NCBI GenBank assembly: GCA_031291955.1
Contig: JARLIA010000003.1
Span: forward strand, 1 to 41,314
Length of the DNA: 41,314 nucleotides
Direction: 5' to 3'
From: Minisyncoccota bacterium
GTDB taxonomy: Bacteria > Patescibacteriota > Minisyncoccia > Moranbacterales > UBA2206
The first letter of the stretch is position 1; each line of letters begins with the position of its first letter. Position numbers and translations under genes: made by a program. The notes beneath the pieces were generated by a model. That model was not told the DNA's origin and did no database searches. It saw nothing but the letters and a program-made list of their open reading frames with translations. Positions 1 to 41,314 of the stretch are shown piece by piece.

Positions 1-2
1 AA

Positions 3-437
3 AGTGCAATTGGAACATTAGTCGAGAGGACAACAAGATTAACGCTAATCGTACCGCTTAAAAAGAAAGATGCCATGTCGGTGAGAGTGGCGTTTGCCAA
101 AGCCTTCAAAAAAATTCCTAAAAAGTTTACTAAATCTCTAACCTACGATCGAGGGACTGAAATGGCCCAGCATAAATTATTCACAGAGGATACCGGCATA
201 AAAGTATTCTTCGCTGATCCATATTGTCCTTGGCAACGAGGAACCAATGAAAATACCAACGGCCTGATCAGACAGTATTTTCCCAAGGGTACTGATTTTA
301 GAAAGATCGGCATTGCAGACATCAGAGAAGCAGAAAGGCGACTCAATAGTCGTCCCAGAAAAACACTGGATTTTTACACTCCCTCAGAAAAGTTTTATCA
401 ACTAATTACAGATAGAAAAATTGCAATTAATTCTTGA
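3..437 (+). mobile_element. IS30-family transposase, C-terminal part (5' end outside window)
   Basis: Frame is open from base 3 (SAIGTLVERTTRLTLIVPLKKKDAM...). LVERTTR, DRGTEM, FADPYCPWQRGTNENTNGLIRQYFPKGTD and LNSRPRKTL match the IS30 DDE core. Confidence 0.93.
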
Positions 438-452
438 ACCCAGTTAATAATA

Positions 453-481
453 AAAAGCGAATCCCTCAAGGATTCGCTTTT
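453..481. terminator. Bidirectional hairpin terminator between the IS30 transposase and rpmA
   Basis: AAAAGCGAATCC-CTCAA-GGATTCGCTTTT, perfect 12-bp arms with flanking A/T runs. Confidence 0.8.
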
Positions 482-503
482 ATTGGATATAATTCGTTCT
501 GCT

Positions 504-785
504 TTAGCTATTAGCGATTACGGAAACAAATCGTTTAGCTTCCAGCTTGCCAGTGAAAGTCCGGACTTTTTTGTTTGAAAATTTAACCACGCCATCCTTC
601 ATGGCAAAAAGAGTGTCGTCTTCGGAGCGCTTAACATTCTTGCCCGGACGGAATTTGGTGCCGCGCTGGCGAATAATGATCTGTCCGGTCAGAACTTTCT
701 CGCTGCCGAATTTTTTTACGCCCAGTCTTTTGGAAATTGAATCGCGGCCTAGTTGGGTAGAGCCACCGGCTTTTCTGTGTGCCAT
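504..785 (-). CDS. rpmA: 50S ribosomal protein L27
   Basis: [51 protein letters not shown] is a typical L27 N-terminus. Confidence 0.96.
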
Positions 786-786
786 A

Positions 787-818
787 TTGTTATATTGCTA
801 GCTTGTTATATTATTATA
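787..818. repeat. 4 x 8-nt micro-array in the rpmA leader
   Basis: [TTGTTATA][TTGCTAGC][TTGTTATA][TTATTATA] on the + strand, directly upstream of the rpmA start codon. Confidence 0.7.
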
Positions 819-861
819 TTGCCACCAAGCAATCTTAGCTGATTTGTGCTATAATGTCAAT

Positions 862-1278
862 ATGCATGCCCGAATAATAGAATTTTGGAAAAAATACGAA
901 CATAAAATCATTCTGGCCGCGGGATTTGTTTTGGTGGCGATCATCTCTTTTGAGGGAGGTGTTTTAAAGGGTGCCCACTTTGGTCAATCGCCATTAATTA
1001 TTCAGTCGGCACCTCAAAACCAGATTGTGGCCGGCGAGGCGACTTCTAAAATAGTCTCAGGGGCCTCAAATTTGCCCCAGGCAGCCCCGTCCGACCCAAC
1101 CAGCCTAACCACACCAGCTGCAAATTGCGCTTTCGTCGGCAGTAAAAATTCTAATATGTACCATCTGGCGACTTCTTCCTATGCCAAAAGAATCAATCCG
1201 GAAAATCGGGTTTGCTTTTCCAGCACGGATGAGGCAAAATCAAAAGGATACTTGCCAGATAAGAGTTTAAGCAAATGA
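862..1278 (+). CDS. Membrane-anchored hypothetical protein with a C-terminal CAFVGSKNSNMYH... module
   Basis: N-terminal TM helix, Ala/Pro/Ser-rich linker, C-terminal FVGSKNSNMYHLATSSYAKRINPENRVCFSSTDEAKSKGY. That module resembles the small metal-binding (Ada-like) modules of secreted proteins. Start moved from TTG 844 to ATG 862, just after a TATAAT box. Confidence 0.7.
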   Translation: MHARIIEFWKKYEHKIILAAGFVLVAIISFEGGVLKGAHFGQSPLIIQSAPQNQIVAGEATSKIVSGASNLPQAAPSDPTSLTTPAANCAFVGSKNSNMYHLATSSYAKRINPENRVCFSSTDEAKSKGYLPDKSLSK

Positions 1279-1328
1279 AATCAGATGTTAAATTCGCTCT
1301 TGAAATTCACCTGATTACTTATAAAATT

Positions 1329-2042
1329 ATGCGCCAAACATTAAAAAACAACATCACAATCATCTCTCTCGGCGGCTCTCTCATCGTCCCTAGTCACATC
1401 GACTGGCAATTTTTGCGGGCCTTTCGCGCACTGATCGTGGCCGAAATCAAAAAAGGCAAAAAGTTCGTCATCATCACTGGCGGGGGATACGCCGCCCGGG
1501 AATATATCCAAGCCGCTTCCAAAGTCACTCGCCTCACCCGCGACGACCAAGATTGGCTGGGCATCCACGCCACGAGAATGAACGCCCATTTGATAAAAAC
1601 TATTTTCAGACAATACGCCCATCCGCGCATCAACAAAAATCCCAACACCAAGGCCGACATTGCCGAACATTTCGCGAGCGGGGAGGGGATTATGGTGGCG
1701 GCCGGTTGGCGGCCGGGCTGGTCAACCGATTACGTCGCCACGATCTTAGCCAAGCGCTTGGGCGCGAAAACTTTAATAAATTTATCCAATATAAAATACG
1801 TCTGCGACAAAGATCCGAATAAATTCAAAGACGCCCAAAAAATCGAGAAAATAAATTGGAATGATTTCCGGAAGATTGTCGGCAACCGCTGGGACCCAGG
1901 CGCCAATTTTCCCTTTGATCCAGTTGCTTCAAAACTGGCCCAGGAAATTAATTTAGAAGTAGTTATTGCCGAAGGCAAGAATTTGAATAATCTGAAAAAT
2001 ATTTTAGAAGGAAAGAAGTTTTTAGGGACAGTGATAAAATAA
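1329..2042 (+). CDS. pyrH: UMP kinase, amino-acid-kinase superfamily, archaeal-like
   Basis: ISLGGSLIVP, ITGGGYAAREYI, GIHATRMNAHLI, GWRPGWSTDYVA and TLINLSNIKYVCDKDP. Confidence 0.8.
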   Translation: MRQTLKNNITIISLGGSLIVPSHIDWQFLRAFRALIVAEIKKGKKFVIITGGGYAAREYIQAASKVTRLTRDDQDWLGIHATRMNAHLIKTIFRQYAHPRINKNPNTKADIAEHFASGEGIMVAAGWRPGWSTDYVATILAKRLGAKTLINLSNIKYVCDKDPNKFKDAQKIEKINWNDFRKIVGNRWDPGANFPFDPVASKLAQEINLEVVIAEGKNLNNLKNILEGKKFLGTVIK

Positions 2043-2046
2043 AAAA

Positions 2047-3171
2047 TTATTTTTTCTTCACCACCAAACTTTTTGTTTCTTTGTCGACTATCTTAGCACC
2101 TTCAACTTCTTTCCGCGCGGCCACCGGCAGAACGCCAAGGATATTTTTGAGCGCGATGCCGTCCACTTTCAAAACGTCCTCCCAATGGTGAAGCGGCCAT
2201 AAAATTTCGCGAAGCTTTTTTTCGTCGTATTTATACGTTTTCCGAAGTGATTGGGCGATGATACCGGACTCGCCAAAAACCCGCTCGACGCCTTCTTGCT
2301 CCATATACTTCGTGATGATTTCTTGAAGTTTTCCCATACGGTCTTTGGTGAGGCTCATAGCCGATTTCAGATTGACATATTCTTCGATAGCGTCATTAAC
2401 TTCTTGGGTGTCAATTTTCCGCAGTTCCTTGAACTTGTGTTTCCACATCGGGCAGATGCTCTGATAGCCGCACCAGTCGCAAAGCGGAGAAACATGCGGT
2501 TCGAACTTTTGTTCTTCGATGAGTTTTATCGTTTCCAAAAATATTTTCTCGATCTCAGCCAGTTGCTCTGGCGTCCGCTGAGCGGAAAGTTTCACGCCGT
2601 GCTTCAGAAAATACAGACTGACTTTGATATGGTCGAGATTCTTGGCTTCTTCGGGGTAATATGAAAGGAAAGCGCGCAGATAGACTGACAGTTGGATGTC
2701 GTTTTCCACCCGGTCCTGGGTCGGCATTTTCTTGGTGGTTTTGTAGTCAATTATTTCCCAGCCGTCTTCAGTCCGGTCGATACGGTCAATGATACCAGAA
2801 ATGATATGTTTGTCTCCGTCTTTCCCGATCTCGATCTGGAAGCGGGATTCCAAGTTGGCAATATTGAAATCAGCTGGATTGTTTTTGTGATAATAATCCG
2901 TAATCATCTTTACGCCTTGCGTAAAAGCCGCCCGCTCTTCATCCGGCGTTTCAAAAACAGCCGGATTCCAATGATTGGCGAAATGCTCCAGTGCCTGGTC
3001 TAGAGTGGGGGAGAGAATGCCGGGAGTGTGGACAAATTTCATAGTGTCATGCAGGACCGACCCGAAAACCGCCTCTTTGGATTTGGGCGTTCTAATCTTG
3101 TCGATCGCCTGAAATTTATATTTCAGCGGACAGTTTTGGTAAGTGTCAAAAGCACTGTAAGAAATACGCAT
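2047..3171 (-). CDS. PD-(D/E)XK nuclease-superfamily protein, RecB/Cas4-like, probable Fe-S cysteine cluster
   Basis: SYSAFDTYQNCPLKYKFQ, GSVLHDTMKF, GIIDRIDR...WEIIDYKTTK, C-terminal CDWCGYQSICPMW. Confidence 0.88.
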   Translation of the reverse strand: MRISYSAFDTYQNCPLKYKFQAIDKIRTPKSKEAVFGSVLHDTMKFVHTPGILSPTLDQALEHFANHWNPAVFETPDEERAAFTQGVKMITDYYHKNNPADFNIANLESRFQIEIGKDGDKHIISGIIDRIDRTEDGWEIIDYKTTKKMPTQDRVENDIQLSVYLRAFLSYYPEEAKNLDHIKVSLYFLKHGVKLSAQRTPEQLAEIEKIFLETIKLIEEQKFEPHVSPLCDWCGYQSICPMWKHKFKELRKIDTQEVNDAIEEYVNLKSAMSLTKDRMGKLQEIITKYMEQEGVERVFGESGIIAQSLRKTYKYDEKKLREILWPLHHWEDVLKVDGIALKNILGVLPVAARKEVEGAKIVDKETKSLVVKKK

Positions 3172-3175
3172 AGGT

Positions 3176-3203
3176 TAAGTATAAAGTATTAGGTATTATG
3201 TAT
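3176..3203. repeat. 4 x 7-nt micro-array in the nuclease leader
   Basis: [TAAGTAT][AAAGTAT][TAGGTAT][TATGTAT]. Confidence 0.7.
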
Positions 3204-3216
3204 CAAGCGACGGAAT

Positions 3217-3266
3217 TTGACAAGATTTCATACTCTGCTAAACTTAAAGCATACCAAAATAGTATG
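3217..3266 (+). promoter_or_regulatory. Putative promoter and operator dyad upstream of the Rrf2 gene
   Basis: TTGACA (3217-3222), 16 nt, TAAACT, then dyad CATAC-N7-GTATG (3250-3266). An additional CATAC half-site lies at 3229-3233. Confidence 0.45.
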
Positions 3267-3277
3267 ATATTAAACCA

Positions 3278-3664
3278 ATGAAATTTTCAACAAGAGGGGA
3301 GTATGGACTGCGGGCGGCGGTCAATCTGGCCAAAAGCTACCCGAAGATCAAAAATTTAAAAGATATTTCGGCGGAAGAAAAAATTTCCGTGAAATATTTG
3401 GAACGGATAATTGGTAATTTAAGACGCGCGGGAATCGTCAAAAGCACCCAAGGAAAAAACGGCGGCTATATTTTGGCAAAGAACCCGGGAAAAATAAAAG
3501 TGGGAGAAATAATCGAAGCTACCGAAGGACCGATCGCCGTCAAATGCTATGGCACCAATTGCAAAATGATCCACCAGTGCCCGTCGAGTTTTGTTTGGGT
3601 GAAGCTAGGCGAACAAATCAAGAAGACTTTATACGGAATTAAATTGAGCGATTTAATAAAATAA
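3278..3664 (+). CDS. Rrf2-family (IscR-like) transcriptional regulator
   Basis: MKFSTRGEYGLRAAVNLA, VKYLERIIGNLRRAGIVKSTQGKNGGYILAK, Cys cluster CYGTNCKMIHQC. Confidence 0.93.
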   Translation: MKFSTRGEYGLRAAVNLAKSYPKIKNLKDISAEEKISVKYLERIIGNLRRAGIVKSTQGKNGGYILAKNPGKIKVGEIIEATEGPIAVKCYGTNCKMIHQCPSSFVWVKLGEQIKKTLYGIKLSDLIK

Positions 3665-3673
3665 TTTTTTATT

Positions 3674-4915
3674 ATGCAAAAAATCTATCTAGACCACGGC
3701 GCGACCACAATGGTGGACAAAAATGTGCTGAAAATTATGCTGCCGTATTTTAGCGAGAAATACGGCAACGCTTCGTCGCTCCACGGCTTTGGGGAAGTTG
3801 CGGGAAAGGCAGCGGAAAAAGCGCGAAAAATTGCGGCTGATTTTTTCGGCGCGGATCCAAAAGAAATCATTTTTACCAGCGGGGCCACCGAATCCAACAA
3901 TTTGGCGATAAAGGGCGCGGTGTAGGCCTATTATAAAAATACTCGCGCCAATTCGCGCGAGATGGATCCGGGTTCGCAAATTGCCAAGCCGCATATTATC
4001 ACAACCACATTCGAACATCATTGCGTTCTGGAAGCTTGCCACGCCATGGAAAAAGAAGGCTTGGCGGACGTGACATACATTAAACCGAATCACGATGGAT
4101 TAGTTAGTGTCGGTGACGTCAAGGCCGCCCTAAAACCAACTACCATTCTTGCATCGATAATGTACGTCAACAACGAAATAGGCACAGTGCAGCCGATCGC
4201 GGAAATTGGCAAATTACTAAAAAACTGCAGAGGTAAATCAAAAATTATTTTCCACACTGACGCGACGCAGGCGGTGAATTATTTGGATTGCAATGTAGAT
4301 AAATTAGGCGTGGATTTATTGTCCATGTCAGCCCACAAGATTTATGGACCAAAAGGCATCGGCGCGCTCTACGTCCGAAAAGGGACGGCCATAAAACGCG
4401 TCCAAGATGGGGGAGAGCAGGAATTTACGCTCCGAGCCGGCACTTTGAACGTCCCGGGAATCGTCGGATTGGGAGCGGCCATATCAATGATCAATGAACA
4501 GCGAACAAAGAACAATAAAAAAATAATAGCCTTAAGAAATTACCTGATTAAAAAAGTTTTGAAAGAAATTCCCGACACAAAATTAAACGGATCAAAAATA
4601 AAACGCTCGCCGAACAACGCCAACTTTTCTTTTTCGAACGTGGAAGGGGAGAGTTTGCTTTTGATGCTGGCAGCCGAGGGAATCGCGGCGTCCACCGGTT
4701 CAGCCTGTTCGTCGGGATCGCTTGAACCATCCCACGTGCTTCTGTCCATCGGCTTGAAACCCGAACAAGCTCACGGCTCGCTGCGTATTACTTTAGGCAA
4801 GCACAACACCAAGAAGGAGATTAATATATTTATAACTAAATTAAAAAAAATAGTCGGACAACTCCGGAAAGTTTCAGGGAATGTATTAGAAGATTATTAT
4901 CAGAAAAATAATTAA
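3674..4915 (+). pseudogene. iscS: Cysteine desulfurase (IscS/NifS-like) interrupted by one in-frame TAG at 3923-3925
   Basis: ORFs 3674-3925 and 3962-4915 share a frame and are continuous across the TAG ([25 protein letters not shown]...). N-terminus [15 protein letters not shown]-lysine motif SMSAHKIYGPKG; active Cys STGSACSSGSLEPSHVL. Called pseudogene only because of the nonsense codon; it may be recoded. Confidence 0.85.
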
Positions 4916-4921
4916 ACTTAT

Positions 4922-5305
4922 ATGTACAGCAAAAAAGTCATCGAACATTTCACGCATCCGCACAACCAAGGCGCCATCAAAAATGCCGACGGGGTCGGCA
5001 TGGTCGGTAATCCTGTTTGTGGGGATCTCATGAAGATATACATTAAAGTAAAAAATTTGAAGAATGGGGAAGTCATCCAAGATATCAAATTTGAGACCTT
5101 GGGTTGCGCCAGCGCCATTGCAACCTCATCTATGATTACGGATTTGGCCAAAGGAAAAACTTTGGGCGAAGCCATGAAAATATCCAGGGATGATGTGGCC
5201 GACGCCTTGGAAGGTTTGCCGCCGATAAAGATGCATTGTTCAAACCTGGCGGCCGACGGACTGCACGAAGCAATAAAGGACTACCGCTCAAAGAATAAAA
5301 AATAG
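4922..5305 (+). CDS. iscU: Fe-S cluster scaffold protein IscU/NifU-like
   Basis: YSKKVIEHFTHPHNQGAI, GNPVCGD, ETLGCASAIATSSM, KMHCSNLAADGL. Ends with TAG. Confidence 0.95.
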   Translation: MYSKKVIEHFTHPHNQGAIKNADGVGMVGNPVCGDLMKIYIKVKNLKNGEVIQDIKFETLGCASAIATSSMITDLAKGKTLGEAMKISRDDVADALEGLPPIKMHCSNLAADGLHEAIKDYRSKNKK

Positions 5306-5311
5306 AAAAAC

Positions 5312-5344
5312 AAAAAACCGATTGTCATTAAGGGTCGGTTTTTT
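5312..5344 (+). terminator. Rho-independent terminator after iscU
   Basis: AAAAAACCGA ... TCGGTTTTTT hairpin. Confidence 0.8.
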
Positions 5345-5364
5345 GATTGGAGAAGAGAAGAAGA

Positions 5365-5410
5365 AATATTAACAGTGTCGCATAATGATACTTTTGCGAC
5401 TATTAATATT
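5365..5410. repeat. Long imperfect inverted repeat in an intergenic region
   Basis: AATATTAACAGTGTCGCA-taatgatactt-TTGCGACTATTAATATT; arms match apart from one C/T difference and a 2-nt bulge. Confidence 0.65.
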
Positions 5411-5548
5411 ATTTAAAGGCTTAAACAAACAATCTTTTTAGATACATATACATATGTCCAACCAGATAAAAACACTTAGAACGCAATTTTAGAGGTCGTT
5501 TTTTCAGCTATCTTTCTTAATGATGACATATATACCTAGCTAACTTTT

Positions 5549-6919
5549 TTAGTTTGCATAAATAATCATCTGGTCAATGTTGGTTTTAGATCCTAATAAT
5601 TTTCCCATAAGCGCCATCGACGTGCCAAGATAAAGATTCGGTCCAAAGTATGGGTCATGGACAATGTAATCATGTGAGTCCTTGCCGGTAATGACGACAT
5701 AGTGCCCTCCCTTGCCGCCATTAATGTGAACGATGACTGGAATATTTTTTTTGATATATGAATTGACGGTTGACCAATTGATGTTGCCATGGCTTGTGGA
5801 AGAAGCCAGATTTATTCCACCGCTCCAGGAATCCGGCCATTCAATAAGGTCGTAATAAAATATTTTTTGTTTATCCATTTTCCCTGGGTTGATGCTGGAT
5901 CCCAGATCCGTAAAAACCATCGCGATGGACGTTACGGCGCAACCATAATCCCCCATCAATGAATCGGAATTTCCGATGCGCTGATCGGCCCAGCGTGAAT
6001 CACGCTGGGAATAATACCAAGACGTGGATGCCAAGTTGCCATTGGAAGGGGTTGGATAATCCTTTAAACTCGCAAAAACATCACCCAGATTTCCCGCCGA
6101 GGAAAAATTGAACAGCTGATTTTTTTCCGCCTGGATATTGGCCAACAAATTTTCATATTGCTGTTCCTGGCCTTGCGTCTGAGTCAGAAGCGCTTGTTTT
6201 TGATTCTCAGTCGCCTGCAAAGAATACTGCTTGTCTTGCAACTGACCTTTCAACTGGGTGCTTTGGTCGTAAGCATCGCTCAGTTGCTGCTTTTCTTTGT
6301 TCAACTCAGCTTGGGTATTTTGGATGGTCGACAAAACATCCGACACCTTGCTCCCTGATTGTTCGACATAATCAACTTGATTGAAAGAAGACAGATTCTG
6401 ATCCAGCAGCATAATTTTCAAAAGTCCCTGCTGGTCGTAGTCATAATAGGTCTGCATAAGACCCGTCAGAATTGTTCTTTGGTAAGTAATGGTTTTTTCG
6501 TTATCAGAGATACTGCCAAGGAGATCAGTTATCTGGCTGGAAAGGTCAGAGATTTTGCCTTTCACGTCAGCGAGATTCTGTTGCGTGTTGGTCTGTTGCT
6601 GATTTATATAATCAATTTGATCATTCAAAAGATTGGAAGTTTTCCCGCTCAATTGGAGTAATTTCAAAGCGTTCTGCCGCTGTTGATCAAGCTTTTCACA
6701 ATTTGTTTGGGCGTCTCCGGTCAGTTGAGAGCAATCATTTTGATCCGAACAAGCGCTTTCACACTGGCTTTCTGCACTGGAATCATTCGGATGAGCCGCC
6801 TGACAAGCTTGCGAACAGCTGACCGAACTGGCGCCAGCCACCTCAGTCTTCCCGAAATTAAAAACGGTCAAAAGCGCAATGCTAGCCAAAAGGACTATGG
6901 ATTTAAGAATGTTTTTCAT
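5549..6919 (-). CDS. Secreted coiled-coil protein with C-terminal C39-like (papain-fold) peptidase domain
   Basis: Signal peptide MKNILKSIVLLASIALLTVF, Cys-rich segment, EnvC/PcsB-like coiled coil, then YYSQRDSRWADQRIG...GDYGCAVTSIAMVF...GGHYVVITGKDSHDYIVHDPYFG. Start moved to Met9 of the ORF. Confidence 0.82.
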   Translation of the reverse strand: MKNILKSIVLLASIALLTVFNFGKTEVAGASSVSCSQACQAAHPNDSSAESQCESACSDQNDCSQLTGDAQTNCEKLDQQRQNALKLLQLSGKTSNLLNDQIDYINQQQTNTQQNLADVKGKISDLSSQITDLLGSISDNEKTITYQRTILTGLMQTYYDYDQQGLLKIMLLDQNLSSFNQVDYVEQSGSKVSDVLSTIQNTQAELNKEKQQLSDAYDQSTQLKGQLQDKQYSLQATENQKQALLTQTQGQEQQYENLLANIQAEKNQLFNFSSAGNLGDVFASLKDYPTPSNGNLASTSWYYSQRDSRWADQRIGNSDSLMGDYGCAVTSIAMVFTDLGSSINPGKMDKQKIFYYDLIEWPDSWSGGINLASSTSHGNINWSTVNSYIKKNIPVIVHINGGKGGHYVVITGKDSHDYIVHDPYFGPNLYLGTSMALMGKLLGSKTNIDQMIIYAN

Positions 6920-6923
6920 TTTA

Positions 6924-8480
6924 TTATATCTTTTCCAAAGCATCTTTGATTCTTTTCAAACTTTTATCTTTTCCCAAAACCCAAGCCGCTTCAAACGGCG
7001 AAGGAGATTTTTTCTCGCCGGTGAGCGCCGCCCGCAGCGGCCAGAGCAGACGGCCGCGATCGGGTTTTCCATCCGCGTTTGAATATTTTTCCGCCGCCGC
7101 CATCAGGTTTTTCTCCAGATTTTCCCGCGTCCAATTTTCGTGCGTTATATTTTCCATTATTTTCCCAGACGCGTCAAGAGACTCCCGGATTTTCTCATCC
7201 TCAAGCCCTTTCCAGCGCAGGAGTTCTTTGTCGTAATCGATGTCGGTGAAGAAAAATCCATTCCCCTCCCCCACCTCGGACAATTTTTGCAAACGCTCGC
7301 GCTCAACCGTCAAAACTTTTTTCATGTATTCTTCTGTCTTTTTATCTTCGCTCGCATTAGTATAAAAATCTTTTTGTTCGAAAAATTCTTTTGCCCGTTG
7401 ATATAAATCATCAAGCGATATCTTTTTTATCCACTGCGAATTTATCCAATCCAGTTTTTTGATGTCAAAAACCGCGCCGCCTTTGTGGACATGGGAAAAA
7501 TCGAATTTATCAACTAATTCGTCGAGCGTAAAAATTTCCTGCGTCTCGCCCGAGCCAGGATTCCAACCCAAGAGTGCCACAAAATTTATGATAGCTTCTT
7601 TCAAATATCCTTTTTTGATATAATCTTCCACTGCCACGTCGCCCTGGCGCTTGGATAATTTAGAGCGGTCAAGATTCAAAAGTAGTGGCAAATGGGCAAA
7701 CTTTGGCGCTTCCCAGCCAAAATATCGGTACAACAGCAAATGTTTCGGCGTGCTAGACAGCCATTCTTCGCCCCGAATGACATGGGTGATTTTCATATCG
7801 TAATCGTCTATGACATTGGCCAGATGATAGGTCGGAAAGCCGTCCGATTTCATCAGCACCTGGTCGTCAACAAGATTGGTGTCGAATTTCACAATGCCTC
7901 GCACCATATCTTCAAATTCAATCGTTTCATTTTCCGGAATCTTGAGACGGATCACATACGGACAATTTTCTTTTAATTTCTCATTCACTTCCTCTGGAGA
8001 TATATTCCGCAAACAATAGCGGTCATACATCGGAGGTTTTTTGTCGGCCGCTTGTTGGTTCCGCAATTCCTCCAATCTTTCCGGTCCGCAAAAACAATAG
8101 TAGGCGTGCCCGTCGGCAACCAATTGCTCGGCGTATTTTTTATAAATTTCCAACTTTTCCGATTGGATATATGGTCCATACTCCCCTGCTTCGAAAATAT
8201 TTTTATAATTCTTGGACACGTAAACCGGAATCTTGTCATCTTTGATTTCTGCCGTCTGAAAAACGCCTTCGTCCCAGCCCAAACCGCACCAGCCTAACGA
8301 TTTTATCAAATTTTCCACCGCCCCTTCAACAAATCTTTTCTGATCGGTGTCTTCAATTTTCAACACAAAATCTCCGCCGGTGTGTCTGGCGTAAAGGTAA
8401 TCATAAAGGGCTGTCCTCAAGCTTCCGATATGCACAAACCCCGTCGGCGACGGCGCGAATCTGACGCGTGTTTTATTCAT
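6924..8480 (-). CDS. gltX: Glutamyl-tRNA synthetase
   Basis: RFAPSPTGFVHIGSLRTALYDYLYAR, HVIRGEEWLSSTPKHLLLYRYFGWEAPKFAHLPLLLN, KLSKRQGD. Confidence 0.97.
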   Translation of the reverse strand: MNKTRVRFAPSPTGFVHIGSLRTALYDYLYARHTGGDFVLKIEDTDQKRFVEGAVENLIKSLGWCGLGWDEGVFQTAEIKDDKIPVYVSKNYKNIFEAGEYGPYIQSEKLEIYKKYAEQLVADGHAYYCFCGPERLEELRNQQAADKKPPMYDRYCLRNISPEEVNEKLKENCPYVIRLKIPENETIEFEDMVRGIVKFDTNLVDDQVLMKSDGFPTYHLANVIDDYDMKITHVIRGEEWLSSTPKHLLLYRYFGWEAPKFAHLPLLLNLDRSKLSKRQGDVAVEDYIKKGYLKEAIINFVALLGWNPGSGETQEIFTLDELVDKFDFSHVHKGGAVFDIKKLDWINSQWIKKISLDDLYQRAKEFFEQKDFYTNASEDKKTEEYMKKVLTVERERLQKLSEVGEGNGFFFTDIDYDKELLRWKGLEDEKIRESLDASGKIMENITHENWTRENLEKNLMAAAEKYSNADGKPDRGRLLWPLRAALTGEKKSPSPFEAAWVLGKDKSLKRIKDALEKI

Positions 8481-9061
8481 GGTTTTAATGCGTTAACTCC
8501 TAATTTTTTTAGCTCGACAAAAATCTTATTAAGCGGCAGGCCGATCACGGAATAAAAATCTCCCTCAACTTTTTCAATCAGTACCGCGGCGCGATGCATG
8601 AGGCCATATGCTCCGGCCTTGTCCGTTGGTTCGCCTGTCGCGACATAATCATCGATTTCTTCTTCGGTCAAATCGCGAAAAGTCACTCTTGCCTCGCCAT
8701 AATCATTGATGATTGTTCCTGTTTTTGTATCAATAATCGCAAATCCGGTAACAATATTATGCGTCTTGCCGGAAAAGTCGCTCAATATTTTTTTCGCATC
8801 CTCGACATTTTTCGGTTTTCCAATAAACTTTCCGTTGAAAAAAACAAAGGTATCCGAGCCAATGACAATTTCATTATTATAATGCTTTGCCACATCTTGC
8901 GCTTTTCCCAATGCTAAAAATTTTACAAGTTCATATGGATCATCGAGCGCATTCATATCTTCTTCATACTCGCTTTCTCGCACGTCAAAATCCAGCCCGA
9001 TTTGTTCAAGCAAGGACTTTCTCCTTTCAGATTTTGAAGCTAAAATTATTTTTCTTTGCAT
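8477..9061 (-). CDS. maf: Maf-like nucleotide pyrophosphatase
   Basis: KIILASKSERRKSLLEQIG, GSDTFVFFNGKFIGKP, TGEPTDKAGAYGLMHRAAVLIEKVEGDFYSVIGLPL. Confidence 0.94.
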   Translation of the reverse strand: MQRKIILASKSERRKSLLEQIGLDFDVRESEYEEDMNALDDPYELVKFLALGKAQDVAKHYNNEIVIGSDTFVFFNGKFIGKPKNVEDAKKILSDFSGKTHNIVTGFAIIDTKTGTIINDYGEARVTFRDLTEEEIDDYVATGEPTDKAGAYGLMHRAAVLIEKVEGDFYSVIGLPLNKIFVELKKLGVNALKP

Positions 9062-9777
9062 AAAATTACTTTCACTGGAAAAACTATCACGGCGTTAAAA
9101 ATTCTTTTTATTCTCCAGGGTTGAAGAATCAATCGCCAGAGCCACTCCAGTCCCAGTCGACGCAAAAACAACGGGGCGCGCTTCGCTTTTCCCGTGAGAA
9201 AATCGAAAGCGCCGCCGACGCCCATTGATAGTCTGATTGTATCACTTTTTACGCTATTGATAAAGAGCTCTTGATGCGGCGCGCCGAAATTGCAAAAAAG
9301 TATCTGGTATTTGGTATCTGGTATTTGGTATAAAGAATCAGCTTTATTTAAATCCGCGCCGGATATATCTAATTTTGGGTGGATTTTCAAAATCGCTTCG
9401 CGGGTTTCGAGCCAGGTGGAAAGCCCGTCTTTATTGGCAGCCAGAAAAACGGAAAGATTGTTTTTCTCGGCCATTTTCATTATTTCCAGCATCAGATCCA
9501 CGCCGGCCATCCGGCATTTCAGGCGTTTTCCATAGCGCCAAAAAGCGAACCGAATTCCCATTCCGTCCGCGACATTAAGATCGCAGGAATTTAATATTTC
9601 CCGAAATTTATCATTCCTTTCCGCTTCCAAAATGAATTCCGGATTGACAGTCGCGATCTGATAAAGTTTAGACTCACCTAAAAAACTTTCCGCTTTCGCC
9701 AAAATCTCCAATCTGCTCAAATTATCAACTTTCACCCCGAGAATATTTTTTCTCGAATCTTCATCTAACATGTCCAT
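9046..9777 (-). CDS. WecG/TagA/CpsF-family glycosyltransferase
   Basis: ATVNPEFILEAERN, NVADGMGIRFAFW, RMAGVDLMLEIM, FCNFGAPHQELFI, MGVGGAFDFLTGKAKRAPLFLRRLGLEWLWRLILQPWR. Confidence 0.93.
   Translation of the reverse strand: MDMLDEDSRKNILGVKVDNLSRLEILAKAESFLGESKLYQIATVNPEFILEAERNDKFREILNSCDLNVADGMGIRFAFWRYGKRLKCRMAGVDLMLEIMKMAEKNNLSVFLAANKDGLSTWLETREAILKIHPKLDISGADLNKADSLYQIPDTKYQILFCNFGAPHQELFINSVKSDTIRLSMGVGGAFDFLTGKAKRAPLFLRRLGLEWLWRLILQPWRIKRIFNAVIVFPVKVILCKEK
9300..9327. repeat. 4 x 7-nt micro-array inside the wecG-like CDS
   Basis: [GTATCTG][GTATTTG][GTATCTG][GTATTTG]; encodes YQIPDTKYQI on the minus strand. Confidence 0.8.
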
Positions 9778-9798
9778 ATGTGGTTATATGGAAAGATA

Positions 9799-10341
9799 TT
9801 ATTTTAGCGTGCAGGATTCCAAAATGGCATATTCCTGACCCTTGGCTCCGAAGTCACTGGCCATAATTTCGACCGATTCGACAGGAAGAGTCAGCGGAAA
9901 TTTTTCCGAGATAGTTGGTTTATTCTCCAAAGCTTCCCATTTATATTTTCGGCCTCGGCCCAAAGTAATGTGCGGACGAAAAGTTTTTTTGGGCGCGCTG
10001 GATATTTCTAAACTTTCTTCGATGCCATTCACCAAGTTTTTAAGTTCTTCGCTGGCCGAGCCGGTGAGTGCCACCATTCGCGGAGTCTCTGCTGACGGAA
10101 AAAGTTCGATCCGGTCAAATTCCAAGTCAAAAATATCGCTTTTCTCAGCGGTCTCTCTTACTCGCGCGCAAATGCCTGGGACATCGTCTTCTGCGACATA
10201 ACCCAAAAACACCAATGTCACGTGTAAATTGGCTTCCGGCGTCCATTTGACCGGCAAAGATTGCCACTTTTCGACGGCTCTCTCCAGTCTTTTTCGGATT
10301 TTGTCAGGGATATTGATGCTGATAAAAATTTTGCGTTTCAT
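9799..10341 (-). CDS. thpR: RNA 2',3'-cyclic phosphodiesterase (2H / LigT family)
   Basis: KRKIFISINIPDKIRKRL, two HxTx motifs HVTLVFLG and HITLGR. Confidence 0.92.
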   Translation of the reverse strand: MKRKIFISINIPDKIRKRLERAVEKWQSLPVKWTPEANLHVTLVFLGYVAEDDVPGICARVRETAEKSDIFDLEFDRIELFPSAETPRMVALTGSASEELKNLVNGIEESLEISSAPKKTFRPHITLGRGRKYKWEALENKPTISEKFPLTLPVESVEIMASDFGAKGQEYAILESCTLK

Positions 10342-10379
10342 GTAAATAATAGTAACTTATATACAATAATTAAGCAAAA

Positions 10380-10411
10380 GAAAAAGCGAAGGATCCTTTG
10401 ATTCCTCCGCT
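10380..10411 (-). terminator. Putative terminator of the 43-aa ORF unit
   Basis: Minus strand AGCGGAGGAatcaaaggaTCCTTCGCTTTTTCTTTT. Confidence 0.6.
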
Positions 10412-10438
10412 CGCGTTACTTGGACATATCCAAGTTGG

Positions 10439-10570
10439 CTAAAACAGTTTTCCTCCGAAAAACTTTCCAACCCTAGATTTTGGACGTTTCTTGATATAAA
10501 CAAAAAGACCAATCCAAAACACGGCTACCACTAAGACCGGAAATATTACCCGAAAAAAGAACTCCCTCAC
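10439..10570 (-). CDS. Small predicted single-pass membrane protein, 43 aa, GTG start
   Basis: Hand translation: MREFFFRVIFPVLVVAVFWIGLFVYIKKRPKSRVGKFFGGKLF*. AGGAGG Shine-Dalgarno 7 nt upstream of GTG, terminator downstream. Below the ORF-track length cut-off. Confidence 0.62.
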   Translation of the reverse strand: MREFFFRVIFPVLVVAVFWIGLFVYIKKRPKSRVGKFFGGKLF

Positions 10571-10605
10571 GACACACCCTCCTTTCGCTTAGGTTCTCGT
10601 CTTGG

Positions 10606-10611
10606 TATAAT
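10606..10611 (+). promoter_or_regulatory. -10 box placed for a leaderless priA transcript
   Basis: TATAAT-GGTATCA-ATG (start at 10619). Confidence 0.45.
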
Positions 10612-10618
10612 GGTATCA

Positions 10619-12622
10619 ATGAAAGCTAAAAATAACAAATTTATTATTGACATTGTGCCGTTGACCCGAATTTCACTGACGCACAATCAGTCTTTTTCCT
10701 ATTTGTCCGATACGTCATTATCGGCCGGCACTTTGATAACTATCCCCTTCTCCGGACGAAAAATCGAGGGAATCGTACTCGGCGCGAAAAAAGATTTCCC
10801 AAGAATTGGAAACATTGAACTGAAGAAAATTGAGAAAGTCTTTGAAGAAAATTTTCTCACCGCAAAGCAGTTGGAACTGGCTGAGTTTATTTCGGACTAT
10901 TACCTCTCTCCGCTCGGGATCGTTCTCAAAAATTTCGTGCCGGCGCGGACGAAGGCGCGAAACGCGAAACGCGAAACGCGAAACGTAAATACGAAAAAAA
11001 TAATTTTAACAAAACACCAGAAAATAGCGGCTAAGAAAATAACAAGCGCTCCACGCTCCACGCTCCACGCTCCACGATTTCTCCTCTTTGGTCCGTCCGG
11101 CTCGGGGAAAACGGAAGTCTACATTCATTCCATTTTGAAATTAAGAGAAAAAGATCCTGATTTTCAATTCTTAATCTTGCTGCCTGAGAAAACACTCACC
11201 CCGCAAGCCGTCGAACGCTACGGAAATTATTTTAAAACGGAAGAAATCGCGGTCCTCTCCAGTAATATATCTAGAGGACGCTTCTATTCCGATTGGAAGA
11301 GAGTCCAATCAGGCGAAGTAAAGCTCGTGATAGCCACTCGCAAAGGGGTTTTTGCCCCTTACAAAAAATTGGGACTGATTGTGATTGATGAAGAGCAGGA
11401 TATATCGTACAAGAATTGGGATATGAATCCGCGCTATGACGCCCGGACAGCGGCCGAGAAATTGGCGGGGTTGCATAGTTGTCCGATTGTGCGAGGAACA
11501 GCCACGCCGTCGATCGAAAGTTTTTATCGCGCAAAAAATAAAGAGTTTGAATTACTGGAATTACCTCCGCTTCCTTCTCCCCAATCCTCTCCCGAGTACA
11601 AGAGAGGGAGTAGCGTTGAAGTGGTGGACATGAAAAAGGAAAGATGGGAGAAGAATTATTCCTGCGTCAGCAAAAAACTCAAATCAGAAATCGCCTACGC
11701 TTTGAAATATCAACAACAAACGATCCTATTCATAAATCGCCAAGGCATGAGCAGTTTTTCGGTTTGTGAGAATTGTAAGACTGTTTTGAAGTGTCCTCGA
11801 TGCGATCGGGCTTTGGTTTATGACGCGTCTGGAAACTATCGCTGCACTCATTGCACCTACAAGACCTCCATTACGCCACAGTGCCCGAAATGCCACGGCC
11901 TGGTTTTTAAAAACGTGGGATTGGGCACGCAAAAAGTGGAAAAGGAAGTTCAAAATCTTTTTCCCGGCGCGCGCTTGGCGCGTCTCGACAGCCAGGCCAT
12001 CAAAAAGTCCGGCACACAGGAAAAAATTTACAAAGATTTTTCCGCCGGCCTAATTGACATTCTGATCGGCACGCAAATGATCACCAAGGGTTGGGATTTG
12101 CCGAATGTGGCTCTGGTTGGTATAATAGACACGGATAATATACTAACGCAACCTGATTTTACGGCGGCTGAAAAATTCTACCAAAACATCGTCCAGATCG
12201 CCGGCCGTGCCGGACGACCGGGGGCTAAATTTCCCGGAACGGTCATCATTCAAACCTTTCAGCCGGAAAACAAATTGGTAAGAATGGCGGCTGAAAAAGA
12301 CTTTGAGTCGTTTTTTTCCCGCGAAGCCGAAGAGAGAAAAACGCTCGCCTACCCTCCGTTCGGAAGAATCGTAAAATTGGTTTTCCAGGACTACAGCCCC
12401 AAAAAAACGGAAAGCGAAACGAAACGCGCTTATGAAATCCTGAAAAATATCCCGGATATCTCCGTCACCGAACCGGAAAACGCTTTTGTTCCAAAAATTC
12501 GCGGCCGCGATCGAAAACAGCTGGTTGTGAAATTCAAAGATAAAATGCCCGCGGAACTGAAGAAGGAATTAAGAAAACTGGGACCAGGCTGGATTATTGA
12601 CGTGGATCCGGTGTCATTTTAA
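10619..12622 (+). CDS. priA: Primosomal protein N' (PriA helicase) with several low-complexity insertions
   Basis: LLFGPSGSGKTEVYIH, VIDEEQDISYK, GTATPSIESF, zinc motifs CENC...CPRC...CTHC...CPKC, IGTQMITKGWDLPNVALVGIIDTD, QIAGRAGRPG. Confidence 0.95.
   Translation: MKAKNNKFIIDIVPLTRISLTHNQSFSYLSDTSLSAGTLITIPFSGRKIEGIVLGAKKDFPRIGNIELKKIEKVFEENFLTAKQLELAEFISDYYLSPLGIVLKNFVPARTKARNAKRETRNVNTKKIILTKHQKIAAKKITSAPRSTLHAPRFLLFGPSGSGKTEVYIHSILKLREKDPDFQFLILLPEKTLTPQAVERYGNYFKTEEIAVLSSNISRGRFYSDWKRVQSGEVKLVIATRKGVFAPYKKLGLIVIDEEQDISYKNWDMNPRYDARTAAEKLAGLHSCPIVRGTATPSIESFYRAKNKEFELLELPPLPSPQSSPEYKRGSSVEVVDMKKERWEKNYSCVSKKLKSEIAYALKYQQQTILFINRQGMSSFSVCENCKTVLKCPRCDRALVYDASGNYRCTHCTYKTSITPQCPKCHGLVFKNVGLGTQKVEKEVQNLFPGARLARLDSQAIKKSGTQEKIYKDFSAGLIDILIGTQMITKGWDLPNVALVGIIDTDNILTQPDFTAAEKFYQNIVQIAGRAGRPGAKFPGTVIIQTFQPENKLVRMAAEKDFESFFSREAEERKTLAYPPFGRIVKLVFQDYSPKKTESETKRAYEILKNIPDISVTEPENAFVPKIRGRDRKQLVVKFKDKMPAELKKELRKLGPGWIIDVDPVSF
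10957..10984. repeat. 4 x 7-nt micro-array inside priA
   Basis: [GCGAAAC] x 4, perfect; encodes ARNAKRETRN. Confidence 0.95.
11048..11075. repeat. 4 x 7-nt micro-array inside priA (second)
   Basis: [GCTCCAC] x 4, perfect; encodes APRSTLHAPR. Confidence 0.95.
11586..11607. repeat. Palindromic insert inside priA
   Basis: CCTCTC-ccgagtacaa-GAGAGG; encodes part of PSPQSSPEYKRGSS. Confidence 0.55.
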
Positions 12623-12635
12623 CATTTTAGCAATG

Positions 12636-12667
12636 TGTTAAAATGTTAATATGCTAACATGCTAACA
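12636..12667. repeat. 4 x 8-nt micro-array running into the def start codon
   Basis: [TGTTAAAA][TGTTAATA][TGCTAACA][TGCTAACA]TG. Inverted related units just upstream (12615-12633). Confidence 0.8.
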
Positions 12668-13107
12668 TGATTCTCCCGATCATTACCTATCCCAACGACA
12701 TCCTGCGCAAAAAAGGCGCGCGAGTGAAAGACCCGAAAAGTTCCGAGACAAGGGAGCTGATTTTTGATATGCTGGAAACAATGGAATACAGCGGCAATGC
12801 CCTGGGACTGGCCGCTCCGCAAATAGGACAGTCAGTCCGTCTTTGTATCATCAAGCTCGACGGCAAAACACACATCCTCATTAATCCGAAAATTACCTAC
12901 AAATCCTGGAAAAAAGACACTGGCGAAGAAGGTTGTCTTTCCTTCCCCGGTAAGTTTATTCCCGTCAAGAGACACAAGAAAGTAACCGTCAAGGCCGTAG
13001 ACAAAGACGGAGAAAATGTCACTATCAAGGCTGATGGCCTGTTCTCACGCGCCCTCCAACATGAAATTGACCACCTGGACGGGGTTTTGTATATTGATAG
13101 AAAATAA
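12667..13107 (+). CDS. def: Peptide deformylase
   Basis: GLAAPQIG, EEGCLSFPG, LQHEIDHLDGVLYIDR. Confidence 0.97.
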   Translation: MILPIITYPNDILRKKGARVKDPKSSETRELIFDMLETMEYSGNALGLAAPQIGQSVRLCIIKLDGKTHILINPKITYKSWKKDTGEEGCLSFPGKFIPVKRHKKVTVKAVDKDGENVTIKADGLFSRALQHEIDHLDGVLYIDRK

Positions 13108-13116
13108 GCAACTAAA

Positions 13117-14082
13117 ATGGCAAAAGATCCAATCAAACTCCGCACTGTTTTTATGGGAACGTCGAATTTCGCGGCGGTCATCTTGGAAGATTTGCTCGGC
13201 GCCGGTTATAATATTGTTTCAGTCTATACTCAAGAAGACAAAAAAATCGGACGCAAACAAGAATTGCAAAAATCAGCCGTGAAAATGGTGGCGGAAAACA
13301 ACAAACTGGCCGTTTTTGAGCCAAAAAAATTCGATGCCGAAATCATCGCAGAACTCAAGTGGCAAAAACCGGATCTGATCATTGTGGCCGCTTATGGAAA
13401 AATATTGCCCCAGGAAGTTTTGGACATTCCGGGATTTGGAGCGCTCTGCGTCCACCCTTCGCTTCTCCCCAAATTCCGCGGGCCCTCCCCGATCCAAAAC
13501 GCGCTTCTTGAAAATGAGAAAGAGACCGGCAGCACGATCATTTTCATGAACGCCGGGATTGACTCGGGCGATATTCTGGCTCAAAGAAAAACAATCATCG
13601 AAGAAAATGAAATTTATCCCGGATTGCTTTCCAAATTGGCGGAACTGTCATCCGATCTGATGCTTGAAACTCTGCCGCTTTGGGTCGAACAGAAAATCAA
13701 TCCCCAGAAGCAGATCGACGATCAAGCTACCTACTGTCAACTGATTGAAAGATCCGATGGCCAAATCGTTTGGGCAAATGACGCCATTTCTATTCATAAC
13801 CAGTACCGGGCGTTTTTCTTGTGGCCGGGAATATTCACTTTTTGGGAAAAAGATGGTCTTAATCTGCGTTTGAAACTTTCCAAAATTTCTCTCGATCCCC
13901 TAAGTAGCGCGGATGACAACCGGAAATTTGGACAAGTTTTTAAACTGGAAGACAGGGTTGCCGTCCAGACTTCCATGGGCGCTATCATCCTGGAGGAAAT
14001 TCAATTGGAAGGCAAAAACAATCTGCGGATTGCGGAATTTGTGACCGGCTATCCGGAGTTTATCGGCAGTATTCTAAAATAA
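13117..14082 (+). CDS. fmt: Methionyl-tRNA formyltransferase
   Basis: VFMGTSNFAAVILEDLL, AYGKILPQEVLDIPGFGALCVHPSLLPKFRGPSPIQNALL, TGSTIIFMNAGIDSGDILAQ. Confidence 0.96.
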   Translation: MAKDPIKLRTVFMGTSNFAAVILEDLLGAGYNIVSVYTQEDKKIGRKQELQKSAVKMVAENNKLAVFEPKKFDAEIIAELKWQKPDLIIVAAYGKILPQEVLDIPGFGALCVHPSLLPKFRGPSPIQNALLENEKETGSTIIFMNAGIDSGDILAQRKTIIEENEIYPGLLSKLAELSSDLMLETLPLWVEQKINPQKQIDDQATYCQLIERSDGQIVWANDAISIHNQYRAFFLWPGIFTFWEKDGLNLRLKLSKISLDPLSSADDNRKFGQVFKLEDRVAVQTSMGAIILEEIQLEGKNNLRIAEFVTGYPEFIGSILK

Positions 14083-14084
14083 CA

Positions 14085-14906
14085 ATGGAAAATAAAAATA
14101 ACCAATCCAAAAAAAATACTTGGGCAGCCGGCATCGGATTTGCTTTGATATTGCTGGCGATTTTCGCGAGCCTGGGACGATCATATTTTTCAAAAATTAT
14201 GAATAGTCCCAAAGCCGCTCCTCCTTCCCAAAATTCGTCCGAATATAAAAGCCTTTCTGTCCAAGCTTTGTTTGCCAAAACCCAAAGCAGCCAAGCGCCC
14301 GCGATGTTGGACGTCCGCGACCCCGATCCCTTCGCTGCCGAACATATCATTGATTCAAAAAATATCGGCCAGCAAGAACTAAGCGACATTTTGTCTTCTT
14401 CCGACAAAAACAAGTCCTACTGCTTGATTGATGACCTTGGCCCCTCCCCGATAGAAACAAAGGTGATGGACGCCTTCTCCCAGGCCGGCTTCAAGAACGT
14501 AAGTTATCTCAAAGGCGGACTCACCGAATGGAAAAATGAGCTTGATCCGACGATAACAGCCGGCGACCCCTATTCCTTCACTGATCAAGCCAAGGTCAAT
14601 TATATCTCCAGCGATGACCTGAAAAAAATAATGGCCGGTGAAAATGATCTCTACATCATTGATGTCCGGACTGCCGCAGAATTCGCGACTGGCCATATGC
14701 CGGGAGCAGTGAATATAACCCTTGCCGACCTGGAGGCCAAGCGCGGCCAGATTCCGCTCGGCAAAAAAATCATCCTCTACGACAACGACAGCATCTGGGC
14801 TTTCCAAGGCGCGGTGCGTTTGTTTGATATGGGCACTCTCAATGTCTTCGCCCTCTCGGACGGATACAACACTTGGACACAAAAAGGCTACCCAGTAACG
14901 AAATAA
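14085..14906 (+). CDS. Membrane-anchored protein with two rhodanese-like domains
   Basis: N-terminal TM; MLDVRDPDPFAAEHIIDS...YLKGGLTEWKN and IIDVRTAAEFATGHMPGAVNI...LSDGYNTWTQKGYPV. Confidence 0.88.
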   Translation: MENKNNQSKKNTWAAGIGFALILLAIFASLGRSYFSKIMNSPKAAPPSQNSSEYKSLSVQALFAKTQSSQAPAMLDVRDPDPFAAEHIIDSKNIGQQELSDILSSSDKNKSYCLIDDLGPSPIETKVMDAFSQAGFKNVSYLKGGLTEWKNELDPTITAGDPYSFTDQAKVNYISSDDLKKIMAGENDLYIIDVRTAAEFATGHMPGAVNITLADLEAKRGQIPLGKKIILYDNDSIWAFQGAVRLFDMGTLNVFALSDGYNTWTQKGYPVTK

Positions 14907-14935
14907 AAAAGCGCGGACAGTCCGCGAAAAAAAAT

Positions 14936-14968
14936 AAAAACAGGCAACCAATACGGTTGCCTGTTTTT
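14936..14968. terminator. Bidirectional terminator
   Basis: AAAAACAGGCAACC-AATAC-GGTTGCCTGTTTTT; preceded by a CGCGGAC-A-GTCCGCG palindrome (14912-14926). Confidence 0.88.
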
Positions 14969-15025
14969 ATTTTCGATTGAAAAAACTTGCGGTAAACTCG
15001 CGAACTATCTGCCGCTCAAATACAC

Positions 15026-15301
15026 TTATTCCACCACCGCCAGAATATCTTCGTTCTTCAGGATCAGATAATCTTCTCCGGCAATTTTCAGTTCCGTGCC
15101 GGAATATTTAGCGAAGATCACTTTCTGACCCTTCTTAACTTTGATCTTCTCATCCGTTCCCACCGCGATCACTTTTCCTTCCTGCGGTTTTTCCGCTGAA
15201 ACGGTTTCGGGCAGCACGATGCCGGACTTGGTTTTGGGATCGTCTTTCAGCACTTTCACCAGAACATTTTTGCCCAACGGCTTGATGGTTTCTTTTTCCA
15301 T
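15026..15301 (-). CDS. groES: Co-chaperonin GroES
   Basis: IKPLGKNVLVKVLKDDPKTKSGIVLPETVSAEKPQEGKVIAVG. Confidence 0.96.
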   Translation of the reverse strand: MEKETIKPLGKNVLVKVLKDDPKTKSGIVLPETVSAEKPQEGKVIAVGTDEKIKVKKGQKVIFAKYSGTELKIAGEDYLILKNEDILAVVE

Positions 15302-15361
15302 ATGGATTATTCAGGAAAGCAGCCCGCGGATCGCGTCGACTATTTCCAGATGATTAAATAT

Positions 15362-16063
15362 TTATTTATATTCTCCATTAGCCTTGCTTTGAACATAGGA
15401 ATGCAGAAACAAAGCTTGCGAGGCGAACACTTTGAGCATTTCGATATTTTTCGGATTACTCTCCGCTTCCCGGTCGTAACCGCAAATCAGCAGATAACTT
15501 TTTATATTGTTTATTTTTTGGGCCGATGAAACAATCAAACAATCCTTCTTTTTTTCCACGGCCACGTTTTTTTTCATCCCGGCCAGGTCGGTATTTTTTA
15601 TCGGCGTCCTTTTTTCCTGAGCATTCAGCTCTTTATCTGTTTTCCCGCTTTTAAGGTCCACGAATCGCAAAGAAGAAGCATCCGCTTTCATCAAGAAGTT
15701 GGCCGCGCTGATAATCGACTGATAAATTTCCTCTTCTTTGGCCTTGCTTAGGACTGAACGATCGGTCAAACCGAGAGCAATATTCATCAAAATGTCCATC
15801 TTTCGGTTCACTTCACCGATATATCCATATGACTCCAGGAGATCTCTGACGGTCTGGTCAATTTTTCTCTGGTCTTTTTCTTTTTCCTTTTTCTGAAACA
15901 ATATTAATTGTTCGCGCCTGGTGAAAACCACAAAGGTGATCACCCCCATCAAAAAAATCGCCGCTTCTTCAGCTCGTGTTTGCGACAAAAAAAGGACATT
16001 CCCGCGAATAATGTCCGGGATAAGAACAGTTATTATGAAAAGAATCAGAAAAATCCAATACAT
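15362..16063 (-). CDS. Membrane protein with coiled coil and GAF-like C-terminal region, hypothetical
   Basis: Internal start MYWIFLILFIITVLIPDII (two TM helices). The longer ORF reading (to 16342) overlaps a better ORF in another frame. Confidence 0.6.
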   Translation of the reverse strand: MYWIFLILFIITVLIPDIIRGNVLFLSQTRAEEAAIFLMGVITFVVFTRREQLILFQKKEKEKDQRKIDQTVRDLLESYGYIGEVNRKMDILMNIALGLTDRSVLSKAKEEEIYQSIISAANFLMKADASSLRFVDLKSGKTDKELNAQEKRTPIKNTDLAGMKKNVAVEKKKDCLIVSSAQKINNIKSYLLICGYDREAESNPKNIEMLKVFASQALFLHSYVQSKANGEYK

Positions 16064-16092
16064 AAATAATCTTTCAAATCTCCTCTGATTTA

Positions 16093-16326
16093 TTATTGGT
16101 ATAAGTGATTGATACGACTGTCTCCCGGCCGTCTTTTTGAAAAGATGAAAATGTAAAGAATTTCCAAAATTGCCAGTGTATTGACAACCAGCAGGACAAT
16201 GAACCAGGCAGGCTGTCCCGCTCGGGCTGCTTTCCAAAGCGCCACACCCTTCCAAGGAATGGTCCAGAGGAGAATCAAAGCTATGATAAGACCCGCGTGC
16301 GGTCCATTTAGAATTGACAGTTCCAT
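16093..16326 (-). CDS. DUF5652-like small membrane protein
   Basis: MELSILNGPHAGLIIALILLWTIPWKGVALWKAARAGQPAWFIVLLVVNTLAILEILYIFIFSKR. Confidence 0.75.
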   Translation of the reverse strand: MELSILNGPHAGLIIALILLWTIPWKGVALWKAARAGQPAWFIVLLVVNTLAILEILYIFIFSKRRPGDSRINHLYQ

Positions 16327-16352
16327 ATTTAAAATATAACACCGGAGTCCGA

Positions 16353-17309
16353 TTAACGCAATAATTGGCTGATTTTTTCCTTTAGCGCGGCCAGAGCTTC
16401 CCAATCATGGACAGAAACCGCCAACACTTCCGGATTCAATTTCTGCATTTTTTTAACCTGTTTGTCGACCATTTTCTTGTCGACCAGGTCGGTTTTTGTA
16501 AGCAGAACCACCTCCCGCTTTCGGATCAATTCCGGATTATAGTTTTCCAGCTCTTTTCGAATTATTTTATAATCTTTCACCAGATCCGGCGACTCCAGAG
16601 AGATGCAGTGCAGCAAAAATTTGGTCCTTTGAATATGGCGCAAAAATTTTATCCCGAGACCCCGACCGGCCGACGCGCCCTCGATGAGACCGGGAATGTC
16701 GGCGATAATCACACCATCTAAATCTCCCAAGTTTGGTTCCAGAGTGGTGAAATGATAGGGCGCCACTTTGGCGGCCGCGGCCGTCAACTCATTGAGAAGT
16801 GAAGATTTTCCGGCGCTCGGCAACCCGATGAGACCAACATCGGCAATGAGGCGCAACTCCAGTTCGAAATTAAATTCCTGGCCGGGCTTTCCCTCTTCAT
16901 ATTCTTCAGGACTGGTGTTAGTCGAGGAGCGGAAAAAGAAATTTCCCCGGCCGCCGACGCCGCCTTTGGCAACCAATATTTTCTGACCGGATTTAGTTAT
17001 CTCCAAATCTCTTTTCGTGTCAAGATTGTGAAGCACTGTTCCGATTGGCACAGTCAGAATCAAGTCCTTTCCGGCCGGACCGTCCGAGCGGTTGCCTCGG
17101 CCGTTTTTCCCGTCCGGCGCCCAATATTCCCGTTTGTGCCGGTATTTCCGCAACGCAAAAACATCGGATACGCCTTGAAAATATACGTCTCCACCGTTTC
17201 CCCCCCGTCCGCCGGTGGGACCTAGGCTCATCTTGACCTTGTCAAAAGCCACGACCCCATTCCCGCCGTCTCCGGCCGACACCTTGATTTTTACTTCATC
17301 GGTCAGCAT
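16353..17309 (-). CDS. obgE: GTPase Obg/CgtA
   Basis: VKIKVSAGDGGNGVVAFDK, GGRGGNGGDV, GLPSAGKSSLLNELT, IADIPGLIEGASAGRGLGIKFLRHIQR. Confidence 0.97.
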   Translation of the reverse strand: MLTDEVKIKVSAGDGGNGVVAFDKVKMSLGPTGGRGGNGGDVYFQGVSDVFALRKYRHKREYWAPDGKNGRGNRSDGPAGKDLILTVPIGTVLHNLDTKRDLEITKSGQKILVAKGGVGGRGNFFFRSSTNTSPEEYEEGKPGQEFNFELELRLIADVGLIGLPSAGKSSLLNELTAAAAKVAPYHFTTLEPNLGDLDGVIIADIPGLIEGASAGRGLGIKFLRHIQRTKFLLHCISLESPDLVKDYKIIRKELENYNPELIRKREVVLLTKTDLVDKKMVDKQVKKMQKLNPEVLAVSVHDWEALAALKEKISQLLR

Positions 17310-17466
17310 ATTTGCAAACTCTAAAATTAACGAGATACAAAAACTTGTCCATCCTGCATTATAGCCCTTATTTCACAATTAGTAAAGTCAAAGAAAAAAC
17401 GCCCGGAGATGCAAGCATTGATGATACAAGCTGCTTGGTTCCAGACGTTTTGCCGGTAGTAAAATA

Positions 17467-17706
17467 TTATCCGGCGTGGCAGTGATTTTGAACTGCCGCG
17501 ATAGCCGTCTCATCGAGCGGCTCACGAATATTTACCCCGCATCCAGGACACGTTTTACCTGAAGTATAAACGCCCACAATATGCTCCTCGCCGGTTTCGG
17601 GACAGTAAATGTGGTCTCCGTTCCAGGTATGAGTTTTTGGCATTATGCCCCTGCCCTCGGGAATGTCCAGGACTCTAAGCCAAGGATATTGCATACACAT
17701 AAACAT
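17467..17706 (-). CDS. Small zinc-ribbon-like hypothetical protein (start uncertain)
   Basis: CPETGEEHIVGVYTSGKTCPGCGVNIREP. AGGAGG upstream of closely spaced ATG codons. Confidence 0.5.
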   Translation of the reverse strand: MFMCMQYPWLRVLDIPEGRGIMPKTHTWNGDHIYCPETGEEHIVGVYTSGKTCPGCGVNIREPLDETAIAAVQNHCHAG

Positions 17707-17713
17707 CCTCCTG

Positions 17714-17953
17714 TCATTTTTTAGGAACCGGATCATATCCACCCGCATTCCATGGGTGGCACCTTATTATTCTTTTTAGTCCCAACCAACTGCCCTTAGC
17801 TGAACCGAAGCGATCGATGGCCTGATATGTATATTCGGAGCAACTGGGATGAAAGCGGCAAAAACGTTCCGAGACGAACCAGGACGGGATGCCGTGGTCA
17901 GCCGAAAGCGTTTTTTGATATACTCGAATTAGGAATAACAGTAGCTTCTTCAT
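17714..17953 (-). CDS. yidD: Membrane protein insertion efficiency factor YidD
   Basis: [14 protein letters not shown]...[46 protein letters not shown]. Confidence 0.95.
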
Positions 17954-18039
17954 CTGGCTATTTAACTATGGAAAAAATATTTTGTCAAACTGGTTTTTTA
18001 CTGTTATAATACCCACATAAAAACAAAAACATAATTTCT

Positions 18040-18948
18040 ATGCAAAAAGTGAAATACAAAAACCTGACCTGGATATATTTCCCTGAACCGGACGCGGACG
18101 ACGTTTTGGCCATCCAGAAAAAATACCATCTCCATCCGTTGGTCATTGAGGAATTTTCCACCCCAACGCTCCGTCCCAAAGCGACAGAATACGACAATTG
18201 CCTCTATCTTTCCATCCACATTCCTCTTTTTGACACCCAAATCCAAACCACCTATCCGGGCGAAATCGACATTGTCATCACTAAAGACGCCCTCATCACT
18301 TCCAATGACCACCCTATTTATCAATTGACTGATCTTTTTGAAAAGCTGAAAAGCGATCCCAAAGAAAGAGCGGAGCGCATGAACCAGTCGCCAGGAGCGC
18401 TGCTTCGCTACATCATCGAAATGCTTTTGGAATCTTGCTTTGCCAAACTGGACCATATTTCAGAAAAGCTTGATCACATCGAGACGGAGATTTTTGCCGG
18501 CCATGAAAAAGAAATGGTTTTCGAGATTTCAGTGGTGAAACGCGACATCCTCAATTTTCGCCGCACCATGAAACCTCAGCGTTCGGTTTTGGAATCACTG
18601 TCCCAAAAAGATTTCCATTTGATCGAACGGGAATTGAAGCCGTATTTCCAGGATCTGATCGGCACCAATATTCGCATCTGGAACAACCTGGAGTCCGCTA
18701 AAGAAACCATCGAATCTCTGGAAGCAACCAACAACTCTTTGCTCTCCAACAAACTGGATATGACCATGAAAGTCCTCACGATTTTTTCAGCCGTCCTCTT
18801 GCCTTTGACTGTCTATTCGAATATCCTAGCCATGAGCGCCCATATTCCTTTCGGCGACAATCCATACGGATTCTGGATCCACATGGGCATCATGTTTGTC
18901 ATCGGCGCGATAACTGTTTTCATATTTAAAGTTAGAAAATGGCTCTAA
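18040..18948 (+). CDS. CorA-family divalent cation transporter-like protein
   Basis: CorA cytoplasmic domain, two C-terminal TM helices (MKVLTIFSAVLLPLTVYSNILAMSAHIPFGDNPYGFW...). The canonical GMN is replaced. Confidence 0.88.
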   Translation: MQKVKYKNLTWIYFPEPDADDVLAIQKKYHLHPLVIEEFSTPTLRPKATEYDNCLYLSIHIPLFDTQIQTTYPGEIDIVITKDALITSNDHPIYQLTDLFEKLKSDPKERAERMNQSPGALLRYIIEMLLESCFAKLDHISEKLDHIETEIFAGHEKEMVFEISVVKRDILNFRRTMKPQRSVLESLSQKDFHLIERELKPYFQDLIGTNIRIWNNLESAKETIESLEATNNSLLSNKLDMTMKVLTIFSAVLLPLTVYSNILAMSAHIPFGDNPYGFWIHMGIMFVIGAITVFIFKVRKWL

Positions 18949-20387
18949 AGATCTACAACACACTCACCAAATCCAAAGAAGAATTCAAACCGATCCACCC
19001 CGGCAAAGTCGGGATGTATGTTTGCGGCCCAACAGTTTACGATTACCTGCATCCGGGCAATTTACGTTCGTATATGACGGCCGACGTTTTGCGCCGCTAT
19101 TTGGAGTATCATGGCTATGAAGTGCGGATGATTAAAAACATCACCGACGTCGGCCACTTGACGGAGGATAGCATCGGTCAAGGCGACAGCGGCGAAGACA
19201 AAATTTCCAAAAAAGCGCAAATAGAAAGAAAAACCCCTCGACAAATCGCTGATTTTTTTGAGGAATATTTTCATGCGGCCGAAAAAAAAATCAATATTAA
19301 AAAGGCAAGTTTCTTTCCGCGCGCCACCGAACATATTCAGCAAATGATTAAGATTATTTCCAGCCTGATTGAAAAAGGTTACGCTTATGAAGTCAATGGC
19401 AATGTTTTTTTTGACGTCACAAAATTTTCCACTTACGGAAACCTGTCCGGAAACACCCTGGATAATTTAAAAGTCGGCGCGCGTCTAGAAGAGCACCCGG
19501 ACAAAAAAAATCCCTGGGATTTCGCGTTATGGCTTAAAGCGCCCAAAGAACACTTGATGAAATGGGAAAGTCCCTGGAGCGTTGGTTATCCGGGTTGGCA
19601 CATCGAATGCTCGGCGATGAGCATGGAATATCTGGGCGACACAATGGACATCCATGCCGGCGGCGAAGACAATATTTTCCCTCATCACGAAGCGGAAATT
19701 GCCCAATCTGAAGGATACAGCGGAAAAAAATTCGTAAACTTTTGGGTGCATACGCGCTTTCTTTTGACTGACGGAAAAAAAATGTCAAAATCGAAAGGCA
19801 ATTTTTTCACCTTGGAAGAACTGGAAGAAAAGGGCTATACTTCGATGGCGCTGCGGCTTTTGTTTTTGTCCGGACATCACCGAACCCAGCTTAATTTTAC
19901 TTGGCCAGCCCTTGATCAGGCAACAACTAATTTCCAAAAAATTTCCGAATGGGCCAACAACCTAAAATCTATTGAAAGTAGAGGCGCGGGCAGTCGCGTC
20001 TCTATGGGAGAAGAAATAGATTTTTCCCACATCTACCAGAAGCGTTTCGAAGCGGCCATGGACGACGACCTCAACACCCCACTCGCCCTTGCGGTTTTGT
20101 ACGAACTAATCACGGAAACAAATAAATTGATCGCTGAAGAAAAATTGAGTGCTGCCACCGCCAAGAATATTTTTAATTTTTGGGAAAAAATCAACAAAGT
20201 TCTGGGCTTGGCCATTGCCGACCGGGAAGAAATTCCGAAAGAAATCATAAAACTGGCGGAAGCCCGAAAAACGGCTCGGGAAAACAAAGACTTTGCCAAA
20301 TCCGACGAATTGCGCGAGAAAATAAGCGAGTTTGGCTATGAGATTGATGATTCAAAAAACAATAATTATACAATCAAAAAGAAATGA
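18939..20387 (+). CDS. cysS: Cysteinyl-tRNA synthetase
   Basis: [68 protein letters not shown]. Confidence 0.97.
19979..20004. repeat. Palindromic element in frame inside cysS
   Basis: TAGAGGCGCG-GGCAGT-CGCGTCTCTA; 10-bp arms with one G.T pair; encodes SRGAGSRVS. Confidence 0.7.
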
Positions 20388-20524
20388 CGGATAATAAAAA
20401 TAAAAAAGATATGGAAAAAAAACACAAGTCATCAGAAGAGAAAGTGAGCGATCTGATCCAAGAGATAAGGGAGATTGGTTTTGAAGTGGAAGAAACGGAG
20501 GAAGGAATCCGCATCAGCGAATAA
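20384..20524 (+). CDS. Small ORF, 46 aa, overlapping cysS stop (ATGA), paralogous to the CysRS C-terminal tail
   Basis: Hand translation: [46 protein letters not shown]. Compare CysRS tail [28 protein letters not shown]. Confidence 0.6.
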   Translation: MTDNKNKKDMEKKHKSSEEKVSDLIQEIREIGFEVEETEEGIRISE

Positions 20525-20550
20525 TTTTCAATTCACAATTTTCAATTTTT
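20523..20550. repeat. 4 x 7-nt micro-array downstream of the cysS operon
   Basis: [AATTTTC][AATTCAC][AATTTTC][AATTTTT], followed by an inverted counterpart (ATTGTTTAAAAATT) to about 20630. Confidence 0.65.
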
Positions 20551-20657
20551 AAACAATCCACAATGATTCAATTTTACAATTTATTCATTGAAAAATTGGA
20601 AATTGTTTAAAAATTAGAAATTTCAAATCTCTGTAAAGGGGAATTTTTTTATTTTAT

Positions 20658-21725
20658 ATGAGCAACTTCTGGTTCAAACTAAATAAACCCATTTTGGCAT
20701 TAGCGCCCATGGCCGGCATAACCGACAGTGCTTTTCGCGAGATCTGCCGGCGGTACGGCGCGGACATAACAATCTCCGAAATGGCCAGTGTCTCGGCGCT
20801 GTTTTTCAAACCCCAAAAAACTTTGGAACTGGTGAAATTTAACAAAAATGAACGACCATATGTCGTCCAATTGTTCGGCAAACATCCGGAACATTTTTCC
20901 GCATCCGCGCGAATCATTACAGAAAAAATCAAGCCTGATGGCATCGACATCAATTTCGGCTGTCCGGCCAAGAAAGTTTTCGGCCACGGGAGCGGCTGCG
21001 CGCTCATGCCACAGAAAGAACTAGCCCGAGAAATCATTTCCGCCGTCTGCGATAACACCGACTTACCAGTCTCGATCAAAATTCGCGCGGGCATTGAAAA
21101 AGGTGGGTATTTAGATACCCACCCAAATACCCACCCGAAAAAAAACTCTTCGGTAAATGCTTTGGAATTCATTGAAAGCACCAAAGATCTCCCCTATTCG
21201 ACCGTCATGGTCCACGGCCGGACCTACGAAGGCGGTTTTTCCGGCGCAGTCGATTTTGAAATCGTTTCCGAAATCAAGAAAATAATTCCCGAGAAAATCG
21301 TCCTGGGAAACGGTGGAATCATGACACCTGAAGACGCCGTGAATATTTTGGAAAAATATCCCGATCTCGACGGACTCGGCATCGCCCGCGGCGCTTGGGG
21401 TCGACCGTTCATATTCGATGAAATAAAGAATTTTATATCTTATTTCGCCGATGGAGACAGTAGGGTCAGGTCGCGACCTGTCCCTACTGTCCAGGCAATG
21501 AAATACGATTTCGCCGCCATCAAAAAAATCATACTCGAACACGCCGAACTGATTTACAAAGACAAAGGCGGAGCCGGCAAATTCGAAATGCGAAAACATT
21601 TAGCTTGGTACGTCAAAGGATGGCCCGGCGCCCAGGAACTGCGCCGAAAATTAGTTACAGCCGAAAATCTTTCAGAAATAAAAAACGTCCTTGATAATTT
21701 TACTGTCCTATCTGAAATCCACTAA
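20658..21725 (+). CDS. dus: tRNA-dihydrouridine synthase with two palindromic insertions
   Basis: LALAPMAGITDSAFREICRRYGAD, INFGCPAKKVFGHGSGCALM, VSIKIRAG, MVHGRTYEGGFSG, VLGNGGIMTPEDA, IARGAWGRPFIF. Confidence 0.96.
   Translation: MSNFWFKLNKPILALAPMAGITDSAFREICRRYGADITISEMASVSALFFKPQKTLELVKFNKNERPYVVQLFGKHPEHFSASARIITEKIKPDGIDINFGCPAKKVFGHGSGCALMPQKELAREIISAVCDNTDLPVSIKIRAGIEKGGYLDTHPNTHPKKNSSVNALEFIESTKDLPYSTVMVHGRTYEGGFSGAVDFEIVSEIKKIIPEKIVLGNGGIMTPEDAVNILEKYPDLDGLGIARGAWGRPFIFDEIKNFISYFADGDSRVRSRPVPTVQAMKYDFAAIKKIILEHAELIYKDKGGAGKFEMRKHLAWYVKGWPGAQELRRKLVTAENLSEIKNVLDNFTVLSEIH
21102..21135. repeat. Palindromic element inside dus (first)
   Basis: GGTGGGTATTT ... AAATACCCACC, 11-bp perfect arms, with an internal alternative partner ATACCCACC; encodes GGYLDTHPNTHP. 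Confidence 0.85.
21456..21491. repeat. Near-perfect 36-bp palindrome inside dus (second)
   Basis: GACAGTAGGG-T-CAGGTCGCGACCTG-T-CCCTACTGTC, 17 of 18 pairs; encodes DSRVRSRPVPTV. Confidence 0.95.
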
Positions 21726-21758
21726 AAAATATTCACGTATTTTTAGAAAAATAAAAGA

Positions 21759-21784
21759 CCCCAAACGACAGCAGTCATTTGGGG
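21759..21784 (-). terminator. Terminator of the PEP-CTERM-like protein gene
   Basis: CCCCAAA...TTTGGGG stem, followed on the minus strand by TCTTTTATTTTTC. Confidence 0.8.
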
Positions 21785-21792
21785 CCCCGAAA

Positions 21793-22656
21793 TCAGAACC
21801 CGCGCTTGCGTCTTGCCAACGCAAACGGAATGATCCCGGCCAAAACCAGCAGTAGTGACGAAGGTTCCGACACTGAACCTGGCGGAGGCGGAGTGGGTTG
21901 ATTTGACCCGCCACCAGGGATGATAGGCACAATGATAGGCACTGGCCACCAAGCCACGTAGGAAACCGGCACGGCAGGCAGTGGAGCCGCTATGGCCGGC
22001 GGCGACAATTCCACAGGCCTTGGAATCGTCAGCTCGAAAAAAATCAGCTGACGATGAAACCCTGTGTCACAGAGGATGGCCACTTTCTCACCTGGCACCG
22101 GATGGAAATTCTTTCCGTCTCTCTCAGCTCTTACCAAGAAGACGCGGGATTTTTTGTCCAACTTGCTTTGGGGGAAAGTTGGATCGGTTAAGGCCCAAAC
22201 CCTAGCCTGAATTTCGTCGGGAGTTGCTCCAGATTTGTGATTCAGGATGTAGTTAATTACATTCCAATTGACCCTGCGATCCCAGGAGGGTATCGCTGTT
22301 GGGTCGTCGCTCGAGAATAACCTCACTCCTGAGATGGGAGTGTTCTTTTCGATTTGGAGACTCCGAGCGGCGCACCAGCCGAGATAGATTGCCCTATCCT
22401 TAATATCAAACGGGCCGCTGGAATCCGTGGAAATAATTTTGACATCGAAGCGGCTTTCTGATCCTCGAAAGCCCAAACGAATGGTGGCCGTTTCCGAAAG
22501 TTTGATTTCCGGGTAAGGAGCAGTCTCCGCAACCTTCACCGGAAGAGAAAGCGCTTCCTTTTTCGTCCACGAATTTATGGTCGTGGAATTGGCAGTTGGA
22601 ATAACAAAGAGCAAAACTGGCACTATCGATACAGCAAATAGGATATTCCTTTTCAT
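21793..22656 (-). CDS. Secreted protein, thioester-domain-like, with PEP-CTERM-like sorting signal
   Basis: Signal peptide; AIYLGWCAARSL; WDRRVNWNVINYILNHKSGATPDEIQARVWALTDP; Pro-rich stalk; SEPSSLLLVLAGIIPFALARRKRGF tail. Confidence 0.72.
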   Translation of the reverse strand: MKRNILFAVSIVPVLLFVIPTANSTTINSWTKKEALSLPVKVAETAPYPEIKLSETATIRLGFRGSESRFDVKIISTDSSGPFDIKDRAIYLGWCAARSLQIEKNTPISGVRLFSSDDPTAIPSWDRRVNWNVINYILNHKSGATPDEIQARVWALTDPTFPQSKLDKKSRVFLVRAERDGKNFHPVPGEKVAILCDTGFHRQLIFFELTIPRPVELSPPAIAAPLPAVPVSYVAWWPVPIIVPIIPGGGSNQPTPPPPGSVSEPSSLLLVLAGIIPFALARRKRGF

Positions 22657-22745
22657 TTTCCCCTCCTCAAAACGTTTAATTGTCTTGTGTTATACAGCCA
22701 TATTCGACTGGATATAATAAATCTATTTACCTTTTTTGTCAAATC

Positions 22746-23330
22746 TTATCGGCACGCGCCCCACAATCCCCTTCCATTATTTTTCGCTTCCGTCTCATCG
22801 GCTTTGAACTGGGCGGCATATTTAGTGTCGGGCGGAAAAGTGTCCAGACGCGCGTATCCTTCTCGGACGAGATAGTCGTTGACAAAAATGTTGCCGACCC
22901 AAGCATAGCGAAGCAAGCGACCGTACATATCCTTTTCGGAAACATCCTTTAGGAGGCGCACTGTTTGCCCTTCGACCAGTTTCTTGTCCGCGGCGCTAGC
23001 TTGGGGCCCGAAACACTGGATTGGTTTTTTCGGATCGACCGTTTCCGGCGCGTCAATCCCGATGTAACGCACTTTTTCTCCGTTTTCCAATTCGATCGTG
23101 TCGCCGTCGATCACATATTTCACTTTGGCTATTTCCATCGTCGGCTGATTGTTTTCGGCCGGCGCGTTATTTTTCGTCTCTACTCCCGGTTGCGTATCCG
23201 GCACGGAGTCCGGCGTTTTTTGAAAAGTGAAAAAAATAACCAAGAGCAAAATAGCCGCCATCGCGACAACAAAGGCAATTTGAATCCAATAGCTTCTCGG
23301 CTTTTTAATTTTTTTATTCCGGCCGGGCAT
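22746..23330 (-). CDS. Membrane-anchored thermonuclease (SNase) family protein
   Basis: AKVKYVIDGDTIELENGEKVRYIGIDAPE, VRLLKDVSEKDMYGRLLRYAWVGNIFVNDYLVREGYA. Confidence 0.94.
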   Translation of the reverse strand: MPGRNKKIKKPRSYWIQIAFVVAMAAILLLVIFFTFQKTPDSVPDTQPGVETKNNAPAENNQPTMEIAKVKYVIDGDTIELENGEKVRYIGIDAPETVDPKKPIQCFGPQASAADKKLVEGQTVRLLKDVSEKDMYGRLLRYAWVGNIFVNDYLVREGYARLDTFPPDTKYAAQFKADETEAKNNGRGLWGACR

Positions 23331-23361
23331 TTTACAGCAATCGATTAAAGTTTTTAAAAAA

Positions 23362-23391
23362 TCAGCCCGGAACTTTCTTATTCCGGGCTGA
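23362..23391 (-). terminator. Terminator of the epimerase gene
   Basis: TCAGCCCGGAA-ctttctta-TTCCGGGCTGA, T-run on the minus strand. Confidence 0.85.
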
Positions 23392-23396
23392 AAAGA

Positions 23397-24353
23397 TTAT
23401 TTTACCTTGTAATATTCCCGATACCAAGCAACAAAATTCTTGATTCCTTGGTCAATGCGGGTGGTTGGATGCCAACCAAGCTTGCGCAGTTTTCGGATAT
23501 CAGCCACTGTGGTCGGGACATCTCCCGGTTGCATCGGAAGCAGTTTTTTCTTGGCCTTTTTCCCGAGATTATCTTCCAAAACTTCAATGTAACGCGTCAG
23601 CGTCTCTTCCCGGTCGCCGCCGATATTCACCACGTCATATCCGGTGCATTTGTCCAAAACCGTCAGGACGCCTGACACGATGTCATCGATGTAGGTGAAA
23701 TTGCGGCTCATTTTTCCCCGGTTGAAAACCTTGATGGGCTCGTTTTTCATGATTCCTTCAGTAAACAGCATGAGCGCCATGTCCGGCCGCCCCCACGGTC
23801 CATAGACCGTGAAAAAACGCAAGGCCGTCACATTCAAGCCATAAATATGATTATAGACGTGAGCAATCAATTCGTCGGCTTTTTTGGAAGCGGCATAGGG
23901 CGAGATGGGTGTATCCACCGGATCGGTTTCCGCGAACGGAACTTTTTTGTTATTGCCATAAACCGAAGAGGAAGAAGCAAAGACAAAATTCTTGATTTTA
24001 TATTTGACGGCCGCTTCCAAGAGATTAACGCTTCCCATCACATTGACATCCAGATAGAGTTTGGGATTGAGCAGTGAGTTCCGCACTCCAGCCATAGCCG
24101 CCAAATGAATCACCTTGTTTATTTTTTCTTTTTTGAAAATACGCTCCACCAATTTTTCATCCCGGATATCGCCGCGATAAAGCTTGAACTTATAGCCTTT
24201 CAAAAATTTCTTGATCCGCGCTTCTTTCAATGTCGGATCATAATAGTCGTTAAAATTATCAATCAAGACCACTTCATCCCCTCGATCCATAAGCGCCTTA
24301 GCGCAAGCCGAACCGATAAACCCCGCTCCGCCGGTAATCAATACTTTTGTCAT
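23397..24353 (-). CDS. NAD-dependent nucleotide-sugar epimerase (UDP-glucuronate 4-epimerase-like SDR)
   Basis: VLITGGAGFIGSACAKALMDRGDEVVLIDNFNDYYDP, SSSSVYGNNKKVPF, YAASKKADELI, FFTVYGPWGRPDMAL. Confidence 0.92.
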   Translation of the reverse strand: MTKVLITGGAGFIGSACAKALMDRGDEVVLIDNFNDYYDPTLKEARIKKFLKGYKFKLYRGDIRDEKLVERIFKKEKINKVIHLAAMAGVRNSLLNPKLYLDVNVMGSVNLLEAAVKYKIKNFVFASSSSVYGNNKKVPFAETDPVDTPISPYAASKKADELIAHVYNHIYGLNVTALRFFTVYGPWGRPDMALMLFTEGIMKNEPIKVFNRGKMSRNFTYIDDIVSGVLTVLDKCTGYDVVNIGGDREETLTRYIEVLEDNLGKKAKKKLLPMQPGDVPTTVADIRKLRKLGWHPTTRIDQGIKNFVAWYREYYKVK

Positions 24354-24430
24354 AGTGTTGTGTCTTTTAAAATATTAAATTTATTTTCACACTCGTCCTT
24401 GTCGGCTGACATTCTCCCCGCTTTCGCGAG

Positions 24431-25813
24431 TTATTGGAACTCAAACTTCAAGTCGTTATTCAGCGTCTGTTGCTGAGTGAAATTTCCCTTGGACGTTTTC
24501 ACGTTGACCGTGACCGGCACGCCTTCCACGCCGGACTGTTTTTGAATCAATAATTTGTAGTTATTCACGTCAAAGCCCTTGGGTAATTGATAAACGATAG
24601 TGCCATCTGTTTCTCCGCCGATCAACACGTCGCACTTGAAACCGAAATAGGTCTTATTAAAATCCTGGCCAGTCGTCACGTGACTAACCATGTGGCTTGA
24701 AGTGAACGTCGACCCTTGAGGCACGTAAGCCCGCAGATACGCGTGATAGTCACTAGTCCGCCAATCGCCGTGCGTGGCCGTGTTTTTGTAGTTAATATTC
24801 AAAGTTACGGTCGGAGGGGACGTAGTCAGGTCGATGTTATATCCCACTTGGCGCTTCATGTAATAATCAGTTTTCAGCGCCCCCATATTGGCGTCTACCA
24901 TCATAAGATAATCACCGCTCCACCCTTGGGTCACTTCCCCATCCCAATGGACCGACTCGATGTCTTTTTGCAGGGTCGGATCAGTGAAGTTGACCATAAT
25001 GTTTCTGTCTTGGAATTCCTGGTGGACCAGGTTGGAAATTTTGGAAATATTATTCAGACTGAACAGCTTGCTGATGATGATCGGCGCCATGGCTTTCATA
25101 ATGTCTTTCCGGCCCTGACTGTCCACTTTCGGATGTTCGATATAATATTCCTCGACATATTGCTCCAGATTGAGAGCCCCGTCAGTGCTGTTGAAAGTCA
25201 TGTTGTAACCCGGCACCGTGATCGGACCGGTAAGACCCAGGACATCATTGAAAACCGCAGTATTGACCGTGATCACCCCGTCGAACGTGCCGCTCCCGCC
25301 AGCCAAACGGTAAAAATATTCAGCCTTGGCCGCGTTGGTCGGAAAGTCCGGCGAAAAATTGGAATCACGGAATTTCCAGTCATGGACGTGCAACCACGGG
25401 CCGAACGGAAAAGGAGCCAACACCCCGTTTGGAATTTTCTGATCAAGCAAGTTGGCGTCCTCGACATAGGTGGACACAACTTGGCCATTTTTGACTTTGA
25501 GAATGGCATATTCTCCCAAAAATCCTCCCCCCGGCCGCAATTCCATATTGTTTTGCAGTAAAACCAGAAAAGTCCGGGTGACATCGTCATTCTTACTGAA
25601 ATTTTGCACCAGGGTGTTCATGACTGTCAGCTCCTGCTTCTGGTCGGCCGAAATGGGCAAAAAACGGGAAACTCCAGAAAGAGCGTTAAGCGACTGAATG
25701 CCGATTATGATTTTATTGCCCTTAACATAGGAGTAAACAAAAAAAGCGCCAGCCAAGAGCACAACTATGGTGACACTGGAAATAATCTTGCGACGGGTGA
25801 AAAATTTTTTCAT
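24431..25813 (-). CDS. DUF4012-domain protein
   Basis: LLQNNMELRPGGGFLGEYAILKVKNGQV, DSNFSPDFPTNAAKAEYFYRLAGG, FDGVITVNTAVFNDVLGLTGPITVPGY. Confidence 0.88.
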   Translation of the reverse strand: MKKFFTRRKIISSVTIVVLLAGAFFVYSYVKGNKIIIGIQSLNALSGVSRFLPISADQKQELTVMNTLVQNFSKNDDVTRTFLVLLQNNMELRPGGGFLGEYAILKVKNGQVVSTYVEDANLLDQKIPNGVLAPFPFGPWLHVHDWKFRDSNFSPDFPTNAAKAEYFYRLAGGSGTFDGVITVNTAVFNDVLGLTGPITVPGYNMTFNSTDGALNLEQYVEEYYIEHPKVDSQGRKDIMKAMAPIIISKLFSLNNISKISNLVHQEFQDRNIMVNFTDPTLQKDIESVHWDGEVTQGWSGDYLMMVDANMGALKTDYYMKRQVGYNIDLTTSPPTVTLNINYKNTATHGDWRTSDYHAYLRAYVPQGSTFTSSHMVSHVTTGQDFNKTYFGFKCDVLIGGETDGTIVYQLPKGFDVNNYKLLIQKQSGVEGVPVTVNVKTSKGNFTQQQTLNNDLKFEFQ

Positions 25814-25829
25814 GTTAATTTTTTTATCA

Positions 25830-25890
25830 GGCCGGATTTAAAAACACAATTCAAATTTTAGCTTAAAAATTCGAATTTGGCAAACCGGCC
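25830..25890. repeat. Nested 61-bp inverted repeat in a divergent promoter region
   Basis: Outer arms GGCCGG...CCGGCC, inner arms ATTCAAATTTT...AAAATTCGAAT. Confidence 0.65.
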
Positions 25891-25916
25891 ACTTGAAGCT
25901 ATAATTAAAATGCTAT

Positions 25917-27704
25917 ATGAAAACGTCTAAAAACACAGAAAACCAACACCGAAACGAATTTATCGCTCTCCTGGGCTTATATTTTTTGGGCCTCGGATGG
26001 CTGGCGGTAATTTTGACCACCTTGGGATTTTTTTATGCTTGGATCCTGGCCGCCTATCTGGTTTTTGGCGCCGCTTGGCTCGCGCGACATTTCAGTCTTC
26101 ACCGGAAAAAGATTGTTTTCGGCCGCACCTTTCTGATTGTTCTCATCCTTTCTATTTCTACGATAATTCTCTGGTCTTATTACACCACTCCGACCATTTT
26201 CTCCGGACGCGACCAAGGATCTTTCAGCCAGGCAGCCGCTCTCCTCGCCCAAAATCATCGCCTGGCTTTTTCCTTCCCGGCCGAAAAACAATTTTTCCAA
26301 ATCTATGGACCGGGGAAGGCTCTAAACTTTCCCGGTTTTTATTACACTCCGAGCGGCGACCTAATCACTCAATTCCCGCTTGGCTACATTTCCTGGCTGG
26401 CCATTTTCTTCGCCTTTTTCGGCCTCACCGGCTTCATCCTGGCCAACGCCGTCTCTTTTTTGATTTTCCTTTTGTCTTTTTATCTTCTGGCCCGGAAATA
26501 TAGCCAGCGTGATTTTTCCTTGATCGCGGTCTTTTTCGTCCTGACATCTTTCATCTTTGCCTGGTTTTTCAAATTCACCTTGAGCGAAAATCTGGCCCTG
26601 GCGCTCGTCTGGTTTGGCCTTTTGGAATTGGTCACTTATCTGGAAAAAAACAGCCGACTGCATCTTCTGGCCACGCTGGCTTCATTTGGTCTTCTGCTTT
26701 TCTCGCGCACGGAAGCCTTGGCGTTTCTGATTATGATCGCCGTTCTTTTGTTTATTGTTTTTCGCCACCCGCGAAAAATTTGCGTCGCCGTTGGAAAAAA
26801 ATTGGGTTTGACCTTAGCCGGCATGACAATCATTTATTTCTTCAGTTTCAAAGTCAATTTTTATTTCTATCTGACTGTTGTCAAAGGCTTCATCGCTTCT
26901 TTTTCTTCCCGCCCGTCTTTTGATCCGGGCGGCGGCAATCATTTCTTCGTTCCCTTTCTTTATGTTCTCAAGCTCTTTTCCGCCTACACCCTGATTAGTT
27001 TTCTGATCCTAGGAACGCTCGGAATCTTGTATATTTTGCGGCGAAAAAAATATCTCTGGCTCGTTCCCGCCTTTGTCATTCTGCCAGTTTTCGTCTATCT
27101 GGTTCATCCCGGCATTTCAGCTGATCACCCTTGGATGCTCCGTCGTTTTCTCTTTGCTGTGGTACCAGGGAGCATTTTCTATAGTGCCATCTTTCTGGAA
27201 CACTTCTTCCCCAAAAAAATCTATGCTTACATCCTGGCCGCTTTCGTGCTAACGACCAATCTTTTGGTATTGGCACCCTATCTGGCATTTTCACCGGATC
27301 GGAATCTCCTGCCTCAGGTAAAAAATATTGCCGCCAATTTCAACAGCTCTGATCTGGTTTTAGCAGACCCTCTCGCTACCGGAGACGGTTGGGATATGAT
27401 GACCGGACCAATGCGCTTCCTCTTGGGAAAGCAAGTCGTTTATTTTTTCAATCCCAATGATTTGGCCAAGATTAACACAAAATTGTTCAATCACGTATAT
27501 CTGATTATCCCCGACCAGAATTTTCCCCGCTATGCCCAAGCTGGTTTTCTGAATAAATTGATTACCATAAAAAGCTACCAGATTGAGACAAGCACACTGA
27601 CCACGGAAAATTCCACCCAAGAAACAACCTGGAACTCGACGATAACCCTGCCAGGAGTTCAAAAAAATATCATTTATGGTAAAATATACCTACTAAAGAA
27701 ATAA
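25917..27704 (+). CDS. Polytopic membrane glycosyltransferase (GT39/ArnT-like)
   Basis: Many TM helices, FSGRDQGSFSQAAALLAQ, FPLGYISWLAIFFAFFG. Confidence 0.7.
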   Translation: MKTSKNTENQHRNEFIALLGLYFLGLGWLAVILTTLGFFYAWILAAYLVFGAAWLARHFSLHRKKIVFGRTFLIVLILSISTIILWSYYTTPTIFSGRDQGSFSQAAALLAQNHRLAFSFPAEKQFFQIYGPGKALNFPGFYYTPSGDLITQFPLGYISWLAIFFAFFGLTGFILANAVSFLIFLLSFYLLARKYSQRDFSLIAVFFVLTSFIFAWFFKFTLSENLALALVWFGLLELVTYLEKNSRLHLLATLASFGLLLFSRTEALAFLIMIAVLLFIVFRHPRKICVAVGKKLGLTLAGMTIIYFFSFKVNFYFYLTVVKGFIASFSSRPSFDPGGGNHFFVPFLYVLKLFSAYTLISFLILGTLGILYILRRKKYLWLVPAFVILPVFVYLVHPGISADHPWMLRRFLFAVVPGSIFYSAIFLEHFFPKKIYAYILAAFVLTTNLLVLAPYLAFSPDRNLLPQVKNIAANFNSSDLVLADPLATGDGWDMMTGPMRFLLGKQVVYFFNPNDLAKINTKLFNHVYLIIPDQNFPRYAQAGFLNKLITIKSYQIETSTLTTENSTQETTWNSTITLPGVQKNIIYGKIYLLKK

Positions 27705-27714
27705 CCCTGTTTCT

Positions 27715-29091
27715 ATGTTTGATTTAACCAAAGAAGTTGCTCTGGAATCGTCCCTTCGGAAATGGTACCGTTTTTTGCAATTAATGCTATATTTATTGGG
27801 ACTGATTGCCGCCGTCTTTTTGGCGTACCTCATTTTATTTCCGCACAAGAATTACAATTATTCTTTCTCCTTGGACCCATCGTCCTCCAAAAACAGCATT
27901 AGCCAACCAATTGTCGACAAACAGCTTTCCGCCGACGGAAAGACGGAAGCCGGCAATGTCTTTGGTTTTGACGCGTCTGTTTTTGGCTATTATTCCCGCG
28001 TCACCGTCAACCTAACTTTGAATGGCGATTCCAATCCGCTCAAATCCCCCATTTTGAATGCCCAAAAATCCTACAAAGCTTTTCTTTTCGATGTCGGCGA
28101 TCCGGTCGGTTTCCGGGATGGATCGCTTCTCATGAACAACAATAAGTTTTATATCGTTTCCGATAATCAGCTACGGCAATTTTCCAACGCAGTAGCGCTG
28201 TCTGGTTTCGGTTATATCCCTCAAGACTTTATTTATGTCCCGACAGACGAATTGAAATATAATCCGATCGGTCCGGTCATTGCCACGGCAGACAGTTATC
28301 CTGATGACACCATCTTCCGAATAGCGGACAATTATTATATTTTGAAAAACGGAACACTGGAAAAATTCGTAAGCGACCAGGCATTCACCACCCAATATGA
28401 TCCCCGTCAGGCACTGGCCAAAGACGCGAATTTTCTGCAAAAATTTCCGCTTTCCAAAGACTTGGCCAGTTTTATTGACGGCACATTGGTTTCTAACGGC
28501 GGTTCGGTCTATATCGTGAGCGGTAATAATTTATTACCCGTCAACGACCCGACCACTTTTATCACTCATGGCTATCTTTGGGACAAAGTCCTGCCGGTCG
28601 GCGAAGACGAGATTGCCAATTATCCGCAAACCAAGCTGTTCAAAATTTCCGACCCCAACCCGGACGGCACTGTTTTCGCCACCCAAGACAGCTCCCAATA
28701 TTATCTAATCCGGGGCAACCAGAAGCATCTCTTGCCTGGCCCGGACATCGCCCACTCCTGGTTTGGGAAAAACGCTGCCATCCCGGTTTCCCAAAATGAT
28801 TCCCGAAAAGCCTTGAGTTGCAATTTAAAAAAAAATCTTTTTACCAATACTTATTCCTGCAATTTTTCAATTGACAGTTTCACAAATTTTCCCGGCACAG
28901 ACTTTGTCTTCAAGCTTTCCAACCAAAATGCCGTTCGGATCAATTCTATCAACCTTTCGTTCACGAAAGACATTAATCGGACCAATCTAATCTCATCTTT
29001 AAGCGGCTTGCTCAACCAAGCCAGAAATAACTATGAAATTTCGAAGCCTTCTCCGTCGGCCGGACCTGTCCAGACTCAAGCCGCCAACTAA
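27715..29091 (+). CDS. Membrane-anchored protein with about four ~60-aa repeats of the DGTL..YYI..GN type
   Basis: N-terminal TM; repeats such as DGSLLMNNNKFYIVSDNQLRQF, DDTIFRIADNYYILKNGTLEKF, DGTLVSNGGSVYIVSGNNLLPV, DGTVFATQDSSQYYLIRGNQKHL. Confidence 0.6.
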   Translation: MFDLTKEVALESSLRKWYRFLQLMLYLLGLIAAVFLAYLILFPHKNYNYSFSLDPSSSKNSISQPIVDKQLSADGKTEAGNVFGFDASVFGYYSRVTVNLTLNGDSNPLKSPILNAQKSYKAFLFDVGDPVGFRDGSLLMNNNKFYIVSDNQLRQFSNAVALSGFGYIPQDFIYVPTDELKYNPIGPVIATADSYPDDTIFRIADNYYILKNGTLEKFVSDQAFTTQYDPRQALAKDANFLQKFPLSKDLASFIDGTLVSNGGSVYIVSGNNLLPVNDPTTFITHGYLWDKVLPVGEDEIANYPQTKLFKISDPNPDGTVFATQDSSQYYLIRGNQKHLLPGPDIAHSWFGKNAAIPVSQNDSRKALSCNLKKNLFTNTYSCNFSIDSFTNFPGTDFVFKLSNQNAVRINSINLSFTKDINRTNLISSLSGLLNQARNNYEISKPSPSAGPVQTQAAN

Positions 29092-29455
29092 AAACACGGC
29101 ATTGGTTACCTACAAGCTCGCAAACGACCTGCTTTTCATCCTCCTGATCTTCTTTACGCTGGCGTTTATTGCCGAAGGAATCATTCCCGGATTAGTTTCC
29201 ACCAGTTTCAGCCTGTTGCGTTTCGCCGTTCTCATCGCTCTCACTCTGGCGCTTATTTTCACAGTCGCTCCGCGAGCTGGCATCAAACTCAAAAAACCGC
29301 TCAACAAAAAAATGACCGCCTTGGTCATTTTCGTGACAGCTCTTCTTTTTTTCAACAGCCTCTTAAAACTGAGCGTTTATTTGAATATATTCATCAGCCT
29401 GACCGCTATCTTCGCCGGCTATTATACTTACGAAACGATATCGGAAGAAAATTGA
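29033..29455 (+). CDS. Small polytopic membrane protein, hypothetical (start uncertain, overlaps preceding CDS)
   Basis: Four hydrophobic segments, continuous with the operon. Confidence 0.55.
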   Translation: MKFRSLLRRPDLSRLKPPTKNTALVTYKLANDLLFILLIFFTLAFIAEGIIPGLVSTSFSLLRFAVLIALTLALIFTVAPRAGIKLKKPLNKKMTALVIFVTALLFFNSLLKLSVYLNIFISLTAIFAGYYTYETISEEN

Positions 29456-29481
29456 ACGCCTTGCTTTTTTTGCTTCCTGCT

Positions 29482-30606
29482 TTATGATTTGAGGTATTCC
29501 AATGTCTCCTGGGCGCACTTTTCCCAGGAGAATTTTTTTATCCGCTCCAAACCTTTTTTCACGCATGTCTTTCTCAAATTCTCATCCGATAACACTTTTT
29601 TAATTTTTTCAGCCAGGTCAGTGGGGCTTTGTCCGTCGAAATAAACAGCCGCTTCGCCACCCACCTCAGGAAGTGATGAATTATCGGCGCAGATGACCGG
29701 CACACGGGCAGCGAACGCTTCCAAGATCGGAATGCCAAAACCTTCGTAGAGCGAAGGAAAAACAAAAGCCTCTGCGCCGCGCAGGAGATGGCCAAGCGTT
29801 TCAAAATCAACCCGACCCGGACAAATGATATCTTTTTTGCATGGACTGGCCTCTATTTTTTTGAATACACCATCGGAAAGCCAAGCTCTTTCGCCCACCA
29901 GAACAAGCCGAAGACGGGGCAGTGCCCCGTCTCTACTGGCGCGAATTTTATCAAAAGCTTCCACCAAAGCTTCCAGATTTTTCCTGGGCTGAATGGCACC
30001 GATATAAATGAGGTATGGACCGACCAGCCCATATTCATTTCTTATTTCCATTTCCCTATCTTTGTTTCTTTCTCCGGCGAAAATATCCGGATCGAAGCCA
30101 TGGCTTATCACTTTGATATTTTCCGCCTTGACGCGCGGATAGAATTTCAAAATATCTTTTTTGGACGATTCGGAAATAGTAATGATCCGGTCAGCTGAAT
30201 TTACGGCCAGACGGGTCAGCAAGTTTATCTTGAACAGATCTTTTTTGGTGAAAGTTTCCGGAAAATATTTAAAAGCCAGATCGTGTATCGTTACGACCGT
30301 TTTCATTTTTTTTCGGCGAAAAAGAGGAATGTTGTGCATCGGCATCCAAAGAACAGCCGGCCGGTCTTGCCACAAGTTGAAAGCAAAGACGGTCTGCGTC
30401 CAAAGATGCGAAAGCGGTTTAGCAATGATCTTATAATTGGAAAAAACCGGCGGGACCAACTCCGAATTGAATTTATTTTTATGATAAATCAAAAACTCGC
30501 TGGCAGAGTCCAACTTTCCGAAATATTTCAAACACTGGGTAATATAGACCCGTGTCCCATCAATTCTTGGCGCATCCAAATCCGCCGCCTGAATGGCAAT
30601 TTTCAT
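29482..30606 (-). CDS. Glycosyltransferase family 4 (GT-B)
   Basis: VVTIHDLAFKYFPETF, YIGAIQPRKNLEALVEAF, PSLYEGFGIPILEAFAARVPVICADNSSLPEVGGEAAVYFD. Confidence 0.95.
   Translation of the reverse strand: MKIAIQAADLDAPRIDGTRVYITQCLKYFGKLDSASEFLIYHKNKFNSELVPPVFSNYKIIAKPLSHLWTQTVFAFNLWQDRPAVLWMPMHNIPLFRRKKMKTVVTIHDLAFKYFPETFTKKDLFKINLLTRLAVNSADRIITISESSKKDILKFYPRVKAENIKVISHGFDPDIFAGERNKDREMEIRNEYGLVGPYLIYIGAIQPRKNLEALVEAFDKIRASRDGALPRLRLVLVGERAWLSDGVFKKIEASPCKKDIICPGRVDFETLGHLLRGAEAFVFPSLYEGFGIPILEAFAARVPVICADNSSLPEVGGEAAVYFDGQSPTDLAEKIKKVLSDENLRKTCVKKGLERIKKFSWEKCAQETLEYLKS
29912..29932. repeat. Palindromic element in frame inside the GT4 CDS
   Basis: AGACGGGGCA-G-TGCCCCGTCT, perfect 10-bp arms; encodes SRDGALPRL on the minus strand. 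Confidence 0.85.
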
Positions 30607-31475
30607 TACAGTTTCAAATTTTTTATGTATTCTTTCAGTCTGTCTCCCACTTCCGGATGTTTGAGTCCCAGATGGACCGTTGCCTTGATGAAATTGAATT
30701 TATCGCCGGTGTCCAACCATTGTCCCTCCAATTCTTTTCCATAAAGCGGACGATTTTCTTCCAACATTATTTCAAAAGCATCCGCCAAACGGATTTCTCC
30801 CGATTTGCCGCTTTTCATGTTGGAAAGTATTTTCATAACTTCCGGAGTAATGATGTATTTTCCCACCGCCACCAAAGTGGAATCAACCTCCCCCGGTTTC
30901 GGTTTTTCCACAATCCTTTTTATCTCATATGTCGCGTCATCCAGCTTCACGCCTTCCAGTACGCCAAATTTTGGAACTTCTTCTTTGGGCACATGACTCA
31001 TTCCGATTACACTGTCTTCGTATTTGTCATAAGTTTCAATCAATTGCCTGGCAGCCGGCACTTGGCAATCATACAAACAATCGCCGAACATAATCAGCAC
31101 CGGCTCGTCGCCGACAATGTGAGCCGCCTGCAAAATGGCATGTCCGTCACCCAACGGCATCGGCTGGCGGACATAGGAAAATTTAGCCAAACTGGATATT
31201 CTTTTAACCGCGTCCAGAAGGTCATGTTTATTTTTTTCCACCAAGGTTTCTTCCAGCTCGAAAGAAACGTCAAAATGATCTTCAATGGCGCGCTTTCCTC
31301 GGCCGGTAACAAAGATTATCTCTTCTATTCCCGACTCCACCGCTTCTTCGACCAGATATTGAATCACCGGTTTGTCCACCACCGGCAACATCTCTTTCGG
31401 CTGGGCTTTAGTCGCCGGCAAAAAGCGGGTTCCAAATCCGGCCACGGGCAAAATAGCTTTCTTGACTTTGCTCAT
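30606..31475 (-). CDS. galU: UTP-glucose-1-phosphate uridylyltransferase
   Basis: KAILPVAGFGTRFLPATKAQPKEMLPVVDKPVIQYLVEEAVESGIEEIIFVTGRGKRAIEDHFD. Confidence 0.97.
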   Translation of the reverse strand: MSKVKKAILPVAGFGTRFLPATKAQPKEMLPVVDKPVIQYLVEEAVESGIEEIIFVTGRGKRAIEDHFDVSFELEETLVEKNKHDLLDAVKRISSLAKFSYVRQPMPLGDGHAILQAAHIVGDEPVLIMFGDCLYDCQVPAARQLIETYDKYEDSVIGMSHVPKEEVPKFGVLEGVKLDDATYEIKRIVEKPKPGEVDSTLVAVGKYIITPEVMKILSNMKSGKSGEIRLADAFEIMLEENRPLYGKELEGQWLDTGDKFNFIKATVHLGLKHPEVGDRLKEYIKNLKL

Positions 31476-31627
31476 ATATTTTTCTCTAACAATTTCTACT
31501 GCCGCATACTGACAAAATACGGCAGCAAGTTCTTGTTAATTTTTATTATCCAATAATAAACCAACAAAAAATATTCAACCGCTTCATAAATATATTTTAC
31601 GGCATTTAATGGAAAAAGACAATAAAA

Positions 31628-31647
31628 CCGTCGGCATTGACCGACGG
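31628..31647 (-). terminator. Terminator of greA
   Basis: CCGTCGG-CATTGA-CCGACGG, followed on the minus strand by TTTTATT. Confidence 0.8.
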
Positions 31648-31696
31648 CTCTTTAAAAAAATAGGAATCAGCTTCAGTCCCACCAGATAATCCTATA

Positions 31697-32152
31697 TTAT
31701 TTCACATCCAGAATCTCGTAATTCATTCTTCCAGCAGGCGTTTCAACGTCTACTTTGTCCTCTTTCGCATGGTTCATAAAAGCTTTGCCCATTGGACTTT
31801 CATTGGATATTTTAAATTCCGCCGGATTGGCTTCATTGGAACCGACAATCGTAAATTCCATCTCGGAACCGTCGAATTTCACTTTGACGATTGAACCTAT
31901 TTGGACAGCACCTGAGTTTCCATTGTGCTTAACAACCGTCGATTCTTTCAGCATGAACTCCAACTCGGCGATCCGCGCTTCGTTTTCAGCTTGCTGACGT
32001 TTGGCTTCGGAATATTCGGCATTCTCAGAGAGATCACCCTGCTCCTTGGCTTCCTTTATCGCATTGGCGATTGATTGTCGGATCGCGACTTTGCGGCTTT
32101 CCAACTCTTCCTTGATTTTTTTCAAACCCTCTTCAGTGATGAATTTAGCCAT
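31697..32152 (-). CDS. greA: Transcription elongation factor GreA
   Basis: FITEEGLKKIKEELE, EAKEQGDLSENAEYSEAKRQQ, ISNESPMGKAFMNHAKED. Confidence 0.97.
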   Translation of the reverse strand: MAKFITEEGLKKIKEELESRKVAIRQSIANAIKEAKEQGDLSENAEYSEAKRQQAENEARIAELEFMLKESTVVKHNGNSGAVQIGSIVKVKFDGSEMEFTIVGSNEANPAEFKISNESPMGKAFMNHAKEDKVDVETPAGRMNYEILDVK

Positions 32153-32184
32153 ATTATTTATTTTGAGTTAAAAATTAGAACCCG

Positions 32185-32201
32185 CGCGCCAGCCTGGCGC
32201 G
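32185..32201. repeat. Intergenic GC palindrome upstream of greA
   Basis: CGCGCCAG-C-CTGGCGCG, no adjacent T-run. Confidence 0.7.
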
Positions 32202-32283
32202 TGAGTCCGAGTTTTCCTAAACCAACAACACAAATTGTAGCGATAATTATAAATCCTGTCAACAACGATAAAACCACTGGATT

Positions 32284-34230
32284 TTATTGCCCTAACTGGC
32301 TCGTGTCGTTGCCTGCCGGCTCGCCCTTGGCGGATGCGACACCGGCCGGATCTTGATTAAAATACCATTTAAGAGTGGCTTGAGTCACAGGCAGTGCCGC
32401 CGTGTTGCCTTCGCCGCCACCCGGCACCAGCACCGCCATGGCAATCACCGGTTTGTCAAAAGGAGCGAACGAAATAAACCAGGAATTTTCGCCTTCGTTG
32501 TTGGGACCATACTGAGCCGTGCCAGTTTTTCCCGCCACTGGAATGGGCATAGTTTTCAAGATTTGGGCAGTACCGGTCGTAATTGTCATCCGCATTCCAT
32601 CACGCACTATTTGAGCAATGGATGGATCGACAAAATTAGAACGGATGATCTGCGGCGCAATAGTTTTAGTTTGACCATCACTCCCCTTGATTTGACTTAC
32701 GATCCGCGGCGAATACAATGTGCCACCATTAGCCACCGCGGCTGTGTAGTTAGCCAATTGGAGCGGCGTCACCGTGACATATCCTTGCCCAATGGCGGCA
32801 TGATAGCTGTCGCCAATATACCAAGACTGGTTGAAGCTTTTCTGTTTCCAAGCTGGACTGGGAATCGAGCCGTCCGCTTCGCCAGGAACATCAATCTCGG
32901 TCGGCTCACCCAAACCGAAAAGATTATCCCATTTTTTCATCCGGTCCATCCCCAAGCCTTTGATAGGGCCATAACCTCCGCCAACAGTATAAAAGAAAAC
33001 GTCATTACTCTGGGCAATCGCCATTTTCACATTGCTCGGAGCATGAGCCGTCCAGTCGCCAAAACTCCAGCCACCCACCCGCAAAACACCACCCAATCCG
33101 TCAATCATGGTTGAAGAAGTAATAACCCCCTCAGAAAGCGCGGCTGTCGCGATAGCAGGTTTTATGGTTGAACCGGGCGGATACTGGCCAGCGATACAAC
33201 GGTTGAGAAGCGGTAAATCCGGGTCACTGGTCAATTTTTTATAATCAGCACCAGAGATTCCTTTGGCGAATAAATTATTGTCATAACTGGGAACATTAAC
33301 CATCGCCAGCACTCCACCCGTTCTTGGATCAATGGCTACGGCAGCAGCCGACTTAGTGCCGGTCTTTTGCAACATGGCCGTCATGTCGTTATACAATTGC
33401 TCTTGCAGTCCAGCATCGATATTGAGCACCAGATCGGAACCAGGAGTAGGATTAGTAACGCCGATCACCCGCCGCACATGCCCCAATGAATCTACCTCAA
33501 CTTCCGTCGCCCCGTAAGTACCTCTGAGAGCATCCTCGTAACTTTCTTCCAATCCGGTTTTCCCGATATAATCAGTCATAAGATATCCCGGATGGCTGGA
33601 CAATTCTTTCTGGGTAATCTTGCCGTCATAACCGATAACAGATGCGAAAATCTGGCTGTTGTTATATGATCGAATAGCCGTTTTATCAATCTCGACACCG
33701 GGAAAATCACTGGCCCGCTCCGAAACGATCAGCGCCTGATTTTGACTGATGTTTTCTTTGAGCAGGACCGGGTCGATTGAATTTAAATCCTGACTATTCA
33801 GTTCGATTCGGATGCTGCCGGAATTCATATCCAAAATTCCCGCCAACTGATCGGCCATTTCATTTCGAAGAGATTCATTTTTGGGCAGATCACTCGGTAC
33901 GATGATAGCATCCAGACTTGGCACATTGGTAGCCAGGACTTGTCCGTATTTGTCAAGAACTTGGCCGCGGGGCGCTTTGATGGCAATGGCCCGGATACGA
34001 TTGTTTCTGGCTATTTCGGCATAATAGTTTCCTTTGGTATAGTCCAAAAAGAAGACTCGTCCGGCAAGAACCAAAAGCACCAGTATGATTACATACCATA
34101 TGACAGAAAGGCCTTTTTTTTCAAAAGGCGATTCGATAAAAGCCTTCTCTTTCTGAGTGGCAGTCATAATTGAATCCTCAATCTCCATGCCGCGAGCCAT
34201 CCTTCTTTTGTTGCGATATTTGTCGAACAT
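32284..34230 (-). CDS. mrdA: Penicillin-binding protein 2
   Basis: RIRAIAIKAPRGQVLDKYGQVLATN, YPPGSTIKPAIATAAL, AIAQSNDVFFYTVGG, VAGKTGTAQYG. Confidence 0.96.
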   Translation of the reverse strand: MFDKYRNKRRMARGMEIEDSIMTATQKEKAFIESPFEKKGLSVIWYVIILVLLVLAGRVFFLDYTKGNYYAEIARNNRIRAIAIKAPRGQVLDKYGQVLATNVPSLDAIIVPSDLPKNESLRNEMADQLAGILDMNSGSIRIELNSQDLNSIDPVLLKENISQNQALIVSERASDFPGVEIDKTAIRSYNNSQIFASVIGYDGKITQKELSSHPGYLMTDYIGKTGLEESYEDALRGTYGATEVEVDSLGHVRRVIGVTNPTPGSDLVLNIDAGLQEQLYNDMTAMLQKTGTKSAAAVAIDPRTGGVLAMVNVPSYDNNLFAKGISGADYKKLTSDPDLPLLNRCIAGQYPPGSTIKPAIATAALSEGVITSSTMIDGLGGVLRVGGWSFGDWTAHAPSNVKMAIAQSNDVFFYTVGGGYGPIKGLGMDRMKKWDNLFGLGEPTEIDVPGEADGSIPSPAWKQKSFNQSWYIGDSYHAAIGQGYVTVTPLQLANYTAAVANGGTLYSPRIVSQIKGSDGQTKTIAPQIIRSNFVDPSIAQIVRDGMRMTITTGTAQILKTMPIPVAGKTGTAQYGPNNEGENSWFISFAPFDKPVIAMAVLVPGGGEGNTAALPVTQATLKWYFNQDPAGVASAKGEPAGNDTSQLGQ

Positions 34231-34233
34231 AAA

Positions 34234-34794
34234 TTATTTAATCAATGTCTTGGTCGGTGCCACCTGAAAAAATATTTCCATTTTTCTAAACGGCCAATAC
34301 AGTATTCCAAAAAGAATAAGGTTGTAAATAATCCGGAAAAACAAACCGGCCAGCCAAGCACCGGAAAATTGAGTCGTAACGACCCCGGAAAAATGACTGG
34401 CTGCGACCGCAAGCGCCGTAAAACTGAAACCATAAGCCAGTGTGCCAAAAACCACAAAACCGAAAAGAACCAAGGTTGCCAGCGGTTTTTGAGCGGCCTT
34501 GAGACGTTTGGCTAAAGAGCCGACCCCGAAAGCCGCAATTGCAAACGCAGCCACATTCAAACCCAAGGCAGATGACGTCAGAACATCCAAGATCAAGCCG
34601 GCCAAAGCCACTCGCAGCCAAACCCGGTCAAATCGATATCGGGCCGCCCAAAAAATAACCAGAAGAAGCACCGCGTCCGGCGCGAGACCGCCCGGCATCA
34701 AGTTAGGAAACAGTGAAACTTGCGCCGCGGCCAAAATGAGGATTGTTAAAAATATAATTATTTTTTGCAACATAAAACTATTTTTTAACGACAA
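34234..34794 (-). CDS. mreD: Rod shape-determining protein MreD
   Basis: Hydrophobic protein between mreC and mrdA; PNLMPGGLAPDAVLLLVIFWAARY. Confidence 0.82.
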   Translation of the reverse strand: MSLKNSFMLQKIIIFLTILILAAAQVSLFPNLMPGGLAPDAVLLLVIFWAARYRFDRVWLRVALAGLILDVLTSSALGLNVAAFAIAAFGVGSLAKRLKAAQKPLATLVLFGFVVFGTLAYGFSFTALAVAASHFSGVVTTQFSGAWLAGLFFRIIYNLILFGILYWPFRKMEIFFQVAPTKTLIK

Positions 34795-35578
34795 ATACCA
34801 CTTCTAACTGCGAGTATCTCACCGCCGGCACAATGACGGCCTGCTGAAAAAGCTTGTCCGGTGTCGTGCCGATTTGCTGGATCCTACCCGCCAAAAAACC
34901 TTTCGGGAAAAGTCCACCCAGTCCGGAAGTGACTATCGAATCGCCAACATTCAAGGTGTCAGATTGCTCCACCATATCCATAACCAATCCCAGCCCGTAG
35001 GCGCCACGGAGGATTCCCAACGCTCCCGTCTTAAGATCAGTCGCATTGACCGAACTGCCTGAATCAGTCACAAGTGTTATCTTGGCGCTGGTCGGATAAA
35101 CCTCACTAATTTTTCCAACCAGGATTCCATCCGAGACAATAACTGACATGCCTGTCTGAATGCCGCTGGTCGCACCCTTGTCGATTATTAGCCACGAACC
35201 AGATCCGGCTGGATCCTGGCCAATAACCATAGCTGCCGCCAGATTATATTTGTCGGACGGAGCCAATTTGAGTTGTTGTCTCAACACAGCGTTTTCACTT
35301 TTCTGTTCTTCCAGACTTGCGACCTTAGCTTGGAGACTACTGTTTTCTTCCAGCAAACGGGCGTTATCGTTTTTTAGGTTGCCGATTGAAGCCAGAAAAC
35401 TGAACATATCGCGCGTTTTTTCACTGCTGATATAAAAGACTTTTTCGAACGGATAAGCCGCCACCGCACCCAACCCGCGTATGGGATTGAATATTTTTTT
35501 AGGATTTAAAAAAACAAGCAATGCGCCGATTGCCACAATGATAAGTAATTTAGTGCGACGGGGAGTGAAAAGTTTCAT
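34778..35578 (-). CDS. mreC: Rod shape-determining protein MreC
   Basis: Coiled coil, AAMVIGQDPAGSGSWLIIDKGATSGIQTGMSVIVSDGILVGKISEV. Confidence 0.95.
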   Translation of the reverse strand: MKLFTPRRTKLLIIVAIGALLVFLNPKKIFNPIRGLGAVAAYPFEKVFYISSEKTRDMFSFLASIGNLKNDNARLLEENSSLQAKVASLEEQKSENAVLRQQLKLAPSDKYNLAAAMVIGQDPAGSGSWLIIDKGATSGIQTGMSVIVSDGILVGKISEVYPTSAKITLVTDSGSSVNATDLKTGALGILRGAYGLGLVMDMVEQSDTLNVGDSIVTSGLGGLFPKGFLAGRIQQIGTTPDKLFQQAVIVPAVRYSQLEVVFVVKK

Positions 35579-35618
35579 TTCAACATTTTAACATATTAGC
35601 ATTTTAATCCCCAGCATT

Positions 35619-35650
35619 TGCTAACATGTTAATATGCTAAAATGTTAACA
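35619..35650. repeat. 4 x 8-nt micro-array between mreB and mreC, with inverted counterpart at 35581-35607
   Basis: [TGCTAACA][TGTTAATA][TGCTAAAA][TGTTAACA]; same motif class as the def leader array. Confidence 0.85.
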
Positions 35651-35656
35651 CGGGTC

Positions 35657-36742
35657 CTAGCGAAGCGATTTTTCGTGCTGATTCTCGACCAAAACTTCCT
35701 GAAGGGCTTCAATATCCTCAAGAACAACACCCGTGCCGCGCACCACGGCCGTCAATGGATCTTCCATCATGCGGACCGGCATTTCCGTCTGGTCGGCCAC
35801 CAGCTTGTCAATGCCACGGATAAGACTTCCTCCGCCGGCCAAAATGATGCCACGTTGCATAATGTCAGCCACCAGCTCGGGCGGCGTCTCTTCGACAATG
35901 GTTCGGATATTGTTGATGATAATGCGAATAGAACGCGACAAAGCTTCTCGGACCTGCTCATCAGTAATCACAATTTCTTTCGGGAGACCCGAAACCAAAT
36001 CGCGGCCGCGGACCGTCATTTGCATTTTCTTCTCCTGGGGATAGGCGCTGCCGATAGCGATTTTTACGTCTTCAGCTGTTTTTTCGCCGATTAAAAGATT
36101 GAATTCATCCCGACAATAACGGATAACATCTTCATTCATTTCGTCGCCAGCGATCCGCAGATTCCGGGAAGCTACGATTCCGCCGAGCGATATCACCGCG
36201 ATGTCGGTCGTGCCACCACCAATGTCCACCACCATATTGCCAGCCGCTTCCTGAACCGGCAGACGCGCGCCGATAGCCGCCGCCATCGGTTCATCAATGA
36301 GATAAGCTTCGCGCGCTCCGGCACTGATGGCGGCGTCGATTACCGCTCGTTTTTCCACCTCGGTCACGTCCGAAGGAATACCAATCACCACTCGCGGCCG
36401 GGGGAAAAGCGTGAAGCTGTCTTTATGGACCTTTTCGATAAAATATTTCAACATCTGCTCGGTCACTTCAAAATCACTAACCACCCCGTCCACGAGAGGT
36501 CGCGTCGCGACGATATGGCCGGGGGTTTTGCCAACCATCCGCTTGGCTTCTTTCCCGATAGCCAGCACTTGCCCGGTTTTTTTGTTGATAGCCACCACCG
36601 ACGGTTCATTGATCATGATGCCGCTGCCTTTGACATAAACCAAAGTGTTAGCTGTCCCAAGATCGATTCCAATGTCTTTGGAAAAATTACCAAAAAAGCC
36701 GCCGCCGATTTTTCGTTTTAATTTCCGCAGTTTTTCGAACAT
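35657..36742 (-). CDS. mreB: Rod shape-determining protein MreB
   Basis: DIGIDLGTANTLVYVKGSGI, PRVVIGIPSDVTEVEKRAVIDAAISAGAREAYLIDEPMAAAIGA. Ends with TAG. Confidence 0.97.
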   Translation of the reverse strand: MFEKLRKLKRKIGGGFFGNFSKDIGIDLGTANTLVYVKGSGIMINEPSVVAINKKTGQVLAIGKEAKRMVGKTPGHIVATRPLVDGVVSDFEVTEQMLKYFIEKVHKDSFTLFPRPRVVIGIPSDVTEVEKRAVIDAAISAGAREAYLIDEPMAAAIGARLPVQEAAGNMVVDIGGGTTDIAVISLGGIVASRNLRIAGDEMNEDVIRYCRDEFNLLIGEKTAEDVKIAIGSAYPQEKKMQMTVRGRDLVSGLPKEIVITDEQVREALSRSIRIIINNIRTIVEETPPELVADIMQRGIILAGGGSLIRGIDKLVADQTEMPVRMMEDPLTAVVRGTGVVLEDIEALQEVLVENQHEKSLR

Positions 36743-36862
36743 ACAAAAAGAATATAGCCCTGATGACTACTTAGTAAATTTATATAGAAAATTTTCTTTT
36801 GATTTTGTCTCCTAATATAATACCCAAAAAAAAAGCGAGCTGTCAAAGATAGCAAGGCGCGA

Positions 36863-38005
36863 CTATTTTATCAACCTGGTCATGACATCATGAAAAGAAA
36901 TCAGCACCAGAAGCAGAATAAGCAGGACGAATCCAACCGTATGGAAAGTCTGTTCCAATTTTTGACTGACCGGACTGCCTTTTATTTTTTCGATTATGAC
37001 AAACAAGATGCGTCCGCCGTCAAGCGCCGGAATGGGAAGGATGTTAATAATGCCGAGATTGATAGAAAGCAGTGCGGCAAATTGCAAAACATAAACCAGG
37101 CCCATGGCCGTCACCTGTCCGGTGAGAGTGTAGATGCCGATCGGACCGGCCACATCCGCGCCAACGCCTTTGCCGGCAAAAAGACTGGCAATGATTCCCC
37201 CAAAAGCCACCAGGATCGCCCAAGTCAGATTGACAGTAGTCGTAACTCCCATCCAAATCGAACGATACCACGGATAGCCGACAATTGTTGTCTCAGTCAG
37301 TTCTATGCCCAGCGCGCCCTGGTCTTGAGGTGGATTCATCCGCGGCGTAACTTTAATATCCATCATCGTCGCTCCCCTTTTGATTTCCAAATCAACCAAC
37401 TGTCCCTTATTGGCGTCGATATAATTTTGCAAAGACGTTACGTCTCTCAAGCTAACCGTTTGACCGGTGGGAGAGGTTTGATTTTTCAAAACTTCATCAC
37501 CCGCTTGAAGATTGGCCGCGGCCGCCGGTGAATTCGGCGCGACAGCCGTAATTTGGATTTTAGAGCTGGCAGGATGCATTCCAGCCGTCACTTCCTGCGG
37601 CGCCCCGATCATGAATCCGATTGAGATCAAAATCCAGGCCAGGACAAAATTCATCACAACACCCGCCGCCAGAACTTTCGTCCTTTTCCAGGCTGATTTG
37701 GAAGCGAAACTATCCTCCTCATCCTTCCCTTCCCCGTTCTCGCCTTTTATCTTCACAAATCCCCCGAGCGGCAGCCAATTGACGGAATAAACTGTATTTT
37801 TCGATTCCACCTCGCGACTCCCCGGCACAAATTCATATTTGCCAGTCTTTTCATTTTTATAAAAACCGAAAATCCGCGGCGGAAAACCAAAACCGAATTC
37901 ATCGGCCTTAATGCCGTTTCTTTTAGCTGTCAAAAAATGTCCGCACTCGTGGACGAAAATCAGAACGCCGAGAATAAGAACAAAAACAATAATGGTGAGT
38001 AACAT
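36863..38005 (-). CDS. rseP: Site-2 protease, M50 family
   Basis: FVHECGHFLTAKRNGI (HExxH-type), PDZ-like region, NILPIPALDGGRILFVIIEKIKG. Confidence 0.95.
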   Translation of the reverse strand: MLLTIIVFVLILGVLIFVHECGHFLTAKRNGIKADEFGFGFPPRIFGFYKNEKTGKYEFVPGSREVESKNTVYSVNWLPLGGFVKIKGENGEGKDEEDSFASKSAWKRTKVLAAGVVMNFVLAWILISIGFMIGAPQEVTAGMHPASSKIQITAVAPNSPAAAANLQAGDEVLKNQTSPTGQTVSLRDVTSLQNYIDANKGQLVDLEIKRGATMMDIKVTPRMNPPQDQGALGIELTETTIVGYPWYRSIWMGVTTTVNLTWAILVAFGGIIASLFAGKGVGADVAGPIGIYTLTGQVTAMGLVYVLQFAALLSINLGIINILPIPALDGGRILFVIIEKIKGSPVSQKLEQTFHTVGFVLLILLLVLISFHDVMTRLIK

Positions 38006-38032
38006 AAAAAAATTTAAAATTAAGATTTGATT

Positions 38033-38590
38033 TTATACTGTCATAATTTCTTCTTCCTTCTTCTTCCGAATCGTTTCGATTTGACTGTTATATTCATCTA
38101 CAACCTTCTGCAACTTATCTTTCCCGGCGAACTTGTCATCTTCGCCGATCTGGCCGCTCTTTTCCATATCCTGAATCTTATCCCAAATCTCTTCCCGAGT
38201 CTTCCTCACCACCACTCGAGCATCTTCGGTTTTCTGATTCAAAACTTTCACCAATTCTTTCCGACGCTCTTCGTTTAAGGCTGGAATGTTGACACGGATA
38301 ACTTGGCCGTCGTTGATGGGATTCAAATTGAGCTGGGATTCGCGAACGGCTTTTTCGATATTAACCAAGCTGTCCCGGCTCCAAGGCGTGATGAGAATTT
38401 GTCGCGCTTCCGGCACAGTTACGCTGGCCATCTGTTTTATCGGCGATTTGGCGCCGTAATATTCCACTAGAAGACTATCCACCAATCCGGTTGTTGCCCG
38501 GCCAGTCCTGAGCTTTCCCAGCTCTTCCTTGAAAAACTCAACTGCCTTTTCAAAATCTTCTTTGTGCTGGTTGATCAATTCATTAACCAT
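38033..38590 (-). CDS. frr: Ribosome recycling factor
   Basis: LGKLRTGRATTGLVDSLLVEYYGAKSPIKQMASVTVPEARQILITPW. Confidence 0.97.
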   Translation of the reverse strand: MVNELINQHKEDFEKAVEFFKEELGKLRTGRATTGLVDSLLVEYYGAKSPIKQMASVTVPEARQILITPWSRDSLVNIEKAVRESQLNLNPINDGQVIRVNIPALNEERRKELVKVLNQKTEDARVVVRKTREEIWDKIQDMEKSGQIGEDDKFAGKDKLQKVVDEYNSQIETIRKKKEEEIMTV

Positions 38591-38594
38591 ATTT

Positions 38595-38615
38595 TTATGT
38601 GTTACGTGTTATGTG
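38595..38615. repeat. 3 x 7-nt micro-array in the frr leader
   Basis: [TTATGTG][TTACGTG][TTATGTG]. Confidence 0.7.
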
Positions 38616-38616
38616 A

Positions 38617-39690
38617 CTATTTTGTGAAGCCTGCGTAAATGATGCTCGGATTCTGTGGATTATAGGCCAAAGCATTAACACTCAATTTTCCTTCAAATTG
38701 CGAAGTGGTCCAAGCAGCTCCTCCATTGGTCGAACGATAGGTCGCTTGGCTGGAACCGTAAATGAGATCATTAGAGTTGTCTGGATCGATTGCCAAGACC
38801 TTAATAGGAAAGTTTTGCGTGTCATTCAGAGCCGCGATTCTTTTCCAGGTCATTCCGCTGTCGGAACTCATGACAATCCCGCCTTCCCCAGCCAAGTAGA
38901 GCATTCCTGCTCGCGTCGGATCAGTCGTCAGAACATTGAAGTCGCGACTACCGTAAGAACCCTTCAGGGACTTATTGATTTGGTCGGTCATGTTTTGAAA
39001 TGTGGCACCAGCGTCTTTGCTTTGATATAACAAACCAGATTGGGTAATGAAATATATCAAACTGCTGTTTCCCGCGTCAATCGCGACTTTCAAGACCGGC
39101 GAGTTGGCTTGATAAACATTCCGCCAAGAGGTTCCGCCGTCAGTGCTTTTGATGACCTGGTTATCGCTGGTACTGGCGTAAAGAACATTGGAATCATGTT
39201 TATCAATCATAAGCGAAACAACAAGCGGTCCCGAAGACGGACTGGTGTAGATTTCCTTCCAATTGGCCCCGTCGTCCGTTGTTTTAAACATCTTTCCCGT
39301 CCCCTGCCAAACACCACTGGCATAAAGTGTTTTCCCGCTCGCGTCTACGGCCAAACCATAAACCTTTCCCGATTGGAAATTGATGAACTTCCAAGTGTCG
39401 CCGGCATCAGTTGTCTCCAAGATACCGCCTGATCGGAGGCCGGCGTAGACGTGACCTCCGTTGGTCGGATCAACCGCAAAACTCAAAACATCCACATTGC
39501 TGGCATTGGCTTTCCCGGTGCCTTTATTCTTCACCGCCCAGGTCGCGCCGCCGTCATCCGACCGCCAGAGACTCTGCGACAAAGCGAAACTAGGCGTACC
39601 ATTGCCGCTACTGCTCTGTGGCGCCGTGCCGCAACCGGCCAAAAGGAGTCCGGATATTAATACACTTGAAGCAATCAATACTTTTTTCAT
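38617..39690 (-). CDS. Lipoprotein with BNR/sortilin-type beta-propeller repeats (Ycf48-like)
   Basis: Lipobox LLAGC; repeated S.DGG.TW / T.DDGANWKEI motifs. Confidence 0.88.
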   Translation of the reverse strand: MKKVLIASSVLISGLLLAGCGTAPQSSSGNGTPSFALSQSLWRSDDGGATWAVKNKGTGKANASNVDVLSFAVDPTNGGHVYAGLRSGGILETTDAGDTWKFINFQSGKVYGLAVDASGKTLYASGVWQGTGKMFKTTDDGANWKEIYTSPSSGPLVVSLMIDKHDSNVLYASTSDNQVIKSTDGGTSWRNVYQANSPVLKVAIDAGNSSLIYFITQSGLLYQSKDAGATFQNMTDQINKSLKGSYGSRDFNVLTTDPTRAGMLYLAGEGGIVMSSDSGMTWKRIAALNDTQNFPIKVLAIDPDNSNDLIYGSSQATYRSTNGGAAWTTSQFEGKLSVNALAYNPQNPSIIYAGFTK

Positions 39691-39778
39691 AGGATATGTT
39701 TTTATTTTTACACAATTCAATTATAGCACAAGGAAAGAAAAAACAAAATATTGACTAAAAATGTAATGGTGATATAAT

Positions 39779-39805
39779 GCGAGAGTTGGCTGAGAGGCTA
39801 ATTTG
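39779..39805 (+). other. Possible 5' fragment of a class II (Ser-like) tRNA
   Basis: GCGAGAGTTGGCTGAGAGGCTAA resembles the acceptor/D-arm of tRNA-Ser; no anticodon or T arm follows. Confidence 0.3.
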
Positions 39806-39830
39806 TTTTAGTTTGATAAAATTCATCAAC

Positions 39831-39904
39831 GCGCCCATAGCTCAGTTGGTAGAGCAGTTGCCTTTTAAGCAAACGGTCCCAGGTTCGAGTCCCGGTGGGC
39901 GCAC
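39831..39904 (+). tRNA. tRNA-Lys (UUU)
   Basis: GCGCCCA...TGGGCGC acceptor, D arm GCTCAGTTGGTAGAGC, anticodon loop CTTTTAA, T loop TTCGAGT; no encoded CCA. Confidence 0.93.
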
Positions 39905-40074
39905 ACTTTGAAAACAGCAACCTTTTCGGTGGCTGTTTTTGTTTTGTCTAAAGCAAAATCAACCGGTTCGAAGGTGGCTTTTGGGGTGTTTTTAGCTTTT
40001 GCTCTTTCCATATCCATAACGAGCCAATTAAAAGGCTCAGCCAGCGTAAATTCCTCGATTTTCTGATCCCCATT
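39905..40074 (-). pseudogene. Possible C-terminal remnant of a serine-recombinase-like protein next to tRNA-Lys
   Basis: Minus-strand open stretch NGDQKIEEFTLAEPFNWLVMDMERAKAKNTPKATFEPVDFALDKTKTATEKV, no start codon near its 5' end, running into the tRNA terminator. Confidence 0.3.
39911..39940 (+). terminator. Terminator after tRNA-Lys
   Basis: AACAGCAACC-ttttc-GGTGGCTGTTTTTG. Confidence 0.75.
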
Positions 40075-40208
40075 TTAGTGTTGACGTAGACCATTATAAT
40101 ATGCTAGCCTGTTATGAATATCAGAATCAGTCAAAGGAATGGTTATGAGCTAACCTAAGGGGTATTCACTTTCAGTTCATTTATAGACTAAGTAAGAGGG
40201 AGAAAGCG

Positions 40209-41132
40209 ATGAAATTCGACTCAGAAGTAGTTAATGATTTTCGTCAAAAAGTCAATAGTCCGGATTTCAAAATTCCTTCAGGACTGAACCTTTCTTACGG
40301 AGAAGGCAGTCTCATCAATGCGCTTGTTAAGGCTAGCACGGTTTATTATACATTTCCTGAAATTTCCAAAGCCACCATTGCTAAAATCTTCAATGAGAAG
40401 CTGGGGTTGTCACAGCAAAGTCTTAACCTCTACTTGGTGGGGATGAAGAAAAAAGAGATTTTGCTGGGCATTAAAAAGGGATTGTGGGCCTTTAGTCCCA
40501 AACTCATTGGTGCCATCTTGGGACGTGAAGTTGCAGAGGGTGAATCTGTTGTCACTTCAACCGATCAGACAACCAGCATTGAGAAAGAAGACGAGCAGGA
40601 TCCTCTCATGAAGTTCATCCTGAAGCAACGGAAAGGAAATGAATTTTACTTAACTGCCGATGACGTTTCGGCTATAACCTCGAGACTGGAAATAACCGAG
40701 CAATCGTTCTGGGAGAAGCTCAAGAAAATGGAGAGCCAAGGGCGTCTCAAGCGGTCAGGCAGAAAGGGCGAAGCTATCCTATTTCTGCTCTTGGCCGATT
40801 TCTTTCCCGTTCTTTCTCAGGAAATTCCCCCTCCAGAAGATGATGGAGAAGAGACAGAGAAAACCGAGCTGGTCGTAACCCAGGAAGTCGTAAAAAAGTT
40901 GCCTGAGGAAACGGATAAAACGGTAAATGTTACCGAGTCACAGGCAAAGCCTGGAGTCCTATCCAGCGAGTTAACTTCATCTCTCACGGTTACCAAGCTG
41001 AAGAGTAGTCTCGAAAAAGAACTGGCAACGATGGAGACGGAGATTGACGAACTGAAGAAAGCCCTGGAACAAAAGAAAAAGGACAAAGAAGGAAAAACTC
41101 TTTTACTCTCGCTTCTCCAGCAGTATGCCTGA
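40209..41132 (+). CDS. Hypothetical protein: two winged-helix-like segments, acidic linker, C-terminal coiled coil
   Basis: Good SD (GAGGGAG), helix-rich SKATIAKIFNEKLGLSQQSLNLYLVGMKKKEILLGIKKGLWAFSP and LTADDVSAITSRLEITEQSFWEKLKKMESQGRLKRSGRKGEAILF; C-terminal LEKELATMETEIDELKKALEQKKKDKEG. Confidence 0.7.
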   Translation: MKFDSEVVNDFRQKVNSPDFKIPSGLNLSYGEGSLINALVKASTVYYTFPEISKATIAKIFNEKLGLSQQSLNLYLVGMKKKEILLGIKKGLWAFSPKLIGAILGREVAEGESVVTSTDQTTSIEKEDEQDPLMKFILKQRKGNEFYLTADDVSAITSRLEITEQSFWEKLKKMESQGRLKRSGRKGEAILFLLLADFFPVLSQEIPPPEDDGEETEKTELVVTQEVVKKLPEETDKTVNVTESQAKPGVLSSELTSSLTVTKLKSSLEKELATMETEIDELKKALEQKKKDKEGKTLLLSLLQQYA

Positions 41133-41226
41133 ATCTTTGACCACAACGACTGGAAACAAAGAAGAGGTTGACTGCTGGATTCTAGAAATTATTGCATTTG
41201 CTCTATCTGGACTAAGATAAGTCCAT

Positions 41227-41314
41227 ATGAGTAACAAAACATCAGAACTAAAAGCGTGGGAACGCGAAGAAATCAGTAAGGGCATCTATGCCTTTGAGAA
41301 GCTTAATAGTATCG
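41227..41314 (+). CDS. Start of a CDS truncated by the window end
   Basis: MSNKTSELKAWEREEISKGIYAFEKLNSI... open to the last base. Confidence 0.55.
   Translation, partial: MSNKTSELKAWEREEISKGIYAFEKLNSI

Follow-up and report, generated by a model that had tools for sequence, protein, structure and literature searches.

Thioester domains (TEDs) of solved structure fold into an antiparallel barrel of six strands plus a three-helix bundle and share a topology of four strands, three helices and two strands, in which a cysteine ends the third strand and a glutamine lies in the last strand (PMC4450167, PMC6194298). The glutamine of the last strand, which is part of a PhiQ-zeta-PhiPhi motif, forms the bond with the cysteine. 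A helical motif, TQxxPhiW, packs against the cysteine; the Gln of this motif, hydrogen-bonded to the backbone of the Cys, is not required for the thioester (PMC4450167, PMC6194298). The cysteine is commonly found within the motif [YFL]C, but only the Cys and the Gln are universal (PMC6194298). Covalent adhesion is a known role of these domains, as exemplified by the TED of SfbI, which binds fibrinogen covalently (PMC4450167). A class II TED, pLS20 TIE, is needed together with its Cys for efficient cell-cell conjugation in Bacillus (PMC8092201). The founding survey reported TEDs exclusively in Gram-positive bacteria (PMC4450167), and in the open-access papers searched we found no description of a TED in archaea or Patescibacteria.

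The gene described here is located at 21793..22656 on the minus strand of a 41,314-nucleotide stretch of a contig from a Minisyncoccota bacterium; this whole stretch of DNA is referred to below as the window. The ORF is intact, begins with an ATG at 22656 and encodes a protein of 287 amino acids, while the plus strand over the same interval is full of stops. The preliminary description had proposed a thioester-domain adhesin from two segments of the translation, YLGWCAAR (containing Cys95) and WDRRVNWNVINYILNHKSGATPDEIQARVWALTDP (containing Gln150); both were found exactly as it gave them, and the ORF, for which it named no strand, was confirmed on the minus strand. A promoter-like site, TTGACA-17-TATTAT, was identified by consensus match (11/12 positions) at 22714..22742, a strong Shine-Dalgarno-like sequence, GAGGAGGGG, lies directly 5' to the ATG at 22660..22668, and a Rho-independent terminator with a 15-pair stem and a T tail is found 3' to the stop codon at 21755..21788, all on the minus strand. 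Judged from these signals, the gene seems to be transcribed as a separate unit. GC3 is 0.54, which falls inside the 0.48-0.60 of the neighboring genes; a recent origin as foreign DNA is not supported by composition.

Other features of the window include a near-perfect 36-bp palindrome, GACAGTAGGGTCAGGTCGCGACCTGTCCCTACTGTC, at 21456-21491, which is located within the dus coding sequence, leaves the frame unbroken and occurs as a single copy in the window. Two distant sites, 12625-12675 and 35616-35658, both at gene ends, have 8-bp tandem repeats of the ATGTTAAT/ATGCTAAC type. Past the upstream neighbors of the gene, the region 25917-29455 encodes a candidate PMT_2-like membrane glycosyltransferase and two proteins for which Pfam gave nothing. 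The source genome comprises 1.01 Mb in 15 contigs with a completeness score of 100%; its size and the neighboring genes point to Patescibacteria. The bacterium is probably epibiotic.

The 287-residue protein consists, in order, of a signal peptide, a single folded TED-like region, a Pro-rich linker and, at the C-terminus, a helix whose end is basic. The signal peptide, MKRNILFAVSIVPVLLFVIPTANS (approximately residues 1-24, with a putative cleavage site; 22585..22656, minus strand), combines a basic N-terminus with the stretch of highest hydrophobicity in the protein. The TED-like domain occupies residues 52-212 (22021..22503, minus strand), on the evidence of profile matches, an AlphaFold2 model and fold matches in the PDB that are TEDs. 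It is followed by the Pro-rich stalk noted in the preliminary description (residues 215-264; 21865..22014, minus strand). The C-terminal anchor also noted there proved to be, specifically, a PEP-CTERM signal (residues 262-285, within SVSEPSSLLLVLAGIIPFALARRKR; 21802..21873, minus strand), matching TIGR02595 with 16.8 bits against a cut-off of 16, and with 20.2 bits in the genome search. This tail is the only PEP-CTERM signal detected in the genome. An exosortase was not found in the genome with either PF09721 (best score 12.9 bits, cut-off 25.7) or TIGR04178 (best 6.9, cut-off 23); a weak exosortase-like match, L006, did not have the appearance of an exosortase on inspection. Two clear exosortases, L003 and L010 (E values of 6e-58 and 3e-55), do occur in G035, another genome from this order. 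Anchoring through LPXTG was rejected: although a sortase is present in the source genome, the protein has no LPXTG. Because no exosortase was found, the simplest reading is that the C-terminal hydrophobic helix is itself the membrane anchor. Two homologs from Bathyarchaeota, L045 and L051, are built alike, with signal, domain, short linker and hydrophobic basic tail.

Searches that started from this protein alone yielded no domain match in Pfam, nothing beyond the tail in NCBIfam, and no match among PDB sequences. No relative was detected by single-sequence searches of 114 related genomes and of the GTDB contigs, and none was found in plasmids or in IMG/VR. When 380 genomes of the phylum were searched loosely, a single match, L013 of genome G294, shared the motifs of the protein; the other weak matches (L014-L022) were inspected, lacked the motifs and looked like chance. 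The family was gathered by scanning GTDB contigs for DNA encoding W[ND]x[IV]NYx[LF]NH. By eye, 23 of the 36 loci recovered encode clear relatives, and these come from Thermoplasmata, Bathyarchaeota, Thorarchaeota, Chloroflexi, Planctomycetota, Verrucomicrobia, WOR-3 and a Thermodesulfovibrionales bacterium. From 22 of these homologs, with the protein itself left out, a profile was built that gives the protein 102.7 bits (E = 1.7e-30) and L013 115.9 bits; among 2000 shuffles of the protein, the highest score was 3.8 bits.

With a profile that included the 287-residue protein, members were found in 17 of 80 genomes of the class Thermoplasmata, and by profile search in only 2 of the 380 genomes of the source's own phylum. 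A small tree places L013 within Chloroflexi (support 100), whereas the protein described here forms a long branch beside Thermoplasmata. Two ultrasmall bacteria thus probably acquired the domain separately. In the second of these bacteria (G294), locus L062 (11059-13200) encodes a protein of 713 residues with a TED-like domain near its C-terminal end; by eye this protein also has an ice-binding-type domain and stalk domains, and it has no hydrophobic C-terminal anchor.

The structure of residues 31-214 was predicted with AlphaFold2 from a 23-row alignment (pLDDT 90.2, pTM 0.83). In protein numbering, the model has strands at 56-63, 69-77, 90-95 and 108-115, helices at 131-139, 146-157 and 168-180, and two further strands at 191-197 and 205-210; that is, strands A-B-C-D, three helices and strands P-Q. 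Cys95 closes the third strand, helix 2 contains Gln150 and Trp154, and Gln203 is located two residues ahead of the last strand. When this model was compared with the PDB, the first 11 matches were all thioester domains (5a0g, 5a0d, 2xid, 2xi9), followed by noise; the best was 5a0g (E = 9.6e-5, probability 1.00), and TM-scores to the TEDs were mostly 0.40-0.49. For L050, a homolog from Bathyarchaeota that was modeled independently (pLDDT 89.6, pTM 0.87), TED chains made up the top 13 matches, with TM-scores up to 0.54. For the two models together, every confident PDB match was a TED, with E values down to 7e-5, which upholds the class assignment first proposed. A fold search of a viral structure library gave no confident match. 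HCMV UL130, matched by the A1 profile (E = 0.017), was rejected as chance, the match being partial, not significant and absent from the fold-search results. Since the TM-scores are modest (0.44-0.54 for most TED matches), the predicted TED fold class is supported by the exclusivity of the matches and by topology, and not by close superposition.

In sequence similarity to catalogued TEDs, the family remains under threshold. The cysteine lies within WCAA and not within the [YFL]C-hydrophobic-hydrophilic pattern, and Trp precedes the Cys almost throughout the family. In helix 2, IQARVW matches TQxxPhiW in its Gln and Trp, with Thr replaced by Ile. Around Gln203 the sequence is RQLIF, with Arg before the Gln, where the homologs mostly have VQ or IQ; the PhiQ-zeta-PhiPhi motif is weak according to the literature. 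In a comparison with TED profiles, as the preliminary description had suggested, the protein itself was listed for neither PF08341 nor NF012162 at an E limit of 10, but homologs match weakly, two of them reaching PF08341 (TED; best E = 0.035) and one reaching NF012162, "thioester-forming surface-anchored protein" (E = 0.0099). Bona fide TEDs of a Clostridia family contain WILNH and VQQLAIWYFTN, which resemble the NYILNH and DIQxAIWYF of the family. A profile-profile comparison with 16 of these TEDs gave P = 2.3e-4 and a probability of 44%, against at most 1.2% for 30 shuffles; the signal is real, yet weak when taken by itself. In the model, the linker between helix 3 (ending at 180) and strand P (starting at 191) is about 10 residues long, the class II beta-sandwich of about 75 residues is absent between these elements, and the place of helix alpha0, which class I has between strand D and helix 1, is taken by a mere three-residue helical turn (124-126). 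Because it is predicted to be without the class II sandwich and to have only this turn where class I has alpha0, the domain may be regarded as a minimal, previously uncatalogued TED variant.

The position of the reactive glutamine was considered from the conservation of the family. In the 23-row alignment, Cys is found in 23/23 rows, the helical position is Gln in 21 rows and Glu in 2, and the C-terminal Gln is present in 22/22, the remaining row being trimmed short of the site. The second set, 32 rows from the Thermoplasmata search together with L013 (which is counted twice), was gathered by profile and not by motif, and partly overlaps the first. Here Cys is found in 32/32, the helical position is Gln in 26 and Glu in 5 of 31, and the C-terminal Gln is present in 31/31, one row ending short of the site. 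Overall, the helical Gln is replaced by Glu in 7 of 54 homolog sequences, while no replacement of the Cys or of the C-terminal Gln occurs. The homologs with Glu (L030, L052 and five rows of the second set) all keep the C-terminal Gln, and these sequences are natural evidence against the helical Gln as the bond former. Cys95 (GWC, at the end of strand C; 22372..22374, minus strand) is thus the candidate thioester cysteine. Gln203 (RQLIFFEL; 22048..22050, minus strand), which is better conserved than Gln150 and was missed in the preliminary description, is its candidate partner, because the C-terminal Gln is invariant and lies at the last strand, and the helical Gln is sometimes Glu. Gln150 (22207..22209, minus strand), with Trp154, is the equivalent of the TQxxPhiW motif and is not expected to form the bond. 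The earlier worry about a short spacing is largely removed, in that Cys95 and Gln203 are 108 residues apart; this is still below the 129-153 residues of the class I TEDs CpTIE, SfbI and PnTIE.

A thioester joining Cys95 to Gln150, as first proposed, would account for the resemblance of IQARVW to a TED motif, and helix 2 does pack near the Cys in known TEDs. However, it is the helical Gln that is dispensable for the bond in solved TEDs (PMC4450167, PMC6194298) and that gives way to Glu in the family, and we regard this pairing as very improbable. A different reading accepts the fold and assumes that the chemistry was lost or never used, so that the domain would be a structural or non-covalent module with Cys95 either free or in a disulfide with Cys196. 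The protein has exactly two cysteines, 95 and 196, the latter being in strand P and near the candidate Gln in sequence; a few homologs (L037, L038, L045, L050, L051) have a Cys at a similar place, and the Cys flanks deviate from [YFL]C. Most homologs, however, are without a second Cys, which would leave the invariance of Cys95 unexplained, as well as the unbroken conservation of Gln203. We therefore consider loss of the chemistry unlikely.

It might also be supposed that the gene encodes a horizontally acquired surface protein that is decaying or mislocalized, an orphan PEP-CTERM protein of no consequence to the cell. Among 142 close relatives searched, only the source's own genome carries the family; two models failed to find an exosortase, the PEP-CTERM signal is single in the genome, and the founding PEP-CTERM paper noted that single instances may be remnants (PMC1569441). 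Against this, the ORF is intact and has a promoter-like site, a Shine-Dalgarno sequence and a terminator, its GC3 is native-like, and the conserved residues of the family are kept despite great divergence. Decay of this kind appears quite improbable.

We consider it likely that the protein is an exported, anchored and compact TED in which Cys95 and Gln203 are set to form an internal thioester, and that attack by an amine would produce a covalent link. The analysis establishes the ORF, its family, the invariance of Cys95 and Gln203, the class of fold and the type of tail; the thioester, its reactivity, its target and attachment as its purpose are what we infer here. Speaking against this reading are the modest TM-scores, the low sequence similarity to catalogued TEDs, the Trp before Cys95 and the Arg before Gln203, a possible pairing of Cys95 with Cys196, and the failure to find an exosortase in the genome. 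Once exported, the protein would stay in the membrane through its hydrophobic C-terminal helix, and the Pro-rich linker would keep the single folded domain away from the cell. Cys95 in strand C and Gln203 in strand Q would form the thioester, and Gln150 and Trp154, both in helix 2, would pack against the backbone of Cys95. An amine, such as that of a Lys on a partner cell or in the cell's own envelope, could then attack the thioester to give an isopeptide link through Gln203. A precedent for a TED that is required where two bacteria make contact is pLS20 TIE (PMC8092201). That the 287-residue protein serves to attach an episymbiont to another microbe is a fair hypothesis.

Still more tentative, and in our view possible rather than probable, is the broader proposal that these domains form a third, minimal class of TEDs, present in archaea, several bacterial phyla and, through separate gains, at least two ultrasmall-genome bacteria, and that the domain serves as a covalent host-attachment device in the source organism. 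A compact TED that lacks both class-defining elements and occurs in archaea as well as an episymbiont-like bacterium would extend covalent adhesion to other branches of life. For structural studies and protein-ligation chemistry it would be a small target, and it would provide a molecule with which to address the open question of how Patescibacteria stay attached to their hosts.

Compared with known systems, the protein resembles those of the PEP-CTERM/exosortase type (TIGR02595) in its C-terminal EPSS motif, hydrophobic helix, basic cluster and single-gene unit, but the source genome differs in having no detected exosortase or second PEP-CTERM protein. With the class II TEDs (BaTIE 6fwv, SaTIE 6fx6 and pLS20 TIE) it shares the upper lobe and little or no alpha0; it differs in lacking their 75-residue beta-sandwich, and the fold match is weaker. 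Relative to the class I TEDs (CpTIE 5a0g, SfbI 5a0l and Cpa 2xid/4c0z), identity is at most about 16%, WC replaces [YFL]C, a PEP-CTERM tail is found rather than LPXTG, there is no isopeptide stalk, and helix alpha0 is a feature of class I. Nevertheless, class I provides the best fold matches and the same strand-helix-strand order, with a third-strand Cys, a Gln at the last strand, a short alpha3-P linker, a signal peptide and a C-terminal anchor.
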